DNA of 64,000 nucleotides, from assembly GCF_900167435.1 (NCBI RefSeq), contig NZ_FUWS01000004.1:186001-250000 (forward strand), read 5' to 3'. Positions 1 through 64,000 of the stretch are shown one piece after another. This stretch comes from Marinactinospora thermotolerans DSM 45154. GTDB taxonomy: Bacteria; Actinomycetota; Actinomycetes; Streptosporangiales; Streptosporangiaceae. The notes under the pieces were generated by a model. The model did not search any database. It saw only the letters and a program-made list of their open reading frames with translations, and was not told where the DNA came from. The number at the start of each line of letters is the position of its first letter. Positions within the stretch are counted from its first letter, which is position 1. A program made the translations under genes and the position numbers.

Positions 1-1
1 G

Positions 2-997
2 ACCGGCCTGTCCTATGCCAGCGCCACCACCGCGCCCGGGGAGGGAGGCACGCCACAGCCGGTCATGCACGCCTGCGGGCACGACGTCCACGTCACCTGC
101 CTGCTCGGCGCCGCCCGGCTCATGGCCGAGTCCCGCGACGCCTGGAACGGCACCCTCGTCGCGCTGTTCCAGTGCGCAGAGGAAACCGGCGACGGCGCCG
201 ACGCCATGGTCGCCGACGGCCTGACCGACCGCGTTCCCCGTCCCGAGGTGTGCCTGGCCCAGCACGTCCTGCCCATGCCGGCGGGCCGTGTCGGCACCCG
301 ATCCGGCCCGGTCCTGTCGGCGGCCGACAACTACCGGATCACCGTACACGGGCGAGGCGCCCACGGCTCACAACCACAGGCGAGCGTCGACCCGGTGGTG
401 ATCGCGTCGATGATCGTCGTGCGGTTGCAGACCATCGTCTCCCGCGAGATCGGCATGCTCACCCCCGCCGTGGTGACCGTGGGCAGCGTGCACGCCGGCA
501 CCAACCCCAACAACGTCCCCGAGTCCGCCAGGATGGAGATCAACGTCCGCACCTACGACGAGGACACCCGGGCGAAGGTGCGCGCGGCCATCGAACGGAT
601 CGCCAAGGCCGAGTGCGCGGCGGCGGACACGCCGAAACCGCCGGACATCGAGCGGTTCGGCGGCTTCCCGCCGACCGTCAACGACGAGGCGACCACCGGG
701 AAGGTCGCCCGCGCGTTCGCCCGGCACTTCGGCGACCGGGCCACCACCCTCGACCTACAGACCGCCAGCGAGGACTTCAGCGAGATCCCGAAAGCGTTCG
801 GCGTGCCCTACACCTACTGGGGCATCGGTGGCACCGACCCCGACCAGTACGCTCGGGCGGTGAAGAACGGCACCCTCGACAGCGACGTCCCGGTCAACCA
901 CAGCGCCCGGTTCGCCCCGGTGGTCCAGCCCACCATCGACACCGGCGTGCGGGCCATCGTGGTCGCCGCCGCGCAGTGGCTCACCCGTGCTCCGTGA
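2..997 (+). CDS. M20-family amidohydrolase (C-terminal part; 5' end outside window)
   Basis: This is the distal part of a zinc-dependent M20D amidohydrolase of the hippurate/N-acyl amino acid hydrolase type, likely a cytosolic deacylase. The reading frame is open from base 2, so the N-terminus lies upstream of the window. Visible family signatures are the metal-binding HACGHDVH motif, the EE pair in CAEETGDGADAM, GRGAHGSQPQ at the start of the dimerisation domain and TASEDFSEI near the end. Only roughly the first 70-90 residues of a normal 400-residue enzyme are missing. The substrate cannot be read from the sequence. Confidence 0.9.
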   Translation, partial: TGLSYASATTAPGEGGTPQPVMHACGHDVHVTCLLGAARLMAESRDAWNGTLVALFQCAEETGDGADAMVADGLTDRVPRPEVCLAQHVLPMPAGRVGTRSGPVLSAADNYRITVHGRGAHGSQPQASVDPVVIASMIVVRLQTIVSREIGMLTPAVVTVGSVHAGTNPNNVPESARMEINVRTYDEDTRAKVRAAIERIAKAECAAADTPKPPDIERFGGFPPTVNDEATTGKVARAFARHFGDRATTLDLQTASEDFSEIPKAFGVPYTYWGIGGTDPDQYARAVKNGTLDSDVPVNHSARFAPVVQPTIDTGVRAIVVAAAQWLTRAP

Positions 998-1181
998 CGT
1001 CCCCACGGGCGCGATGGGAGCGGACCATCGGCCCCGGGCGGCGGGCGTCATCGTGGGCGGACGCCCCCGAGGACTCCGGAAAGGCCGGCCCGACGGGATG
1101 GCGGGACAGCCGCGAAGCACCGGCCACGACGGGACCGGACGATGGCGTTCCGCCCGTACCTCGACGAAGCGCGCCGCCGGT

Positions 1182-1212
1182 TTGACCCTGACGCTACGTC
1201 AGTTTCTAGCAT
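1182..1212 (+). promoter_or_regulatory. MerR-type promoter with 19-bp spacer
   Basis: A -35 TTGACC (1182-1187) and a -10 TAGCAT (1207-1212) are separated by 19 bp, the long spacer typical of MerR-activated promoters. The spacer contains a perfect dyad, CTGACG-CTA-CGTCAG (1188-1202). Transcription would start at about 1219, right at the ATG of the next gene, so the mRNA would be leaderless. The cognate regulator is not identified. Confidence 0.55.
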
Positions 1213-1219
1213 CGGGCCC

Positions 1220-2104
1220 ATGCCGATCACTGTTCTCGACACCTACTCCGTCATGAGGCGGATCCTGCTGGCCCCGGCCGCAGACCGCGTCGACCTGCTG
1301 CGTTCGATGCTGGAGCCCAGCAGGGGGATGTACCGCTACCAGCCCGGTGAGGTCGACCTGCCGGCCGTGCACGTCGAGACGTCCGGGTTCCCCATCGACC
1401 GGGACGAGGAGCGTTGCCTCGACGCGCTCGAAACCCTGGCGGCGGCCGGGGCCTGGGAGCGGATGCAACGCGCCTTCGACGACGCTCTCGCCGTACTGCT
1501 GGAGGCGACACCGGGGCTGGAGGATCCGGACATCACCGTGCTGTTCGTGCTCGGCGATCCGGGGGACGAACACTTCATGGGTCCCTGCCAAGGCGTGACC
1601 GGGTTCGGCGGCATCTCGGGCCACATCGCGATCACGCTGTGGCCCTACCCCGAGAACGTGGAGCGGCTGGAGGCCACCTGCGTGCACGAGCTCCACCACA
1701 ACCTGCGGTTCGGCCCCGGCGGGGTCGTGTGGGACCCGATGTCCGTCACGGTCGGCGAACACATCGTCTCCGAGGGGCTGGCCGACGCCTTCGCCCGACA
1801 GCTCTACGGCGACGAGCTCGGCCCCACCCGCATCGGTGTACCGCACCTGCGCGACGACGAGGTCTTCGCCAAGGTACTCACCGGGCTCGACGTGACAGGC
1901 ATGCAGAACTTCACCGCCTGGGTGCACGGCGACCCCAGCGCCGAGCGCTTCGGCCTCACCCCGGTGGGACTGCCGATGGGCGCCGGGTACGCCGCGGGCA
2001 ACCGGTTGGTCGACACCTACCTGGCGGTGACCGGGCAGACGGCGGCGCAGGCCCTGCACGCCGACAGCTCGGAGATCATCGCGGCCACGCTCCGCCGCAG
2101 GTGA
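1220..2104 (+). CDS. DUF2268 (YjaZ-like) putative zinc metalloprotease
   Basis: A 294-residue predicted zinc-dependent protease of the DUF2268 family. The HExxH-type catalytic motif is visible as CVHELHHNL, followed by a downstream segment VSEGLADAFARQLYG that fits the third-ligand helix of this fold. No signal peptide or membrane segment is seen, so it is probably cytosolic. The frame is open upstream to 1142, but ATG 1220 is preferred because it coincides with the start point predicted from the MerR-type promoter just upstream. Substrate and role are unknown; DUF2268 proteins are described only as predicted proteases. Confidence 0.75.
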   Translation: MPITVLDTYSVMRRILLAPAADRVDLLRSMLEPSRGMYRYQPGEVDLPAVHVETSGFPIDRDEERCLDALETLAAAGAWERMQRAFDDALAVLLEATPGLEDPDITVLFVLGDPGDEHFMGPCQGVTGFGGISGHIAITLWPYPENVERLEATCVHELHHNLRFGPGGVVWDPMSVTVGEHIVSEGLADAFARQLYGDELGPTRIGVPHLRDDEVFAKVLTGLDVTGMQNFTAWVHGDPSAERFGLTPVGLPMGAGYAAGNRLVDTYLAVTGQTAAQALHADSSEIIAATLRRR

Positions 2105-2798
2105 CGCCGGAGCGGTGGAGCGGACGGTCCAGGAGCCCGTGACGACGGCGGGCAGTCGCGCCACCAGGATCGCTTCGGGCTTCCTGGACTGTCCCCGGGG
2201 TGCCGAGAACGGCTCCTGGTCCGACCCCACGGCGGTCGCCCGGCAACAATCGGACCTGGCCGTGCACCGGCTCGGCATGGGTGTGCGGCCATCACCGAGG
2301 GCCTGGCCGACAGGGGGGCACCAAGGGCGCTGTGCTCACAGTGCCGCCCGGCGGCAAGGTCCCGGGATCCACGAATCGGCGATGACGGCGCCGTAGCCGT
2401 CCGCGATCGCTCGGCGCCGCCCGCCCGCGCCGGAAGGTTCGAGGTGGTGAGCGAGCTCGGCGCGTCGAGGGCGTCGTCGGCCGAGGAGACCGTGCCGCGG
2501 TGGCGTGGTGTGGCCGCCCGCCGATCCTCCTTTCGGATCCGGGGTGTCGGCGTCTTGGAGGCCAGGCCCTGACGGGCCGGCGCGGCCGACCTCGGCCACC
2601 CGAGGCGGCCCCGCCACCGCAGGCCCGGCCCGGGACCCGCTGTGCCGACTCGCTCGATCCGCCCAGCCGAGCTGCGGAGACACCGGTTCGGGCGAGACCT
2701 CGCCCCGGTCGGCGGCCGGCCTTCCATCCGGGCGGCCCCCCTTCCCGAACCGGGTCCAGGGACTACCCGGCGGATCACGTGATCACTAGGCTCCGGGA
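2105..2798. other. Intergenic stretch without recognisable gene
   Basis: About 690 bp with no frame resembling a known protein on either strand. The only notable element is a perfect 12-bp palindrome, GATCACGTGATC (2773-2784), 15 bp upstream of the methyltransferase start, which may be an operator. Confidence 0.5.
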
Positions 2799-3562
2799 AT
2801 GGACCGAGTCACCGACATGCCTGGGACTCCCGCCCGGGCCGCGCGTCCGGGCCAGGCGAACGACTACGACGGCTTCGCCGAGGCCTATATGGCGGACAAC
2901 GAGAACAACCTCCAGAACGCCTACTACGAGCGGCCCGCGATGCTGGCCCTCGCCGGTGAGGTGGCCGGCCGCCGGATCCTGGACGCCGGCTGCGGCGCGG
3001 GCCCCCTGTCCGCTGCTCTGCGCGACCGCGGTGCCGACGTCACCGGCATCGACGCCAGTGCCGGAATGCTGGCGTTGGCCAGGCGGCGGCTCGGCGATGA
3101 TGTGGACCTGCGCGTATGCGACCTGAGCGACCCCCTCCCCTTCCCCGACGGGGCGTTCGACGACGTGGTCGCGTCACTGGTCCTGCACTACCTGGAGGAC
3201 TGGGGGCCGACGCTGGCCGAGATGCGGCGCGTGCTCAGGCCCGGCGGCCGGCTGATCGCCTCGGTGCACCACCCGTTCGTGGACTACGCGATCCAAGCCC
3301 CCGGCCCGACTATTTCGCGACCACCAGCTATATCGAGGATTTCACGTTCAGCGGACAGCCCGTCACGCTGAAGCTGTGGCGCAGGCCGTTGCACGCGATG
3401 ACCGATGCCTTCACGGCCGCCGGTTTCCGCCTTGCCGTCGTCAGCGAGCCGCAGCCCGATCCGGCCGCCCGCGAGCTGTTCCCCGACGACTTCCACGCCC
3501 TGTCGACCGGGATCGGTTTCCTCTTCTTCGTCCTTGAGGTGCCGCCGTCGCCCACGCCTTAG
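2799..3562 (+). pseudogene. Class I SAM-dependent methyltransferase, frameshifted
   Basis: The first part encodes a Rossmann-fold methyltransferase with motif I (ILDAGCGAGPLSAAL), motif II (VTGIDASAGML) and the post-motif III segment MRRVLRPGGRLIASVHHPF. Around 3297-3303, in a C/G-rich run, the frame breaks. The continuation RPDYFATTSYIEDF... through to the stop at 3560-3562 is one frame away. Restoring one base gives a normal protein of about 254 residues. It is either a recent pseudogene or a one-base sequencing or assembly deletion; the sequence cannot tell which. Without repair the product ends at 3371 with an aberrant tail. Confidence 0.75.
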
Positions 3563-3751
3563 AACGACGAGCCGGTCGCAGATCATGAGCGGAGCCGGAG
3601 GTCCGGCGAGGCGACGGTGAGGTGAGACGGGCGACGAGCCCGTTCAGCGCCCGCGGGGTTCCGATGACGCCTCCGGCTCCCTCATGGCGGCCGCTGGATT
3701 CGCCACCGTTTCCCCTATCCAGCGTTTGGTGACGGAGTGAGCCGAACGCGC

Positions 3752-3915
3752 CGGGGCCCCAACCTCGCCTCCTCGATGAACATCGGCATGTTCAACCTCG
3801 GCAACGCCATCGGTGCCCGGTTCGGCGGCTACGTCATCAGCGCGGGACTCGGCGACAGCAGCCCCAACCTCGCCGGAGGGCCGCTCGCGTTCGGCGCCCT
3901 CATGGTCGACCCCCT
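3752..3915 (+). pseudogene. MFS transporter C-terminal fragment
   Basis: The frame reads PNLASSMNIGMFNLGNAIGA and continues as RFGGYVISAGLGDSSPNLAG. This is the penultimate membrane region of DHA1-type drug or sugar efflux transporters. Nothing upstream encodes the first ten helices, and downstream the frame loses similarity after about 3915. It is a short remnant. Confidence 0.65.
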
Positions 3916-4042
3916 CATCCGGCTGCCATCCAAGAAGTCTCTCAGCGGACAGCGACATCCGGTCATCGAACAGGTGTGTTGAGGCTCTCGGCGTCGTGCC
4001 TCTTCCGCGCAGGCTACGTCCGATGAACGGGAGCCGGTCCGT

Positions 4043-4370
4043 CTGGCGTTCATCGGCCTGGTCCGGGTCAGCACCGACGAGAAGAGAGACCAACGGCGGC
4101 ATGCGGCTTGGGCCAGATCGTTCGAGAAGAAGACCAGCGGCGAGCTCGCCGCGTCGCGGACCGGTCCGCGCTGTCGCGCATCCGTGAGGGGACATGCTGA
4201 CCGTCCACGAGTCGATCGCCCGGGCCGCAACCCATCGGAGGGGCTGATCGTCTTCAGTGACCTGCTCCAGCGGGGGATCGCGGTCGAGGTGCGGGAGGGC
4301 GCCGTGGCCGATGGGGCGCACGGGAAGTTCCACCGCGGGTGGCTCCCGTGGGAACAGGTCGTGGCGGGGC
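4043..4370 (+). pseudogene. Serine recombinase (resolvase) remnant
   Basis: The frame starts LAFIGLVRVSTDEKRDQ, matching the catalytic-serine motif (RVSTDEQ) of resolvases. It continues with FEKKTSGELAASR and later GLIVFSDLLQRGIAVEV. The middle part, corresponding to the conserved DRLGRN region, needs at least two frame changes (around 4180-4215). The C-terminal helix-turn-helix is missing. This is probably the relic of a transposon resolvase or invertase; together with the MFS fragment upstream it marks an old insertion/deletion site. Confidence 0.6.
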
Positions 4371-4489
4371 CCTGCTCATCGCCGAACCGAAGCCCGGCTC
4401 TCCACCGCTGATTCCTCCCGCGCTCGGCCTTCCCATGGGCGGGGGGCCGAGCGCTGCTGCGACCACCTCGTCGCGCGAGCGGACACCCC

Positions 4490-4990
4490 CCGCCAATTTC
4501 GTTTCGTTAACAACGTAATGAAGCTACTTAATACGTTAACCTCAAACGTTAACACCTCCGAAGGCATGGGATTTCTGGCCTCCGATAAGTGAACCTTATC
4601 GGAGGCTTAGAACGAGTATTAATACAAAATGGCCAGCGGAAGGGGATTACGTTTGCGGGGCCCATCCCCGCGAGGGTGGGGCGGGTGCGGCACCTCAGAG
4701 AGGGGGTGTCCGGTGGGACGCTCCGCGCGACGCGCTCCACGAGAAACGAGGAGGCCTCCCCGAAAGGGGAGCATTGGACATCCGTTCAACTACACTGAGC
4801 AATGAATGGACACGGACGGTGACAATGCTTCTATATGGCCCTGAGGGCGAGTTGGAGGGAGTGTCGTCTCGTCAGGATCTATGACACCGGTCCGTGCAAG
4901 AAAAGCCGTCAGCGTCGATTCTGTGGCGTCAATTTTCGGTACAACCTGTCGTGAAAATTACGCAAAACGTACTTAACGGACAAGAAGTTG
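4490..4990. other. AT-rich island with CGTTAAC repeats and a perfect hairpin
   Basis: This 0.5-kb stretch is far richer in A+T than its surroundings. CGTTAAC occurs three times (4505-4511, 4534-4540, 4547-4553). A perfect 12-bp stem with loop TGAAC lies at 4578-4589/4595-4606. A second AT-rich patch is at 4915-4985. No convincing coding frame was found. It could be a recombination or replication relic, or a regulatory region of a lost gene. Confidence 0.5.
4578..4606. repeat. Perfect inverted repeat (12-bp stem, 5-nt loop)
   Basis: GCCTCCGATAAG and its exact complement are separated by TGAAC. There is no T-run after the stem on the plus strand, so a simple intrinsic terminator is not obvious. 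It could be an operator, a terminator lacking its U-tract, or a recombinase site. Confidence 0.7.
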
Positions 4991-5701
4991 GCGGAGGGGA
5001 CGGCGCCGCGACGGTGACTCCGACGTCCCTCCTGGTCGGCAGGGGGCCTGGGGAACGGGGGCCGGCGACGGACAGGATGCTCTCTCCCGCCTCGAAGCCC
5101 CTTCGGTCCGGCTCCCGGGGAAGGGGATTGCTCCGCCCGGCGGTTTCCCCGGTGCTTGGGCGCCGCCACGTGATCGGGGATGGTGCCGGACCAGGGGCGC
5201 CGCCCCGGGTGGAGGAGCCCGCGATGCTCTCCATCCCGGACCACCACACCTCGGGTTGCCGCCGTACCGAAGGAATCCTCCCCGTGAATCACCAGCCGGT
5301 GATTCGTACCCGACCGCGTAACAGTCCACGGATTCCCCGCCCTGTCCCGGCCCTTCGGGAGAACCGGATCCGGACGTGACCGTGCTGCTCGACCCGCTCG
5401 ACACCCTCCGTCATTCGCATGCCATGTCTTCAGCGCAGACACGGCTTCATCCGCGATCCCTCCACCGTGGGACAACCGACGCTGGGCTACCGGAGCGTCA
5501 TGAAAGGACACGAATGAGGTCCGCTCTGGCATGTCAGCAGCGCCCTGCGCGCACTCGTGGATTCCGGCTTATCTGTCCGCGCCTTCTCGGGGCCGGACGG
5601 GCCGGTGAATCCGGCGGACGCGGACCGCCGGAGCCGAGGCGGCGAATCGGACGGGCTCCGTCGAGGAGGAAGGTGACCGCGCTGGTCATGGCGCGCGCAC
5701 G
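4991..5701. other. Stretch without recognisable gene
   Basis: About 700 bp in which no frame on either strand resembles a known family. A short plus-strand segment near 5520-5650 (WHVSSALRALVDSGLSVRAF) looks protein-like but has no start and several frame problems. It may be a remnant. Confidence 0.4.
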
Positions 5702-6328
5702 TCAGTCGGTGATGATGACCTCGCGGTGGATCCAGGCGGGATCGTGGACCGCGTCGTGCATGAAGTGCCCGACGTCGGCGCGGCTGATCCGGGGAACCCC
5801 CTTCATCTCGATGTGATCGCCCACGCGGTAGGCGCCCTTGGCCGGACCGTTGGTGAGGGCGGTGGGGTAGACGATCGTCCAGTCCAGTCCGCTCGCGCGG
5901 ATGGTCTTCTCGGAGAGGGCCTTGTTGGCGTAGATGTCGCGCAGGAACGTCTTGTACATGGCCTTCTGAAGGGGCGCTGCCGATTCGTATGTGGCGCCCA
6001 CCCCGTACGACGACATCCAGACGAGGCGGGAGACCCCGGTCTTCTTCGCCACCGCGTCCACCGCACTCGCCGCTCGCGTGAAGAGATCATTGGCGCGGAT
6101 GGAGGTGCCGCGGCCGATGGTGGAGATGACCGCGTCCTGGTCGGCCATCGCCTTCGCCAGGTCGTCGGCCGACGTCGCGTCTCCCGCGACGACGGTGACG
6201 CGCCCCGCCAGGGGAGCGAGCCTCTCCGGCCGGCGGGCGAGGACGGTGACCGTGTCGCCGTGTTCGAGCGCGCGTTCGACGACATGCTTCCCTGTGTGGC
6301 CGGTCGCCCCCAGGATCAGCAGCTTCAT
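5702..6328 (-). CDS. NAD(P)H-binding atypical SDR (NmrA/BVR-B-like)
   Basis: A 208-residue atypical short-chain dehydrogenase-like protein. The N-terminal MKLLILGATGHTGKHVVERA carries the GATGxTG dinucleotide-binding motif, followed by RRPERL (NADP phosphate contact) and VVAGDATSADDL. It lacks a classical YxxxK, as expected for NmrA/biliverdin-reductase-B-like proteins, so it may be a sensor or a reductase. Two copies of an operator also found in front of the neighbouring TetR gene lie in its promoter region, so that regulator very likely controls it. Confidence 0.85.
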   Translation of the reverse strand: MKLLILGATGHTGKHVVERALEHGDTVTVLARRPERLAPLAGRVTVVAGDATSADDLAKAMADQDAVISTIGRGTSIRANDLFTRAASAVDAVAKKTGVSRLVWMSSYGVGATYESAAPLQKAMYKTFLRDIYANKALSEKTIRASGLDWTIVYPTALTNGPAKGAYRVGDHIEMKGVPRISRADVGHFMHDAVHDPAWIHREVIITD

Positions 6329-6386
6329 ACCCGTGTCCCTCTCTGCGCCCGAGCATCGCGGCCTTCCAGGAAGGCGACACCCGCCA

Positions 6387-6434
6387 AGCGGACAGCTGTC
6401 CGGCTGACCGGAGCGTAGCGGACGACTGTCCGCC
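6387..6434 (-). promoter_or_regulatory. Two TetR operator copies upstream of the NmrA-like gene
   Basis: Two related palindromes lie 30 bp apart: AGCGGACAGCTGTCCGGC (6387-6404, perfect core 6389-6402) and AGCGGACGACTGTCCGCC (6417-6434). A third copy with the same AGCGGACnnCTnTCCG pattern is upstream of the TetR gene at 7062-7079. Confidence 0.7.
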
Positions 6435-6460
6435 TGACAAGGACGCCCAGAGGGACGACG

Positions 6461-7042
6461 TTACCGGAGGGCGCGGGGTCCCGCCTGGAGCGCTGCCATG
6501 ACCAGATCGAGGAGCCGCTCGGCGCGGGCCTCCCACCGCTCATCGGGGGCGATCTGCCACAGGCCGGAGACCAGGATGACGAAGTCCTCGACCGTGATGT
6601 CCGGCCGGATGGTGCCGGCTCGCCGATTCGCGGCGAGGAGGGTCTCGATGGCCCCGATGACCAGGGCGTACCCCGGGCGGGCGGATGTGTCCTCGGCGCC
6701 GTCCGTCTGACGTGTCACGCCGCCCAGGCCGGCCTTGGTGAGCGCGAAGCGGGCCAGCTGTGACATCCACGCCCGCAGCGCGCGGTCGGGCTCGGTCGCC
6801 TCGGTCAGTTCGTGGGCGGAGCCGACGAGCCCTTCGACTTCGCGCTGGTGGACCGCCCAGAGAAGGGCTTCCCGGTCGGGGAAGTGGCGGTACAGGGTGC
6901 CCTGGCCGACCCCGGCGCGTTTGCCGATCGCGCTCAGTGACACGTCCGCGTCGCGTGCGAGCTCCACGACGGCGGCCTTGAGAATGCGCTCCCTGTTGCG
7001 CTGCGCGTCAGCGCGCTGCACCGCTTCGCCGGCTCGGGTCAT
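6461..7042 (-). CDS. TetR/AcrR-family transcriptional regulator
   Basis: A 193-residue TetR repressor. The N-terminal helix-turn-helix spans about residues 15-60 (RERILKAAVVELARDADVSL, then AGVGQGTLYRHFPDREALLW). The remainder is the variable ligand-binding domain. It lies just upstream of, and on the same strand as, the NmrA-like gene, with about 130 bp between them. A shared operator sequence precedes both genes, so autoregulation plus control of the reductase is the likely arrangement. The ligand is unknown. Confidence 0.9.
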   Translation of the reverse strand: MTRAGEAVQRADAQRNRERILKAAVVELARDADVSLSAIGKRAGVGQGTLYRHFPDREALLWAVHQREVEGLVGSAHELTEATEPDRALRAWMSQLARFALTKAGLGGVTRQTDGAEDTSARPGYALVIGAIETLLAANRRAGTIRPDITVEDFVILVSGLWQIAPDERWEARAERLLDLVMAALQAGPRALR

Positions 7043-7056
7043 GTCTCATCCTCCCG

Positions 7057-7084
7057 GTACAAGCGGACGGCTCTCCGTTTGTAC
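7057..7084 (-). promoter_or_regulatory. TetR auto-operator
   Basis: An imperfect dyad (10 of 12 positions per arm) running from GTAC at 7057 to GTAC at 7084 lies 14 bp upstream of the TetR start. Its core at 7062-7079 matches the two sites in front of the NmrA-like gene. Confidence 0.6.
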
Positions 7085-7280
7085 TGTACGCCCACGCCGG
7101 AGAGTGAAGGAGGCGATCTGCCTGGCCGCACCTGGAGACCCCGGTCTCGTAGGAGACGGCCGGCGCTGTGACCATGCGGGGCCGGTGGGACCACATGGTC
7201 GGCCGCGGCCGTGCCGTCCACCGTGGTAGGGATCGTCCTGGCCGAGGCGGAGAGGGGTTGACGCGATCGACCGCGAGGCG

Positions 7281-7604
7281 GTGATCCGGCTATCCAACAC
7301 ACTCCTGACCTCGGTCCAGGGCCACGCCCCCGAGGACCGCCTGCGCGTCGAGGCCGTCTACGACGAGGAACGCGCCATCCTCAAGATCATCGTGCTGGGG
7401 GCGTTCGGCGCCATGTCGGAGGTGCTGAGGAGCATCGGCACGCTGATCGGGGACGCGTCCGCTCCACGGGCTCCCGCGCCGGTGGTGGAGGGTGCGGCCC
7501 GCCCACCGGCCGGGGTGGCCACGCTCCGGCTCCCGCGGGAACCGCGTCCACCAGGTGTTCCGCGAGGTCGGCCGGTCGAGCATCCCGGGATCGAGAGGCG
7601 ATGA
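7281..7604 (+). CDS. Small hypothetical protein or gene remnant
   Basis: From GTG 7281 the frame encodes a plausible alpha/beta segment (RLSNTLLTSVQG, RLRVEAVYDEERAILKIIVL) up to about residue 60, then decays into a Pro/Arg-rich tail typical of non-coding GC-rich DNA. Upstream residues DAIDREAV also look coding but have no start codon in frame. This may be a fragment of a longer gene rather than a functional small protein. I do not recognise the family. Confidence 0.3.
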   Translation: MIRLSNTLLTSVQGHAPEDRLRVEAVYDEERAILKIIVLGAFGAMSEVLRSIGTLIGDASAPRAPAPVVEGAARPPAGVATLRLPREPRPPGVPRGRPVEHPGIERR

Positions 7605-7619
7605 GCGCGGGGCAGACGC

Positions 7620-8510
7620 TCAGAGGGAACGCTCGGGGAAGGTGACCTTCGTCAGCTCTTCGGAGACCTCCCACAGGCGGCGCGCCACCTCGGTGTCGCG
7701 CGCCCGCGCCGAGCGGCCGACCGGCTTCGGGGCGCCGCGTCCCTCCAGGAAGCCCCCCGGGCCCACGTAACCGTCGCCCGGCATCTCCGCCACGGCCGCG
7801 TAGAGCGTCGGAAGGGCCCCGTCCTCGTCGCTCTGCGTGAAAAGCGCGATCGCCGCCTTCTGCGCGAGGTGGACCGCGCGTCGCCGGCCGTCGGGTCTCA
7901 GCAGGTTCGTGGCCGCTACGCCGGGGTGCGCGGCGGTCGCGATCACCGGTGAGCCGACGCGGGCGAGCCGTCGTTGGAGTTCGGTCGTGAACAGCAAATT
8001 GGCCAGCTTGGATTGTGCGTAGGCGGCTATCGCGCGGTAGGGCCTGTGCTCCCAGTTGAGGTCGCCGAAATCGATCGCGCCCACCCTGTGCCCGTTGGAG
8101 GAGACGGTGACGACCCGCTCCCGGATCCGTGGCAGGAGCAGGTTGGTGAGCGCGAAGTGTCCCAGGTGGTTGGTCCCGAACTGTAGCTCGAAGCCGTCGG
8201 CCGTGCGGGAGAGCGGCGGGATCATGACCCCCGCGTTGTTGATCAGCACGTCGACGGGCTCGGTGAAGTTCTCGGCGAACGCGCGGACCGAGGAGAGGTC
8301 GGCGAGGGCGAGCGGCCGGACCTCGACGTGGCCGGTCATCGTGGCGGCGGCCGCGCGGCCCTTCTCGGGGCTGCGCACGGCGAGCACGACGCGCGCCTCC
8401 CTGGCGGCGAGGACACGGGCGGTCACGCGGCCGATCCCGCTGTTCGCGCCGGTGATGACGACGGTGCGTCCCGCCAGGGAGGGGATGTCGGAAACGGAGA
8501 ATGTTGTCAT
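7620..8510 (-). CDS. Short-chain dehydrogenase/reductase
   Basis: A 296-residue classical/extended SDR similar to retinol-dehydrogenase-like and protochlorophyllide-reductase-like oxidoreductases. The NADP-binding motif is TGANSGIG (about residues 20-27), followed by NNAGVM, the catalytic serine region VTVSSNGHRVG and the active-site YAQSK. It is transcribed divergently from a TetR gene and the start codon lies beside a TetR-type palindrome, so substrate-inducible expression is likely. The substrate is unknown. Confidence 0.9.
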   Translation of the reverse strand: MTTFSVSDIPSLAGRTVVITGANSGIGRVTARVLAAREARVVLAVRSPEKGRAAAATMTGHVEVRPLALADLSSVRAFAENFTEPVDVLINNAGVMIPPLSRTADGFELQFGTNHLGHFALTNLLLPRIRERVVTVSSNGHRVGAIDFGDLNWEHRPYRAIAAYAQSKLANLLFTTELQRRLARVGSPVIATAAHPGVAATNLLRPDGRRRAVHLAQKAAIALFTQSDEDGALPTLYAAVAEMPGDGYVGPGGFLEGRGAPKPVGRSARARDTEVARRLWEVSEELTKVTFPERSL

Positions 8511-8511
8511 G

Positions 8512-8545
8512 GACTACAAAGTAGTCAGCGAAAACAAAGTAGTCA
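8512..8545. promoter_or_regulatory. TetR operator in SDR/TetR divergent region
   Basis: A perfect dyad GACTAC-AAA-GTAGTC (8512-8526) is followed by a direct repeat of its right half, ACAAAGTAGTCA (8516-8527 and 8534-8545). The first copy overlaps the SDR start codon, so binding would block the minus-strand transcript; the position also suits autoregulation. Confidence 0.65.
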
Positions 8546-8574
8546 ATGCAAACATGACTGCTATCGTAGATCCC

Positions 8575-9180
8575 ATGGCAGACGTGACCCAAGGGCGGCC
8601 CTACCACCACGGAAACCTCCGGGCCGCGCTGCTCGACGCGGCCGAGCGCGTCCTACGGGAGCGCGGCGTGGACCAGTTGTCGCTGCGCGAGCTGGCCAAG
8701 GAGACGGGCGTCAGTCACGCCGCGCCGCGCCGGCACTTCCCGGATCGCCAGGCACTGCTGGACGCGCTCGCCGAGGCCGGATTCGCCCAGCTCGACACCG
8801 CGTTGCGTAGCGCGCTGGCGAACGCCGGCGACGACTTCCCGGCTCGTGCGCGTGCCGCCGCGACGGCCTACACCCGCTTCGCCACCGAGAACGCCGCGCT
8901 CCTGGAGCTGATGTACACCAGCAAGCACCGGCCGGGTGCGACACGGATCGTCAAGGCGGCCGAAGCGCCATTCGGGCTGTTGAACGCGCTGATCGTGCAG
9001 GGGCAGGAGCGAGGGGAGCTCCAGGCGGGCGACCCCGAGCGGATCGGGATCGTCCTGTTCGCGACCCTTCAGGGCATCGCCTCGATCATCAACGGCAATA
9101 TCGTCAAACCGGAACTGCGCGACGGACTCGTGGAGGCCGCGGTCGACCAGTTCTTGCGGGGCACCCGCCCGCTTCCGTAG
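8575..9180 (+). CDS. TetR/AcrR-family regulator (GRPYHHGNL type)
   Basis: A 201-residue TetR protein starting MADVTQGRPYHHGNLRAALL, the signature N-terminus of a well-known actinobacterial subgroup. The recognition region is LRELAKETGVSHAAPRRHF. The C-terminal half is the TetR ligand-binding domain (YTRFATENAALLELMY). ATG 8575 gives the usual start of this subgroup; ATG 8554 is an in-frame alternative. It is divergent from the SDR gene and probably represses it and itself through the palindrome between them. Confidence 0.9.
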   Translation: MADVTQGRPYHHGNLRAALLDAAERVLRERGVDQLSLRELAKETGVSHAAPRRHFPDRQALLDALAEAGFAQLDTALRSALANAGDDFPARARAAATAYTRFATENAALLELMYTSKHRPGATRIVKAAEAPFGLLNALIVQGQERGELQAGDPERIGIVLFATLQGIASIINGNIVKPELRDGLVEAAVDQFLRGTRPLP

Positions 9181-9860
9181 AACCCGCCCGCGCAGTGCCG
9201 CGGCCGGGCGTCGTCAGGGCGAGGGCCCTAGCGCGCGCTCCGCCACCGTTGTCCCGCGGGCCGCCGCCCACGCGCGCCGTTGGAGCTACTCTCCCCCGGC
9301 GCCGTTTCGGCGTGCCGGTTTCCCGTTGGGGGTCCGGGAGGCCGGGACGGAGACGTCGACGCCGTGGTTCCACCGGGTGGGGCCGGTGGCGACCTCGGCG
9401 GGCCTCCGCGTCACCACCGGCCGGCCCCCTGCGGGTAAGGAGGGCTCAAGGCGTCACGGGCCGGCAGGCGATACCGGATCTCCCGGGAGGAACGGGAGAT
9501 CTTCACCGGGACACCCGTGACCGGCCGCGCCCCCGGGCGGGCGCGAGCGGGTCGTCGAGCAGCACGGGAGAGGAGTCCACGCCCCGAGCGTACGGAGAAC
9601 GGTCCTGGTCACGTTGTCGTACGCCTGGCCTTCTCGACACTCCAGCCCCTGCCCAGGCCCCTTCCAGGGCGGTCGAGGGGGAGTGTTCAACGAATGATCG
9701 ACATTCGGACACGCACAGGGCTTCGCGCTCAGTCACTGACATCACGGAGGGCGTTACCGGCACAACCCTGACCGGCCCCTCGGGGGCGACGGCGGTCCTC
9801 CCGATCTCGGCCCCGGTCCAGGTGAGAGGTTCCGCTGTCTGACTGTGTCCCACGCCACTG
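9181..9860. other. Intergenic stretch without recognisable gene
   Basis: About 680 bp with no convincing gene. A hairpin with 9-bp perfect arms, GATCTCCCG/CGGGAGATC (9477-9485/9493-9501), is the only clear structure. A short frame nearby (RRYRISREEREIFTG) may be a relic. Confidence 0.45.
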
Positions 9861-9887
9861 ACTGACCATCTGGGCATTTTGGTCAGT
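9861..9887 (+). promoter_or_regulatory. Operator upstream of FAD monooxygenase operon
   Basis: Inverted repeat ACTGACCA (9861-9868) and TGGTCAGT (9880-9887) with an 11-bp spacer. It overlaps the likely promoter (TACTGT around 9894-9899). The TetR gene encoded second in the operon is the likely ligand. Confidence 0.55.
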
Positions 9888-9933
9888 TGGTTCTACTGTG
9901 GGATGGGCAGACTCCGAGGAAGGGACGCAAGAC

Positions 9934-11154
9934 ATGACGGGCACGAGTGGCAAACCGCGGGCGCTGGTAGTCGGGCTGGGTATCGCCGGGGCCGCTGCGG
10001 CGCTGCGGCTGCACCAGATCGGCTGGGAGCCGGTCGTGGTCGAACGCGCCCCAGGGCGGCGGTCGGGCGGCTACTTCGTCGGTGTGTTCGGCACCGGCGT
10101 CGCCACGGCCCGGCGCCTGGGGGTCCTGGAGCAGATCGGTGACCGCACCGCCCCTGACACCGTCGGCTACGAGGTCGACCGCGCCGGCAGACGCAGCAGG
10201 GGGATGTCGTACGACGAACTGCCCGGACACCCGCGGCTGGTACTGCGCGGCGACATCGAGAGCGCCCTGTTCGAGGCCCTGCCCCAGGACGTGCAGATCC
10301 GCTATGCCACCGTGCCCGTGCACATCCGCCAGGACACCGCGGCCGCGCACGTGACCCTGCACGACACCGCTGCGGGCACCGAGACCACCGAGGCATTCGA
10401 CCTGGTCGTGGGCGCAGACGGGATGCGCTCGACCGTGCGCCGCCTGGTCTTCGGCCCTGACGCCAACCACCTGCACGCCCTGAACTACATGATCGCTGCC
10501 ACACTCATGCGCGGACCGTTGGAGGGCTTCCGCGCCCAGGACGCCGTGGTGCTGGCCGAACCGGGCCGCTCCGCCTGGACCTTCGCCTTCGGCGACCACG
10601 CCCCGGGCCTGCTCTTCTCCTGGCGCACTGGCGACGTGGACGCCGAGTTCGCCCGTCCGGCCGTGGAATCGGTGCGCGCCGCCTTCGGCCCCGAGCCCCC
10701 CGGCCCGATCCTGGGCCAGTTGATGGAGGAGCTCGAGCAGGCCGACGACTTCCTCTTCGACTCCGTCCACCAGGTGCGGATGAGGCAGTGGCACCACGGC
10801 CGCGTCGTGCTGCTGGGCGATGCCGCCTGGTGCCTGACCCTGTACTCGGGCATGGGAGCCTCCACCGCCATGGCCGGGGCCGAACTGCTGGGCACCATGC
10901 TCGACCGCCACCCCGACGACCTGGGCCGGGCCCTGGACTCCTGGCACAAGCGCCTGTCGCCCTTCATCGCCTACCAGCTCAAGAGCGGTATGCAGATGCG
11001 CCAGCTCTTCACCCCCGGCGACCGGTCCCAGCAGCGTCGGCGGGCTGCGATGATGCGACTGAGGAACGCGCCGCTGATCGGCACGGTCCTGCAGAAACAG
11101 ATGTCCAGGAGCGAGGACTTCCGGATGAAGGCCCTGGACATCGCCGCACCCTGA
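9934..11154 (+). CDS. FAD-dependent monooxygenase (PHBH fold)
   Basis: A 406-residue group A flavoprotein hydroxylase. It shows the N-terminal GLGIAGAAAALRL (GxGxxG, FAD ADP), the DLVVGADGMRSTVRR (DG) motif and RVVLLGDAAWC (GD motif, FAD ribityl). The GSxxG-like SGGYFVGVFG region resembles TetX-like and polyketide hydroxylases. The start at 9934 has a good upstream GAGGAAGGGA; GTG 9898 is possible but extends into the promoter. A TetR gene follows 43 bp downstream, probably in the same transcript, which suggests a substrate-inducible drug or aromatic-compound hydroxylase. Confidence 0.88.
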   Translation: MTGTSGKPRALVVGLGIAGAAAALRLHQIGWEPVVVERAPGRRSGGYFVGVFGTGVATARRLGVLEQIGDRTAPDTVGYEVDRAGRRSRGMSYDELPGHPRLVLRGDIESALFEALPQDVQIRYATVPVHIRQDTAAAHVTLHDTAAGTETTEAFDLVVGADGMRSTVRRLVFGPDANHLHALNYMIAATLMRGPLEGFRAQDAVVLAEPGRSAWTFAFGDHAPGLLFSWRTGDVDAEFARPAVESVRAAFGPEPPGPILGQLMEELEQADDFLFDSVHQVRMRQWHHGRVVLLGDAAWCLTLYSGMGASTAMAGAELLGTMLDRHPDDLGRALDSWHKRLSPFIAYQLKSGMQMRQLFTPGDRSQQRRRAAMMRLRNAPLIGTVLQKQMSRSEDFRMKALDIAAP

Positions 11155-11197
11155 CAGCTCTTCGGGCCCTGCCCGCGGTCCAGGAAGGACGATCCCC

Positions 11198-11926
11198 ATG
11201 CCCCAGCCGGTCGAGCACGACTCACCCAAGGCCGCCCGGATCCTCAGCGCCACCCGCGAGCTGGTGTTCGACCATGGGATCCGCAAGGTCACCATCGCCG
11301 AGATCGCTCGTGCCGCCGGGGTGGGCAAGGGCACCGTGTACCTGTACTGGGCCACTAAGGAGGACCTGCTGCTGGACCTGGTAGGCCGCGAGCTGGTGGA
11401 GGGCCTGAACCAGGTCCGTCGAGCCCTGGAGGCCGATCCCGGCCTGGTGCGGCCCGGACGCCTGACAGCTCTGCTGCTGCACACCATGCTCGTCCCGCTG
11501 TTGAACCAGCGCCTGCAGGCCGGCGACGAGGACGCCCTGCGGTTGATGGCTTACCACACCGACAGCAGGGACGTCTTCGCCCGGGCCGCGCCCGAAGCCC
11601 TGTGCACAGCGGTGCTCGATGTCCTGCGCCAGCACGGTCTTGTCCGCAAGGACCGGGCCCTGAGCGACCAGGCCTACGCGCTGCACGCGCTGCTGAAAGG
11701 GTTCTTCGCGGTGCAGACCACCGCCGTTTTCACCGGACCGCCCCTCGACCGCGACCCCGGTCTGGTCCTGGCCGAGACGGTCACCACGCTGTTGGAGGGC
11801 GACTCCGAGCCCGGGGAGGCGGTGCTGGGCGCGGCCGCCGAGGAGGTCCTGGCCGTCTTCGACCGGGTGTGCGCCGACATCGTCGAGCACCTGCGGTCGC
11901 TGGCCGTGGGAGCGCCCCGGGGTTGA
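11198..11926 (+). CDS. TetR/AcrR-family transcriptional regulator
   Basis: A 242-residue TetR regulator, longer than usual because of an extended C-terminal domain. The helix-turn-helix is at about residues 12-58 (ILSATRELVFDHGIRKVTIA, then AGVGKGTVYLYWATKEDLLL). It is preceded by AGGAAGGAC and sits 43 bp after the FAD monooxygenase gene. It is likely co-transcribed with that gene and autoregulates the operon at the dyad upstream of the monooxygenase. Confidence 0.9.
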   Translation: MPQPVEHDSPKAARILSATRELVFDHGIRKVTIAEIARAAGVGKGTVYLYWATKEDLLLDLVGRELVEGLNQVRRALEADPGLVRPGRLTALLLHTMLVPLLNQRLQAGDEDALRLMAYHTDSRDVFARAAPEALCTAVLDVLRQHGLVRKDRALSDQAYALHALLKGFFAVQTTAVFTGPPLDRDPGLVLAETVTTLLEGDSEPGEAVLGAAAEEVLAVFDRVCADIVEHLRSLAVGAPRG

Positions 11927-11963
11927 TCACGCCCACGCCTCCTGGGTTCAGGTCTGTCTAGAG

Positions 11964-11999
11964 GGCCCTGTTCTCCCGAAGCTGCCACGGAGTGACGAG
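11964..11999 (+). repeat. Tn3 terminal inverted repeat, left
   Basis: A 36-bp terminal repeat starting GGCCCTG and containing TTCTCCCGAAGCTGCC. It matches the complement of 13151-13186 at 32 of 36 positions. Confidence 0.85.
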
Positions 12000-12024
12000 T
12001 AACATTGTGCAATCAGAGTGAGGC

Positions 12025-13035
12025 TCAGGCAGGAGCGGCGAGGCGGGGCCCGGGGACCTCCTCGGCCTGAAGGGCGGCGAAGTCGGCGTGCGCGGCCTCG
12101 ATGGCTTCCGGGTACGCCACCCGCTTCTCGTGCTCGGCGAGTGCCCGGTAGATGCTGGCGAGCTGGACGAACAGCTCCACCGGCGAGTCGGTGATCTCCG
12201 TCTCCCGCACATGGCACAACGTGGCCAGCAGCGTGTACCGCACCGGACCTGCCACCGCCCGCAGGTCCGAGGGGTACTCCTTCGCCGTCCGTGCCCGCCA
12301 GGCCGCGACCAGCTTCTCCGACATGTCCCCGAACAGCTCCGGCGGCAACTCCAGCGCCCGCACCCGCTGGAGCTTGTTCACCTCCGCCAGGAGGCTGTCC
12401 AGCCCCAGCGCGCCCGGGTCTGCCTTCAGCTCAGCGAAGAAGGTGCCCCCGCCGCCCGCGCTCTCCTCGCCCGCGCCGGTGTCCTCAGCGATCAGATCGT
12501 CCAGCCGGGACCGGGTCGCCGCCGACAGCCGCCCCACGGTGGCCGCGCAGAACCGTTCCTCGAAGGTGCTGACCGCCGACCCCACCAGCCGGGCGATACG
12601 CCCCGGCGTCGGCGGCTCCAGCCGGTTCTTGCGGCAGCGGGCGACCATCGCTTCCGCCAGCCGGTCCCGGTTCAGCTCCACCCCGCACAGCTCGACCGCC
12701 GGCCAATCGGCGAGCTGGGCCTGGTCCTCCTCGCTGCACTCACGGAAGCCGAACGCGCCCCGGATCTCCATCCGGTGCCGCTTGATCGCCCGCCCTGCCC
12801 AGTCGTACGCGGCCCACTCCTCCACGGGCACCTTCACCTGCTGGGCGACGTAGGACACCGCCGGCACCGGGATCTCCCCGGCGTCCTCCGGAAACCGGGC
12901 CTCCACCTCGAAGAACTTCAGTAACAGCGCGAACCCCGACCGGTTCGTCCCCGACTTGTTCCGCAGCCGCTCCTGGTCCTCCTCCAGCAGCGTCCAGGCC
13001 TCGATCAGGTCCTCCGGCTCCCACTCCTGCCGCAC
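12025..13035 (-). pseudogene. Tn3-family transposase, N-terminal DUF4158 part only
   Basis: The 336-residue frame is a DUF4158 domain, the N-terminal DNA-binding region of many Tn3-family TnpA proteins (EDLIEAWTLLEEDQERLRNK at the start, then SGFALLLKFFEVEARFP). GTG 13035 follows a strong GGAAGGAG. A full TnpA is about 1000 residues; here the frame ends soon after the second domain and the DDE catalytic domain is absent, so it cannot transpose the element. The frame is intact over its length, and expression as a TIR-binding fragment is conceivable but not shown. Confidence 0.8.
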
Positions 13036-13150
13036 TCCGGTCTCCTTCCGGTCGTCATGACCGGACCAACCTCTCCGAGCACGACCCCCCGACAGGCCCA
13101 GAAGATCCAAACCCCTGACAAGCCCACCCCTGATCCGCTACAGAGAGCTC

Positions 13151-13186
13151 CTTGTCACTTCGCGGCAGCTTCGGGAGAAGAGGGCC
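13151..13186 (-). repeat. Tn3 terminal inverted repeat, right
   Basis: Right-hand copy of the 36-bp repeat, 115 bp upstream of the transposase start. Its outer end is at 13186. Confidence 0.85.
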
Positions 13187-13517
13187 GAGACCGGTTCGAC
13201 GTGGTCATCGACACCATCTCCGCCCCCCACGACCTGGCCCCACCCACGCGTGGTCGCCGTGGCCGGCACCCTCAGCCACCTCGGCCACCTGGGGCCGGGT
13301 GAACACCACCGACCTGCTCATCGGCCGCAAGAGGCTCGGCTCCGCCGGCAGTGGCGGCCGCCCGTCCACCGCCGCCATGTTGCGCTTCTGCCCCGAGCAC
13401 GGCATCACCGCCGACATCGAACTGCTGCCATCGTCCCAGGTGAACACGGCCCTTGACCGCCTGGGGCGCAACGACGTCCGCTATCGCTTCGTGCTCGACA
13501 TGTCCGACCTGGACTGA
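13187..13517 (+). pseudogene. Zinc-type alcohol dehydrogenase, 3' fragment
   Basis: Three frames together encode the C-terminal third of a cinnamyl-alcohol-dehydrogenase/YahK-like enzyme: FDVVIDTISAPHDLA, then VVAVAGTLSHLGHLG, then LIGRKRLGSAGSGGRPSTAA and FCPEHGITADIELL up to RYRFVLDMSDLD. Two frameshifts lie near 13245 and 13300. The 5' two thirds, with the zinc ligands and GxGxxG motif, are missing on the other side of the Tn3 derivative. Insertion plus deletion is the simplest explanation. Confidence 0.75.
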
Positions 13518-13631
13518 CCGGCCCGCATTCGAAGCAGGCCGGACACCGGCGTCCCCCTCACGTCCCGCGCGGTGATCTCCGGGTCTTTCCGAAGACCACC
13601 GCGCTGGGACGCCCGGGATCTCCGTCGGACC

Positions 13632-14621
13632 TCACTCCCCGAGGCGGCGCAACGTCCGCATGGCCTCCCGTTCCAGGCGCGAAACGTCACGCAGGACCGT
13701 GCCGGCCTCTTCGAGGCACCGCGCGTCACCCGTTCCACCGGCCCGCGCGATCAGCGCCGCGACCTCGGTCCACAGGGACGCGGCCTCGGCGTAGAGCCCG
13801 TGGCCGGTGCGCAGGCGGCTGTCGTCGAGGAGTTCGGCGCACTCGGCGAGGAAGTCGCGGTAGAGGTTGCGGAACAGGGCGCCACCGGTGCCGCCCTCCT
13901 CCATCAGGAAGGCGACCTGCGACAGGTCCCGCCGCGGGTCGTCGGTCCGCTGGAACCACGTGGGCACCAGCCTGGCGGCCTTCTCGATGCCCCGGTAGCC
14001 GAGGTTGGCGATGGGCGGGTCGAGAAAGGCGGCGGCACAGGCCGTGATGGCGGGGACGACGTGCTCCCGGGGGCGGGGCGGTTTCCCCGCAACGGTGAGG
14101 GTGAAGGAACGATGCCGGGCGGTCATCGGGCCGCGCGCGGCCCTGGCCCGGGCGAGGCTGACCCGACTCGTGGACACCGGTTCACCCTGCCGTCCGGTGT
14201 CCACCAGGTGGGCGTCGTGGTCGTCGTAACCGCACATGGCGACGATATGGCCGCCGAAGTGCACCTTCGCCGTGAAGTACTCCAGGTGGTAGCTGTCGAG
14301 TTGCAGCCCGACGGGGCGTCCGGCGTCGATGGGGGCCGTCACGTTCTCCCAGGCCCTGCGGGGAGAGGTGGTCTCCTTGACCGCGAGCTCCAGTCCCAGC
14401 CTGGTCGCCAGGTTCCTGGTGAGCTCGAAGGGCTTGACCCGACCTCCGAGGAAGGGGAAGCCCATGTTCCTGCTGTCCCAGTAGAGGAAGGACAGACCCG
14501 AGCCGAGGCCGAAGAGCATGGGCTCGGACAGGTCGATCCCTTCGTGCCGCAACAGCACCCCCAGGGTGTTCGTCTCGCAATGGCGCGCGCCTCGGGCGAC
14601 GACGCCCCTCACCCTCGTCAT
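13632..14621 (-). CDS. BtrH N-terminal domain / DUF4872 protein
   Basis: A 329-residue protein related to BtrH, the butirosin-pathway acyltransferase, and to the many uncharacterised BtrH-N/DUF4872 proteins of actinomycetes. A papain-like Cys/His pair is visible: Cys in GARHCETNTLG near the N-terminus and His in FGGHIVAMCGYDDHD. The C-terminal half is helical. Its ATG overlaps the stop of the upstream MerR gene (ATGA), so the two are translationally coupled. It may act as a peptide or acyl transferase or hydrolase, but no biosynthetic genes surround it and the substrate is unknown. Confidence 0.7.
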   Translation of the reverse strand: MTRVRGVVARGARHCETNTLGVLLRHEGIDLSEPMLFGLGSGLSFLYWDSRNMGFPFLGGRVKPFELTRNLATRLGLELAVKETTSPRRAWENVTAPIDAGRPVGLQLDSYHLEYFTAKVHFGGHIVAMCGYDDHDAHLVDTGRQGEPVSTSRVSLARARAARGPMTARHRSFTLTVAGKPPRPREHVVPAITACAAAFLDPPIANLGYRGIEKAARLVPTWFQRTDDPRRDLSQVAFLMEEGGTGGALFRNLYRDFLAECAELLDDSRLRTGHGLYAEAASLWTEVAALIARAGGTGDARCLEEAGTVLRDVSRLEREAMRTLRRLGE

Positions 14622-15424
14622 GTCATGTCCTCTCGGACGGGGATGACCACCCGGGTCACCTGTTCCTCGTGTAGCGTCTTCGCCGGCCCGACGACATAGG
14701 CCTCGCGCGCGGGGGCCCACGGGCGCAGACCGCGTTCGTGGATGGCGGTGAAGAGCGCGTTGTAGGCCAGGGGCAGCCGGGCGTAGGACCCGATGTGCAC
14801 GGTCTCGACCACGGGTCCACCGGGAAGCACCTCGAACTCCAGACCGGGCGCCTCCCACCCCGGCGGCGTCTGCGCCGCGAGGGCGATCTCCATCGGCTCG
14901 CCCACGTCCAGCGGGTACAGCCCCCACAGTGGCTGCTCCCAGGCAACTCCCGCCCGGCCGAGGGCGGGCAGCAGCCGGCCCGCGCACTCCTCGACCCCCG
15001 CGCCGATCCCCGAGGGTGAGCAGACGGTCCGCGCCACCGCCAGCCGCCGCCGCGGTTCCCTGCCCATCTTCACCTCGTAGCCGGACAGGCCGTCCTCGGC
15101 CAACCGTTCCAGCATCTCCAGTCGGGCCTGATCCCTGCGGATCCGCTCGGCCAGCCGGTCCCGCTCGGCAAGCAGGATCCGCGCCCTGTCCCCGGGGTCG
15201 GCGGCCAGTGTCCGGGCGATCACGGCGAGGGGAAGGTCCATCTCCCGGAGCAGGGCGATGGTCAGGGCGTCGCCGGCCTGCGCGGGGGCGTAGTAGCGGT
15301 AGCCGGAGTCGACGTCCACGTGGATCGGGGCCAACAGCCCGATCTCGTCATAGTGCCGCAGCTGTTTGACGCTGAGCCGGCACAGGCGGGCGAAGCGCCC
15401 GATGGTGAGGAGTCCATCTCGCAC
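14618..15424 (-). CDS. MerR-family regulator with GyrI-like effector domain
   Basis: A 268-residue BmrR-like regulator. Residues 5-75 form the MerR helix-turn-helix (LTIGRFARLCRLSVKQLRHY, then GYRYYAPAQ), followed by a coiled-coil linker (AERDRLAERIRRDQARLEML) and a C-terminal GyrI-like small-molecule pocket (VVETVHIGSYARLPLAYNAL). GTG 15424 is used. A MerR-type dyad sits 10 bp upstream, so it probably autoactivates. It overlaps the BtrH-like gene by 4 bp, so the sensed compound may be that gene's substrate or product. Confidence 0.88.
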   Translation of the reverse strand: MRDGLLTIGRFARLCRLSVKQLRHYDEIGLLAPIHVDVDSGYRYYAPAQAGDALTIALLREMDLPLAVIARTLAADPGDRARILLAERDRLAERIRRDQARLEMLERLAEDGLSGYEVKMGREPRRRLAVARTVCSPSGIGAGVEECAGRLLPALGRAGVAWEQPLWGLYPLDVGEPMEIALAAQTPPGWEAPGLEFEVLPGGPVVETVHIGSYARLPLAYNALFTAIHERGLRPWAPAREAYVVGPAKTLHEEQVTRVVIPVREDMT

Positions 15425-15433
15425 CCCACCATG

Positions 15434-15462
15434 GTGGACCCTCCCACGATGGGAGAGTCCAC
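15434..15462 (-). promoter_or_regulatory. MerR operator dyad
   Basis: Arms GTGGACCCTCCC (15434-15445) and GGGAGAGTCCAC (15451-15462) match at 11 of 12 positions around a 5-bp centre, just upstream of the MerR gene start. Confidence 0.65.
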
Positions 15463-15757
15463 CCGCGGTGTCGGCGGTTGCGGAGCGGCGCCGCTCTCCC
15501 GCTCCGTCGCCCTCGCTTGACGTGTTCGGACCGGGCGGCGGGCACGGTCGGCGGGCCGACCGTTCGGGGAGGTCGGTACCGCGATGCCGACGGTGCGCGG
15601 CCCGCCGGACACCGTCGTGACGGCCCGCCCCGAAAGGGGCCGCGAAATCGTTCGGAAAAATCTCGGAGAGGATGTCGATCCGGCCGTATCCCGTTCGTCG
15701 TCATGGTGCGCGACGCTTCACCGCACCCAGATCACGAAGCCGACAGGAGCCCAGAAC

Positions 15758-16108
15758 ATGAAGTACATGCTGCTGATCAACGCCGGAAGCGCGGACGCCG
15801 ACGGCACGGCCGTCGGATGCACCGTCCAGGACTGGATGGACTACGACGCGTCGGTCCGCGACGCGGGGATCCTGGTGTCGGCGGAATCCCTCGCCGACCT
15901 GGTCACCGCCACCACCGTCCAGGTCGGTCCCGACGGGGAGCGAACGGTGGTGGACGGCCCCTTCGCGGAGAGCCGCGAACTCCTCGGGGGCTTCTATGTC
16001 ATCGACGTCCCCGACCTGGACGCCGCGCTGGACTGGGCCGCACGCTGCCCGGGGGCGCGCGGCGGGGGAGCGGTGGTGGTGCGGCCGGTCGCCGACTTCG
16101 GCGCCTGA
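15758..16108 (+). CDS. YCII-related DGPF-domain protein
   Basis: A 116-residue protein starting MKYMLLINAG, with the family-naming motif visible as VVDGPFAESRELLGGFYVID. DGPF proteins are ferredoxin-like small proteins, usually encoded next to ECF42 sigma factors, as here (the sigma gene starts 5 bp downstream). Their biochemical role is not established. An AGGAGC lies upstream of the ATG. Frames extending further upstream into 15584 are not supported. Confidence 0.88.
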   Translation: MKYMLLINAGSADADGTAVGCTVQDWMDYDASVRDAGILVSAESLADLVTATTVQVGPDGERTVVDGPFAESRELLGGFYVIDVPDLDAALDWAARCPGARGGGAVVVRPVADFGA

Positions 16109-16113
16109 CCGCC

Positions 16114-17421
16114 GTGGAGGGACGGGCGATCGACACGGGGGCGGCGATGGAGGCGCTGTTCCGCGAGGAGCGCGGGCGGCTCCTCGCCTCCCTCACCCGG
16201 GGGTTCGGCGACCTCGACCTGGCCGAGGAGGCCGCTTCCGAGGCGATCGAGGCGGCCCTGGCCCACTGGCCCGCGCACGGGGTCCCGTCCCGGCCCGGCG
16301 CCTGGTTGCTGACGACGGCCCGCCGTAAGGCCGTCGACCGGTTACGCCGGGACCAGGCGTATGCCGCCCGGCTCGCCGTCATGTACGTGGAGGCGGGCCG
16401 GGCCGCCTCCACCCCGGCCGAGGGCACCGGAGCGGAGTTCCCCGACGAGCGGCTGCAACTGTTCTTCACCTGCGCTCATCCGGCCCTGCCCGCGCCGGCG
16501 CGTGGGGCACTGACCCTGCGTTACCTGGCCGGGTTGACCACGGCCGAGGTCGCGCGGGCCTTCCTCGTCCCCACGGCGACGATGGCCCAGCGGATCGTGC
16601 GGGCGAAGCGGAAGATCCGGGAGGCCCGCATCCCCTTCCGGGTGCCCGATGCCGACGAGCTGCCCCGGCGCCTTCCCGACGTCCTCCAGGTCCTCTACTC
16701 GCTCTTCACCGAGGGGTACGCGGCCAGTTCGGGGGAGGAGCTCCAGCGGCCGGACCTGGCCGAGGAGTCCATCCGGCTCACGCGGATCCTGCGCCGCCTC
16801 CTGCCCTCCGAGCATGAGGTGGCGGGGTTGCTGGCCTTGATGCTGCTGGTCCACGCGCGTCGCGCGGCCCGCACCGGGCCGGACGGGGAACTCGTCCTGC
16901 TGGAGGCGCAGGACCGCGGGCTGTGGGACCGGGATCTCATCGAGGAGGGCCGTGTCCTGGTGACCGAGGCCCTGACCGAAGGACGCGCGGGCGTCTACGG
17001 GGTGCAGGCGGCGATCGCCGCGCTGCACGACGAGGCGGTGGACGTGGCGAGCACCGACTGGGCGCAGATCGTGGCCCTCTATGACGTGCTGCTGGCGCTG
17101 GCGCCGTCCCCGGTGGTCCGCCTCAACCGGGCCGTGGCCGTGGCGATGCGCGACGGCCCCGAGGCCGGTCTGGTCCTGTTGGACGAGCTGGCCGATGAGG
17201 AACGGTTGCGCCACCACCATCCCTACGCGGCGGCGAGGGCGGAGCTGTTGCACCGGCTCGGCCGTCTGCCCGAGGCCGCCGCGGCCTACCAGCGGGCGCT
17301 GGAACTGGTGGGCACCGAGCCCGAGCGCAGGTATCTGTGGCGCAGGTTGCGCGCCACCGGGCAGGCCAGTGGGGACGCCGCGGGCGCTCCCGAGGATTCG
17401 GGCTCCGAACAGGGAGGATGA
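16114..17421 (+). CDS. RNA polymerase ECF sigma factor, ECF42-like
   Basis: A 435-residue extracytoplasmic-function sigma factor with a long C-terminal extension. Sigma region 2 is at about residues 10-85 (GDLDLAEEAASEAIEAALAH, then RRKAVDRLRRDQAYA). Region 4 is at about 130-175 (TLRYLAGLTTAEVARAFL, then ATMAQRIVRAKRKIREA). The remaining residues (DUF6596/TPR-like) are helical and needed for activity in the ECF42 group. No anti-sigma gene is present, as expected for ECF42. GTG 16114 is chosen because it follows the DGPF stop closely; ATG 16147 is an alternative. Confidence 0.88.
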   Translation: MEGRAIDTGAAMEALFREERGRLLASLTRGFGDLDLAEEAASEAIEAALAHWPAHGVPSRPGAWLLTTARRKAVDRLRRDQAYAARLAVMYVEAGRAASTPAEGTGAEFPDERLQLFFTCAHPALPAPARGALTLRYLAGLTTAEVARAFLVPTATMAQRIVRAKRKIREARIPFRVPDADELPRRLPDVLQVLYSLFTEGYAASSGEELQRPDLAEESIRLTRILRRLLPSEHEVAGLLALMLLVHARRAARTGPDGELVLLEAQDRGLWDRDLIEEGRVLVTEALTEGRAGVYGVQAAIAALHDEAVDVASTDWAQIVALYDVLLALAPSPVVRLNRAVAVAMRDGPEAGLVLLDELADEERLRHHHPYAAARAELLHRLGRLPEAAAAYQRALELVGTEPERRYLWRRLRATGQASGDAAGAPEDSGSEQGG

Positions 17422-17714
17422 GCGACGAGCGCGGAGATCGGGGAGGTCCGTGGAGAGCGGGTGGCCCTGTTCTCATGTGGCGAGAAGGGCCGATTCGACC
17501 CGATTGGCTCACCTGATGGTCGGGGCCCGCGAAGCGGTTCCGCCGCTGGAATCCGTCCGGTGGGACGACCGTCATGTACCCGGAGCGGGACGGCCGTACC
17601 CGGGATCGCCGGTCCTTTCCGGGGGAGGGCCGGACTTTCTTGCGGGACCGCTGTCTCCTCGCGCCCTCGACGGCCGGGACGCCGCCTCGGTGGCGTCCCG
17701 GCCGAGGGGCAGAA

Positions 17715-17990
17715 CCGTTCCGGTTCGAGGCGCAACGCGGTGACGCCGCACTCGAACGGCCGGGCCGTGACGAGCCGGAGACGCCGGTAGGCGTCGAGAC
17801 GGGGGAACACCGGCACGCCCGCGCCGAGCGCGACGAGGTTGACGAACAGGTGGAGTTCGTCGAGCAGGTCCTGGGTGATGAGGCTCGGCACGGGCGTCCC
17901 ACCCCCGTAGGGGATGACGTCCCACCGGACTCGTCCTTGAGCCGCCGCACGGCCGCGGCGAGATCGCCGGCGACGACCACCCGCTCACCG
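17715..17990 (-). pseudogene. Dihydrofolate reductase/RibD C-terminal-like fragment
   Basis: Minus-strand frames encode GERVVVAGDLAAAVRRLKDE (about 17990-17925) and, after a frameshift, SLITQDLLDELHLFVNLVAL with a further 35 similar residues to about 17715. This is the C-terminal half of the actinobacterial RibD-like dihydrofolate reductase family. The N-terminal half is missing, and the break abuts a LuxR-type fragment on the opposite strand. Confidence 0.6.
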
Positions 17991-18180
17991 GCCGCGAGGT
18001 CGACGTGCTGCGGGAGACGAGCGAGGGGTATTCGATCGCCGAGATCGCCGCCCGGTTCCACCTGGCGGAGGGGACCGTCCACAACCACCTGTCCGATGCC
18101 ACGCAGAAGACGCGGACGCGGACGCGGATCCGGCACCAGCCGGCGCGGTACGCGCGGGAGCACGACCGGTTGTGGGCGGC
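17978..18180 (+). pseudogene. LuxR-type helix-turn-helix fragment
   Basis: The frame reads LTGREVDVLRETSEGYSIAE and continues IAARFHLAEGTVHNHLSDAT, the C-terminal DNA-binding domain of a NarL/LuxR response regulator. The receiver domain is absent and the sequence after about 18180 is not similar to anything known. It overlaps the end of the RibD-like fragment on the other strand. Confidence 0.6.
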
Positions 18181-18336
18181 GGTGGCGGCCCCGCGGCGAT
18201 CCGGCGACCGCCGGGGCGCTGCCGCCGCGAGCGGGCCTGACGCCCCCTCACCGATCCGGCCGGGCACGCCCGCGCGCCGCAGGGCGCCCGGCCGCGCAGG
18301 AGAGCCCCTTCGGAGCCGGACCGGGCCGCCGGCCGG

Positions 18337-19833
18337 TCAGTGGTTGCCGGTGAGTTCCCCGGTGAGGGTGGTGTGGATGCGGGCGCTGTGCTCGTTGAGG
18401 CCCACGATCTCCACGGTCTTGCGCCGGGCCGCGTACTTGGTGGTGATCGCGTCCAGGGCGGCGACGGTGGAGGCGTCCCAGATGTGGGCGCGGGTCAGGT
18501 CGATGACGACGTGGTCGGGGTCGCCGGCGTAGTCGAAGTGGTGGACCAGGTCGTTGCTGGAGGCGAAGAACAATTCACCGGTGACGACGTAGACGACCTG
18601 GCCGCCGTCGGGGTCGACCACCGAGGACACCTCGACCAGGTGGGCGACCCGGCGGGCGAAGATCACCATCGCCGTGATGACACCGACGATGACCCCGATG
18701 GCCAGGTTGTGGGTGGCGACCACCACGGCGACGGTGACGACCATGACCACGGTCTCGCCCAGCGGCATGCGCCTGAGCGTGGCCGGCGCGACCGAGTGCC
18801 AGTCGAAGGTCGACACCGACACGATGATCATGACGGCGACCAGGGCGGCCATGGGGATCTGGGAGACCCATGGTCCGAACACGATGCACAGGACCATCAG
18901 GAACACCCCGGCCAGGAAGGTCGACAGCCGGGTGCGCGCGCCCGAGGTCTTGACGTTGATCATGGTCTGGCCGATCATCGCGCAGCCGCCCATGCCGCCG
19001 AAGAGGCCGGTGACGATGTTGGCGACGCCCTGGCCGATGGACTCGCGCGTCTTGTTGGAGAGGGTGTCGGTGATGTCGTCGACGAGCTTGGCCGTCATCA
19101 GCGACTCCATCAGCCCCACCAGCGCGAAGGCCAGCGCGTAGGGAGCGACGAGGGTGAGGGTGTCCAGGGTGAACGGCACATCGGGGATGCCGGGCACCGG
19201 TAGGGAGGAGGGCAGTTCGCCCTTGTCGCCCACGGTGGGCACCGCGAGCCCGGCACCGATGGTCAGCGCGGTCAGCGCGACGATGGACACCAGCGGGGCG
19301 GGCACCACCCGGGTCAGCCTCGGGAACAGGACCATGATGACCAGCGCCGCCACGACCAGCGGGTAGACGATCCAGGGAACGTCGCGCAGCTCGGGCACCT
19401 GGGCCATGAAGATGAGGATGGCCAGGGCGTTGACGAAGCCCACCATCACCGACCGGGGGACGAACCGCATCAGCCGGGCCACCCCCAGCGCGCCCAGCAC
19501 CACCTGGAAGACGCCGCCCAGGATGACGGCGGCGACGAGATGGCCCAGGCCGTGGTTGATGGACAACGGCGCCACGACCAGCGCGATCGCGCCGGTGGCC
19601 GCCGAGATCATCGCCCTTCGCCCGCCGACGACGGAGATGACCACGGCCATGGTGAAGGAGGCGAACAGCCCCACGCTCGGGTCGACCCCGGCGATGATCG
19701 AGAAGGAGATCGCCTCGGGGATCAGGGCGAGGGCCACCACCAGGCCGGCCAGCACCTCGGTGCGCAGCGTCGCCGGGGAGGGGAGGGGCGGGAGGGAGAA
19801 ACGTCGGCGTGTGGGCGCCGCGGGTGAGCTCAT
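18337..19833 (-). CDS. SulP-family anion transporter with STAS domain
   Basis: A 498-residue SLC26/SulP inner-membrane permease, likely for sulfate, bicarbonate or a related anion. It starts with a basic cytosolic tail and about 12-14 hydrophobic segments ([20 protein letters not shown] is the first; the [19 protein letters not shown] motif is typical). It ends in a STAS domain at about residues 385-495 ([20 protein letters not shown]). A MerR gene lies upstream on the same strand, and a 34-bp palindrome between them probably controls this gene. The anion specificity cannot be read from the sequence. Confidence 0.9.
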
Positions 19834-20037
19834 GGGTCCGATCTCATGCCGGGCGGCCCGCTCTTTCGGACCGCGAAACGTCGGGGACGAGGGCCGGTGG
19901 GCACCGTCCTGTGAGGTGGAGCGGCGGGCGTGGACCTCCCGGTGGTGCGGCGACGCTGCCGCGGCCCTGATCCCGGAGGGGGCGATCAGGAGGGGAGCAC
20001 CGGAGAGGCGCCGTGGCGCTTCCACGGGCCATCGACC

Positions 20038-20071
20038 CGCAACTCTACTCTTACGTAAGGGTAGAGTTGCG
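20038..20071 (-). promoter_or_regulatory. 34-bp near-perfect palindrome, MerR-type operator
   Basis: Centred at 20054/20055 on TTACGTAA, with outer arms CGCAACTCTAC and GTAGAGTTGCG. One mismatched pair in 17. It lies between the MerR gene and the SulP gene (both minus strand), about 205 bp upstream of the SulP start. Confidence 0.7.
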
Positions 20072-20156
20072 GCCGGAGTCGTGAGACGGTCGTCACGGTC
20101 GCGCTGGCGGGTCCGGCCGGGCCGCAGCGGCGGCCCCCGACGGCCGGGGGAGCCCC

Positions 20157-20549
20157 TCAGCCGGACGGGTGCTCGTACTTGGCGCGCTGGGCCTGCAACC
20201 GACCGCCGAACTCCTCGGCCATCGCGATCCGCTCGCGCAGCACCCGGCACCGCTCCTCGGTGGCCTGGGCGAACACGTCCAGCCGGGCCAGCAACTCGGC
20301 GTGCCGGGACTCGTCGACGTCTCCCGCCGCCAGCTCGTCGAGGGTGGCCAGCAGGTCGCGCATCTCCTCCAGGCTGAACTCCAGGGGCTTCATGCGCTTG
20401 ATGAGCAGCAGCCGCTCGACATCGGAGGTGGTGTAGAGACGGAACCCGCCCTTGGAGCGGGCGGACGGTTCCACCAGTCCCACCTCGCCGTAGTAGCGGA
20501 TCGTCCGCAGCGACAGCCCGGTCCGTTCGGCGACCTCGCCGATCTGCAT
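20157..20549 (-). CDS. MerR-family transcriptional regulator
   Basis: A 130-residue MerR regulator: helix-turn-helix at residues 1-70 ([20 protein letters not shown], then [20 protein letters not shown]) and a coiled-coil dimerisation helix to the end. There is no cysteine-rich metal-binding loop and only a short C-terminus, so the signal is unclear. ATG 20549 is preceded by GAGGAGCGC. It lies 323 bp upstream of the SulP transporter on the same strand and is its likely regulator. Confidence 0.88.
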
Positions 20550-20970
20550 GCGCTCCTCACCCACTGGGGCACCTCCATGACACCCATCCCCGTCACCGGG
20601 GAGGCCCCTCGGCCGGCGGCGTCCGTCCGGGGCCGTCCCGGAGGAACAGGAACAAGGGTGCCATGCCCGGCGCCCCGCCTCGCGCGGGCCGCGCTCCTCC
20701 CGTCCGAGGCCGTATCCCCGGACGAGTCCGTCCCGGTGACGACAGAGGCACCGCCGCCTTCGCGGAAGCGGTCGGGGCGAGCCGGTGCCGCGCCCGACCG
20801 TGGGGCGGTCCGGGAGGATCTCCCCGAGGCCAACGTTTTCTCCCCCCGTTTCGATACCGAACACACCGATGTCTTTCACCACACCGGTTTTTCGGGACAG
20901 GAGGACTTTCATGTGTTAGGTTCGAGGAAGTTGCAGTCGTGATACCCGCTGAATTTCCATCTCTTCGGGC

Positions 20971-20986
20971 GATCACCGCGGTGACC
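20971..20986 (+). promoter_or_regulatory. Palindrome in the cold-shock gene leader
   Basis: GATCACCGCGGTGACC is a near-perfect 16-bp palindrome about 50 bp upstream of the csp start. The leader (about 20900-21037) is AT-rich relative to its surroundings and could fold into the kind of long 5' UTR that regulates cold-shock mRNAs. Confidence 0.4.
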
Positions 20987-21037
20987 GGAAAATCGTCATC
21001 CGCGGTTTTCTTTATGTTCCGAACGAGAGGCATCCAT

Positions 21038-21241
21038 ATGGCGACCGGTACGGTCAAGTGGTTCAACGGCAGCAAGGGCTTCGGCTTCATCGAGCAGGAC
21101 GGCGGCGGCCCCGACGTCTTCGCCCACTACTCGAACATCCAGGCCACGGGCTATCGCGAGCTGGCCGAGGGCCAGGCCGTGCAGTTCGACGCCGTCGCGG
21201 GGGCCAAGGGGCCCCAGGCCGAGAACATCACCCTGATCTAG
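21038..21241 (+). CDS. Cold-shock protein, CspA family
   Basis: A 67-residue single cold-shock domain. RNP1 is visible as KGFGFIEQD and RNP2 as DVFAHYS, with the N-terminal GTVKWFN. It is an RNA chaperone that melts secondary structure. ATG 21038 follows GAGAGGCATC. A terminator-like hairpin follows the stop and a DEAD-box helicase gene starts 238 bp downstream, a common pairing for cold adaptation. Confidence 0.95.
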
Positions 21242-21260
21242 GGGAGCCGACGCTCCTCCA

Positions 21261-21312
21261 GCGGCAGGGGCCCGCCCTCTGGGCGCCGGCCCCGCCGCTT
21301 TTCTCTTTTTCT
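21261..21312 (+). terminator. Intrinsic terminator after csp
   Basis: A GC-rich imperfect hairpin (GCGGCAGGGGC... pairing with ...GGCCCCGCCGC) is followed by the T-rich tract TTTTCTCTTTTT. It lies 20 bp after the csp stop. Confidence 0.7.
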
Positions 21313-21479
21313 CCGCCGGATTCTGCAGCCGTCGTTCTCCGACCGGCACCGGCGTCCACCACTCCCGGGATTTCTCGCGTCGAAACGCGGTCACCCCATC
21401 ACTTTTTCGGCGTACCCGGTTCTCTCCGCGAGGTCGCACGGCCTCACGCCCGGCGAACGCCGTTGGCGAAAGGCCCCAC

Positions 21480-22871
21480 ATGAGTCATCCACACCGCACC
21501 GGCACGAGCCGTGGCCGGCCCTCCCGAGGGGACGGCCGGCAGCGCCCCCGCACCCCGGAGCGTCCCCGAGGCGGGGCGGGTCCCTCCGGTGAGTTCGCCC
21601 TCCCGGACACCGCCACCCCGGCGCTTCCGCCGGTGGACTCCTTCGAGGCGCTGGACATGCCCGCGCCGTTGAAGCGGACCCTGGCCCGCCACGGCCTGAC
21701 CGTCCCGTCCGCGATCCAGGCGGCGACCCTGCCCAACTCCCTGGCCGGGCGCGACGTGCTGGGCCGCAGTCGAACCGGGTCGGGCAAGACCCTGGCCTTC
21801 GGGCTGGCCCTGCTCGCCCGGCTGGAGGGGCGCGACGCCCAGCCCCGACGGCCCTTGGCCCTGGTACTCGCCCCCACCCGGGAGCTGGCCCAGCAGGTGA
21901 CCGAGTCGTTGGCTCCCTACGCGCGCTCGGTGGGGGCGCGCACGGCGACGGTCGTGGGTGGCATGCCCATCGGCCGTCAAGCGCGCGTCCTGAGCGAAGG
22001 CGTCCACCTGGTCGTGGCCACCCCGGGACGCCTGCGCGACCTGATGGAACGCGGCGACTGCGTCGTGGACCGGGTGGAGTGCGCCGTCCTGGACGAGGCC
22101 GACCAGATGACCGACATGGGATTCATGCCGCAGGTGACCGCGATCCTCCGGCAGATTCCGGCCGGCGGCCGGCGCATGCTGTTCTCGGCGACCCTCGACC
22201 GCAACGTCGACGCGTTGGTCCGCCGCTTCCTGAGCGACCCGGTGGTCCACTCGGTCGACCGGTCCGAGGGCGCGGTCTCCACCATGGAACACCATGTCGT
22301 CCACGTGACGCAGACGCACAAGAGGGACGTCGCGACCCGGATCGCGGCCCGTGACGGCCGGGTGATCATGTTCCTCGACACCAAGCGCGCCGTGGACCGC
22401 ATGGCCGAGCACCTGCTGGCCAACGGTGTCCTCGCCGCGCCCCTGCACGGCGGCCGAAGCCAACCGCAGCGCACGCGCACTCTCGACCAGTTCAAGCGGG
22501 GGGACGTCACCGCGCTGATCGCCACCAACGTGGCGGCGCGCGGCATCCACGTGGACGGCCTGGACCTGGTGGTCAACATCGATCCGCCCACCGACCACAA
22601 GGACTACCTGCATCGGGGCGGGCGCACCGCCCGGGCCGGGGAGTCCGGAAGCGTGGTCACCCTCGTGCTGCCCACCCAGCGGCGCGACATGACCCGGCTG
22701 ATGAGCCGGGCCCGGATCGAACCGCACACGCTGAGGGCCGATGACGAGGATCCGGAGCTGAGCAGGGTGACCGGGGCACGCGAACCCTCGGGCGTACCGG
22801 TCCGCCTGCCCGTCGCGGCCCCGCGGGCGGGGCGGCGCCGTGGCGCCGTCGCGCGTCGACCGCGCCGCTGA
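21480..22871 (+). CDS. DEAD-box RNA helicase
   Basis: A 463-residue ATP-dependent RNA helicase. After a basic, disordered N-terminus (about 50 residues) come the Q motif (PSAIQAATLP), motif I (SRTGSGKT), Ia (PTRELAQQ), Ib (TPGR), II (DEAD), III (SAT), IV-V (VIMFLDTKRA, ATNVAARGIHV) and VI (HRGGRTARAG). The C-terminal tail is short and Arg-rich, without an extra RNA-binding domain. It probably acts with the upstream cold-shock protein in RNA unwinding. Confidence 0.95.
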   Translation: MSHPHRTGTSRGRPSRGDGRQRPRTPERPRGGAGPSGEFALPDTATPALPPVDSFEALDMPAPLKRTLARHGLTVPSAIQAATLPNSLAGRDVLGRSRTGSGKTLAFGLALLARLEGRDAQPRRPLALVLAPTRELAQQVTESLAPYARSVGARTATVVGGMPIGRQARVLSEGVHLVVATPGRLRDLMERGDCVVDRVECAVLDEADQMTDMGFMPQVTAILRQIPAGGRRMLFSATLDRNVDALVRRFLSDPVVHSVDRSEGAVSTMEHHVVHVTQTHKRDVATRIAARDGRVIMFLDTKRAVDRMAEHLLANGVLAAPLHGGRSQPQRTRTLDQFKRGDVTALIATNVAARGIHVDGLDLVVNIDPPTDHKDYLHRGGRTARAGESGSVVTLVLPTQRRDMTRLMSRARIEPHTLRADDEDPELSRVTGAREPSGVPVRLPVAAPRAGRRRGAVARRPRR

Positions 22872-22880
22872 CCGAACGCG

Positions 22881-22915
22881 CCGGGGGCCGAGAGCGGAAC
22901 GCTCTCGGCCCCCGG
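22881..22915 (+). terminator. Perfect hairpin after the helicase gene
   Basis: A 16-bp perfect stem with loop GAA (CCGGGGGCCGAGAGCG paired with its complement), 10 bp after the helicase stop. There is no T-run, as is common for actinomycete terminators. Confidence 0.75.
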
Positions 22916-23385
22916 CCGTCCGTCCGCCGACGCGCGGGACCTCTCCCGTCCGGGTGCCGAATACGGGATTCACCGACGGGACCTCGCCCTTTCCCCAGAG
23001 GGAGCCCTCACGAGAGGACCACGGGCACCATCACGTGCCCGGTGCGGGGCTCGGGGGACGGCAGCGTCAGCGGAAGCCGGCCGCCGGGTCCGTCCCCAGA
23101 CGGATTCCGGCCACGCCGGGAACGACGCGAGAGTGTCCGTGGCGCACCCGTTGTCCGCGGGACCCGCAAGGTGGCGTCCGGCTTCCCCGAAGGCGGAACC
23201 GGTAGGCCCTTGGCGGAGGACGTCTCGCCATATTCCCAGGTCGAGGATGTCAGGCTGTGGCCATCACCGGCACTCCTCCGACCACATCGCCGTTGAGCGC
23301 GCCCTCGCCTGGAGGGGGCACCGTAGGCGGGCCGAAGATCTGCGGCCGCCCCCATGTCGTGAAGCGCCGGCGGCGATGGTCCCGG
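22916..23385. other. Intergenic stretch without recognisable gene
   Basis: About 470 bp. No frame resembles a known protein and no repeats or strong hairpins were seen. Confidence 0.45.
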
Positions 23386-23817
23386 TCACGCCCGTAGCGC
23401 GTCGATCGCGGCCAGAGCCGCCGTCCTGTCGAGACCGGCCCTGGAGCCGGGTGAGAGGCCTTGGACGAGGTAGAGCAGGAGCCGGGCCTGAGCCTCGGGG
23501 GTGGCGGTGTCGGTGACTTCTCCAGCGGCCTGGGCGCGGCGAAGGGCGTCGGCGACGATGTCGGTGAAGCGCCGGTAGGAGCGGGTGACGATCTCCGTCG
23601 CCTCGCTGTCATGGGGGACGAGCTCGGCGGTGGTGTTGCCGACCAGGCAACCGTGCGGGATGCCCACGTCGGAGACCAGCTCGTCCAGGCGGGCCGGGTG
23701 GGTCGGGATCTCCCGGAGGGCCGGCAGAAGGGGAAACGCCGGGCGAGCCGCTACCGCGGGCCGACTGGACCTCTTCGTCCTCGACGACGCCGCCAGGGAG
23801 CTGATCGCCCCAAGCAC
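23386..23817 (-). pseudogene. TetR-family regulator, C-terminal fragment
   Basis: From about residue 38 the frame reads REIPTHPARLDELVSDVGIP and then GCLVGNTTAELVPHDSEATE, FTDIVADALRRAQAAGEVTD, LLLYLVQGL. This is the ligand-binding half of a YcdC/TetR_C-type regulator. No helix-turn-helix is encoded upstream in any frame, and the first 35 residues are low-complexity. It lies directly downstream of the glyoxalase-like gene and may be its former regulator. Confidence 0.6.
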
Positions 23818-23996
23818 CGCGACGCGAATCGGCCGCGCTTCGCGCTCCAGCCGCGCACCGCGGTCCCCGAGGAGGCGGTCGGCTCCCTCGCCGAGCAGCT
23901 CGGTGCCGCCGATCCGGCCCGCCCGGCCGAGTACGCCTCTTCCTGTCGTTTTCCTGGTCTGTACGGCGAACCTTTCTGGTCGGCCGCGAGGAGCTG

Positions 23997-24437
23997 TCAG
24001 CTGAGCTGCTCGGCCAGCGCGACGATGATCCCCTCGGGGCCGCGGACGTAGCAGAGCCGGTAGCTGTCCTCGTACTGGGCCAGCTCACCGACGAGTTCGG
24101 CGCCGTGAGTGCGCAGGCGGGCAACGACGTCCTCGATGTCGTGGACGGCGAACATGACGCGATGCATGCCCAGCGTGTTGTGGGGCGGGTTATGCGAACC
24201 GGCGCCGATCGCCGCGGGGGCGAGGTATTTCGCCAGTTCGATTCGGCCGTGTCCGTCCGGGGTCCGCAACATCGCGATGTCACAGCGGACGCCGTCGAGT
24301 CCGACGGTGCGGTCCGCCCAGAGGCCCTCGATCCGCGCTTCGCCCTCCAGTTCCATGCCGAGTTCCACGAAGAACGCGATAGCAGCCTCAAGGTCGGCGA
24401 CGACAATGCCGACGTTGTCCATCCGTTGAATCGTCAT
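23997..24437 (-). CDS. VOC (glyoxalase/bleomycin-resistance) family protein
   Basis: A 146-residue vicinal-oxygen-chelate protein with two beta-alpha-beta-beta-beta modules. Module 1 is MDNVGIVVADLEAAIAFFVE with GLDGVRCDIAML; module 2 is LGMHRVMFAVHDIEDVVARL ending GPEGIIVALAEQL. Metal ligands H/E appear as in lactoylglutathione-lyase-like proteins, with RIELAKYL contributing Glu. A strong AAGGAG lies upstream of ATG 24437. The substrate is unknown. Confidence 0.88.
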   Translation of the reverse strand: MTIQRMDNVGIVVADLEAAIAFFVELGMELEGEARIEGLWADRTVGLDGVRCDIAMLRTPDGHGRIELAKYLAPAAIGAGSHNPPHNTLGMHRVMFAVHDIEDVVARLRTHGAELVGELAQYEDSYRLCYVRGPEGIIVALAEQLS

Positions 24438-24584
24438 GGTGGTGCTCCTTCCCCGTCGAGCGGCCTGTCGTGGCCGCTGGTGTCCCTGGGGCGGAGCCGG
24501 CGCCACGTTCTCGGCATCCGGAACGTGCCGAGTTCCAGGGACCCGCATCCGGCCGCCACCGCGCTGGGGCGCCCCCGCCTGGGA

Positions 24585-24810
24585 CGGCGACCCGGCGGCG
24601 GGAGGGAGCGTGCTCGGCGGTGATGCGCGCCGCGGTCTCCTCGCCCAGGCGGACGTGCCTGCCCAAGGCGACAGACGGACGTGGCGCGACGTCGCCGGGG
24701 CCCGGCCGCTGCGAGGCGGGTGAGCGCGGAATGGCGCAGCCGGTGCAGCGTCCATCTGTCCGTGTGCGGGTCGTGGGCGATGCCGACCTGCTTGAACACC
24801 ACTCCGCCGG
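24585..24810 (-). pseudogene. Tyrosine recombinase (phage-type integrase) remnant
   Basis: Minus-strand frames preserve FKQVGIAHDP, then DRWTLHRLRHSALTRLAAAG, the HxxR catalytic box of tyrosine recombinases, and in another frame LGRHVRLGEETAARITAEHA, which follows the active-site region in related actinobacterial integrases. At least one frameshift lies between them and the N-terminal domains are lost. No flanking attachment repeats were recognised. Confidence 0.6.
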
Positions 24811-25183
24811 GGGGAGGACGACCGGCCCCGCCCGCTCGCCGGGGCGGCGCCGGCCAGCACGCGGTCCCTCTGCCCGACGCCGGTCGGACGGAAGCACCAG
24901 ACCCGGGGCGCGCCCGGACAGCAGCCGGGACGGCGGGCGGTGGCTCAGTGCACGTACTCCACCGCCCCGCCCATGGACCCGGTGCAGTAGGTCCGGCGGC
25001 AAAGCGGTCTCGTGTGCCACCGCCCATCGTGAGCCCTGTGCCACAGCGCCGGGCTGCTGAAAGGAACGGGCCCGACCCGGAGGCCGGTGCGGGCCGCGGG
25101 TGCGGCCGCCGCGCCGAACCTCCGGACCGCCCACCGGTGGGAGAGCGATCGGCCGGAGGCCCGGTCGGGCGCGGTCAGGGGGA

Positions 25184-26119
25184 TCAGTCGACGAGCACGA
25201 CGGTCTTGCCGGGCAGCCGCCCGGCGGCGGCCTCCTCGTGCACGGCGGCCAGCTCGCCCAATGGGCGGTGAGCGGCGACGTGGAGCCGGATCCTGCCGGC
25301 ATCCACCTTGGCGACGAGATCGGTCAGCTGGGCTCCGTCACTGCGGACCCACAGGCTCGCGCTGCGCACCTTCCGGTCGGGGTTCTCGGGAATCGGGCCG
25401 GCCGTGCTGGCGGCGACCCCGCCGTCGGCGACGTAGTTCGTCAGCTGGGCGAGTTCCTCCGGGGAGAGGCGCACATGGTTCACCACGACCTGGAACGGAC
25501 CGCCCACGGCGGCCGGGCCCGCGGCGAGGTCGAGGGGGCCGACGACCCGGTCCGCGCCGTAGCCCCGAAGGCGGTCGGCGTGCTGCGGCGCGTCCACCGC
25601 GGTCACATGCGCTCCCGCGTCGACCGCGAGCTGCACCACGAGGCTGCCCACCGCACCCCCCGCCCCGTTGACCAGGACGGTCTGACCGGGCTTCAGCTCG
25701 GCGAGTTCGAAGGCCGTCTGCCAGGCCGCCAGGCCGGTCAGCGGCAGTGCCGCGGCGTCGACCAGCTCGATCGTCTGAGGTGCCGGGGCCAGGGACTCGG
25801 CCGGGGCGAGTGCGTACTCGGCGGCCCCGCCGGCGGAGTCGAGGGGCAGCATCGCCACGACTCGGTCGCCGACGTCCAGGCCCGTCACCTCCGCGCCGAG
25901 TTCAACGACGGTGCCCGCCAGGTCGATCCCCGTCACGTACGGAAGAGTGATCGGCATCATCTCGGCCAGGGCGCCGGCGCGGATGTGGTCGTCGACCGGA
26001 TTGAACGACGTGGCCGCCACCCGCACCAGCACCTGCCCGGTGCCGGGGACCGGACGGTCGACGTCCTCGTAGCGCAGGACCTCGCTGCCGCCGAACTCGT
26101 GGAAACGGATTGCCTTCAT
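25184..26119 (-). CDS. NADP-dependent quinone oxidoreductase (zinc-less MDR)
   Basis: A 311-residue medium-chain reductase of the QOR type. The N-terminal GroES-like domain is MKAIRFHEFGGSEVLRYEDV with FNPVDDHIRAG, followed by the nucleotide-binding motif VNGAGGAVGSLVVQLAVDAG. The structural-zinc cysteines of alcohol dehydrogenases are absent. It lies 78 bp downstream of the extradiol dioxygenase on the same strand, probably in one operon under the MarR regulator. A role in quinone or electrophile detoxification is likely. Confidence 0.9.
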   Translation of the reverse strand: MKAIRFHEFGGSEVLRYEDVDRPVPGTGQVLVRVAATSFNPVDDHIRAGALAEMMPITLPYVTGIDLAGTVVELGAEVTGLDVGDRVVAMLPLDSAGGAAEYALAPAESLAPAPQTIELVDAAALPLTGLAAWQTAFELAELKPGQTVLVNGAGGAVGSLVVQLAVDAGAHVTAVDAPQHADRLRGYGADRVVGPLDLAAGPAAVGGPFQVVVNHVRLSPEELAQLTNYVADGGVAASTAGPIPENPDRKVRSASLWVRSDGAQLTDLVAKVDAGRIRLHVAAHRPLGELAAVHEEAAAGRLPGKTVVLVD

Positions 26120-26197
26120 GAACTTTCCTCCAGGGTGTATTGATGTCGTCGCCGAGGGATGGGCGAACAGGCGCGAAGCTGAAGCGCGTCGAGGCGC

Positions 26198-27079
26198 TCA
26201 GGTCAGTTGCACCGACCGGATGGAGTTGCCCATCACCATGCGGTCGATGGCGCTCACGGCGCTGCCGGGGTCATCGGCGGCGCCGACGGTGAACAGCAGC
26301 GGGACGAAATGGTCGGCCGTCGGATGGGCGACCGCGGCGTCGGGTGCCTTGGTGCGGTAGTCGATGAGGGCATCGGCGTCGCCCCGGGAGAGGGCGTCAA
26401 CGGCCCATTCGTCGAAGGCCGCGGTGGCGGCGGCGAGCTCCGGCCTGCGGAAGACGGTGAAGCTGTGCGTCATGAAGCCCGAGCCGAGGACGAGGATGCC
26501 TTCTTCGCGCAGGGGCCGCAGGCGTGTTCCGAGCCCGAGCAGAGCGCTGGGGTCCAGGCTGGGCATCGATAACTGCACGACCGGGACGTCGGCGGCGGGA
26601 TACATGGCCATGAGCGGGATGAAGGCCCCGTGGTCGAGGCCGCGGTCGGCGAACTCGTGCACCGGTGTCGGGCCCAGCAGGCCCGTGAGTCGCCGAGCCA
26701 GGTCGGTGGCGTCCGGGGTCGCGTAGGGAAGGGTCTTGTAGCGGGGGTGGAAGCCGCTGAAGTCGTAGTAGAGCGGGACGCCGGCCGCGGCTCCGGATAT
26801 CGCGACCGGCGCCTGTTCCCAGTGGGCCGAGACGACGACGATGGCCCGGGGTTTGGGCATCGACCGGGCCCAGTCGAAGAGGTCGCCGAGCCACTGCGGA
26901 TCGTCGAGGGTGAACGGCGCGCCGTGGCTGACGAAGAGGCTGGGCAGGGGCCCGTCGGAGGGGTCCCACACCCGCTGCTCGCGCGCCTGTGGCAGGACCC
27001 GGGCAAGGAGGTCGTCGTAGGCCGCGGCTGGTGCGCGCGCCGGAAAGGGGGAATTCGGACTGCTCGTGGTGGTCGTCAA
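26198..27079 (-). CDS. Class III extradiol ring-cleavage dioxygenase (DODA type)
   Basis: A 293-residue LigB/DODA-family dioxygenase, a non-haem Fe(II) or Zn(II) enzyme. Metal-binding histidines are visible in LFVSHGAPF near the N-terminus, in SAHWE and in GLDHGAFIPL; a further active-site His is in GSGFMTHSF. TTG 27079 is preferred because AAGGAG lies 6 bp before it; the frame is open further upstream into the operator region. It is followed by the quinone oxidoreductase and divergent from the MarR gene, an arrangement like MhqR/quinone-responsive regulons. Confidence 0.88.
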   Translation of the reverse strand: MTTTTSSPNSPFPARAPAAAYDDLLARVLPQAREQRVWDPSDGPLPSLFVSHGAPFTLDDPQWLGDLFDWARSMPKPRAIVVVSAHWEQAPVAISGAAAGVPLYYDFSGFHPRYKTLPYATPDATDLARRLTGLLGPTPVHEFADRGLDHGAFIPLMAMYPAADVPVVQLSMPSLDPSALLGLGTRLRPLREEGILVLGSGFMTHSFTVFRRPELAAATAAFDEWAVDALSRGDADALIDYRTKAPDAAVAHPTADHFVPLLFTVGAADDPGSAVSAIDRMVMGNSIRSVQLT

Positions 27080-27092
27080 AACCAGCTCCTTC

Positions 27093-27186
27093 ACTTGCCT
27101 CAGCAAGTATTTTCACTTGCCGAGGCAAGTGAAAGGTAGCCCATTAAGAGTTGCCTGGGCAAGTGATGCGAGTTGCCCGGGCAAGT
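27093..27186. promoter_or_regulatory. Array of four MarR operator boxes
   Basis: Four 16-bp palindromes of pattern A(C/G)TTGCCnnGGCAAGT: 27093-27108 (ACTTGCCTCAGCAAGT), 27115-27130 (ACTTGCCGAGGCAAGT), 27149-27164 (AGTTGCCTGGGCAAGT) and 27171-27186 (AGTTGCCCGGGCAAGT). Boxes 1-2 and 3-4 are each offset by 22 bp, one pair per divergent gene. Confidence 0.8.
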
Positions 27187-27198
27187 ATGATGAAGCTC

Positions 27199-27669
27199 AT
27201 GGACACTCAACCCTGGCTCGACGACGACCAGCAGGAGCTGTGGCAGGCGCTGCTCACGGTCGTCATCGCCCTCCCAGCGGCCCTCGACCGCCAGCTGCAG
27301 CGAGAGGCAGGTATCTCCAACTTCGAGTACGGGGTCTTGGCGCGGTTGTCCATGGCCGACGAGGCCACCATGCGGCTCAGCGACCTGGCCCGGGTCTGCG
27401 ACAGCACCCTGCCCCGCCTGTCGAAGGTGATGGACCGGTTCGAAGCCCGTGACTGGGTCGTCCGCCGCCCCGACCCCGGCGACGGTCGATACACCCTCGC
27501 CACCCTGACCGGCGCCGGCCGGCAGAAGCTCGCCGAGAGCGCACCGGAACACGTCGCGCAGGTGAAGCGGCTCGTGTTCGATCCGCTCAGCGCCGCTCAG
27601 CGCCGCCACCTCGGGACCGCACTCACCCGCATCGCCGCTACCGTGCGCCGGGAACTCGAAGGAGGCTGA
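27199..27669 (+). CDS. MarR-family transcriptional regulator
   Basis: A 156-residue MarR protein with the winged helix at about residues 55-105 (RLSDLARVCDSTLPRLSKVM, then the wing DGRYTLATLT) and dimerisation helices at both ends. ATG 27199 (MDTQPWLDDD) is preferred; ATG 27187 is possible but directly abuts operator box 4. Its divergence from the dioxygenase/quinone-reductase operon across four palindromic boxes makes it the likely repressor. No conserved N-terminal redox cysteine is evident. Confidence 0.9.
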   Translation: MDTQPWLDDDQQELWQALLTVVIALPAALDRQLQREAGISNFEYGVLARLSMADEATMRLSDLARVCDSTLPRLSKVMDRFEARDWVVRRPDPGDGRYTLATLTGAGRQKLAESAPEHVAQVKRLVFDPLSAAQRRHLGTALTRIAATVRRELEGG

Positions 27670-28161
27670 GCGCCGTCCTCAGGCGAGTTCTTCCGTCGGC
27701 TCTGCGGCGCCAGTGATGCGGTACATGGGGAAGATACGGCCGTCTGGAGCAGGGCGAGGGGCACGGCGGGGGTGCGGGACAGCGCACCGGGGGCGGGCCG
27801 CCTGCCGGACGCACGGGGCGGCGCGCCAGGGGGAGCACCGCCCCGGCGACGGCGGTGGGCCAGGGAGCTGGAGTGCAGCACCCTCCGGACGATGACCCCG
27901 ACCTCCTCCGGCGGCCTGCCGTCCGGCCTCCACTGGAACGGACCGGAAGCAGGTCTGAGCCCACTCCCTCGTCCGCGCGCCACCGCTCAAGCAGCACATC
28001 CACGTGGCGCCGGGAGATCCGCGGTTTCGCGGCGCCTCCGCCGTTCCGCCCGGACGCCGCGACAGCGGGACGACGACCACGCCGAACCGTCGGTCGGATC
28101 GGCTTCAGGCGGATGCGGCGGTCCTCGGCCTGGGCGAGGACCGCCGCCGGCCTCCCTCCCG
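27670..28161. other. Degraded region
   Basis: About 490 bp between MarR and the DUF1062 gene. Apart from the short XRE-cupin relic, no frame is recognised. Some protein-like pieces on the minus strand (VDVLLERWRADEGVGSDLLP) suggest further decayed coding sequence of unknown family. Confidence 0.4.
28030..28130 (-). pseudogene. XRE-cupin regulator remnant
   Basis: Two minus-strand frames read DRRIRLKPIRPT and GVVVPLSRRPGGT. These match the linker of the intact XRE-cupin regulator at 46471-47067 (IHLKPIRRFGMVFVPLSRRP). Helix-turn-helix and cupin parts are missing. The flanking sequence from 27700 to 28160 contains no intact gene. Confidence 0.5.
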
Positions 28162-28722
28162 CTAGCCCTCGGCCAGCACGGTGAAGGCGAACCCCGCGCT
28201 CGTCGGACGGCGCAGCGAGACGTCGCACTTGATCCGGCGCAGCACCTCGTTCCTGCTGAGGCCGAGTCCCTGCGCGATGAGCCGCTCCGGACGCACCGGC
28301 ACCGGATCCGCGAAGACGACCTTTATCCGGACCGGCCACGCCTCGTCGAGCCGCACCGACGGGGTGTCCAGCCGCCAGGCCCCCTTCCAGTCCAGGGTGA
28401 AGCGGTTGCGCCGGGCGAGCAGCGGATCCACCAGCCTGGACGCCACCAATTCCGGATCGTTGGCCCGGTAGCCGTCGAGCTCGGCCGGGTCGACGGACCT
28501 GACCGGCGCTCGCTCGTACACGGTGAGCTTGCTCGTCCGATCACAGGACACGCAGCGAACCAGCAGCCACACGTCCAGCCGTCTGCCGTTGGCGTTGACG
28601 CGGAACCTGCCCGCGCCGGTGGTGGCCGTCTCCGAGCGGCAGTCCAGGCACCGCATCGACAGCAGGGGCAGCCTGGTCCGGCGGATGACCCAGGGCAGCA
28701 CAGTATGAGGTTGTGAGGACAT
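28162..28722 (-). CDS. DUF1062 family protein
   Basis: A 186-residue protein with the DUF1062 organisation: a CxxC pair in MRCLDCRSE near residue 25, a second CxxC in VRCVSCDRTSKLTVYER, then a helical C-terminus with LSRNEVLRRI. The two CxxC pairs probably form a small zinc ribbon. ATG 28722 is chosen because it gives the usual N-terminus (IRRTRLPLLSMRCLDC follows closely). Function is unknown for the family. Confidence 0.8.
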   Translation of the reverse strand: MSSQPHTVLPWVIRRTRLPLLSMRCLDCRSETATTGAGRFRVNANGRRLDVWLLVRCVSCDRTSKLTVYERAPVRSVDPAELDGYRANDPELVASRLVDPLLARRNRFTLDWKGAWRLDTPSVRLDEAWPVRIKVVFADPVPVRPERLIAQGLGLSRNEVLRRIKCDVSLRRPTSAGFAFTVLAEG

Positions 28723-29352
28723 GATCTCTCTAGACCTGACACGAAGCCGATCGAGCGCGGCCTCAAACGCTGTGGGACCGGGCGCGTATGGGCGGCCCGG
28801 CGGCGCCGACGGAAGAAAGGTCGGCTTGAAGTGAGCGAGAGAAGGTGTCAGATCCGAAGAGCAGGCGGGGTCACGCGGTTGGTCCTCTGTTCTCACTGCG
28901 ACGGGGTCTTGGGCAACCTACGGGAACGCGGAGGAAGGGCTCAACCGTTTTTTGCGGCGCTGGCCCCTGTCGCCTGAACCCACACCCCGGTGCGACCGCG
29001 GCCATAGTCGTGAGCCCGGGGTAAGGGGTGGCGGACAGGTCTGAGCGGCGGGGCCGCCGGTCCCACCGGGCCTCTCGCCGGGCTTGTGCCAGGGGCGTGT
29101 GGACGCCGCCGAGACGGCCCGCGATTGCGGCGGCACGGCCGGACTCCCCGCCCTGACGGCGGGCGGGGCGTGGCGGCGATCCTCCGGCGAGGCCGGGCCG
29201 GAGAGCAGGGGGCGCGCCCCCAGCACCCTGACAGCGGCGCCGTGGCGGAACACCGCCCTCGGAAGCGCCCGATGTTCTGACATCATCCCGCGGGACCGGG
29301 GCGCGTCGCCCGGCTCCGTGCGCGCCGGCCGCCGCCGGGGGAGCGGAAGGTC
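28723..29352. other. Intergenic stretch without recognisable gene
   Basis: About 630 bp with no supported gene, RNA or repeat. Long open frames here are typical GC-rich artefacts without family resemblance. Confidence 0.45.
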
Positions 29353-29919
29353 CTACCTCTTCGGGGGGCCGGTCCTGGACCGGTCCTCTCCGTCGGGGAA
29401 CGCGTTCCCGTCCTCCTGGGAGCGTGCCTGGCGCACCACCGTACACAGGTCACGGAGCGGGTCGCGGGTCTGCGCCTCACAGGCGAGCCGCCGCAGCGAC
29501 GAGCGGAACGCCGTGGCGTTCGCGGGGTCGAGCGGGCCGAGCAGGTGCGCCTCGACGTGCCGGAGCTCCTCCCGGCACCGCCGCCACATCGCTGCGCCCT
29601 CGTCGGTGGCGACGATCAGCCGGCTACGCCGATCGGCCGGATCGGGGCGGCGGGTCACCAGGCCGCGCTCCGCGAGATCGTCGATGAGGTAGGTGAGGAC
29701 GGTCCGGTCGACACCCAGTTCCTCGGAGATGGCCCCCTGGTTGCGGGGAGGTTCGGCGACGGCGGCAGTGAGGACCTGGTAGCCGCGGGGGCCGCCCGGC
29801 AGATCGTGGAGGGCGTGCTCGGCGGCCTTGGCGTAGGCGCGGAAAAGGACGCCCAGCATCCACCCGAGGTCGTCGTCGAGTCGCCTGGGGTGGCCGCCGT
29901 CCCTGTGCCCGTCCGTCAT
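29353..29919 (-). CDS. MarR-family transcriptional regulator
   Basis: A 188-residue MarR regulator. The winged helix lies at about residues 55-110 (NQGAISEELGVDRTVLTYLI, then the wing DPADRRSRLIVATDEG). It is longer than usual because of a hydrophilic C-terminal tail. It is divergent from the flavin oxidoreductase-hemerythrin fusion gene, with dyad TTCTGT-CAA-ACAGAA (29964-29978) in the region between, so it probably controls that gene and itself. Confidence 0.9.
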   Translation of the reverse strand: MTDGHRDGGHPRRLDDDLGWMLGVLFRAYAKAAEHALHDLPGGPRGYQVLTAAVAEPPRNQGAISEELGVDRTVLTYLIDDLAERGLVTRRPDPADRRSRLIVATDEGAAMWRRCREELRHVEAHLLGPLDPANATAFRSSLRRLACEAQTRDPLRDLCTVVRQARSQEDGNAFPDGEDRSRTGPPKR

Positions 29920-29941
29920 GCCCCAATGCTAGGCCATGTCA

Positions 29942-29978
29942 CAGATATTGGAGGCGGCAGATATTCTGTCAAACAGAA
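29942..29978. promoter_or_regulatory. Candidate MarR operator
   Basis: Perfect dyad TTCTGT-CAA-ACAGAA (29964-29978), preceded by a direct repeat CAGATATT (29942-29949 and 29959-29966). It lies between the divergent MarR and LLM-hemerythrin genes in locally AT-rich DNA. Confidence 0.6.
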
Positions 29979-30038
29979 CATATTGGAGCCGGCGGTTCCC
30001 ACGATGAGGCCCGCCCGGACCGATCACAGGAGACGACG

Positions 30039-30074
30039 ATGACCGCGCACACGCCCAGGAGCGACCGGCGATGA
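30039..30074 (+). CDS. 11-residue upstream ORF overlapping the LLM-hemerythrin start
   Basis: ATG 30039 follows a strong AGGAGA and encodes MTAHTPRSDRR, with its TGA overlapping the next ATG (ATGA at 30071-30074). It is too short for a family assignment. It most likely serves translational coupling of the fusion gene; that gene also has its own AGGAG 9 bp before its start. Confidence 0.4.
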   Translation: MTAHTPRSDRR

Positions 30075-31624
30075 CGGACTACGGCCACCCGCTGTCCTTC
30101 GGGGCCTTCATCACCCCGGCCAACGCCGACCCCGCACGGACGGTCGACCTCGCCGTCCTCTCCGAACAGGTCGGACTGGACCTGGTGAGCTTCCAGGACC
30201 ATCCCTACCAGCCGGCCTTCCTCGACACCTGGACCCTGTTGAGCTACGTCGCGGCCCGCACCCAGCGTGTGCGCCTGGCCGCCAACGTCACCAACCTGCC
30301 CTTGCGGCCACCGGCGGTGCTGGCCCGCAGCGTGGCCAGCCTGGACCTGCTCAGCGGCGGCCGGGTGGAACTCGGCCTGGGCGCCGGAGGGTTCTGGGAC
30401 GCGATCGAGGCCATGGGCGGACGCCGGCTCACCGGCGGGCAGGCCGTGCGTTCCCTGGAGGAGGCCATCGACGTCATCCGACAGATGTGGGACGTTCAGG
30501 CGCGCGGCGGCGTCCGCGTCGACGGCGAGTTTCACCGGGTGTGGGGCGCCAAGCGCGGCCCGGCGCCGGCCCACCGCGCCGAGATCTGGCTCGGCGCCTA
30601 CAAGCCGCGCATGCTGGCCCTGACCGGGCGCGCGGCCGACGGTTGGCTGCCGTCGATGCCCTACCTGAAACCCGGAGACCTCACCGCCGGCAACACGATC
30701 GTCGACGAGGCCGCGCAGGAGGCGGGCCGGTCCCCCTCGCAGGTGCGCCGGCTGCTCAACATCACCGGCCGCTTCGCCCCGGCCTCGCGCGGCCCGCTGG
30801 ACGGCCCGGTCGGGCAGTGGGTCGAGGAACTCGCCGAACTGGCCCTGGACGAGGGCGTGAGCGTGTTCATCCTCGGCAGCGACGACCCGGACGACCTGCG
30901 CCGCTTCGCCGCCGAGGTGGCCCCGGCCGTACGCGAGCTGGTGGCCGCCGAACGCTCCCCCTCCGCCCCCGCGGCCGCCTCCCGGCCCAGGGCCGCGTCG
31001 GTCACCCGGACCGGCGAGGCGCGCGGCCCCTTCGCCGTCCTCCCCACGCCGGACGACGGCGTCCGCCGCAGTGACAGGCGGGTGTGGGACGAGTCGACCC
31101 GGCCCACCGGGCCGGCGCCGGACCCCGAGCGCACCTACACCGCGCGCGAGCAGGCCGCCGGACAGCACCTGGTCGACGTCCACGACGCGCTGCGCGCCGA
31201 ACTCGCCCAGATCCACGACCTCATCGACCAGGTGGCCGCCGGGGCGATGGACGTCGGCACCGCGCGTTCGCACATCAACACGATGACCATGCGCCAGAAC
31301 AACTGGACGCTGGGCACCTACTGCGAGTCCTACTGCCGGGTCGTCACCACCCACCACACGATCGAGGACCAGTCGATGTTCCCCCACCTGCGGCGTCGCG
31401 ACCCCCGCCTCGCCCCGGTGATCGACCGGCTGGAGGAGGAGCACCGGGCCATCCACGACGTGCTCGAAGGGGTCGACCGGGCGCTGGTGGCCTTCGTGTC
31501 CAGGCCGGACGGCATGGCCGAACTCCGCGCCGCGGTGGACCTGCTCACCGACACCCTGCTGTCGCACCTGGCCTACGAGGAGCGGGAGCTCGTCGAGCCG
31601 ATCGCCCGGCTCGGGATGCACTGA
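30071..31624 (+). CDS. F420/FMN-dependent LLM-class oxidoreductase fused to hemerythrin
   Basis: A 517-residue two-domain protein. Residues 1-300 are a luciferase-like (beta/alpha)8 flavin domain (SFGAFITPANADPARTVDLA, then VASLDLLSGGRVELGLGAGG, AEIWLGAYKPRMLALTGRAA). A proline/alanine-rich linker follows at about 300-360. Residues 365-517 are a hemerythrin-like four-helix bundle with His/Glu ligands in HLVDVHD, TTHHTIEDQSMFPHL, EEEHRAIHDVLE and LSHLAYEERELV. The hemerythrin half could supply a diiron O2 or redox sensor. The fusion occurs in actinomycetes but its substrate is unknown. Confidence 0.88.
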   Translation: MTDYGHPLSFGAFITPANADPARTVDLAVLSEQVGLDLVSFQDHPYQPAFLDTWTLLSYVAARTQRVRLAANVTNLPLRPPAVLARSVASLDLLSGGRVELGLGAGGFWDAIEAMGGRRLTGGQAVRSLEEAIDVIRQMWDVQARGGVRVDGEFHRVWGAKRGPAPAHRAEIWLGAYKPRMLALTGRAADGWLPSMPYLKPGDLTAGNTIVDEAAQEAGRSPSQVRRLLNITGRFAPASRGPLDGPVGQWVEELAELALDEGVSVFILGSDDPDDLRRFAAEVAPAVRELVAAERSPSAPAAASRPRAASVTRTGEARGPFAVLPTPDDGVRRSDRRVWDESTRPTGPAPDPERTYTAREQAAGQHLVDVHDALRAELAQIHDLIDQVAAGAMDVGTARSHINTMTMRQNNWTLGTYCESYCRVVTTHHTIEDQSMFPHLRRRDPRLAPVIDRLEEEHRAIHDVLEGVDRALVAFVSRPDGMAELRAAVDLLTDTLLSHLAYEERELVEPIARLGMH

Positions 31625-31635
31625 GCGTTGCGCCT

Positions 31636-31677
31636 CCCCTTTCCGTCCGATGGGTCGTCCCGACGGGCGGAAAGGGG
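31636..31677. terminator. Bidirectional terminator between convergent genes
   Basis: Arms CCCCTTTCCGTCC (31636-31648) and GGGCGGAAAGGGG (31665-31677) pair at 12 of 13 positions. It lies between the LLM-hemerythrin stop and the convergent amidinotransferase stop. Confidence 0.65.
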
Positions 31678-31745
31678 ACGGCATCGACCGCGGGGATCCC
31701 CGCCGGGGTGTTCCCCGGACCCGCGCGGAACCGGACGGGCGCGGC

Positions 31746-32867
31746 TCAGACCCCGCCCAGGTAGTCCTCCGCCCCTCCGTCCCGGACGGTGTCGAGGGTG
31801 ACGCAGTGGAATCCCCCGCCCAGGACACGCGCGTGCCGCAGCCGGTGCGGCAGGACGTCGATCCCATGCCGTTCCAGGGCCGCGATCAGCTCGGTCTGGT
31901 CGGCGTCGACCACGGCGGTCCGCGGATCGACCATGAGCAGGTTCATCCCGACCCACGGGGTGCTCAGGGTGTGCGGCAGCACCGTCGGCCCGGTGCGCAT
32001 CGGCGGACACCAGATGACGTCCCAGCCGCGCAGCGGGGCCGGAACGGTCTCGGGGGTGACCCGTTCGGGGTTGAGGAGGACCAGCCCGGGACGCAGCAGC
32101 GCGATCGTGCTGTCGATGTGGGTCCCCTCGTAGAGGCCCACCAGCGGGTGCAGCCGGATCTCGCCCAGCAGGCGCAACGTGGACTCCAGCCAGCGGAACC
32201 CCATCCGGTTGCCGCTGCGCGAGACCTGGTAGAAGACGTCACGCCCCAGCCGCAGACAGTTGGCCGCCTCGAAGGCCGGCTCGGCCTCGCCCAGCACGGG
32301 CCTTCCCCGCTCGTCGTACTCGTAAAGCTCGTCACGGAGCCGGGGCTTGGGCGCCGCCAGCCAGTGCGCTCCGCGCAGCAGGTAGTCCTGGAACAGGTCG
32401 CGGAGCCCGAACAGCTCGTTGTAGCGGGCCCGCATGGGGCTGGGGGTCTCGATGATGGTCGTCCCCACGACCAGGGCGAGGTCGCGGGGACAGTAGGAGC
32501 TGCGCCCGCGCGAGCGCCACCCCGGCGCGCCGTACTCGTCCGCGTGGTCGACCGCCGGTGGCCGGTGCACGGTGACCCCGAGCCCGCGCAGCGCCGCCGC
32601 CAGCTCCTCCAGGTCCTCGTTGGACTCCTCGATGACCCGTGCCGGGAACAGGCCGGTCTCGATGCGTTCCAGCTCGGCGGGGCCGAGGTCGGGATAGCAG
32701 TTGAGCCAGGCCGAGGGGTCGCGCTGGTCGGGGATGCGCGAATGGGTGGCGTCACCGACGATCACCTCGCGCAACGTGGTGAACTCGTCCCACGAGTGGA
32801 CCGCGGGACGTGGGGCCGCGGCGGCGGCCGGAGGTCGTGGGGAGGAGAGGGAACCTGGGGCGGACAT
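31746..32867 (-). CDS. Amidinotransferase (glycine/inosamine-phosphate amidinotransferase family)
   Basis: A 373-residue enzyme of the AGAT/StrB superfamily, which moves the amidino group from arginine to an amine to make a guanidino compound. Catalytic landmarks are EAANCLRLGRDVF (Asp region), EGTHIDSTIALL (His) and the C-terminal nucleophile in LGGGFHCVTLDT (Cys). It is the last gene of the operon, 36 bp after the ATP-grasp ligase. In PGM1-type clusters this enzyme makes the guanidino-amino acid that the ligase attaches to a peptide; that role is inferred here from context. Confidence 0.87.
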   Translation of the reverse strand: MSAPGSLSSPRPPAAAAAPRPAVHSWDEFTTLREVIVGDATHSRIPDQRDPSAWLNCYPDLGPAELERIETGLFPARVIEESNEDLEELAAALRGLGVTVHRPPAVDHADEYGAPGWRSRGRSSYCPRDLALVVGTTIIETPSPMRARYNELFGLRDLFQDYLLRGAHWLAAPKPRLRDELYEYDERGRPVLGEAEPAFEAANCLRLGRDVFYQVSRSGNRMGFRWLESTLRLLGEIRLHPLVGLYEGTHIDSTIALLRPGLVLLNPERVTPETVPAPLRGWDVIWCPPMRTGPTVLPHTLSTPWVGMNLLMVDPRTAVVDADQTELIAALERHGIDVLPHRLRHARVLGGGFHCVTLDTVRDGGAEDYLGGV

Positions 32868-32903
32868 GCTGCTTCCCGTCGTGACGTGCCGGCTGGGATG
32901 GGG

Positions 32904-34226
32904 TCAGGGGGACAGGGCGGAGACGCGCTTCTCGTAGGCCCGGGCGGTTTCCAGGTCCTTGGCCACGACACAGTAGGTGACCCGGCCGCGACTGGCCGCG
33001 TAGTCGGCGGTGATCAGCACCCCCGTCCGCGAGGAGGGGTCGTAGGCGATCCCTTCCTCGGCGAGCGCCGCGAGCGCGGCGGGCAGGGAGGTCACCTCCC
33101 AGTGGGCGGCGCGTTCCAGGAAGATCCGACGTCGGCGGTGGTATTCGCCGACGACGCGGCCGATCACGTTCACGTGGATCTGGGTGGACGCGGTGACCCT
33201 GCCGTTGACCTCGCTGAAGAACAGCTCCCCGGCGGGGGTGCGGATGGCGTCGGCGCACAGGTTGCCGCGGTAGCCCATGGCCCGGAAGGCGTCGCACAGC
33301 CGGCGGGCCTGCTCGACCAGGCGCGCCTCCTCGTCCCGGGTGATCGAGACGGGCGGGATCACCTCGCCGGCGGCGACGGGCTCCATCAGGATCTCGCCGG
33401 TGCCCCGCAGTTCGCAGCCATTGTCGTCGACCTCGAACTCGGCGTAGACGGTCACCGCGTCGGTGAGGTAGCGCTCGATGACGACCCGGTGACCCCGGTG
33501 GCCGGTCAGCCACTCCCAGCGGCGGTCCAGGTAGTCGCGCAGGGACTCGTCGTCGGGCAGCGTGACGACCTCCAGGGCCCCGGCCGCCCGGACCCGGCCG
33601 TCGCGGCTGAGGATCTCGTTGCCCAGGCCACCGGCCGCCACCTGCTGTTTCACCATGACGGGGTGGCCGGAGTCCAGGAGCGTCCTGATCGCCGTCTCCG
33701 CGCGTTCGCGCCGGTCGGTGGAGACGCCGGGGGCCACGGGGACCCCCGCCGCGGCGGCGACCGCGCGGAACACCGCCTTGTTGTTGGCCAGCGCGTCGCC
33801 CTCGTGGGAGCTGAAGGCGTGGCCGGGGACTGCGGCCTCGAAACCCAGCGCCGAGGCCAGGTCGGTGACGGCCAGGTCGGTGTAGAAGCACACCACCCGC
33901 CGCGCCGGACGGTCGGCGAGCACCGAGGCGAGTTCCGCCCGGAAGGAGGGCGCGTACAGGCGGTCGGCGCTGAGTACGTCGGGGCCGAGCGAGCCGGGCG
34001 GGGGGACCAGGACGCGCAGTGTCTCCGGGTCGGTGTCGGTCACCGTGGTCACGTAGTCGAGGTAGACCGGATCGGGCCGTGAGGGCAGGACGAGGACGTC
34101 GCCGGTGCGCGCGTACCACAGCAGGCGGTGGGCACCCTGCCCGAAGGCCCGCAGGCGTTCCGGCGACACCCGGGTGAGGTCGCCGACGATCTCCTCGGGG
34201 AAGTTGGCGATGAGCAGCGTTGTCAC
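32904..34226 (-). CDS. PGM1-type ATP-grasp peptide ligase
   Basis: A 440-residue ligase with a preATP-grasp N-terminal domain (TTLLIANFPEEIVGDLTRVS), ATP-grasp core (NNKAVFRAVAAAAGVPVAPG; VMVKQQVAAGG as the ATP-binding lysine/glycine loop; LCADAIRTPAGELFFSEVNG with the Mg-binding E/N pair) and a C-terminal PGM1-like domain (TGVLITADYAASRGRVTYCV). Such enzymes join a guanidino-amino acid to a peptide or amino acid. GTG 34226 is chosen because GGAGG lies 7 bp before it. Exporter and amidinotransferase genes flank it in one operon. Confidence 0.85.
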   Translation of the reverse strand: MTTLLIANFPEEIVGDLTRVSPERLRAFGQGAHRLLWYARTGDVLVLPSRPDPVYLDYVTTVTDTDPETLRVLVPPPGSLGPDVLSADRLYAPSFRAELASVLADRPARRVVCFYTDLAVTDLASALGFEAAVPGHAFSSHEGDALANNKAVFRAVAAAAGVPVAPGVSTDRRERAETAIRTLLDSGHPVMVKQQVAAGGLGNEILSRDGRVRAAGALEVVTLPDDESLRDYLDRRWEWLTGHRGHRVVIERYLTDAVTVYAEFEVDDNGCELRGTGEILMEPVAAGEVIPPVSITRDEEARLVEQARRLCDAFRAMGYRGNLCADAIRTPAGELFFSEVNGRVTASTQIHVNVIGRVVGEYHRRRRIFLERAAHWEVTSLPAALAALAEEGIAYDPSSRTGVLITADYAASRGRVTYCVVAKDLETARAYEKRVSALSP

Positions 34227-34279
34227 GACGGCGCCTCCACGGTCGGGACGGGGATGGGACTCGGGGCGGGGCCGAGGGG

Positions 34280-35557
34280 TCAGCGTTCCCGGCGGGCCGG
34301 ATCGGTGGAGGGGGCGCGTCCGGTCCGGGTCAGGGCCGCCCACGTGAGCGCCGTGACCCCCAGGCCGAGGAGCGTCAGACCGGAGACGAGCAGTACCCCT
34401 TGGGCGCCGAGGGCGATGAGCAGCGGCGTCGCGGCCATGGCCCCCAGCGGAGAGGCCATCCCGGTGAGCGCACCCCGCGCGGCGAGGACCTGCGGCAGCG
34501 AACCGGGATCCGCCGAACGCTGGAACAGGGCGGTCGTCGTCGCGGGGAACGGCCCCCAGAAGAGACCGCACAGACCGAAGCAGACCCAGGACACGATGAC
34601 CGGCGGTCCCAGGCCGATCCCCGCCAGCGCGCCGCCGAAGCCGAGGATGATCACCGTGGTGGCGGGCAGCAGGGGCACCCGGCGCAGGTAGCCCGCGAGG
34701 AGGGCGCCGGCCACCGCGCCGACGCCGAAGGCGGTGTAGAACCCGGCGAGGACGGAGGCGGGGGCGCCCAGGTCCTCCACCACGTGGATCGGGATGGCCA
34801 CGGTGGAGGGGCCGAAGAACAGGAAGAAACCGAAGGAGAGCAGGAGGAGACCGAGCAGGGCGGGGTCCCGGACGATCGCGCGCAGCCCCTCGCTCCTGGA
34901 CGCTCCCGCCTCCACCCTGCTCGTCCGGTGGTCGGCGGGGACGGCGAACCGGTAGGTCGCGGCGAGGACCGCGAAGGACAGGGCGACCAGGCCCAGGACG
35001 TGTTCGGGGCCGCCGTGCTCGATGACCAGGGCGGCCAGGAGCGGCCCGACCACGGTGGACAGTTCCAGCATGACGTTGACGACCGCGTTGCCCGCGAGAT
35101 GGTGTTCCCGTGGCAGCAGCTCGGAGAGCATCGTGTAGCGGCCGGCCTTGCCCCAGGCGCTGAACAGAGAGGAGACCCCGAGCAGGACCACGTACAGCAG
35201 GACGTCCAGCGCCCCCGCCATGTGCAGCAGGGGGATCGCCGCGAGCGCGACGGCCCGCAGGATCGCGTCCCAGCCGGCGAGCTGGGCGCCGCTGCGTCCG
35301 TTGAGGAGACGCCCGAAGACGAGCACGCCGAGCGTTCCGGGAAGGACGTAGGCGGTGACCGCCGCGGTGACCCAGACGGCCCGTTGGTCGGCGGGGGCCA
35401 GGGAGATGGCCAGCCAGCTCACCGCGACGGAGCTCATCCCGCCGCCGAGGGCGGACACGCCGATGCCGGGCAGGATCCGCCGGAGCAGGGGGTGGGTGAG
35501 GACCGGCCAGTACGGTGTTCGTTCGGCGGCTCGCGCCAGCGCCGAATTCCTGAGCAT
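34280..35557 (-). CDS. MFS transporter, likely product exporter
   Basis: A 425-residue major facilitator with about 12 hydrophobic segments, starting with LLRRILPGIGVSALGGGMSS. The loop between helices 2 and 3 carries LLNGRSGAQLAG (degenerate motif A) and the central loop is hydrophilic (residues about 205-225). It precedes the peptide ligase by 53 bp. Homologous three-gene sets (exporter, PGM1 ligase, amidinotransferase) occur in guanidino-peptide clusters, so export of, and self-protection from, such a product is the likely job. Confidence 0.87.
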   Translation of the reverse strand: MLRNSALARAAERTPYWPVLTHPLLRRILPGIGVSALGGGMSSVAVSWLAISLAPADQRAVWVTAAVTAYVLPGTLGVLVFGRLLNGRSGAQLAGWDAILRAVALAAIPLLHMAGALDVLLYVVLLGVSSLFSAWGKAGRYTMLSELLPREHHLAGNAVVNVMLELSTVVGPLLAALVIEHGGPEHVLGLVALSFAVLAATYRFAVPADHRTSRVEAGASRSEGLRAIVRDPALLGLLLLSFGFFLFFGPSTVAIPIHVVEDLGAPASVLAGFYTAFGVGAVAGALLAGYLRRVPLLPATTVIILGFGGALAGIGLGPPVIVSWVCFGLCGLFWGPFPATTTALFQRSADPGSLPQVLAARGALTGMASPLGAMAATPLLIALGAQGVLLVSGLTLLGLGVTALTWAALTRTGRAPSTDPARRER

Positions 35558-35600
35558 CGCGTGAACGCTTTCCGTGGAGGGGAGCCTGCGCCCTGTGTGC

Positions 35601-35678
35601 TTATGGGAGAGCCGGGGGCTCCCTGAAAGGCCGGCGCGGGACCGGAGGGTCGCCGTTTCCGGCCCCGCTCTCCGTCAT
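35601..35678 (-). CDS. 25-residue ORF between minigene and exporter
   Basis: ATG 35678, 8 bp after the minigene stop, opens a 25-codon frame beginning MTESGAGNGDPPVPRR and rich in Pro and Arg, ending at TAA 35601-35603. It has no ribosome-binding site of its own, so expression would need translational coupling to the minigene. It may be chance; if real it is a candidate second peptide substrate. Confidence 0.25.
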   Translation of the reverse strand: MTESGAGNGDPPVPRRPFREPPALP

Positions 35679-35686
35679 GCGATGGG

Positions 35687-35704
35687 TTAGAAGGGCATCT
35701 TCAT
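35687..35704 (-). CDS. Pentapeptide minigene MKMPF
   Basis: ATG 35704 is preceded by TTGGAGGTGGACACG, giving GGAGG an ideal 8-bp spacing. It encodes Met-Lys-Met-Pro-Phe and a TAA stop. A stop codon lies 13 codons upstream in frame and no better start exists, so the strong ribosome-binding site serves only this minigene. It heads the operon containing exporter, peptide ligase and amidinotransferase. It may be a peptide substrate for the ligase or a regulatory leader peptide. Coding minigenes this small are known (biarylitide precursors), but no homology is claimed. Confidence 0.45.
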   Translation of the reverse strand: MKMPF

Positions 35705-35758
35705 CGTGTCCACCTCCAAGAGGCCCGACCAGGGCGACGATCAACCGACGCCCCCCGA

Positions 35759-35800
35759 ACGTTAACCTCGGATTCCCGAAAAAGACAAGGACTTTTTCGG
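35759..35800 (-). promoter_or_regulatory. Predicted promoter and dyad of the ligase operon
   Basis: On the minus strand, TTGTCT (35788-35783) and TAACGT (35764-35759) with an 18-bp spacer form a plausible promoter, giving a leader of about 47 nt to the minigene. A perfect hairpin CCGAAAAAG/CTTTTTCGG (35776-35784/35792-35800) overlaps the -35 element and may be an operator. Confidence 0.45.
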
Positions 35801-36304
35801 CGATAGGCGGAAATGTCCGGGAGGTCGGCCGCGTTGTGGCAGCTCATCGCCCTGACGTGGCCGGGACCGGAGAACAGGGAGCGGCTTGTCCGGTCGAGAG
35901 AAAGGGAATTGATCGCGCTGCTCCCAGGGGGCGAAGTTCATGGCGGGGACGGGGATAAATCAGTTCCCTTTTGTTGCTGGAGTGAATTCCGAGGCGGAAG
36001 TATGGAGGTGCCGTCATTCCCTCCGTCCTTGATACCGGAATGCGGGATGTTCCCCGTCTCATCGGATCCGGCGCTTCGTGACACCGGGGGGAGGGGACGC
36101 CACGACCGGCGGCCCGGGCGGGGGCCCTCGAGGTGTCCGGTGTCCGGGCGCGCCCCGACGCGCCGATCCGACGGGCGGGGCGGGGTTCGTCGAAGAGGTC
36201 CCGGACGTGCCGCGCGTCAGCGCCCGCCCCGCACGCCGGCGTTTCGCGGGACGCCGGGCCGTCTACGCGGCGGCGTCCTTTCGGCGTGCGATCATTCCCT
36301 CATC
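35801..36304. other. Intergenic stretch without recognisable gene
   Basis: About 500 bp between the ligase operon promoter and the GNAT gene. The half nearest the operon is locally AT-rich. No protein family is recognised on either strand. Confidence 0.45.
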
Positions 36305-36745
36305 ATGACAACGGACATCGATTTCGTCGACGTGGCCCCCGCGGACGGACGTCTCACGACCGATCTCCTGCCGGTCCTCCGGCAACTACGACCGCACCTG
36401 ACCGGCGACCTGCTCGTCGGGGTCTACTCCGAGGGGTACGGCCAGGGGCTACGGTTCACCGGCGCCTACCTGGACGGCGTCTGTGTCGGGGTCGCGGGCT
36501 GGCGGGTCATGGACACCACCGCCGCCCTGCGCAAGCTCTACGTCGACGATCTGGTGACCGCGGACACGGCGCGTTCGACCGGTGTGGGACACCGTCTGCT
36601 GGCCCATCTGGAGGAGCGCGCCCGCGACCTCGGCTGCCGCGTTCTCGACCTGGACTCCGGCGTCCAACGTCACCAGGCCCACCGCTTCTACCTGCGCGAA
36701 CGCATGGACATCACCGCGCACCACTTCGCCAAGGACCTCTCCTGA
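36305..36745 (+). CDS. GNAT-family N-acetyltransferase
   Basis: A 146-residue GNAT acetyltransferase using acetyl-CoA. Strand and helix order fits: YLDGVCVGVAGWRVMDT, LRKLYVDDLVTADTARSTGV and the acetyl-CoA loop GVGHRLLAHLEERARDLGC (the usual Q/RxxGxG/A appears as STGVGH), ending AHRFYLRERMDITAHHF. ATG 36305 follows shortly after the promoter-like AT-rich patch. Substrate unknown. Confidence 0.88.
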   Translation: MTTDIDFVDVAPADGRLTTDLLPVLRQLRPHLTGDLLVGVYSEGYGQGLRFTGAYLDGVCVGVAGWRVMDTTAALRKLYVDDLVTADTARSTGVGHRLLAHLEERARDLGCRVLDLDSGVQRHQAHRFYLRERMDITAHHFAKDLS

Positions 36746-36885
36746 CTCTCCGCCGCCCGCTCCTCATCGGCCGGCCGGGGCCGTCCACCACCTCCCAGGG
36801 AAGACGCGCGGCGACCATTCGGTCACCCTATGCTGCTGACCGGTCGGGCGACCCCGCCCGACCGGACGGCTGCGAGGGAGCAGGC

Positions 36886-37083
36886 ATGCGCGCGAACGTC
36901 GGCGACACCATTCACGTGCCCACTCGGGTGGCGGGAGGCCGGGACGCGGAGGGCGAGATCGTCGAGGTCTGGGGCGAGGAGGGGACGCCACCCTACGTGG
37001 TGTGGTTCGGTGACGGCCGCGAGGCCCTCCTCTACCCGGACCCCGACTGCCGGATCGAGCCGGGGGACGAGCGGGGGGAGTGA
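36886..37083 (+). CDS. DUF1918 family protein
   Basis: A 65-residue single-domain protein of the DUF1918 family, an SH3-like small beta barrel common in actinomycetes. Typical residues are MRANVGDTIHV, DAEGEIVEVWGEEGTPPYVV and W FGDGREALLYPDPD. AGGGAGCAGGC lies upstream of the ATG. Function is unknown. Confidence 0.88.
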   Translation: MRANVGDTIHVPTRVAGGRDAEGEIVEVWGEEGTPPYVVWFGDGREALLYPDPDCRIEPGDERGE

Positions 37084-37582
37084 CCGGTTTCCTCGCCGGG
37101 GCCGCGCCCGCCGTGGACCGGACACGCCCCCTTCGGGCACGCCCCGGCGCACGGCCTCCCCGCGCTGTGGCCCGGCCGCACGTCTCCTGACGCAAGGAGC
37201 CCAGTCGGTTCCTGACCGAGGCCGGGGGCGCGTGACCTTCCTCCCCGCAGACCCGCCGGTGCCGCCGGGCGGGACAGGACGGTACGCGCGTGGACCGGCC
37301 ACCAGGCGGATGGCGCGCGGACGCGCCACCGTGTCCGCGCCCGGAGGACATCCTGCCGGCGGCCGGATATCCGGCGAAAGGGACGGACAGCCCCCTCGCG
37401 GGCTGGTCAGTGCGGCGGGCGCGGCTGCCGCGTTCATCCGCCCGCCGGGGAGACCGCGGATCGTCCGGGGCCGGGCCAGGCGGGCCGCCCCCTCGTTCGG
37501 CCGGGTTCCGCGGTAGCGGTGCCCTCCGCCGAGGAGCGGTCCCGCTCCGCCGACCGGTGACGGTCGAGGCCGTCCGACGGGC
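37084..37582. other. Intergenic stretch without recognisable gene
   Basis: About 500 bp of very GC-rich sequence between convergent genes. No gene, repeat or clear terminator hairpin was recognised. Confidence 0.45.
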
Positions 37583-38695
37583 TCACGCCACCCTGGAGGC
37601 GAAGTCGAGGAGGACCCTCGTGTACTCCTCCGGCCTCTCGAAGTGCACGAGGTGTCCCGAGTCGATCTCGACGACCTCCACGCCGTCGAGGAGGGAACGT
37701 ACCCGGGCCAGGTCCTCACCGTCGGTCGCCGCCATCAGCACGCCCTCCTCGTTGTAGTAGGAGCCGTGGTGCTCGTACCAGTAGTCGGCGTGGATGAGCA
37801 CCGTCGGGACCGTGATGGCCGCGAGGTTCTCCTCGGTGTCGAATCCCTCGTACCAGGAGTTGTCGTACCAGGCGGCGCCGAACCTGGGGTCGTAGACGGC
37901 CAGCCCCTGGAAATAGATGTTCACGTTCGGCGGGAGAAAGAAGATCTCCAGCGGTTCGCGCGGGTGGTCCTCGATGTAACCGATCGAGTAGTCGACGATG
38001 GCCTGTTCAAGACCGCCGAAGAACGAGAAGTAGTTGCTCCGCTGGACGTAGTACCGCTGGAAGTCCGACTCCTCCTCCTGCGAGACGAAATCGTGGGTGA
38101 TCCTCGCGAGATCGCCGCCCGCCGTCTTTTCGGCCCGGGGCATGATCGACGAGAAGAACGGCGGATCCTCCAGAACCAGGCCCCGGACGAGTTCCGGCCG
38201 GTTCGCGGCGATCCATGTGGCGATCAGCCCGCCGGACGAGTGCCCGGACACGACCGCGGGCTCTCCGATCGCCTCCTCCATGAACCGCGCGATCAGCGTC
38301 CCGATACGGACGTTGGTGTAATCCTCGGCGGGGATGCTCGCCGAATTCCCGTGCCCGTAGACGTCGACGGCGTACACGTGGTAGGTGGTCGCGAGGTCGG
38401 GCAGGACCCGCATGTAGTCCTGCCACTTGGCCCCCTGTCCGTGGATGAGGAGCAGGGGGACGCCGTTGTCCGGCCCTTCCGCGTAATTCGCCCAGTGCCC
38501 CTCGACCTCGATCTGTTTCTCGACGAATCCGGCTTCGGTCACCTCCTCCATCCCCTTCTCGTAGTACGTCAGGTTCTGGTTGACATATCCGACGGCGAGG
38601 AAGGAGGCGATGGCGAGGAACACGGCCAGGGACCACACCGCGATTCTTCGCGCTCTCCCTCGCCTCGGGATTCCCGGCGTTTCCTGCTGTGACAT
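37583..38695 (-). CDS. Membrane-anchored alpha/beta hydrolase
   Basis: A 370-residue alpha/beta hydrolase with an N-terminal membrane anchor (RRIAVWSLAVFLAIASFLAV, about residues 18-38), so the catalytic domain is probably extracytoplasmic. The oxyanion region is LLLIHGQGAKW, the nucleophile elbow GHSSGG (Ser), with His in IDSGHLVHFERP near the C-terminus. ATG 38695 (MSQQETPG) is preferred over 38704. It stands alone with no operon partner; an esterase or haloperoxidase-like activity is possible. Confidence 0.85.
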   Translation of the reverse strand: MSQQETPGIPRRGRARRIAVWSLAVFLAIASFLAVGYVNQNLTYYEKGMEEVTEAGFVEKQIEVEGHWANYAEGPDNGVPLLLIHGQGAKWQDYMRVLPDLATTYHVYAVDVYGHGNSASIPAEDYTNVRIGTLIARFMEEAIGEPAVVSGHSSGGLIATWIAANRPELVRGLVLEDPPFFSSIMPRAEKTAGGDLARITHDFVSQEEESDFQRYYVQRSNYFSFFGGLEQAIVDYSIGYIEDHPREPLEIFFLPPNVNIYFQGLAVYDPRFGAAWYDNSWYEGFDTEENLAAITVPTVLIHADYWYEHHGSYYNEEGVLMAATDGEDLARVRSLLDGVEVVEIDSGHLVHFERPEEYTRVLLDFASRVA

Positions 38696-39027
38696 CGAGA
38701 TCACCGGCCCTTTTCTCCAGGCGGCCCCACCGGTCCCAATCCTTCAGCATGGGCGAGTGGGCGGCGCACGCGGTCGACCACCATTCTCCAATGGAAAACC
38801 GTCCCTGTCGGTAACGGCCACCGCACTGGTACGCGGCGCTTCGAGGACGGCGGGGGAGAATCCATGGCCGGATGAAACGGAACGCCGTTTCATCACGTCC
38901 ACCGAGAAACCATGCGAACGGCGCGGGGAACCGGTGGGGAGTGTTTCCCGGTTCCGCCCGGGTCCTGGGGGAAGGGGCGGGCGCCGGTCGGATCGGCCTC
39001 TGATGAGCGGTCGGCGGCGCCCATGCG

Positions 39028-39066
39028 ACCGGGCCGGCCCAGCTCGGGGAGCTGGGCCGGCCCGGT
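39028..39066 (-). terminator. Intrinsic terminator after the serine hydrolase gene
   Basis: Perfect 18-bp stem (ACCGGGCCGGCCCAGCTC and its complement) with loop GGG, 12 bp beyond the minus-strand stop at 39079. No T-run. Confidence 0.75.
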
Positions 39067-39078
39067 AGGTGGCGGCGG

Positions 39079-40209
39079 TCAGTCCGCCGGTTGCGTCGTC
39101 TCGTCGGCCGACCCGTCGCCGAACACCTCCTCGACGAGCCTTCGCGACGTCTTCTGGAACGTCTCCGCCAGGGACATCGCGGCGTCGTCCACATAGTTCA
39201 GCGAGGCGGTCAGGATCGTGCTCCCGTCGGGCGTGCCGTACATCAGCGTCGCGTAGCCCGCGACACCGCCGTTGTGGGTGATGAGGGTGCCGCCGTTCGA
39301 ACCCATCTCCTGCACGAACACCCCCAGGCCGTAGCCCATCTCCGGGATGCCCGTCGAGCGCGGCGCGCACATCTCGGCCACCAGATCGGCCGGCAGGAGC
39401 CGGCCGTCCGTCAGCGCGGAGACGAACGTGGCCAGGTCCTGGGTGGTCGAGATCATGTCCCCGCCGCTGGAGATCCAGGAGGGGTTGTGCCGGGTGACGT
39501 CCACCGTCTTCTCCTGACCGGCGTCCTCGTACCGGTAGTAGGCGTGGGCGTGCGGTCCGGGGATCTCCGGTGAGGCGTCCGGCACCACGGTGCCCGACAG
39601 CCCGAGCGGGTCCAGGATCCGCCGTCCCATCTCCTGGGCGAGCGGGCGGCCGGTGACCTTCTCGATCAGCAGCCGGGCCAGCACGTAGTTGGTGTTGGAG
39701 TAGCTCCAGCGCGTTCCCGGTTCGAACCGCGCCGGCTTGGACAGTGCCAGCCGCACCAGTTCCTCCGGCCGGTAGGTCGCGAACCGGTTGTCCACCCACT
39801 CCCGGCCCGCCCAGGGGACCCCCGGCGTGACCGTTCCGTCCTCGTCGACCTCACCGGTCAGGTTGAACACCCCGCTGGTGTGCTGGAGCAGCATCCGCAC
39901 CGTGATCCGCCCGTCCAGCCCGAATCCGGGCAGGCGCTCCGCCACCGGGATGTCCAACCCGATCTCGCCCTCGGCCACCAGTTGCAGTGTCAGGACCGCG
40001 ATGAAGGTCTTGGTGCTGCTGCCGATCCGGAACCGCCCGTCCGTCGGCGGTCTGGCGGTCCCGCCCAGCTCTGCGGCCCCGGCGCTGCCGGTCCACGTGC
40101 CCCGCTCGTCGTGCACGCGCATCTGTATCCCGACGAAACCGGATTCGGCGATCTCCTGGAGGGTCTTGTGCAACCGCGGGCGTTCCTGCGTGGTCAGGGT
40201 GGCGGACAT
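39079..40209 (-). CDS. Serine hydrolase, beta-lactamase/DD-peptidase fold
   Basis: A 376-residue class C beta-lactamase-like hydrolase. The SxxK motif is FRIGSSTKTF (about residue 66), YxN is YSNTNYVLARLL, and the third motif lies around THNGGVAGYATLM (HxG). No signal peptide is present, which is unusual for a DD-carboxypeptidase and suggests a cytosolic esterase or peptidase. AAAGGAG lies upstream of ATG 40209. It follows the DUF4097-like gene by 61 bp on the same strand and may be co-transcribed with it. Confidence 0.88.
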   Translation of the reverse strand: MSATLTTQERPRLHKTLQEIAESGFVGIQMRVHDERGTWTGSAGAAELGGTARPPTDGRFRIGSSTKTFIAVLTLQLVAEGEIGLDIPVAERLPGFGLDGRITVRMLLQHTSGVFNLTGEVDEDGTVTPGVPWAGREWVDNRFATYRPEELVRLALSKPARFEPGTRWSYSNTNYVLARLLIEKVTGRPLAQEMGRRILDPLGLSGTVVPDASPEIPGPHAHAYYRYEDAGQEKTVDVTRHNPSWISSGGDMISTTQDLATFVSALTDGRLLPADLVAEMCAPRSTGIPEMGYGLGVFVQEMGSNGGTLITHNGGVAGYATLMYGTPDGSTILTASLNYVDDAAMSLAETFQKTSRRLVEEVFGDGSADETTQPAD

Positions 40210-40270
40210 GGCCGTGTGCTCCTTTGGAACCGGTGGGGGCAATCGGTCGGGTGGGGGCCTGTGCCGCGGG

Positions 40271-40942
40271 TCAGATGCTGCGGGCGGTGATGTCGCCGTA
40301 GACGGTGGTCGCGTGGATGTTCAGACCGGCGTCCGCGCCCTCGGCGTTGGTGAGCGCGTTGTGGATGCGCCCGTGGCCGGTGCCCGCGTCCAGGGAGGCG
40401 GAGACCCCGCGGGCGGCGCCGACCGAGATCTGGCCGGACTCGGTGCGCAGCTCGACCGTGCCGCGCGTGGCCTCGGTGACGGTGATGTCGCCCTTTTGGG
40501 TGCTGATCCGGGCGGGGCCGCCCAGGCGTCCGACCAGGATGTCACCGTCCTGGAGGCTCAGGCGGGCGTCAGCGGTCTCGTCGAGCTTGACCGTGCCCTG
40601 AGCGCCCTCGAACGCGACGTCGCCGAGCCGCCCCACGCCCCGCAGCTCGGCGGCGGACGCCTTGGCCTCGACGCGCGAGCCGGCGGGCAGCTGGACGGTG
40701 ACCTCGACGGCCCCGGAGGGGCCGAAGAGCTGGTTCTTGGGCTCGGCGGTGTGGATGTGCAGGACGCCGTCGGCGTAGGCGACGGTGGTCTGCTCGGCGG
40801 CCTTGACGTCGCGGCCCTTGGCGGCGCCGGCGGGCAGGACCTCGACCGTGGTGTCGGTCCGGTCGGCGGCGATGAACTGGATGCGTCCGGCGGGGATGTC
40901 CAGGACGGCCGAGATGGGGGCGGGGGTGTCGAACGTGTGCAT
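40271..40942 (-). CDS. DUF4097-like beta-helical protein
   Basis: A 223-residue protein made of short beta repeats (VKLDETADARLSLQDGDILV, GPARISTQKGDITVTEATRG, VELRTESGQISVGAARGVSA), the pattern of the DUF4097/adhesin-like family. It has no signal peptide or membrane segment. It is divergent from a MarR/GbsR-type regulator with repeated CGTTGC boxes between them, and probably forms an operon with the downstream serine hydrolase. Function unknown. Confidence 0.8.
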   Translation of the reverse strand: MHTFDTPAPISAVLDIPAGRIQFIAADRTDTTVEVLPAGAAKGRDVKAAEQTTVAYADGVLHIHTAEPKNQLFGPSGAVEVTVQLPAGSRVEAKASAAELRGVGRLGDVAFEGAQGTVKLDETADARLSLQDGDILVGRLGGPARISTQKGDITVTEATRGTVELRTESGQISVGAARGVSASLDAGTGHGRIHNALTNAEGADAGLNIHATTVYGDITARSI

Positions 40943-40999
40943 CGTGGGCTCCTTCTGTATCCCGGGCCTTTTCGGCCCGCTGTTTCCGACAAGAGAAAC

Positions 41000-41145
41000 G
41001 CTACGTTGCCTTTACATATAGCGCAACGTCTTCGTTGCGATTGAATCGTGTTTGCCCAGTTAAACAGGCAATAATCGTTGCGATGAGTGGAAATCTAACG
41101 CAACAGCTTTGATGTCATTCGTTGCAATGAATGGAAATCGAACGC
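41000..41145. repeat. CGTTGC operator cluster with 28-bp direct repeats
   Basis: Two 28-bp direct repeats (41074-41101 and 41118-41145, 24 of 28 identical, 44 bp apart) contain CGTTGC(G/A)ATGA and AAATC(T/G)AACGC. Related CGTTGC/GCAACG half sites occur at 41003-41008, 41023-41028 and 41033-41038. The cluster fills the divergent region between the DUF4097-like gene and the regulator. Confidence 0.7.
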
Positions 41146-41182
41146 TATGCTGACCCCACCGCACACCACGAAGGAGACCGCG

Positions 41183-41938
41183 ATGCCGGGAGGCAGGCTC
41201 ACCCAGCAGGAACGTCAGCAGATCGCCTCGGGGCTGGCCGAAGGGCTGGCCTACGCGGAGATCGCCAGACGTCTGGACCGTCCCACCTCGACGGTCACGC
41301 GCGAGGTGATGCGCAACGGCGGCCCCACCGCCTACCGCCCCGACATCGCCCACCGCGCCACCGAACACCGCGCCCGCCGCCGCAGGCAGACCGCGCCCCG
41401 GGGCCACGAGGCGTCTTCGCAGGTCCAGGGGCGCGACGCCGAGGCGGTACGCGAGTACGAGGAGGTCCTCACCACCGTCTTCATGCAGTCGGGCCTGCCC
41501 AAGATGACGGCCCGGGTGCTGGTGTCGCTCTACACCACCGACGCGGGCAGCCTGACCGCCGGCGAACTCGTCCGGCACCTCCAGGTCAGCCCGGCGACCA
41601 TCTCCAAGGCGATCGCGTTCCTCGAAAGCCAGGGCCTGGTCCGCAGGGAGCGCGCCGAAGGCCGCCGCGAGCGCTACGCCGTCGACAACGAGGTCTGGTA
41701 CCAGTCGATGCTCGCCAGCGTCCGCGCCCACGCCCAGCTCGTGGAGACCGCGCGGCAGGGCGTCAACATCCTGGGCCCGGGCACCCCGGCCGCCGCACGG
41801 CTGGAGGGCATCGCCCGGTTCGTCGATTTCGTCCGTGAGAGCATGGCTCGCGCGGCCGAGCAGGCCCGCGAAATCCTCTCCACGGAACCCGGGCCGACCT
41901 CGGGTGATACCGCCGGTCCCGCCCCGGACCGTGGATAG
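41183..41938 (+). CDS. GbsR/MarR regulator with N-terminal IS30-type HTH
   Basis: A 251-residue regulator with two DNA-binding modules. Residues 5-60 are an HTH_38 (IS30 transposase-like) motif (LTQQERQQIASGLAEGLAYA, then RLDRPTSTVTREVMRNGG). Residues 85-190 are a GbsR-like MarR winged helix (MTARVLVSLYTTDAGSLTAG, then VSPATISKAIAFLESQGLVR). AAGGAG precedes ATG 41183. The repeats upstream and the divergent DUF4097/serine hydrolase genes suggest it regulates both transcripts. Double-headed proteins of this kind occur in actinomycetes. Confidence 0.87.
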   Translation: MPGGRLTQQERQQIASGLAEGLAYAEIARRLDRPTSTVTREVMRNGGPTAYRPDIAHRATEHRARRRRQTAPRGHEASSQVQGRDAEAVREYEEVLTTVFMQSGLPKMTARVLVSLYTTDAGSLTAGELVRHLQVSPATISKAIAFLESQGLVRRERAEGRRERYAVDNEVWYQSMLASVRAHAQLVETARQGVNILGPGTPAAARLEGIARFVDFVRESMARAAEQAREILSTEPGPTSGDTAGPAPDRG

Positions 41939-42150
41939 CCGGCCGTCCCGACGGTCGCGGCCCCGGACCGACCGCCATCCGACCGGGCTCCGCCGGTCCG
42001 TGCCGCCGAGGCGTTTCCCCGAGACGTCCCCGATGGCCGGGCGAGGCGGCACCGGGTGCGTGCCCGGCCGCTGTAGGCGCGTGCTTGGGGCGCGTACCTG
42101 GGCGACGTCCACGGCTTCAAGTTCCGTAGTGAAGTAGCCTGTTGAGGATT

Positions 42151-42168
42151 TTCCCCCAACCGGGGGAA
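42151..42168 (+). promoter_or_regulatory. MerR operator dyad
   Basis: TTCCCCC (42151-42157) and GGGGGAA (42162-42168) form a perfect dyad around AACC, 20 bp upstream of the MerR gene start. Confidence 0.6.
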
Positions 42169-42188
42169 CAGCCCGGGGGTAACGCACG

Positions 42189-42959
42189 GTGAAACCTCAA
42201 ATCCGCGAAGGCGAGGAGCTGCGCCCCGTCGACCTGGCGCGGCTGGCCGGGGTCTCCTCCCAGCAGATCCGCAACTACGAGGACGCCGGCGTCCTGCCGC
42301 CCGCCCGGCGAACCCCCGGCGACCACCGCCGCTACACCTGCCGGCACCGCGACGCGCTGCTCGCCTACCGGGGACTGGTCGCGGGGTACGGGCCGATCGT
42401 CGCCGGGGAGGTGATGCGGGCGGTCCACGCCGGGGACGTCGCCGGGGCGGTGGAACGGGTGGACGCCGCCCACGCCGCCCTGCACGAACAGCGGCGCTCA
42501 CTACGGGCCGCGGGTGAGGCGCTGGAGGTGATGGCGCGGCAGGCGCTCCCCGACCTCCCGCCTGCGGCACGGCGGGACATGCGGGTGGGGGAGGTCGCCA
42601 GGCTGCTCGGGGTGCGGCCGTCGGCGCTGCGCGTCTGGGAGGAGGCCGGCCTGCTGCACCCCGAGCGTGACGCCGCCACGGGGTATCGCAGGTACGGTCC
42701 CGCCGACATCCGCGACGCGCGGATGATCGCCGTGCTGCGGCAGAGCCGCTACCTGCTGGACCAGATCAGGCCCGTGCTCGACGGTCTGCGCCGTACCGGC
42801 GACAGCGACGCCCTGCGCGCGGCGATCGCCCGGCGCCTGGACGGGATCACGCGACGGGCGGTGGCGATGTTGGAGGGGGCCGGCCTGCTGCACCGCTACC
42901 TCGCGTTGCACGGGCCTGCTCCGCACACGCGGACAGAGGTCGGGGCGGCGGAGGGCTGA
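42189..42959 (+). CDS. MerR-family regulator with two HTH domains (TioE-like)
   Basis: A 256-residue protein carrying two complete MerR helix-turn-helix modules: residues 10-55 (LRPVDLARLAGVSSQQIRNY) and residues 130-175 (MRVGEVARLLGVRPSALRVW), each ending in a conserved RRY. A helical linker separates them and there is no separate effector domain. GTG 42189 gives a full first module. It is monocistronic with a dyad at its own promoter, so autoregulation is likely. The signal is unknown. Confidence 0.85.
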   Translation: MKPQIREGEELRPVDLARLAGVSSQQIRNYEDAGVLPPARRTPGDHRRYTCRHRDALLAYRGLVAGYGPIVAGEVMRAVHAGDVAGAVERVDAAHAALHEQRRSLRAAGEALEVMARQALPDLPPAARRDMRVGEVARLLGVRPSALRVWEEAGLLHPERDAATGYRRYGPADIRDARMIAVLRQSRYLLDQIRPVLDGLRRTGDSDALRAAIARRLDGITRRAVAMLEGAGLLHRYLALHGPAPHTRTEVGAAEG

Positions 42960-43121
42960 ATCCGGATCGCGGGGCCGGTCGGCGCGCCGCCGGAGCGCTG
43001 ACGGCGGTGAGCCGGCGTCCCGGCCCGGATCCGTGGCCGGACTGCGCGACCGCCCCCATCCACGAGCGGGCCGGCCTCGCCCCGGTTCGGGACGGCTGTC
43101 CCGATGTGGCCGTCTCCGTAT

Positions 43122-43153
43122 CGGGTGCCGTTAACGACCGTGTCACCAGCCCC
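43122..43153 (+). repeat. Tn3 terminal inverted repeat, left
   Basis: Outer end CGGGTGCC, inner part AACGACCGTGTCACCAGCCC. Preceded by target duplication CGTAT at 43117-43121. The three mismatches to the right copy are the adjacent bases 43130-43132. Confidence 0.85.
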
Positions 43154-43218
43154 AAATCGGGTGGATCTTCAGCCGTTCGGCGGTTGTGACCTGGGAGTCT
43201 CCGGCATGATGTGCGGTC

Positions 43219-43773
43219 ATGAGTCGGCGGCCGGTGGGCATGGACGAGTTGGTCGAGCACTGGACGGTGCTCGATGACGAGCTGGAGCTGGTGGCGGGGA
43301 AGCGGGGCGGGACGCGGCTGGGCTTCGCGCTGCCGCTGAAGCACTACACGCGGCACGGGCGGTTTCCTCGGGGCCGGGCGGAGTTCCCGGACGAGGTGGT
43401 CGCCTTCGTCGCCCGGCAGATGAAGGTGCCGGCGGCCGAGTTCGATTCCTACCAGTGGACCGGTAGCACGATCGAGTACCACCGCACCCGGATACGCGAG
43501 CACTTAGGCTTCCGGGGGTGCTCGGCGCAGGACGCCGAGAAGCTGACGGCCTGACCGGTCACGAAGGTCGCACACGCGCAGCGGAGCGCCGACCGGGTGC
43601 GCGAGGAGTTGCTGAAGCACCGCCGCGAGGAGTTCATCGAGCCGCCGACGCCGGACCGGATCGCGCGCATCGCCGCCCGGCTGGCGCCGGAGGTGCTCGC
43701 CGAGCGGCTGATGCCCGCCGTCCATGCCTACGGGACGAACTCGGGAATCCGGTCGACGCCGGTTCGCCGGTGA
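43219..43773 (+). pseudogene. Tn3-family transposase, N-terminal fragment with nonsense codon
   Basis: ATG 43219 begins a DUF4158 domain (VGMDELVEHWTVLDDELELV, GGTRLGFALPLKHYTRHGRF). In-frame TGA at 43552-43554 replaces the Trp codon expected after EKLTA. The same frame continues VAHAQRSADRVREELLKHRR and EEFIEPPTPDRIARI, then jumps to LAERLMPAVHAYGTNSGIR, which lies several hundred residues later in intact TnpA. So there is one nonsense mutation plus an internal deletion. It lies 66 bp inside the left TIR. Confidence 0.8.
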
Positions 43774-43963
43774 GCATCCATCCCCACGCCGCGGGGGAGA
43801 TCCGGCAGACCCGGGCGGAGGACTTCGCGATGCCCGCGCCGGTGAGGTAGCGCTCGACCGCCGCGGTGTACGACGCGCTCGGGGCGGGCAGAGGTACGCC
43901 CCGAGCGCGCGGCAACCGAAGTGCGCCCCTGTTCTTGAGACCGGTCACTGGTTCGATCGTCAT
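43745..43963 (-). pseudogene. TnpI-like tyrosine recombinase, N-terminal fragment
   Basis: From ATG 43963 the frame reads MTIEPVTGLKNRG, then YTAAVERYLTGAGIAKSSAR and ISPAAWGWMLTGEP. This is the N-terminal core-binding part of an actinobacterial tyrosine recombinase related to those used by some Tn3 elements for resolution. Similarity ends where the sequence merges with the tnpA fragment at about 43745. The catalytic domain is absent. Confidence 0.5.
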
Positions 43964-44164
43964 GACTGTCCCGGCCCCTCCGGCTCTGCCGCAATGCGGC
44001 GTTTACTGCGGCATCATCCTGACGCACCATCAGGCAACGGAAGTCCGATAAGCCGGCCTCGAATCGGAACCGCCGCTACGCCGACCGCTGCACCGCCGAC
44101 CTTCACGGCGGACGCAGACCCGATCCTCACCTGTCCCTTCGTCGCAGCTGTACGAGAACAGGGC
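43964..44164. other. Short spacer inside the transposon
   Basis: About 200 bp between recombinase fragment and cargo operon. GGCATCAT and ATCAGGC half sites near 44011-44036 might belong to an old resolution site. No gene is seen. Confidence 0.3.
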
Positions 44165-45199
44165 CTACGATCGGGAGCGGCCGAGGAAGCGCAGCAACTC
44201 CTCCGTGACGAATTCAGGGTTCTCCTCGACCAGCCAGTGGCCCGCCCGGGGCACATCCACTGCCCGCACGATGTCGGTCATGTGCGGCTCCACGGTGGAG
44301 CGCACCCCCTCGAGCTGCCCCTGCGCCGTCATGATCAGGGTCGGGACCTCCACCGGAGCTGCCGCCTCGGTGTCGGCGGCGTCCTTGTCGAGACTGCGGT
44401 AGAGCTCGAAGCCGCCCTTCAGCACCTCGGGCCGGCTGTAGGTGCGCGCGTATTCGTCGATCTCCTCGTCGCTGAATGGGGACCGTTGCGCGGTGCCGCC
44501 GAACGACGATCCCTCGAAGGCGACCTGCGGGTAGAACAGTTCCAGGTAGTCGCGGACGTCGTTCCCGACGACCGCCTCGGGGACGCGGGGCTGGGAGTGG
44601 AAGGCGATGTGCCAGCTCAGTGAGCGGTACGCGGCGCCGTCCATCGCGGGTCCGGGCAGCGGCAGGTCGAGGTAGCCGAGGAGTTCGGTGTCCTCGGGGA
44701 ACTGGGCGGCGTACTGGAAGGCGACCGCGGCGCCCAGGTCGTGTCCCACGACCCGGGCGTCACGCACGCCAAGCTGCTCGGCGATCAGAGTGTGGACGTA
44801 TCGTGCCAGGGTGGCCTTGTCGTAGCCGGTCGGCGAGCCAGTGCTGTCGCCGAGCCCGGGGAGGTCGACGGCGTAGACGGTGTGGTGCTCGGCGAGCTCC
44901 GGCATGATCTCCCACCAGCTGTACCAGGTCTGCGGCCAGCCGTGCAGCAGTACCACCGGCGAGCCGCTGCCGCCCTTGACGTAGTGCATGCGGACGCCTT
45001 CGACGTCGGCGAACTCGTGCTGGAAGGTGCCGGTGAACTCCGAGTCGTCGTGGGTGATGGTGGTGTGCGCGGGTACTTCGGGGGCCTGTGCGGCGCAGGC
45101 GGTGGCACCGGTCGTCAGGGCGAAGGCGAGCGCGGTGGCGGCCAAGGGGCGTGTGAGGCGGGATGAGCGGCGGTCGAAGCGTCGTTTTGCGATTGTCAT
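44165..45199 (-). CDS. Exported epoxide-hydrolase-like alpha/beta hydrolase (transposon cargo)
   Basis: A 344-residue hydrolase of the epoxide hydrolase/haloalkane dehalogenase group. An Arg-rich N-terminus and hydrophobic stretch (LAATALAFALTTGATACAAQ) form a signal peptide, with Cys at about residue 35 as a possible lipid-anchor site. Active-site landmarks are HGWPQTWYSW, the nucleophile GHDLGAAVA (Asp) and the terminal His in PRAGHWLVEENPEF. It is the last gene of a three-gene operon, 30 bp after the DinB gene. An exported epoxide or ester hydrolase could inactivate an external compound. Confidence 0.87.
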   Translation of the reverse strand: MTIAKRRFDRRSSRLTRPLAATALAFALTTGATACAAQAPEVPAHTTITHDDSEFTGTFQHEFADVEGVRMHYVKGGSGSPVVLLHGWPQTWYSWWEIMPELAEHHTVYAVDLPGLGDSTGSPTGYDKATLARYVHTLIAEQLGVRDARVVGHDLGAAVAFQYAAQFPEDTELLGYLDLPLPGPAMDGAAYRSLSWHIAFHSQPRVPEAVVGNDVRDYLELFYPQVAFEGSSFGGTAQRSPFSDEEIDEYARTYSRPEVLKGGFELYRSLDKDAADTEAAAPVEVPTLIMTAQGQLEGVRSTVEPHMTDIVRAVDVPRAGHWLVEENPEFVTEELLRFLGRSRS

Positions 45200-45229
45200 G
45201 TGTCCTGTGTCTCTGGTGCGGTGGTGGGG

Positions 45230-45718
45230 TCAGCGTCCGGTGGTGCCGTCGATCAGTTCGCGCAGGATGTCCGCGTGCCCGGCGTGGCGGCCGGTCTCCT
45301 CGATCATGTGCGCGAGGGCCCAGCGGATGCTGGGAGCGGGTTCGCCCGTCCGCGGGCGGGGCACGGGTGCGCCGAGGCCGGTGCATCCGTCCAGGACGGC
45401 GTCGGCGCGCGCGACGGTCTCCCGGTAGCGGGCGACGACGCCGGCCACGCTGTCCGCGGGCGAGGCGTCGAAGGTCGCCTGCCAGTCGGCGACCTCCTCC
45501 CCGAGGAAGGTGGCCCGCTCGACGGCGGTGAGATGGTGGAGCAGGCCGAGCAGATTCGTACCCGAAGGCGTTCTATACGTGCGGACCTGCGGTTCGGGGG
45601 TGCCCTCGACCTTTGCGGCGATCGATTCGCGCAGGTAGCCGAGAAATCCGCGCAGGACCTCGGTCTCACTGCTTCCGGTACGGGGCGGCGGGGTGTCGCG
45701 GCGGTGGGCGGCGGGCAT
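45230..45718 (-). CDS. DinB/DUF664 family protein (transposon cargo)
   Basis: A 162-residue four-helix-bundle protein of the DinB/YfiT superfamily. Metal-binding histidines appear in NLLGLLHHLTAVERATFL and ETGRHAGHADILRELIDG, with the usual IRWALAHMI helix. Family members include thiol-dependent S-transferases such as bacillithiol or mycothiol transferases, so a role in detoxification by mycothiol conjugation is plausible but not shown. It lies 29 bp after the methyltransferase and 30 bp before the hydrolase in one operon. Confidence 0.88.
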   Translation of the reverse strand: MPAAHRRDTPPPRTGSSETEVLRGFLGYLRESIAAKVEGTPEPQVRTYRTPSGTNLLGLLHHLTAVERATFLGEEVADWQATFDASPADSVAGVVARYRETVARADAVLDGCTGLGAPVPRPRTGEPAPSIRWALAHMIEETGRHAGHADILRELIDGTTGR

Positions 45719-45747
45719 CGTGTCTTCTCTCGGTGGGCCGGGCGGGT

Positions 45748-46368
45748 TCAGCCGGCGCGGTGGATGACCAGTACGTGGTCGGTGACCTCGGCCGTACGCC
45801 CTCCCGGACCGGTAGCGGTCCGGCGGGGTGCGGCGGCACGCTCGACCACCCACGTCCCCGCGTCCAGGGCGATGTCGGCGGCGACCTCCTGCGGGGACGG
45901 GAAGTGGGCGTCCTGCTCCCATGACCAGGGAGCGGCCGAACCGTGGTCGACGACCAGCAGCCGCCCGCCCGGGCGCAGGGCGTGCGCGGCCGCACGCAGC
46001 ACGGCCGTCCGGTCCAGGTCGAAGGGGGTGTGCAGATAGTGGGCGCAGACGAGGTCGAACGCGCCGCCGGGGAAGGTCTCGCGCAGGTCGTGCCGCTCGG
46101 CCGCGATGCGCCCGGCCAGGCCGTACGAGGCGGCGAGTCCGGCAAGGCGCCTGACCGCCACGGCCGACACGTCGACGGCGGTGACCTGCCACCCCTGACG
46201 GGCGAGCCAGAGCGCGTCACCGCCATCGCCGCACCCCAGGTCCAGCGCGGTGCCGGGCGGCAGGCCCGCTACCGTCTCGGTGAGCGTCGCGTTCGGCTGC
46301 GGATCGGCGGGTGCCGGGCGGTTCGCGTACAGGTCGTTCCAGAACGCGGCCGCATCAGTGGTGCTCAT
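45748..46368 (-). CDS. SAM-dependent methyltransferase (transposon cargo)
   Basis: A 206-residue class I methyltransferase similar to thiopurine/tellurite-resistance type enzymes. It contains FWNDLYANRPAP, motif I ALDLGCGDGGDALWLARQGW, motif II VTAVDVSAVAVRRL, FDLVCAHYLH and LRPGGRLLVVDHG. AGGAGGG lies upstream of ATG 46368. It is first in the cargo operon and divergent from the XRE-cupin regulator, with a 33-bp palindrome in the shared promoter region. The substrate is unknown. Confidence 0.9.
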   Translation of the reverse strand: MSTTDAAAFWNDLYANRPAPADPQPNATLTETVAGLPPGTALDLGCGDGGDALWLARQGWQVTAVDVSAVAVRRLAGLAASYGLAGRIAAERHDLRETFPGGAFDLVCAHYLHTPFDLDRTAVLRAAAHALRPGGRLLVVDHGSAAPWSWEQDAHFPSPQEVAADIALDAGTWVVERAAAPRRTATGPGGRTAEVTDHVLVIHRAG

Positions 46369-46437
46369 CGATGACCCTCCTTGTTCTTGCCGTTGCCGGG
46401 GGACGCGGCCCACTCTTGCCCGGACCGTCGCGAATTG

Positions 46438-46470
46438 CACGCCGTCTTGCAGTTCCTGCAAGATGGCGTG
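46438..46470. promoter_or_regulatory. Long palindrome at the XRE-cupin start codon
   Basis: Arms CACGCCGTCTTGCAG (46438-46452) and CTGCAAGATGGCGTG (46456-46470) match at 14 of 15 positions around TTC. The right arm ends in the GTG immediately before the start at 46471. Likely autoregulatory operator; it could also act as an RNA hairpin masking translation. Confidence 0.75.
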
Positions 46471-47067
46471 GTGAACGGTGAACCGAAGGACGCGCTCGGC
46501 TCCGTGGGGCCCCGGCTGCGGGCGCTGCGCCGCGAACGCGGCATCACCCTGGCCGCGCTCGCGGCGGTGACCGGGGTCTCGGAGAGCACGCTGTCCCGGC
46601 TGGAGAGCGGACGACGCCGGGTGACCCTGGAGCTGCTGCTCCCGCTGGCCCGTACCTACGGCGTCCCCCTGGACGACCTCGTCGGCGCCCCGCGTACCGG
46701 TGATCCCCGTATCCACCTGAAGCCGATCCGGCGGTTCGGTATGGTGTTCGTGCCTCTGTCCCGCCGGCCGGGAGGCACCCAGGCCTTCAAGATGATCATT
46801 CCGGCGAGCCCGGAACCGCTGGTGCCGACGCCGCAGACCCACGAGGGCTCCGAATGGCTGTACGTGCTCAACGGGCGGCTGCGGCTGCTGGTCGGTGAGC
46901 GCGACCTGGTCCTGTCGTCCGGTGAGGCGGCTGAATTCGACACGGCGCTGCCCCACTGGCTGGGCAGCGCGGACGGCGGCGCGGTCGAACTCCTTGTCCT
47001 GTTCGGTCCGCAGGGGACGCGTGCGCACCTGCGCGCCGGTCCCGGCCGGGCACCGCAGAGGGATTGA
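46471..47067 (+). CDS. XRE-family regulator with C-terminal cupin domain (transposon cargo)
   Basis: A 198-residue regulator. Residues 12-70 are an XRE helix-turn-helix (LRALRRERGITLAALAAVTG, then VSESTLSRLESGRRRVTLEL). Residues 95-190 are a cupin small-molecule-binding barrel (HEGSEWLYVLNGRLRLLVGE, then LSSGEAAEFDTALPHWLGSA). GTG 46471 or 46468 is the start; both touch the palindrome. It is divergent from the methyltransferase-DinB-hydrolase operon and is its likely regulator. A short decayed copy of its linker lies at 28030-28130. Confidence 0.9.
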   Translation: MNGEPKDALGSVGPRLRALRRERGITLAALAAVTGVSESTLSRLESGRRRVTLELLLPLARTYGVPLDDLVGAPRTGDPRIHLKPIRRFGMVFVPLSRRPGGTQAFKMIIPASPEPLVPTPQTHEGSEWLYVLNGRLRLLVGERDLVLSSGEAAEFDTALPHWLGSADGGAVELLVLFGPQGTRAHLRAGPGRAPQRD

Positions 47068-47163
47068 ACCAGGGGCCGGCGCCGCCGCGCTCCCGTGCGA
47101 CAGCCGGCGGTGAGCTCGGACTTGGGTCGACCGACCGGCCGATCCAAGAAGGCGCGTGATCGG

Positions 47164-47445
47164 TCAAGCGGCCTGACCGAGACCGGCGGCGGTCAGGCCC
47201 TGCTCGCGCAGCGGGGTGAAGTCGACGTCGATTCTCGGGTCGTACGCGCCGGGCTGAATACCGAGTTCGTGGGTGCTGTACTCGCCGAACCGGTTGATGT
47301 GCTCGGTCAGGTACGGCGAGATGCGCGCCAGGTCTTCCGGGACGATCTCCCATCCCTCCTCCAGCAGCTGCCGCCCGACCTCCGCGGTGTCCAGGGCGTT
47401 GTGGAAGATCACCGTGTTGAACTTCATCGCCTTGCTCTCCTGCTC
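47164..47445 (-). pseudogene. Tn3-family transposase, C-terminal fragment
   Basis: The minus-strand frame reads KFNTVIFHNALDTAEVGRQL, EDLARISPYLTEHINRFGEY and ends FTPLREQG..., matching the last 90 residues of Tn3-family TnpA (the RLSP...HIN..G.Y signature and LRPLR end). No catalytic DDE residues remain. It lies on the opposite strand to the N-terminal fragment at 43219, so the two cannot be simple deletion products of one gene in its present order. Confidence 0.75.
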
Positions 47446-47581
47446 CAGCCGCTTCGCCGGCGGCCAGGGCGGCGCCCCGGCGGTCCCGGCACAGCGCAAG
47501 GCCCGCCGCGAGTACGAAAACCGCGTCACCGCCCTCGCGCCTGGCGCCGACCGGCGCTGATCAGCGCGTCCGTCCCCGTCC

Positions 47582-47613
47582 GGGGCTGGTGACACGGTCG
47601 TTGCTGGCACCCG
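47582..47613 (-). repeat. Tn3 terminal inverted repeat, right
   Basis: Right copy of the 32-bp repeat, followed by target duplication CGTAT at 47614-47618. Confidence 0.85.
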
Positions 47614-47723
47614 CGTATGGGCGGTGACCTGGAACGTCACCGACGGGCCGCACCATGACCGTGTGGGGCCGCCGGATGGCCGCTGATACGGAGTGTTCGA
47701 CGACGCGGATGTGCCGGCGCGCC

Positions 47724-48587
47724 TCAGCGGTAGTCGGCCAGGCCGTCCGCGAGCTCTTCCTCGTCGCCGTCACGGATGGCGGAGAGGGCCTGCTGCAGGG
47801 CGAATGTGCCACGGATCGCGGTGATGCGGGCGGGGAGTCCGTGGTCTGACCAGTCTCCCAGGGCGAGCAGCCGCCCCAGCAGCTCACGACCGTAGCCGGC
47901 ACCGATGGCCGCGAGGTCCTCGGCCGGGTCCCCGAGCGCGACCTCGTCCCAGTCGAGTACTCCGGAAAGGCGCGGCAGGCCGTGCGTCCACTCCCACAGG
48001 ACGTTCTCGGCGCCGAGATCGCCATGCACCACCGCTCGGGTGACATGGGGCAGCCCGTCGAGCGCCGCGAGTTCCCGCTCGGCCCGTAGGCGCCCGCTGT
48101 CGGACATGAGCTGGAACAGTTCCGCGCGCACGTCCTCGGCGAACCGCCGCCACCGGTCTTCCGGTGCCTGGGGGAGAACCGCTCGTACCGTCTCGTCGGT
48201 GCCGGCACGGGCCAGGCTGCACAGCAGCGTGGCGTACTGCGCCGCCACGGTGTCGAGCACCCGTTCATCGTCGAGCGCGTCGGTTTCCAGTGGTTCCCCG
48301 GGGATGCGATCGAGTACCAGGAACGGTGTCCCGTCGATGTCGTGGGCGCCGCTCTGGGACAGCGGCTCGGGTGTGCGGAAGCCGAGGTCGAGGCGGGCGA
48401 GGGTGCGCAGTGCGGCCACCCGCTCGGGCAACCGGGCGGCCGCTGCCCGGGTGCGGGGCAGGCACACGACGCGGTCTGAGCCGATGACCACGATGTGGAA
48501 CTGCCCCTGACGTACGACGAGACCGTCGGTTTCGTCATCGGGCAGCAGACGGCTCAGCAGAGCGCGATGCGTCGTACGGATGCTCAC
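47724..48587 (-). CDS. Aminoglycoside/macrolide phosphotransferase-family kinase
   Basis: A 287-residue APH/MPH-like kinase. The catalytic loop is VVHGDLGAENVLW (Brenner motif HxDxxxxN) and the metal-binding DFG-like motif VLDWDEVALGDPAEDLA. The N-lobe has VVIGSDRVVCLPRT and IPGEPLETD. Such proteins phosphorylate antibiotics or small alcohols; macrolide 2'-phosphotransferases are the closest look. It lies about 110 bp outside the right end of the Tn3 unit and has no operon partner. Confidence 0.87.
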   Translation of the reverse strand: MSIRTTHRALLSRLLPDDETDGLVVRQGQFHIVVIGSDRVVCLPRTRAAAARLPERVAALRTLARLDLGFRTPEPLSQSGAHDIDGTPFLVLDRIPGEPLETDALDDERVLDTVAAQYATLLCSLARAGTDETVRAVLPQAPEDRWRRFAEDVRAELFQLMSDSGRLRAERELAALDGLPHVTRAVVHGDLGAENVLWEWTHGLPRLSGVLDWDEVALGDPAEDLAAIGAGYGRELLGRLLALGDWSDHGLPARITAIRGTFALQQALSAIRDGDEEELADGLADYR

Positions 48588-48835
48588 GGGGGCGGCCTCT
48601 GGATCCTTCGGTGGGGCGGAGACGATGTGCGCGACGCGCTGGTGGACCGCGTCGGCGAATGGACGTCCGCTGGGCGGACGCCCTTCTCACGGTGGGCGGG
48701 CCCGTTCCCGGCGTCGAGCGGCCAGGGTATCGGGGAGGCGGGCGGCGGCGCGGACACCGGTGCGGGGCTCGGGGCCGCGGGACGGCCTGAGGAACGCCAC
48801 GGCCGACCGACGTGCGCCTTGGCCGGGCCGGCCCG

Positions 48836-48880
48836 GGAGGGGGGCCGAGGTGAAGCGCAGCTCGCCCTCGGCCCCCCTCC
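48836..48880 (-). terminator. Terminator downstream of LLM oxidoreductase
   Basis: Perfect 15-bp arms GGAGGGGGGCCGAGG (48836-48850) and complement (48866-48880) with a 15-nt loop, 33 bp beyond the minus-strand stop at 48913. Confidence 0.7.
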
Positions 48881-48912
48881 ACCCGTGCGCCCGGTCTTGC
48901 GGTACCAGACGG

Positions 48913-49791
48913 CTAAGCGGTCATGGCCCGCCTGGCCTCGGAGAGGCGTTCGGCCTGGCGCCGCCAGTCACCGCCGTCGAGTCCGAGTCCGATCGATTCG
49001 GCCCCGGCCTCGGCGTAGGCGGCGAGCCGTTCGGCGACCCGCGCCGGGCTTCCGGTGACCGGAATGTTCGCCGCCGCGTCCGGGGCCATCCCGTGCACAT
49101 CGACCAGGGACCTGACAAAGGAGGCGACGGCGGCCGGATCGTCCGTGAGGAACGCGTGGCCGCCCACGGAGACACGGGGCACGGGGCGCCCCAGCTCGTC
49201 GGCGATCTCGCGTAGCCGGACGGCCTTGGCGGCCAGATCCTCCGGACTGATGAGGGAGGGCGCCCAGCCGTCTCCGTACAGTACGGCGCGGCGCATCGCG
49301 GCCTCGGAGTTACCGCCGATCAGGATGGGCGGCACCGGCGCGCCCGGCGCCAGCGTGATCTCCGCCCCCTCGACCACGACGCGCTCGCCCCTGATGAGGC
49401 CGGGCAGAACATCGAGCGCGGCGTCGGTCCTGCGGCCGCGGGCCTGGACCGGCACGCCCACGGCGCGCCAGAACGGCGCGTCGGGGAAGCCGCCGATCCC
49501 GACGCCGAGGACGACGCGGCCACCCGACAGGTGCTGGAGTGTCTGTACCTGCGTGGCGACCCAGGCCGTCGGCCGCGTCGGCAGGCTGAGCACGCCGAAT
49601 TCGAGCCCGATCCGGTCGGTGGCCGCCGCGGCGGCGGCCAGGACGAGCGTGGCGTCGAACGCCGGCGTGCCGTCACCGGCGACGACGTCGGGCATCGACA
49701 CGGCGTCGTAGCCCAGCTCCTCAAGGTGTCGTGCCATGGCGACATCGGGGACGCCCGCCTCGTTCGTGGGAAGCGTGGTGCTGATCCTCAT
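48913..49791 (-). CDS. LLM-class flavin-dependent oxidoreductase
   Basis: A 292-residue luciferase-like monooxygenase or F420-dependent dehydrogenase: MRISTTLPTNEAGVPDVAMA, LQHLSGGRVVLGVGIGGFPD and PPILIGGNSEAAMRRAVLYG are family landmarks. ATG 49791 is preferred over GTG 49797 because the SoxR-like promoter upstream predicts transcription from about 49792, giving a leaderless mRNA. Regulation by a redox-sensing MerR protein such as SoxR is suggested by that promoter. Confidence 0.9.
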   Translation of the reverse strand: MRISTTLPTNEAGVPDVAMARHLEELGYDAVSMPDVVAGDGTPAFDATLVLAAAAAATDRIGLEFGVLSLPTRPTAWVATQVQTLQHLSGGRVVLGVGIGGFPDAPFWRAVGVPVQARGRRTDAALDVLPGLIRGERVVVEGAEITLAPGAPVPPILIGGNSEAAMRRAVLYGDGWAPSLISPEDLAAKAVRLREIADELGRPVPRVSVGGHAFLTDDPAAVASFVRSLVDVHGMAPDAAANIPVTGSPARVAERLAAYAEAGAESIGLGLDGGDWRRQAERLSEARRAMTA

Positions 49792-49798
49792 GGCCACG

Positions 49799-49829
49799 AC
49801 GCTAGAACCTCAACTTAGATTGAGGTCAA
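49799..49829 (-). promoter_or_regulatory. SoxR-like MerR-type promoter
   Basis: On the minus strand TTGACC (49829-49824) and TAGCGT (49804-49799) are 19 bp apart. The spacer holds the perfect dyad ACCTCAA-N6-TTGAGGT (49807-49826), close to the SoxR box CCTCAAG-N4-CTTGAGG. Confidence 0.65.
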
Positions 49830-50197
49830 TCCGGGAATCGGGGGGAACGAAGCGGGGCCGGGCGCCGAGGAGCACCCCGGTCACGGGCCTCCCGGAAGAG
49901 CCGGGGCGGGCCGCGTTCGGGAAGCCGGGGGGCATGGGGCGCCCGGCGGGCCGTCGAGCCACGCCTCCGCCCGCGTGCCCGGCGGCACGCCTTCAGGGCG
50001 TCGCCCCCATCGCCGGTACGCCCCTGCTGGGCCGCGCCGACAGCACCCACGGCCGTGCCCCGCCCACCGACGCCGACGGTTCCGCGCCTTGGAAGGACGC
50101 GCCATCGACCGGCGGGCGAGGGAGCGTCGCCGAATTCCACGGTGCTCCTCGTCCTTCGACGTCCACGCGCCTCACCGTGGTCGTTCGCGGCCCGGCC
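49830..50197. other. Intergenic stretch without recognisable gene
   Basis: About 370 bp with no recognisable gene or structure. Confidence 0.4.
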
Positions 50198-50662
50198 CTA
50201 GGCGGCGCAGAACTCGTTGCCCTCGGGGTCGAGCATGATCCACCAGTGCCCAGCGGGGCCGTTGTCGACCTCGCGGACGCGGGTGGCCCCCAGTGACTCC
50301 AGCCGGGCCACCAGATCGTCGAGGCCGCCGGAGCCCGCGTGCACGTCGATGTGCAGGCGGTTCTTGCCGGGCTTGTCCTCGGGCACCTCCTGGAAGAGCA
50401 GGCGCCGGCCGTGCCCGACGCCGCTGACCTCGTCATAGGGGTCGTCGGGGTGACGGACGGCGGCGTAGCCGCGGAAGATCCGACGCCCGTTGTGCTCGGC
50501 CACCGCCTCCGCGCCGATGTGGCCGGCGGCCAGCAACCGCTCGATGAGCGCGCCAGGGTCCTCGACCTCGTACTCCAGCGCCGCGGCCCAGAAGTCCGCG
50601 AGAGCGGGAGCGTTGTGGGCGTCGATGACGAGCTTCCAGTGCAATGCCATGGAGCCACTCAT
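50198..50662 (-). CDS. VOC-family (glyoxalase-like) protein
   Basis: A 154-residue glyoxalase-like protein of the Glyoxalase_6 type. It contains LVIDAHNAPALADFWAAALE, RRLLFQEVPEDKPGKNRLHI (first His ligand in RLHIDVH) and the terminal WWIMLDPEGNEFC, common to uncharacterised VOC proteins. ATG 50662 is chosen because AGGTGA precedes it; ATG 50650 is an alternative. Substrate unknown. Confidence 0.87.
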   Translation of the reverse strand: MSGSMALHWKLVIDAHNAPALADFWAAALEYEVEDPGALIERLLAAGHIGAEAVAEHNGRRIFRGYAAVRHPDDPYDEVSGVGHGRRLLFQEVPEDKPGKNRLHIDVHAGSGGLDDLVARLESLGATRVREVDNGPAGHWWIMLDPEGNEFCAA

Positions 50663-50851
50663 ACTGGTCACCTGAGTCCGGTCGCAAACCACGGCATACC
50701 GACGCTCCCGTGGCCGTCTACCGCTTCGCCCCGGGCGCCCTCTGCCTGGAAGCGCCGACCACGGGCGATCCCGACGTCGTTTCCTGGCGGGACATGCCTG
50801 TCGGGTTTCAGGGGCTTCCCCGTCCCGCACGCCCCCGCGGCCGCGTGGTGG

Positions 50852-51880
50852 TCACCAGAGGGCCGCCCTGGTCTCATCGTCCATGTAGTCCTCGATGTCC
50901 ATGTTGCTGAGGGCCAGGTTGACCACCAGGGACCCGACCTCTTCGGGAACCAGCCTGAAATTCCACCCGATGCGATCCAGCAGCGGCACGATCAGGGCAC
51001 AGTGGTCGGGGCCGCGCATGGCGTCCGCGTCCGCGATCACCACGGTGTCCAGACTCGACTGGTCGGTGTGGTGGTGGACCGACGCCATCACCTGTTCCGG
51101 CGTGGCTCCCTCGAACGCCGGGTCGTCCACGATGTCGATGTAGTCGCCGAAGTCGTCGATGACGTCGTTGTGCTCCGCCGGGTGGCGTACGGCGCTCAGG
51201 AACGACGTCCAGGCGGCGTCATCGCTGAAGTCCGTGCGCACGAGCAGGCCGTCCTTGTCCGGCGTGAGCAGAGGCAGCGGCCTGGTCGGGCGCTCATAGC
51301 GCGGTGAAGAGGGCCGTGTCTCCAGATAGGCGCCCACGGGGCCGGAAGGCCCCGCCTCCCACTCCTCCTCCTCGGCGGTCTCATCGCCTTCGATCTCCCC
51401 CTCGGGGTCGGCGGGAGCCCACTGCTCGAAGTCCTCCAGGGTGAGGTGGAGGTAGGGGTGATGCAGCACCAGGTGGGTGAGGGCGGCTTGCCGGGGCGTG
51501 ATCCAGAACAGGTCTCCATCGGTGCCGCGGAACGCCAGCAACGGACGCAGGCGGGGATCGGCCTCGGTCCCGCCGGTGGCGAGCAGGACCAGATCGGGAA
51601 CCCATCTCCCCTCTCCGCCGAGGGCGTCACGCACCTCATCGGGGGTGGCACCCCGCCACGCGGGGTCGTCCACCACGAGCAGGCGTCGGGGGATGGGCTC
51701 CTGTGAAGCCGTGACGTGGTCCTGGCGGGCGCGGCCCGGTGTGACCAGGCCGGGCAGGTCGCCCATGCGGGAGAGCACGTCCTGCCAGGCCTCGTCGTCG
51801 TGGCCGGCGCGGACCAGCAGCATGCCGGGAACGCGCGGGCCGTCGTCGGCCGAGGGCAGGGGCAGAGCGGAACGGGACAT
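50852..51880 (-). CDS. Tandem DUF6924-like protein
   Basis: A 342-residue protein built of two similar halves. Half 1 (residues 15-150) has MLLVRAGHDDEAWQDVLSRM, DPAWRGATPDEVRDAL and LEDFEQWA. Half 2 (residues 200-342) has GLLVRTDFSDDAAWTSFLSA, DPAFEGATPEQVMASV and LSNMDIEDYMDD. The halves are joined by an acidic linker (EGDETAEEEEWEAG). This matches the DUF6924 pattern known from actinomycetes. No enzymatic motif or membrane segment is seen. Function unknown. Confidence 0.75.
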   Translation of the reverse strand: MSRSALPLPSADDGPRVPGMLLVRAGHDDEAWQDVLSRMGDLPGLVTPGRARQDHVTASQEPIPRRLLVVDDPAWRGATPDEVRDALGGEGRWVPDLVLLATGGTEADPRLRPLLAFRGTDGDLFWITPRQAALTHLVLHHPYLHLTLEDFEQWAPADPEGEIEGDETAEEEEWEAGPSGPVGAYLETRPSSPRYERPTRPLPLLTPDKDGLLVRTDFSDDAAWTSFLSAVRHPAEHNDVIDDFGDYIDIVDDPAFEGATPEQVMASVHHHTDQSSLDTVVIADADAMRGPDHCALIVPLLDRIGWNFRLVPEEVGSLVVNLALSNMDIEDYMDDETRAALW

Positions 51881-52175
51881 CGGGAACACCTCGTCATCGC
51901 CGTGGAACGCAGGTCTCCCCGTTGTATCCGTGGGGACGGACAGAATTCCGCCGGCCGCGTCCGCTCCTTGGGCACGGCCGTGGCCTCGTCGCCCGGATCG
52001 CCTGGTCATCGGGTCGGGGTCGGTGGCCGTCCGGGGCGGCCACCGGCGCGGCGACGTCGCCCCCCGGGACCGTCCGCCGCTTCCACCGCCGGCAACCGCC
52101 TGTTCGCGCGGCGAAGGTCCTCGGCCGCCCCGGTCGGGAGCCGCGAGCACCGCCCGCGGGAGCCGCGTGGCCGGA
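51881..52175. other. Intergenic stretch without recognisable gene
   Basis: About 295 bp; no gene or clear structural element was recognised. Confidence 0.4.
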
Positions 52176-52499
52176 TCAGGCGTGGGCGCCGGTCTCGACG
52201 AGCAGGACACCCCCGATGATGGCCACGATGCCCAGACCCATCCGCCAGGTCAGCGGGTCCTTGAACAGCAGCCGGGCGAGGAGGGCCGTCAACGCCACCC
52301 CGACGGCGGCCCAGATGCCGTAGGCCACCCCCACCGGCATGCCCGTCCGCAGGGAGAGGGAGAGCAGGGTGAAGGCCAGCAGGTAGGCCGCCAGCATCGG
52401 CGCGATCCAGACCTTGGCGCGAAACCCGTCGGTCAGGCGCAGCGCCATGGTCCCGGCGACCTCGCTGAGAATGGCCCCGAACAGGTAGGCCCACCCCAT
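52176..52499 (-). CDS. SMR-family multidrug efflux subunit
   Basis: A 107-residue small multidrug resistance protein with four hydrophobic helices. The essential Glu lies in helix 1 (YLFGAILSEVAGTMALRLTD), and GVAYGIWAAVGVALTALLAR is the SMR signature. Its ATG overlaps the stop of the preceding SMR gene (TGATG), so the two are translationally coupled and probably form a heteromeric pump of the EbrAB/YkkCD type in the cytoplasmic membrane. Confidence 0.92.
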   Translation of the reverse strand: MGWAYLFGAILSEVAGTMALRLTDGFRAKVWIAPMLAAYLLAFTLLSLSLRTGMPVGVAYGIWAAVGVALTALLARLLFKDPLTWRMGLGIVAIIGGVLLVETGAHA

Positions 52500-52837
52500 C
52501 ACACGGTCTCCTTCTCGGCGGTGTGGGATCCGGTCTCCACCAGCAGCACGCCTCCGATGATCAGGGCGATGCCGGCGGCCATGGGCCAGGTGAAGGGATC
52601 GTCGAACAGCAGGGTGGCCAGGAGCGCGGTCAACGCCACGCCGGCCGCCGCCCAGATGCCGTAGGCCACCCCCACGGGCATGCCACGTGCCAGGACCAGC
52701 GCCAGCAGGGTGAACGCGGCGCCGTAGCCCACGACGACCACGGCGTACCACCAGGGGGCGTCGATGGCCGCGCGCAGGGAGAGGGTGGCGGTCACCTCGG
52801 AGACGATGGCGCCCGCCAGCAACGCCCACTTCAGCAC
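52499..52837 (-). CDS. SMR-family multidrug efflux subunit
   Basis: A 112-residue SMR protein, partner of the next gene. Helix 1 is WALLAGAIVSEVTATLSLRA with the conserved Glu; GMPVGVAYGIWAAAGVALTA follows in helix 3. GTG 52837 is preceded by AGGAGG. Its start overlaps the end of the TetR gene by 7 bp, forming a tetR-SMR-SMR operon. Confidence 0.92.
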   Translation of the reverse strand: MLKWALLAGAIVSEVTATLSLRAAIDAPWWYAVVVVGYGAAFTLLALVLARGMPVGVAYGIWAAAGVALTALLATLLFDDPFTWPMAAGIALIIGGVLLVETGSHTAEKETV

Positions 52838-53382
52838 GGGGAGTCCTCCTCGGTCAGTCTCAGGAGCAGGTCGATCACGGCCTGGCGGTCCCGCTCCTCG
52901 GGGGCGAGCACGTCGGTGGTCGTGGCGACCCACAGGCCGTCGGCGGCCAGACGGGCCAGGGTGAGCCGCGCCCGTTCGTCGGCGGAGGCCTGGGGGTCGA
53001 AGGCGAACCAACGGGAGAAGACCCGTTTCCAGGGTTCGGCGAGGGCCGGGTGGTACAGGGCCTCGAAGTAGACGAAGAAGTCGGCGGGGGACAGGGCGTC
53101 CGGGCGGGCGGCCACGGTGGCGTAGGCGCGGATGCGCTCGCGGGCGCCGGCCTGTTCGAACGGGACGTCCAGGACCTCCAGCAGCGCCCGCTCCCACCGC
53201 AGGGCGGCGTGCTCGACGACGGCGAGCATCAGCGCGTCGCGGGTGGGGAAGTGGTACATCACCCCGGCCTTGGTGAGTCCGGACTCGGAGGCGACGGCCT
53301 CGTAGGAGATGTCGGCGCCGCCCTCGCGGTCGACCACGCGCAGGGCGGCGTCCAGGATCGCGGTCTTGGAACTGGGGCGCAC
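52831..53382 (-). CDS. TetR/AcrR-family regulator of the SMR pair
   Basis: A 183-residue TetR repressor starting with GTG 53382. The helix-turn-helix is at residues 5-50 (KTAILDAALRVVDREGGADI, then SGLTKAGVMYHFPTRDALML), with a TetR_C domain behind. It is first in an operon with two SMR efflux genes and has a 22-bp palindrome immediately upstream. Induction by cationic drugs that the pump exports is the likely logic. Confidence 0.92.
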   Translation of the reverse strand: MRPSSKTAILDAALRVVDREGGADISYEAVASESGLTKAGVMYHFPTRDALMLAVVEHAALRWERALLEVLDVPFEQAGARERIRAYATVAARPDALSPADFFVYFEALYHPALAEPWKRVFSRWFAFDPQASADERARLTLARLAADGLWVATTTDVLAPEERDRQAVIDLLLRLTEEDSPC

Positions 53383-53389
53383 CGCCGCA

Positions 53390-53411
53390 CTTTACCGTAC
53401 GTAAGGTAAAG
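53390..53411 (-). promoter_or_regulatory. TetR operator
   Basis: Arms CTTTACC and GGTAAAG around TACGTA form a 22-bp palindrome with one mismatched pair, 8 bp upstream of the TetR start. It lies where it would block the tetR-SMR operon. Confidence 0.75.
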
Positions 53412-53486
53412 AAAAGAGCGATGTCCTTCACGGATGACGCGACAGGACGCCGCTCGTCCCCGACCGGCGTCCACAGCGGATTCCGA

Positions 53487-53978
53487 TCATCCGCGCACTC
53501 TCCGCCCCTCGACGCCCCGGGAACGATGCGGCAGCGCGCGCCCGAGAGAGACCGTGAGCGGGTCGTCGGCGTAGTGGCCGAAGGGCGGCACGTCGGTGTA
53601 ACCACAGGAGCGGTACAGGCCGACCGCCGCCGGCTGTTTCTCGTGCGTCTCCAAGACGATCTCAGCGGCCCCCGCCCCGGCCGCGGACTCCTCCAACCAG
53701 GCCAGAAGGGAACGGGCGTATCCCTTCCCCCTGTGCTCGTCGACGACGTAGAGACGCTTGAGCTCGGCCCGCCCGTCCTCCCGCAGCCGCCAGCCGCCCA
53801 TGCCCACGGGAACGCCACCGTGGTAGCCCACGGCGAAGACCCCGCGCGGCGGGGAGAACTGTCCCGGTGATACCGGCCCCGCGTCAGGGCTCCCGTAGAT
53901 CCGGATGTACTCGGCCTGGAGCCGTCCGACCAGCTCCTGGACGTCGGGGTGGTCATAGGGGCGAGGAACGATCTGCAC
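53487..53978 (-). CDS. GNAT-family N-acetyltransferase
   Basis: A 163-residue GNAT enzyme with VPVGMGGWRLREDGRAELKR, LYVVDEHRGKGYARSLLAWL (the RGKGYA acetyl-CoA loop) and AVGLYRSCGYTDVPPFGHY. It is monocistronic, between the SMR operon and threonine aldolase. Substrate unknown. Confidence 0.92.
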   Translation of the reverse strand: MQIVPRPYDHPDVQELVGRLQAEYIRIYGSPDAGPVSPGQFSPPRGVFAVGYHGGVPVGMGGWRLREDGRAELKRLYVVDEHRGKGYARSLLAWLEESAAGAGAAEIVLETHEKQPAAVGLYRSCGYTDVPPFGHYADDPLTVSLGRALPHRSRGVEGRRVRG

Positions 53979-54091
53979 GCACCCAAGGTAGCGTCGGCCG
54001 TGCCGGACCCTCCGAGCCGGTCCGCCTCCGATGGACCGTGAGGTCCCCGTGCGGCCCGCGGCCGGAGCGGTGGGAGCGCCGCCCCGGCCGA

Positions 54092-55144
54092 TCAGGCGGC
54101 GAGCCGGCGAACCGCGTCGACCAACCCGTCCACCTCCGCTCGCGTGGTGGCGAAGGAGGTGACGAAACGGACGACCCCCGGCTCCCAGCGGTCGTGGTAG
54201 AAGCCGTATCCCTTACTCAAGAGCCCGTCGATGACCTGCTGGGGAAGCCGGCAGAAGAGGATGTTCGCCTCGGCCGCGCCCAGGAGCGCGACCCCGGGGA
54301 CGGCCTTGAGCCCCTCTTCCAGGCGCGCGGCCATCGCGTTGGCGTTGCGCGCGTTGCGCAGCCACAGGTCATCGGTCAGGTAGGCGTCGAACTGGGCGGT
54401 GTGGAAGCGCATCTTGGAGGAGAGCTGCCCCGCGCGCTTGGCCCGGAAGGTGAGTTCGCCGGTGAGCGAGCGGTCAAAAATAACGATTGCATCGACTGTC
54501 AGGGTGCCGTTCTTGGTCCCCCCGAAGGAGAGCACGTCGACCCCGGCCCGCCAGGTCATCTCGGCGGGGGAGCAGCCGAGCGCGGCGACGGCGTTGGCGA
54601 AGCGGGCGCCGTCCATGTGGACGCGCAGCCCCGCCTCCCGGGCGCAGGAGGTGAGGGCGCGGATCTCGTCGAGCGTGTAGACGGCGCCGGTCTCGGTGGC
54701 CTGGGTGATGCTCACCGCGGAGGGTTGCACGCTGTGCACGTCACCGGCCTTGCGGCGCGCGGCCACGCGCAGCCGGTCGGGGTCGATCTTGGCGTCGTCC
54801 CCGGGCAGGGGGACGAGCTTGGCTCCGCCCGTGAAGAACTCCGGCGCACCGCACTCGTCGTTGTTGATGTGGCTGTCGTGGTGGCAGAGCACGCTGCCCC
54901 ACGGCGGGGTCAGGGCCGCCAGCCCCAGGGCGTTGGCGGCCGAACCGGTGGAGACGAACAGGACATCGACCTCGCGTTCGAAGAGCTCGTCGAACCGGTC
55001 GCGGGCGCTGGCGCTGATCCGGTCCGCGCCGTAGGGCGGGGCCTGGCCGCCGGCCGCCGCGACCACGGCTTCGAGGATCTCCGGTGCGGCGCCGGCGACG
55101 TTGTCGCTGGTGAACGCGCGAGCAACGGGAGTGGTGGAGCTCAT
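54092..55144 (-). CDS. Threonine aldolase/beta-eliminating lyase-type PLP enzyme
   Basis: A 350-residue fold-type I PLP enzyme of the low-specificity threonine aldolase family (threonine to glycine plus acetaldehyde). It shows FTSDNVAGAAPEILEAVVAA, the LRVHMDGARFANAVAA motif (Asp contacting PLP), the Schiff-base lysine in VLSFGGTKNGTL and a typical C-terminal domain. ATG 55144 gives the usual N-terminus. It is not in an obvious operon. Confidence 0.9.
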   Translation of the reverse strand: MSSTTPVARAFTSDNVAGAAPEILEAVVAAAGGQAPPYGADRISASARDRFDELFEREVDVLFVSTGSAANALGLAALTPPWGSVLCHHDSHINNDECGAPEFFTGGAKLVPLPGDDAKIDPDRLRVAARRKAGDVHSVQPSAVSITQATETGAVYTLDEIRALTSCAREAGLRVHMDGARFANAVAALGCSPAEMTWRAGVDVLSFGGTKNGTLTVDAIVIFDRSLTGELTFRAKRAGQLSSKMRFHTAQFDAYLTDDLWLRNARNANAMAARLEEGLKAVPGVALLGAAEANILFCRLPQQVIDGLLSKGYGFYHDRWEPGVVRFVTSFATTRAEVDGLVDAVRRLAA

Positions 55145-56133
55145 GGCGAGGAACCTGTCCTTCTGGTCGATGACGGGGAGGCGATGCCTGCGGTGACACC
55201 CCCTGTTGGGAACCGGTCCGGTGGATGGTGGAAGCGTCCCCTGCAACGGTGAGCGGGCCGGCCGGCAGATGATCGCCCCGTCCGGCCGCGTGCGGGGCAC
55301 CGGTCGGTTCGCCTCCGTTGAGCCGACGCGGCCGTTGCCGGCCGGAGGTCGTGGTGGTCGCCGCGACGGACACCGGACCGGGATCGCGTCGAGCGTCCCC
55401 ATCGCGGGTCCGGTCCTTCCGTCCGCGATGGCGGTGTCGTCGGTCCGCCGTCGTTCGACCGATATCCCCGCCACCAGGCGGCTCCCCCGAGTGAGCCGGG
55501 ATCGTGCCGGGACGGAGAAGGCGGGACGGCCTTGACGGGCGTCCGGGAGGCGCCGGCCGCGCCCGGCCCCGGATCACGTCTTCCCACCGACCCGCTCCCG
55601 TTCCCCCGGTCATGCCACCACGTTCCCGCGGGGCGTTCCCGTGCCGCTGCGCGGTCCGCCCCGCCGGCCGGGAGCACGACAGGCACACACTCGTCTATTT
55701 CGAGGCTTATTTCACCGAACAGCACATTCAGTGTATAGAACGTGGCATTTGTCGGTTTCTTTGAGGGGCTCCGCCTTCTCGGCGACGCGCCCCGGGCCGA
55801 CCAGGGCGAGGATCCACTGGGGGCCGGCTCATCGGATGACGACGGCGGGCCGCCGGCCCTGTCGGGGGGCGGGCGCGTGGCCATGGATTCTCAACGCTTT
55901 GGGGAAGAGATCCGCCAGCGGGGGAGGGGCGGTGGGCCCGTCCCCATCGGCCGCGCCCGGACGATCCGACGCCCATGTCCGTGGGCTCCCCGCCCGAAGC
56001 GGCGCGCGGATCGCGAGGAGATCCCACGCGGCAGCGCCACCGGCGCGCCCCCGCCCTCCCGTCCCGGCGGGGCCGCCCCAGGCCGGCGGGGTCCGGGCCG
56101 TCCCTTCGGGGAAGAGGAGGCGGACTCGGCCGG
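55145..56133. other. Long intergenic stretch without recognisable gene
   Basis: Nearly 1 kb with no frame resembling a known family on either strand. A short AT-rich patch at about 55690-55770 could hold a promoter. The open frames present are GC-rich artefacts with low-complexity products. Confidence 0.45.
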
Positions 56134-56586
56134 TCAGTCGCAGAAGCAGGAGACCTCGCACCGGACGCAGCCGCCGCACCTCGGGCATCGTTCGGCCCGC
56201 CAATGCGCGTACTGGAAGGCCAGCGCGGGGGTGTCATGGGCCCGCAGCTCGGCCTGGAAGAGATGTCGGCTCGCGAAGAACAGCACCGTCCCTCCGACGG
56301 CCAGGGGGGCGCCGACTCCCACCGCGTTCGCCAGGGATCGGGCGTGGGCCTGCGCCATCTCCTCGTACCCCGCCTCACCGAGGTGGTCGCCGTTGTAGCT
56401 CGTCCGGCAGACGTCTTCGCGGCTCATCGGGACACCGCCGCACTCCACCGGCCCGAACGAGTCGAGGACCCCGAAGAGGAGGATCGACACCCCGTGGATC
56501 ACCATGGTGGCCGCGACCAACCACGCCAGGGCGGTTCCCACCGCCATCAGCCCACGACCCGGTCTCCTGCGCCACCTACGTCGCAT
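56134..56586 (-). CDS. Small two-helix membrane protein with Cys-rich tail
   Basis: A 150-residue protein of unknown family. An Arg-rich start (MRRRWRRRPGRG) is followed by helix 1 (LMAVGTALAWLVAATMVIHG), an extracytoplasmic loop with two Cys (VECGGVPMSREDVC), helix 2 (ANAVGVGAPLAVGGTVLFFA) and a tail ending CPRCGGCVRCEVSCFCD. The six-cysteine tail looks like a small metal site. No recognised partner lies next to it. Confidence 0.6.
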   Translation of the reverse strand: MRRRWRRRPGRGLMAVGTALAWLVAATMVIHGVSILLFGVLDSFGPVECGGVPMSREDVCRTSYNGDHLGEAGYEEMAQAHARSLANAVGVGAPLAVGGTVLFFASRHLFQAELRAHDTPALAFQYAHWRAERCPRCGGCVRCEVSCFCD

Positions 56587-56858
56587 GGCTCCTCCTGCCT
56601 GCGCGCGCCCGCGCGCGGTGCGGCCATCGGGGAGGGCGGAGCCGTCACGGAGCTGCCCCGGCCGGAACGCGCGGACCGGATTCGCGCGCCCGGGCGTCGT
56701 CTCCCGCCGCGCGCCGGCCCCGCCCGTCTGTTCTCTCAAGGGCGACGTGTCCGCCGACCAGTCTGCCACCCTCCTCGGCACGTCCTCGGGGGCGAAAGGG
56801 ACCTCCTTCGGTCCCCGCGACATAATCGACCAATCACGCCTTGGTTCAGGGGGTCCGC

Positions 56859-57392
56859 GTGTTCGACGTCGAAGGCCGTAGCAGTCAATCCGAGATCCAC
56901 GTCGCGGCGGCGCCCGGGCGGGTCTGGGACGCGGTGACCGACATCGCCCTGCCCGCCGGGGTCAGTCCCGAACTGCGCGGGGTCGAATGGCTCGGCGGCG
57001 CCACCCGGCCGGAAGAGGGCGCGCGCTTTGCCGGCCACAACCACCATCCCGCCATCGGCGAGTGGCGGACCGTCTCCCAGATCGTGGAGTTCACCCCTCC
57101 GCGCGTGTTCGCCTGGGCCGTCATGGATGCCGACGGACGGTTCGGGCCTCCCGCGGCGGACGTGGCGGAACGGCTGGCCACTTGGCGGTTCGAGCTGGTC
57201 CCCGAAGGGGACGGTACCCGGCTGCGGTACTGCGTGCGGATCGGTCCGGGCCGCTCGGGCCTGGTCATGACGGTCGAACGGTTCCCCGACAAGGCCCAGG
57301 ACATAGTGGCCGGGCGCCTGCGGGAACTGCGCGCCGGGATCGAGGCCACCCTGCGCGCGGTCAAGGAGCGGTGCGAACGTCCGGGCTCATAG
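56859..57392 (+). CDS. SRPBCC-family protein
   Basis: A 177-residue START-like (SRPBCC/polyketide cyclase-dehydrase type) protein. It begins SSQSEIHVAAAPGRVWDAVT, with VEFTPPRVFAWAVMDADG in the beta sheet and a long C-terminal helix (DKAQDIVAGRLRELRAGIEA). GTG 56859 is chosen because AGGGGG lies just upstream; TTG 56841 is possible. Likely binds a hydrophobic ligand. It is monocistronic. Confidence 0.85.
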   Translation: MFDVEGRSSQSEIHVAAAPGRVWDAVTDIALPAGVSPELRGVEWLGGATRPEEGARFAGHNHHPAIGEWRTVSQIVEFTPPRVFAWAVMDADGRFGPPAADVAERLATWRFELVPEGDGTRLRYCVRIGPGRSGLVMTVERFPDKAQDIVAGRLRELRAGIEATLRAVKERCERPGS

Positions 57393-57639
57393 CCCGGTCC
57401 CGATCGGAGACGGGGGCCTGCCCGCCCCGGGGAACGGGGGCTTGTCGTCTGGGCACGACAGGCCGGGTCCTCGCCGCTCGAAGTCAGGGCGTGGGCGACG
57501 GCGCGGGAGTGATGGGGGTCCACCGCTGACCGCGCCGGCCAGGCCCGCGCTCCTCCGGCCACTCCCCGCACAGGGCGCGCCCCTCCAGGCCGTCTGCATC
57601 ATTCATCGGGGCGGCGGTCCGAGATGGTCTTCTCCTCGG

Positions 57640-58735
57640 GCCTGGAAACCGTGGAGCCGTCCTCGTCAGCTCGTACCCGGCACAGCGTTGGCCAGGAGGA
57701 CCTCTGCCGCCGCCCGGGTGGGCGCGGTGTTCGAGGCACTGGAGCACACCCTCACCCATGCGAGCAGGTTGCGCCCCGACCACGTCGTCTTACGCTCTGT
57801 CCAGACCCTCACCGCCGGCGTGTGGGGGACCGACCCCGCCATCCTCGCCCTGGATCCAGGGTCCGAGGCTCCGCCGGCATGTCGTGTCCACGCCGCGCTC
57901 GACGGCCGCGCGCCCGCCGTCGACGTTCCACTCTTCCTCACCTGCCCCTCCTACCTCGGTGCCGGCGCCGCTCCGCTCCCACCTGGGCGACACCCACGAC
58001 CACACGTCCGCGGCCCGCTACAGCGCCAACAGCGGCAGCGCCATCGGTGCCTCCCGCCCCGAGGCCCTGGTCCACGCCCTGGCCGAGGCGATGGAGCGCG
58101 GCGCCTACTCGCTGTTGCTGGCCACGGTCTTCCTCGGCCCTGGTGGGCGCGTGGCTCGCGTCTTACGACCCGAGTCCCTCCCCGATGACCTCGCCCGGTG
58201 GCACGATCTGGCCCAGCGCAAGGTGCGTGGTCCCGTGCACCTTCTGGAGATGACCACCGACCTGGGGGACCCGCGTTCTGCGCGTACGCCCTGTCCGGCG
58301 AGGGCGTCCCGGTGCAGGGCAAGGAGCATCGCTGTCGGCCCGCCTGGCACTGGTCGCGCCCTGAGCGAACTCGTCCAGTGCGCCGCCGTGGCCGACCACG
58401 ACGGCCAGGAGGCCATCACGCCCGATCTGCGCGCGCTGCGGGCCTATCCCGTACTGCTGGCGGCGGGCCGGGCCGACTTCGGCCCGCACCTGGCCGCGGC
58501 CCGGCCGGTGGACTTCCACGACACCGCCGCGCCGGCCACCCCGGTGGCCACCTGCGCGGGCTCACGGCCGCCGTGACCGCGCGCGGCCACACCCCCTATG
58601 CCGCTGTCGTGCACACCGCCCCCACCGGTGTATGCACGGTGAGCGTGGTGGTGCCCGGCCCGCGCGCTCACGCCCTTCTGGGCGGATCGCCAGCGGTGTG
58701 GGGGTCGGGCCCTGGGAACCGGCAGGTGCCCTCAG
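57640..58735 (+). pseudogene. YcaO-domain protein (RiPP cyclodehydratase type), frameshifted
   Basis: Successive frames encode ARVGAVFEALEHTLTHASRL, PLFLTCPSYLG, then ARYSANSGSAIGASRPEALV with HALAEAMERGAY (the YcaO ATP-binding signature), VARVLRPESLPDDLARWHDL, VHLLEMTTDLG, then in another frame PAFCAYALSGEGVP, then ALSELVQCAAVADHDGQEAI and ARGHTPYAAVVHTAPTGVC. At least three frameshifts (about 57955, 58265 and 58555) and an intermediate frame change near 58340 break it. YcaO enzymes phosphorylate peptide amides to make azolines or thioamides. No precursor peptide or partner gene remains. Confidence 0.72.
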
Positions 58736-58771
58736 CATCCGGACTCCGCCTGCGCGTCTTCCCGGACCAGG

Positions 58772-59030
58772 TGCGCGGGGGTGGGCGGCACGCACGGCCA
58801 CACCGAGGAGGACATCCGCTACGCGCGGCGCCGCCACCTCACCCCCGAGGTGGCCGGCGGAACGCCAACGCCGCTTTCGCCGCCCGTGACAGCGGGCTGT
58901 GGGGTGCTTCCTCCACCGTGGTGGTCTTTGACTCCACGCACTTTCGGACCCGGGACCAGAACCTGTTCACCGAGTGGCACTCCCGCTATGGGGGCCGAGG
59001 GACTCGGCGAGGACCTCTCACATGTGCCCG
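58772..59030 (+). pseudogene. Tn3-family transposase internal fragment
   Basis: Two frames preserve GGTHGHTEEDIRYARRRHLT and then NANAAFAARDSGLWGASSTV, VVFDSTHFRTRDQNLFTEWH, SRYGGRG. This includes the first catalytic Asp (SDSTHF in intact TnpA, FDSTHF here). It begins about 40 bp after the last recognisable YcaO sequence. A frameshift lies near 58850. Confidence 0.75.
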
Positions 59031-59239
59031 GTGGGGCCGCCGACAGGCGTGCGACCGCGTCTTCTCAGCTGGTGATCAGGAAGCGGGCGGCCGCTCCCCG
59101 ACTAGGGTGGGGCGCGTGAGCAGCGAGCACGGTACTCGACTCCGTCCCCGGTCCCGCCGGCCAGGCGGCGTCATGGGCCCTCTCCTTGGCGGCCTTGTGG
59201 TGGGCGGTCGCAGCCTTCTGGGCCTGGCGGGGTTGTCGA

Positions 59240-59410
59240 GGTGCCCGTGCACCGTGAAACGGGGCACGCCGAATCTGTCGGGGATCTGCTGGACGGTCTT
59301 CTCCCGCTCGTCGTCGTAGAGCCGCTGGACGAGCACGGCCTGGTCCGCGGTGAGCTCGGCCTGCGCCAGCCGTCTGTTCCGGCGGCGGATCCAACGCGTT
59401 CGGCGCGGGA
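59240..59410 (-). pseudogene. Serine resolvase C-terminal HTH fragment
   Basis: The minus frame reads LAQAELTADQAVLVQRLYDD then KTVQQIPDRFGVPRFTVHGH, the HTH_7 DNA-binding end of a Tn3-type resolvase. The catalytic N-terminal domain is absent. It faces the TnpA fragment, consistent with a single decayed Tn3 element. Confidence 0.65.
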
Positions 59411-59494
59411 TTCCATCTCCACGCTCACGTCACTCCGCCCCGGTGGGCAGAACCCACGCCGAACCCTACGGTTCGCACGGGGCCGCCCAGCTGA

Positions 59495-59938
59495 TCAGAG
59501 AGGCTGGCGGGGTGCCGCGAGTACGTCCCTGAGTACCTTCTCGAGCGTGACGCGGGCCAGTTTGTGTCTCAGGGTCTCCTCGATGTCCTGGTAGATGCCC
59601 CGCATTGCCGGCTGGATGCCGTGACCCACCACGCATCCCTGGTCCGGGGTGGTGCGGTGCATCGCGAACAGCGGGCCGGCTTCCACTGCCTCGTACACGT
59701 CGAGCAGGGTGATCGACCCCAGCTCGCGCGCCAGCGACCAGCCCGCGCCCGCGCCCCGCCGGGACTCCACGAGCCCGGCCCTGCGCAGCTCGCCGAGCAG
59801 CCGCCTGATCACCACGGGGTTGGTGTTCGCGCTGGCTGCGATCTTCTCGGAGGTGGCGACCTCGTGGCCCTGGCGTTGGTAGAGACCGATCCAGGCCAGC
59901 GCATGGGCGGCAATGGTCAGCCTGCTGTTGGCGCTCAT
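59495..59938 (-). CDS. Rrf2-family transcriptional regulator
   Basis: A 147-residue Rrf2 regulator: winged helix at residues 5-70 (TSEKIAASANTNPVVIRRLL, then GAGAGWSLARELGSITLLDV) and dimerisation helix to the end. Only one Cys is present (DQGCVVGH), so it cannot form the three-Cys Fe-S cluster of IscR/NsrR; it resembles the YwnA/CymR-like cluster-free branch. Three dyads lie between it and the divergent SnoaL-like gene. Confidence 0.9.
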   Translation of the reverse strand: MSANSRLTIAAHALAWIGLYQRQGHEVATSEKIAASANTNPVVIRRLLGELRRAGLVESRRGAGAGWSLARELGSITLLDVYEAVEAGPLFAMHRTTPDQGCVVGHGIQPAMRGIYQDIEETLRHKLARVTLEKVLRDVLAAPRQPL

Positions 59939-59966
59939 GACCCCTCCTCTGGTCGCAACGCTCCAT

Positions 59967-60028
59967 GTTACGACAGCGCAGTCGCAACAGTGAAGGTTGC
60001 GACAATCCGTTGTAACGATTATCGTTAC
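59967..60028. promoter_or_regulatory. Three Rrf2 operator-like dyads
   Basis: GTTACGAC-N6-GTCGCAAC (59967-59988), GTTGCGAC-N5-GTTGTAAC (59996-60016) and the perfect GTAACGAT-T-ATCGTTAC (60012-60028). They share the GT(T/A)(A/G)CGA pattern in an AT-richer divergent promoter region. Confidence 0.65.
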
Positions 60029-60098
60029 GACAGCCGGGAGGGTCCATCAAAGACAAGCGCGGACCGTGAGCGCGTTGCGAACTCAAAGGAGAACAGGA

Positions 60099-60569
60099 AT
60101 GGAAAGTAACGAAAAGACCATTCGCGAGGCTTACCGGCTCGCGGAAGGGAACGTTCTCGACGGTGACGGTTTCCTGGCCTTGTTCACCAAGGACGGGTCG
60201 TTCAACGACATGTCGACCTCGCAGAGTTTCCGCGGAGAGCAGATTCCTCAGGTGATCGCGGGCCTCGCCCGCTCGTTCCCCGATGTACACCGTGAGCTGC
60301 TCGAGGTACATGCGTTCGGTGATGTCGTCGCCGTCGAGTTGCGGATCCAGGGCACGCATCTCGGAGGGTTTCCGACTCCGGTCGGCGAGATCCCACCGAC
60401 CGGGAACCGGATCGACGTGCCGGCGGCGGACCTCTGGTACCTCCGTGACGGAAAGATCGAAAGGTTCAACTGCTACAACTCGATGAGCGTGTGGCTTGAT
60501 CAAATCGGGGTCCACCCTGACTTCAAGTCCGCAGTCGAAGCCACCGAGACAGCAGCCACGACGGCGTAA
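60099..60569 (+). CDS. SnoaL-like/NTF2-fold protein
   Basis: A 156-residue NTF2-like protein of the SnoaL/ester cyclase group: IREAYRLAEGNVLDGDGFLA, FTKDGSFNDMSTSQSFRGEQ, VHRELLEVHAFGDVVAVELR and IDVPAADLWYLRDGKIERFN. AAAGGAGAACAGG precedes ATG 60099. Its base composition is less GC-rich than neighbours. Divergent from the Rrf2 regulator, which probably controls it. Activity unknown. Confidence 0.88.
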   Translation: MESNEKTIREAYRLAEGNVLDGDGFLALFTKDGSFNDMSTSQSFRGEQIPQVIAGLARSFPDVHRELLEVHAFGDVVAVELRIQGTHLGGFPTPVGEIPPTGNRIDVPAADLWYLRDGKIERFNCYNSMSVWLDQIGVHPDFKSAVEATETAATTA

Positions 60570-60741
60570 CTCTGCCGGTCAGCGCCGAGTATGCGACAAG
60601 ACACTCCCTTCTTCGGGCCGCATACCCGGCGTTGCTTCTCGAACAAAGTTGTTGTTCGCGCCCAACCGCCGACACGACCCGGCAGGCAGACTCATCGAGT
60701 ATCGGCAGCCCTGGCCGGCAGGTGGGCGGTGTCGTCGAATG

Positions 60742-61240
60742 TCACGCCCACATCAGCGGCGATGCGAGGGTGACGGCTGCTTGATAGGACTCGGCGGTCT
60801 TGTCGTGGCGGGTGGCGATGCCGCGCCACTGCTTGAGGCGGTTGAAGCACCGCTCGACGACGTTACGCCGCTTGTAGACCTGCTTGTCGAAGTCCGGTGG
60901 GCGTCCGCCACGGCTGCCGCGTCGGAGCCGGTTGCGGACCTGGTCGGACCGTTCCGGGATGGTGTGCCGGATGTTGCGTCGCCGCAGCCAGGTGCGTATG
61001 GCCTTGGAGCTGTAGCCCTTGTCGCCGATGACGTGGCCGGGCCGGACCCGGGGCCGTCCTGGACCCGGCCGGGGCACCCAGAACGCCTCCATCACGGCGG
61101 TGAACTGGGTGCAGTCGTTGGTGTTCCCGCCGGTGAAGGCGAGCGGGCGGCCGGCGCCGTCGCAGGCCAGGTGGATTTTGCTGGTCAGGCCGCCTCTGGA
61201 CCGGCCGAGTCCCGGGGCGCAAAGCCCCCTCTTCGTGCTC
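60742..61240 (-). CDS. IS5-family transposase, second frame (catalytic domain)
   Basis: This frame encodes the rest of the DDE transposase: GRSRGGLTSKIHLACDGAGR, second Asp in GHVIGDKGYSS, and the Glu-containing helix NVVERCFNRLKQWRGIATRH. It is out of frame with the first part. Ribosomal frameshifting near 61220-61240 (GAGGGGGCTTTG on the minus strand) would fuse them to about 270 residues, as is usual in the IS427 group of IS5. It may be active. Confidence 0.8.
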
Positions 61241-61568
61241 CGGCCGCGTGCTGGTGGGCCCGGACGATCGTGGAGTCGACCGACACCAGCCACTCGGTGT
61301 CCCCGGCCGCGTCGGCCCTGGCCTGGGCGGCTCGGAGCGTCCGCTCGAAGGTGCCGTCCTTGGCCCATCGGCGGAAGCGGGTGTGCAGCGTCGCCCAGGA
61401 GCCGTATCGCTCGGGCACGTCCCGCCAGGCCGTGCCGGTCCGGAACCTCCACACGATCCCGTTCAGGACCGTCCGGTCGTCCAGCCGTCTGCTGCCCCGC
61501 CCGGACCGGGGCAGCAGCGGCTGCACGAAGGCCCACTCGGCATCGGACGGTTCACGGCGGCGTACCAC
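61185..61568 (-). CDS. IS5-family transposase, first frame
   Basis: A 127-residue N-terminal part with the DUF4096-like region (PSDAEWAFVQPLLPRSGRGS, WRFRTGTAWRDVPERYGSWA) and the first catalytic Asp in VSVDSTIVRAHQHAAG. It ends in an alternative tail (PRDSAGPEAA) unless frameshifting occurs into the overlapping catalytic frame. Confidence 0.82.
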   Translation of the reverse strand: MVRRREPSDAEWAFVQPLLPRSGRGSRRLDDRTVLNGIVWRFRTGTAWRDVPERYGSWATLHTRFRRWAKDGTFERTLRAAQARADAAGDTEWLVSVDSTIVRAHQHAAGARRGGFAPRDSAGPEAA

Positions 61569-62781
61569 CCGACCACGATCCCCGATCGAGGATCATTGAC
61601 GACAGGCCCTGGCCCGCCTCCGATCCACGCCTCATCGACGGTGACACGTAACCGGTACCCACGCGGACACCGTCGAGCCAGGCGGTCAGCCGTTCCGCCT
61701 CCTCCTCGACGGCCCGCCGCGTCGAGACCGGGACGGGTTCGAGCAGGTCCACTCGGACGGTCCCCGCCGTGTCCTGCACCCACGAGCCGATCGCCCGGCC
61801 GTTGACCCACACCGTGGTGCCCGCGTTACCGCGACGGTCGAAGAGCTGGTCTCGGTGGGGGCCGAGGTAGAAGTCCCGCCCGCGCCAGCCCATGACGGTC
61901 GGATCCAGCACCGGCAGCAGCGCGACCCACGCGCCCGGGTCGGGCACCTCGGCGAGGTCGTCGGGGAGGAGCCACCCGGTGGCGCCGTCGTCGAGGCGGA
62001 CCGCGACGGCCTCCAGCTCGCCCAGCGCCGCGCGAACGACCTTCTTGGTCGCTCCCAACCACCAGACGATGTCGTCCTCGGTTCCCGGTCCGAAGCTGTA
62101 GAGCCAGCGGCGGACGAGTTCCCGGTACCCGGCCTGGGCGCTTCGCGGCGCGGGAACGTCGTCGAGCCAGTGCCTCGTCAGGGTCCAGCGCGGCCGTGGG
62201 GCCAGGAACCGGCCCGTGCTGAGTCCGCGCACGATGTCCGCGGTGGCGCCGAGATAGGTGAGGACCCGCGGCGCCGACCACGTCTCGCCCGCCGTTCCCG
62301 CGACCTTCACGTCGATCCTCGGCACGGCCCGGCGCACGTCGGCCGCCGTCAACCCCTCCGGAACCTCGGCGAGCAGGGCGAGGACCTCGGCCCTGGCCTC
62401 CTCGAGCCAGCCCACCCCGTCCCGGGCGATCCCCGCCCTGACCAGGTCCCCGCTCATGCGGGCGCGCTCGGTCCCGGCGACGCGGGCCGACGCGCTCGGC
62501 CACACGGCCGGCAGGAGCTCGCGTTCGAACACGAAGAGGGTGCGCCGCATCGCGAGCTGTTTGACCAGGTGACGGTCCTCATAGAGCGCCCGGTCGATGT
62601 CGGCGAGGGTCGGTGAGGTCATGCGCGCCCGACAGGACAGGTAGACCGTGGCCGGCTCGGTCGCGTGCAGCGCGGTCATCGCCCGGGTGACCGCCTCGGG
62701 GGAGTCGACACGCGATCGCGGTGCCAGGGCGTGCCGAACGGCCAGCCGGGCGCGCCGTTCGTCGTCGGTCACGTGGTGCAT
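61552..62781 (-). CDS. Winged-helix DNA-binding domain protein (AlkZ-like), C-terminus replaced by IS
   Basis: A 409-residue member of the HTH_42/AlkZ-like family, which includes DNA glycosylases that open interstrand crosslinks. Landmarks are ATEPATVYLSCRARM, LVKQLAMRRTLFVFERELLP, GTEDDIVWWLGATKKVVRAA and the DNA-contact segment LDPTVMGWRGRDFYLGPHRD. The glycosylase catalytic QxQ of true AlkZ is not evident. The last 18 or so residues (LSSMILDRGSWSGG...) come from the IS5 end, so the natural C-terminus is lost; most of the protein is intact. ATG 62781 is preferred over GTG 62799. Confidence 0.82.
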   Translation of the reverse strand: MHHVTDDERRARLAVRHALAPRSRVDSPEAVTRAMTALHATEPATVYLSCRARMTSPTLADIDRALYEDRHLVKQLAMRRTLFVFERELLPAVWPSASARVAGTERARMSGDLVRAGIARDGVGWLEEARAEVLALLAEVPEGLTAADVRRAVPRIDVKVAGTAGETWSAPRVLTYLGATADIVRGLSTGRFLAPRPRWTLTRHWLDDVPAPRSAQAGYRELVRRWLYSFGPGTEDDIVWWLGATKKVVRAALGELEAVAVRLDDGATGWLLPDDLAEVPDPGAWVALLPVLDPTVMGWRGRDFYLGPHRDQLFDRRGNAGTTVWVNGRAIGSWVQDTAGTVRVDLLEPVPVSTRRAVEEEAERLTAWLDGVRVGTGYVSPSMRRGSEAGQGLSSMILDRGSWSGGTPP

Positions 62782-62818
62782 CGGCCCATCGTTCCACACC
62801 GCGCCCCCATATCGAAAC

Positions 62819-62862
62819 CGGTACGTTCCGGTACCACAGGGTTCCGGTACGTCCTGGTACCG
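62819..62862 (+). promoter_or_regulatory. Paired TetR operators
   Basis: CGGTAC-N6-GTACCA (62819-62836) and CGGTAC-N6-GTACCG (62845-62862), 26 bp apart, lie between the divergent winged-helix and TetR genes. Likely bound by the TetR protein. Confidence 0.7.
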
Positions 62863-62896
62863 TTTCGTCGAACGGCGAGATCAGGAGGTGGCGGCC

Positions 62897-63559
62897 GTGC
62901 CGAGGGACGGTGACACCCGCGACTGCGCGCCCCCGGGCGGCGAGCCCGCGCGCCCCGGACGCAGGCTGGACCGCTCCCGCGACGCCGACATTCTCGACGC
63001 GACACTCGCGGTCCTCGTCGATGTCGGCTTCGCCCGGCTGACCATGGACATGGTCGCCGCCCGGGCCAAGGCGGGCAAGGCCACGCTGTACCGGCGCTGG
63101 CCCTCCAAATCGGAGCTGGTCATCGACGCGGTGGCGCACATGAAGCGCGGTCAGGTCGACCTGGGGCGACTGCCCGACACCGGCTCCCTCCGCGACGACC
63201 TGCTCGGGCTGTTCACACCACAGTCGGCCGAGGAGGACGAGCGCAGGCTCAAGGTCATGGCGGGACTGGCCTCGCTGCTCGCCCAGGACCGGGCGCTCGC
63301 CGACGCCGGCGTTGCCGCGATCGTCCAGCCGTGGGTCGAGGCCCACCGCGTTCTCATGCGGCGGGCGGCCGATCGGGGGGAGATCCCCGCCACGGCCGAC
63401 ATCGACACGCTCTCGCAGGTCATCCCCTCGTTGGCTGCCTACCGGGCGCTCGTCCAGCGCAAGCCGTTCGACCGGGACTTCCTCGTCTCGATGGTCGACG
63501 GTGTCGTGCTGCCGGCGCTGCGCAACGCGCCGCCCCTCGCGGCCGGCCACGCGCCCTGA
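62897..63559 (+). CDS. TetR/AcrR-family transcriptional regulator
   Basis: A 220-residue TetR regulator starting with GTG 62897 (AGGAGG 8 bp upstream). After a polar N-terminus the helix-turn-helix is at residues 30-75 (ILDATLAVLVDVGFARLTMD, then AKAGKATLYRRWPSKSELVI), followed by a TetR_C_11-type domain. It is divergent from the winged-helix gene across paired operators and probably represses both. Confidence 0.92.
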   Translation: MPRDGDTRDCAPPGGEPARPGRRLDRSRDADILDATLAVLVDVGFARLTMDMVAARAKAGKATLYRRWPSKSELVIDAVAHMKRGQVDLGRLPDTGSLRDDLLGLFTPQSAEEDERRLKVMAGLASLLAQDRALADAGVAAIVQPWVEAHRVLMRRAADRGEIPATADIDTLSQVIPSLAAYRALVQRKPFDRDFLVSMVDGVVLPALRNAPPLAAGHAP

Positions 63560-64000
63560 GAGGCCCGCCTCCCGGCCGAGCCGCGCGTGGGCGTGGACAG
63601 CGACGGCCTTCGGCCACGGCCCACGACCTCTCCTCGCGCGCGACGTGGGGCCGGGTCGGGGATCCGTCCCCGCCCCGGCCGCACCGCGTCCGCCGAGGGA
63701 TCTCCATCCGCCGGGGGAGGGGACGGGAAGACCGTCCGGGAGCGGGCGTCCGCCGGCCGGCCTCCTCGCCTCGGGAGGCACGGGAACCGGGTGGCCTGGA
63801 AGGGGTGGATCGTCACCCGGTGACGCGGCTTCCAGGTGGCGGTGAGCGACCGGCCCCCGGATCTGCCGATCCGCCTGTCGTGCCGGGAGGCCATCGGATT
63901 CCGGCGACCCGGCCGTGCGCGCCCCGCCCGAAGCGGCGTCCAGGCCGACGCTCCGCCGTCGTCACGGTGGAAACCATCTGCGGGAAAAACGGAGCGAAGC
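63560..64000. other. Window end without recognisable gene
   Basis: About 440 bp after the TetR gene with no recognised coding frame, RNA or repeat. A gene could begin beyond the window. Confidence 0.4.

Follow-up and report, generated by a model that had tools for sequence, protein, structure and literature searches.

What product might be made by a PGM1-type peptide ligase that is encoded between an exporter and an amidinotransferase, and could a five-codon minigene ahead of them supply its peptide? This question is raised by a locus in the window, that is, the whole stretch of 64,000 nucleotides of Marinactinospora thermotolerans DSM 45154 analysed here (Table 1). A sequence-only reading had described closely spaced minus-strand genes for an MFS exporter, a PGM1-type ligase with preATP-grasp and PGM1-like C-terminal domains, and an AGAT/StrB-type amidinotransferase with its catalytic cysteine, and in these respects it was borne out. 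All three genes were found, with gaps of 53 bases between exporter and ligase and 36 bases between ligase and amidinotransferase. The ligase matches the PGM1 crystal structure 3wvq (PDB) at E 1.5e-97 over residues 25-438 of 440, and contains PreAtp-grasp (E 2.9e-27), CPSase-type ATP-grasp core (E 2.9e-8) and PGM1_C (E 8e-18) domains. The amidinotransferase matches StrB (PDB 1bwd, E 7.1e-90) and AGAT (about 1e-58), and Cys355, in its GGGFHC motif, aligns with the cysteine of both; Pfam and NCBIfam gave no match to this protein at E 0.01. A minigene, named only in the title of that reading, is likewise present, encoding MKMPF behind GGAGG. The cassette is probably a tiny actinobacterial operon whose product, a small capped peptide, would belong to a type that has yet to be described.

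Table 1. Features of the cassette (positions are those of the window)
Feature	Position	Strand	Basis or proposed role
StrB-like amidinotransferase, 373 aa, catalytic Cys355	31746-32867	minus	1bwd
PGM1-type ATP-grasp peptide ligase, 440 aa, GTG start	32904-34226	minus	3wvq, PreAtp-grasp, PGM1_C
MFS exporter, 425 aa	34280-35557	minus	Pfam MFS_1 E 2.4e-26
Minigene-exporter spacer, capable of G+C-rich hairpins, no T-run	35558-35686	minus	Folding
Minigene ATG AAG ATG CCC TTC TAA, 18 bp, peptide MKMPF	35687-35704	minus	Proposed precursor: leader MK, core MPF
Shine-Dalgarno GGAGG, 8 bases ahead of minigene ATG	35713-35717	minus	Sequence

The minigene (ATGAAGATGCCCTTCTAA) is an 18-bp pentapeptide gene as in the biarylitides, a likeness of architecture only. 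When the pattern of ribosome site plus minigene was loosened, it matched once in the window and in none of 100 dinucleotide shuffles. The same gene order, minigene included, occurs in genomes of four genera, counting that of the window; the other three cassettes (L017, L018 and L019) encode proteins 60-74% (MFS), 53-61% (ligase) and 77-80% (amidinotransferase) identical to those of the window, and have at the place of the minigene the counterparts MTMPF (L017), MKMPY (L018) and MKKLPFAG (L019). The consensus is M-x-(M/L)-P-(F/Y), to which the L019 peptide adds one residue before and two after, and GGAGG or AGGAGG at a spacing of 8 is common to all four. A search of 345 genomes for a ribosome site followed by M-x-MP(F/Y)-stop, a pattern derived from the very three cassettes that it matches, gave three matches, all in cassettes, with no control match among those listed. 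Identity among the window, L017 and L018 is 85% within the minigene, against 21% upstream and 33% downstream, and conservation ends sharply at the minigene edges. Only four cassettes are known, and that of the MKKLPFAG type, in a draft genome, has a frameshifted amidinotransferase gene.

Is anything else conserved with these genes? As the gene caller overlooked the exporter genes in the window and in L018, the flanks were judged by a six-frame comparison, in which 766 open frames of at least 80 codons outside the four cassettes were set against the neighbourhoods of the other cassettes. The sole matches were one antisense frame over the end of an amidinotransferase gene and a weak pair (28%) between L017 and L019, several kb from both cassettes. 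With flanks so unlike, the shared unit is minigene, MFS, ligase and amidinotransferase. A five-codon minigene conserved in this way points to a ribosomal peptide partner for the ligase, which we consider probable, and we infer from its ribosome site and conservation that the minigene is translated. The cassette might instead make a guanidino dipeptide or pseudopeptide without the ribosome, as resorcinomycin and ketomemicin are made, with the minigene incidental, and ketomemicin clusters do pair an ATP-grasp ligase with an amidinotransferase in the absence of a ribosomal peptide (PMC11943689, in part); but the minigene is conserved across genomes of four genera that differ in their flanks, no other gene is shared, and there is no dpgA or dpgB match, which makes this very improbable here.

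No minigene of this type lies ahead of any of 16 related exporters that do not adjoin a ligase, or upstream, on the ligase strand, of 23 other PGM1-type ligase loci, many of them with only 1.5 kb of flank (loci L030-L041 cover only about 1.5 kb, so absence of a minigene or partners there is weak; L097 is a wider version of L030). In its sequence conservation the minigene follows the ligase cassette and not the family of the exporter. This bears on the idea of a regulatory leader. Short leader cistrons are familiar in the erm- and cat-type leaders and the erythromycin-resistance pentapeptides, and the minigene, as the first cistron ahead of an MFS gene, might resemble them: ribosomes would stall or drop off at MKMPF, perhaps in sensing a product or drug, and so control the exporter and enzymes, while the ligase had other substrates. 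Such a role would suit the strong G+C-rich stems that can form after the minigene in L017-L019, where folding compared with shuffles gave z -1.7 (L017), -1.4 (L018) and -2.9 (L019, better than shuffles); but the window spacer (z -0.6) folds no better than shuffles, none of the four spacers has a T-run of 4, the three additional residues of the L019 peptide shift the stop codon, and the peptides do not fit the M-x-(L/I)-x-V rule for resistance peptides. Together with the lack of such minigenes before the 16 exporter relatives, these points leave a leader function unlikely. The z of -2.9 for the L019 spacer, as a regulatory leader might give, does count against a RiPP, as do the small number of cassettes (four), a promoter/terminator scan of the cassette in which no promoter was recognised, and the absence of a peptidase gene from the cassette.

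The minigene scan also yields chance frames. L019 and the window have such frames both within and beyond the ligase gene, L031 and L034 within it, and L017 beyond it. When byt-like pentapeptides with Asp4 or an aromatic core were sought near PGM1-type ligases, there was a single match, MKWRH at position 8678 of L019, which lies at the ligase start behind a weak ribosome site and was taken as chance; under looser settings several short frames turned up in the scanned parts of L047, L036 and L027, and none was convincing.

The four cassette ligases form one clade (support 100/99), although its attachment to neighbouring ligases is not secure (88/81). Outside it fall the ligases of L023 and L030, both of which have a YcaO gene less than 3 kb away. 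The tree comprised 27 rows, without L002, the partial ligases of L033 and L041, PGM1 itself, or the proven var, ktm and byt-associated ligases, so statements about clades concern neighbourhood types among the loci compared. Two outcomes had been named beforehand as telling against the sequence-only reading, a grouping of the ligase with non-peptide ATP-grasp enzymes and a failure of the genes to keep together; what was found is a PGM1-type peptide ligase and genes kept together in genomes of four genera.

The amidinotransferase fared differently. The three genes had been regarded as the same core as in the pheganomycin, resorcinomycin and ketomemicin clusters, and here the claim found no support: five amidinotransferases accompanying other PGM1-type ligases are set apart from the StrB-like group by a long, fully supported branch (length 2.07, support 100/100) in a tree without resorcinomycin or ketomemicin sequences. 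The cassette enzymes are 34-38% identical to that of Streptomyces globosus, to which the partial enzymes of L037 and L041, not in the tree, are 86% and 51% identical. Judged by sequence, then, the cassette amidinotransferase is StrB-like and falls outside the pheganomycin clade; in this core enzyme the cassette departs from other PGM1-type clusters. Of the proposal that the cassette is a guanidino-peptide variant, the PGM1-type ligase and the conserved trio stand, but a shared set of core enzymes is not supported. The placing of this enzyme outside the clade that accompanies other PGM1-type ligases is a further point counting against a RiPP.

A search of genome contigs for related loci gave L001 and the distant L002. 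Relatives of the amidinotransferase occur elsewhere. Ten of 323 genomes of genus g87 (presumably Streptomyces) had a match to the amidinotransferase query, and two of these relatives (65-70%) have 18-kb neighbourhoods with unrelated short frames only and without a ligase or exporter match. The same query matched 43 records of a plasmid collection (15 listed, three of them examined); 11 records matched the ligase query and 10 the exporter query, none being in both lists. Two relatives outside cassettes have diamino-acid genes of EctB-like and SbnA-like type as neighbours, a hint that the acceptors may be side-chain amines. Conceivably the amidinotransferase acts directly on the peptide, at the side chain of Lys2 or an N-terminal amine for instance, and the ligase adds an ordinary amino acid; three of the four peptides do have Lys at position 2. 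The MTMPF of L017, however, has no Lys, yet its amidinotransferase is 77% identical to that of the window, and known enzymes of the StrB/AGAT family use small molecules; we therefore regard amidination of the peptide as improbable.

How does the cassette compare with known systems? Microcin C also has a very short gene-encoded peptide (MccA), ATP-using modification and MFS export, but there a ThiF-like enzyme adds a nucleotide at the C-terminus, unlike the N-terminal ligation proposed here. Closer precedents exist in pheganomycin and in the biarylitides, which have 18-bp precursors but are P450-linked. With pheganomycin (PGM1/PGM2) the cassette shares a PGM1-type ligase, an amidinotransferase and, as proposed here, a ribosomal peptide capped at its N-terminus; it differs in the clade of its amidinotransferase and in its precursors of 5 to 8 residues. 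The dihydroxyphenylglycine genes had been considered absent, and in agreement neither the window nor L017-L019 gave a match at E 1e-3 to dpgA or dpgB (the two dpg queries), or to the radical SAM enzyme or 37-residue precursor of the pheganomycin-type cluster L048; the precursor of the S. globosus pheganomycin family likewise had no match.

The biarylitide gene bytA has 18 bp and encodes a two-residue leader and tripeptide core, and a Pgm1 homologue, together with an Asp at position 4, marks 47 of the 277 byt clusters (PMC13417212, in part). The cassette resembles them in its 18-bp precursor gene, M-(K/R) start and tripeptide-size core, and a byt subgroup in its Pgm1 ligase. It differs in having Pro at position 4 and, in MKMPF, MTMPF and MKMPY, Met at position 3 instead of a cross-linkable Tyr, His or Trp, so the usual 3-5 link is not expected; a single P450 query (from the S. 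decoyicus plasmid L047, not a proven BytO) matched nothing at E 1 in either the window or L017-L019. Thiovarsolins are X-Pro-Arg tripeptides from a seven-gene cluster including varL (ATP-grasp ligase), varP (MFS) and varS (amidinotransferase), deletion of any of which left the detected products unchanged (PMC6511847, in part). The cassette has the same three kinds of protein and an X-Pro tripeptide core, but a minigene in place of the long repeat precursor, and no YcaO gene, whereas a YcaO-TfuA pair adjoins the thiovarsolin precursor (YcaO matches in genomes G000, G075 and G111 lay on other contigs or at a distance of at least about 22 kb, and G204 had none). From a byt cluster with an amidinotransferase gene, savT, only a peptide without further modification was obtained (PMC13417212, in part); this and the null var deletions indicate that such genes can stay idle in laboratory conditions. 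The six-gene ketomemicin (ktm) cluster, including an aldolase, PLP C-acyltransferase, dehydratase and dehydrogenase (PMC11943689, in part), likewise has an ATP-grasp peptide ligase and an amidinotransferase, whereas the four cassettes share only ligase, amidinotransferase and MFS beside the minigene. A scan of nine proteins in and around the window cassette against domain models found no aldolase, PLP acyltransferase, dehydratase or dehydrogenase domains.

On balance we favour a minimal, four-gene guanidinotide-like RiPP system, in which the ligase would add a guanidino acid as an N-terminal cap to a trimmed peptide. MKMPF would be made by the ribosome from the minigene and deformylated, after which housekeeping aminopeptidases might trim the N-terminus as far as the X-Pro bond, giving Met-Pro-Phe here and Met-Pro-Tyr or Leu-Pro-Phe-Ala-Gly in relatives. 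The StrB-like amidinotransferase would take an amidino group from arginine and place it on the amine of an amino acid of primary metabolism, and the ligase, by analogy with PGM1, would use ATP to activate the carboxyl of the resulting guanidino acid and couple this acid to the peptide's free N-terminus; PGM1 itself carries out selective N-terminal acylation of its precursor peptide (review PMC8359417, in part). The capped tri- to pentapeptide would then be exported by the MFS protein. A more specific form of this idea seems to us attractive but somewhat less than evenly likely: that the pathway is complete with four genes, without leader-binding protein, P450 or protease; that its 18-bp precursor gene is no longer than the smallest genes reported; that the invariant proline is a stop signal for host aminopeptidases; and that the ligase caps an X-Pro-aromatic tripeptide with a guanidino acid which the StrB-like enzyme derives from primary metabolism.

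Apart from the P450-linked biarylitides, no pathway that combines a pentapeptide gene with a PGM1-type ligase was described in the open papers searched, and the cassette peptide strings occur in none of 5.39 million open-access papers. Genes of 18 bp escape automatic annotation, as stated for bytA (PMC13417212, in part), and a rule for mining would be to look for strong ribosome sites with genes of 4-8 codons adjoining PGM1-type ligases. If the proposal is correct, this would be a guanidinotide system of very small size in which the ligase chemistry is separated from dpg and P450 chemistry, and its four genes would offer a means to learn the role of the orphan varL, varP and varS in thiovarsolin clusters.

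The sequence-only reading had recognised a PGM1-like ligase and an amidinotransferase with its catalytic cysteine in the minus-strand cassette of the window, and both identifications held. The best PDB match to the ligase is PGM1 (3wvq, E 1.5e-97, covering residues 25-438), followed by the ATP-grasp peptide ligase 8ynd (E 3.2e-27), and a profile check found PreAtp-grasp, ATP-grasp core and PGM1_C domains. For the amidinotransferase, StrB (1bwd, E 7.1e-90) is a better match than AGAT, SxtG or HsvA, and two alignments place Cys355 of the window enzyme opposite the StrB and AGAT cysteines.

Features of the window; the cassette runs from 35704 (minigene) to 31746 (end of the amidinotransferase gene)
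Feature	Position	Strand	Remarks
Minigene	starts 35704	minus	ATG AAG ATG CCC TTC TAA = MKMPF; GGAGG upstream, spacing 8
MFS exporter	34280-35557	minus	second in unit, after minigene
ATP-grasp ligase	32904-34226	minus	440 aa; PGM1 homologue
Amidinotransferase	31746-32867	minus	373 aa; last gene of unit
Luciferase-like/hemerythrin gene	30071-31624	plus	one gene with luciferase-like monooxygenase and hemerythrin domains
ORF with YcaO match	57758-58576	plus	272 codons; weak partial match at 57950-58447 (E 7e-8, positions 90-251 of 325), perhaps a remnant

Ligase matches (E 1e-20 or better) occurred in 18 of 345 genomes of the window's order and in 11 of 394 genomes of a class sample that partly overlaps them. 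When 26 ligase loci, of which L030-L041 (12 loci) carried no more than about 1.5 kb of flanking sequence, were compared with the window exporter and amidinotransferase, both were present in three, L017, L018 and L019, from three different genera. As the earlier reading had supposed, the trio is conserved together, in the same order (MFS, ligase, amidinotransferase), with identities to the window of 60-74%, 53-61% and 77-80%, respectively; in its draft contig, L019 has a frameshift in the amidinotransferase gene. Among the large cassette genes (31746-35557 in the window), conservation is thus highest in the amidinotransferase and lowest in the ligase, as though the enzyme facing the peptide evolved fastest. 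An exporter search of 332 genomes of the order matched 26, and identity of at least 60% was confined to the four genomes with cassettes, the only four cassettes known. Around these, no further common gene was found among 766 six-frame open frames of at least 80 codons (threshold E 1e-6), the two exceptions being an antisense frame over the amidinotransferase end and a weak pair (28% identity across roughly 80-90 residues) distant from the two cassettes concerned. Since nothing else is shared, the cassette appears self-contained, and it may move as a block.

Minigenes lie at the equivalent place in L017, L018 and L019, between 147 and about 350 bases upstream of the exporter gene, and encode MTMPF, MKMPY and MKKLPFAG (the last from a GTG start); all three have GGAGG or AGGAGG at a spacing of 8. 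Across the window, L017 and L018, mean pairwise identity is 85% in the 18 bases of the minigene and 83% in the six-base ribosome site, falling to 21% across 65 bases upstream and 33% across 82 downstream. Among the pentapeptides, residue 2 is Lys or Thr and residue 5 Phe or Tyr, around a constant Met-Pro at positions 3 and 4; the Leu-Pro-Phe triplet of MKKLPFAG is shifted one residue later. The pattern GAGG-N5-9-ATG-A(A/C)N-ATG-CCN-T(A/T)Y-TAR has three matches in 345 whole genomes, one per MxMP(F/Y) cassette, and its backwards control none; as the pattern was derived from these same cassettes, it is the absence of any other match that is informative.

Does the minigene belong with the exporter or with the ligase? 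Twenty of the 26 exporter matches were compared as loci. A minigene precedes the exporter in all four cassettes, while 14 of the 16 other exporters (41-55% identical) lack, within 700 bases upstream, any 3-20 residue frame preceded by a ribosome site; the remaining two have unrelated frames, one of 11 residues at -556 and one of 20 at -452. In the genomes of these 16, a ligase match occurs only in one (G003), on another contig, and the four closest (L083-L086) have no recurring partner gene among open frames judged by eye. At the 23 other PGM1-type ligase loci, no frame of 3-14 residues with a strong ribosome site was found upstream on the ligase strand; in two, such a frame lies within the ligase gene, as expected by chance. 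The minigene therefore tracks the ligase cassette, not the exporter family.

A short frame before an exporter gene could also be the leader of a regulatory attenuator, and the spacers offer something to this idea: that of L019 folds better than its shuffles (z -2.9), and those of L017 and L018 contain strong stems. No spacer, however, has a run of four T. We keep the attenuator reading as a weakened rival. Upstream of the cassette in the window, a promoter scan recognised no sigma-70-like element. Judged by eye, a stretch like CATCCTCACCACGTTCTTGCGGGG recurs as several imperfect tandem repeats in the L019 spacer.

For PGM1, selective acylation of the precursor peptide at its N-terminus is described (PMC8359417). 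By analogy, the simplest reading is that the cassette ligase would acylate the minigene-encoded peptide at the same end with a guanidino acid. This acid would be made by the amidinotransferase, whose acceptor is probably a primary metabolite, since no cassette gene would supply an unusual amine. General aminopeptidases halt before X-Pro, and by themselves, with no dedicated protease, would thus trim the product to an X-Pro-aromatic peptide.

The two enzymes seem to have different affinities. In the tree, the ligases of the four cassettes group in a single clade (support 100/99) within a larger group (100/100) that includes ligases of pheganomycin-type neighbourhoods, L001 and others; among these neighbourhoods, that of L048 (S. 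globosus) contains dpg genes together with a precursor annotated as pheganomycin-family. The earlier claim that the core genes are those of pheganomycin clusters thus stands for the ligase, but not for the amidinotransferase: the enzymes beside other PGM1-type ligases form a single clade (five rows), far from the StrB-like group to which the cassette enzymes belong. Next to a relative in L061 (70%) lie a NodU-type carbamoyltransferase and an EctB-like enzyme that exceeds the NCBIfam cut-off for diaminobutyrate transaminase, possibly a guanidino-diaminobutyrate pathway; by eye, this cluster (L061:7141-14820) also includes proteins resembling ornithine carbamoyltransferase and the dioxygenase VioC. 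Two genes accompany another relative (L062:5338-9310, 65%): one scores above the NCBIfam cut-off as a GntA-like N-hydroxylase, and the other, SbnA-like, stays below it. On a plasmid of Amycolatopsis sp. FU40 (L045:4375-6549, 61%) the amidinotransferase is fused to a class II tRNA-synthetase-like domain, and its neighbours are a phosphotransferase and, below cut-offs, a GntD/VioC-like dioxygenase. The match in L046, from a plasmid of Saccharopolyspora pogona, is divided between two genes. From the neighbours in L061, L062 and L045, the StrB-like group seems to serve the making of guanidino amino acids in several contexts, one member having seemingly been combined with a PGM1-type ligase in the cassette. 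In the motif FEAAN, the window and other cassette amidinotransferases and that of L061 have Glu where StrB, AGAT, the FU40 and L062 enzymes and the aligned pheganomycin-type enzymes have Asp, a site that we take to be that of AGAT Asp254.

Among known systems, biarylitide precursors, which have a two-residue leader, are described as encoded by genes of 18 bp, called the smallest known; 47 of 277 byt clusters have a Pgm1 homologue together with Asp at position 4, and one has an amidinotransferase gene, the corresponding modification not being detected in its product (PMC13417212). The window cassette shares the minigene size and the Pgm1-type ligase, but its position 3 is not aromatic and it gave no match to one P450 query. 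A parallel to the X-Pro-aromatic peptides proposed here is seen in the thiovarsolins: they are thioamidated Ala-Pro-Arg tripeptides, and their cluster has ligase, MFS and amidinotransferase genes, deletion of which altered no detected product (PMC6511847). L023 and L097 (L030 with wider flanks) each combine a ligase outside the cassette clade with a YcaO gene no more than 3 kb away. L097 carries dpgA and dpgB as well, along with an amidinotransferase of the pheganomycin type; both loci resemble thiovarsolin clusters and may attach a guanidino-dihydroxyphenylglycine. Guanidinotide is the class name applied to pheganomycin (PMC9484694). We found no description of such a cassette in the open-access literature (subscription papers lay outside the scope), and we file it as a putative new variant of guanidinotide-type RiPPs.
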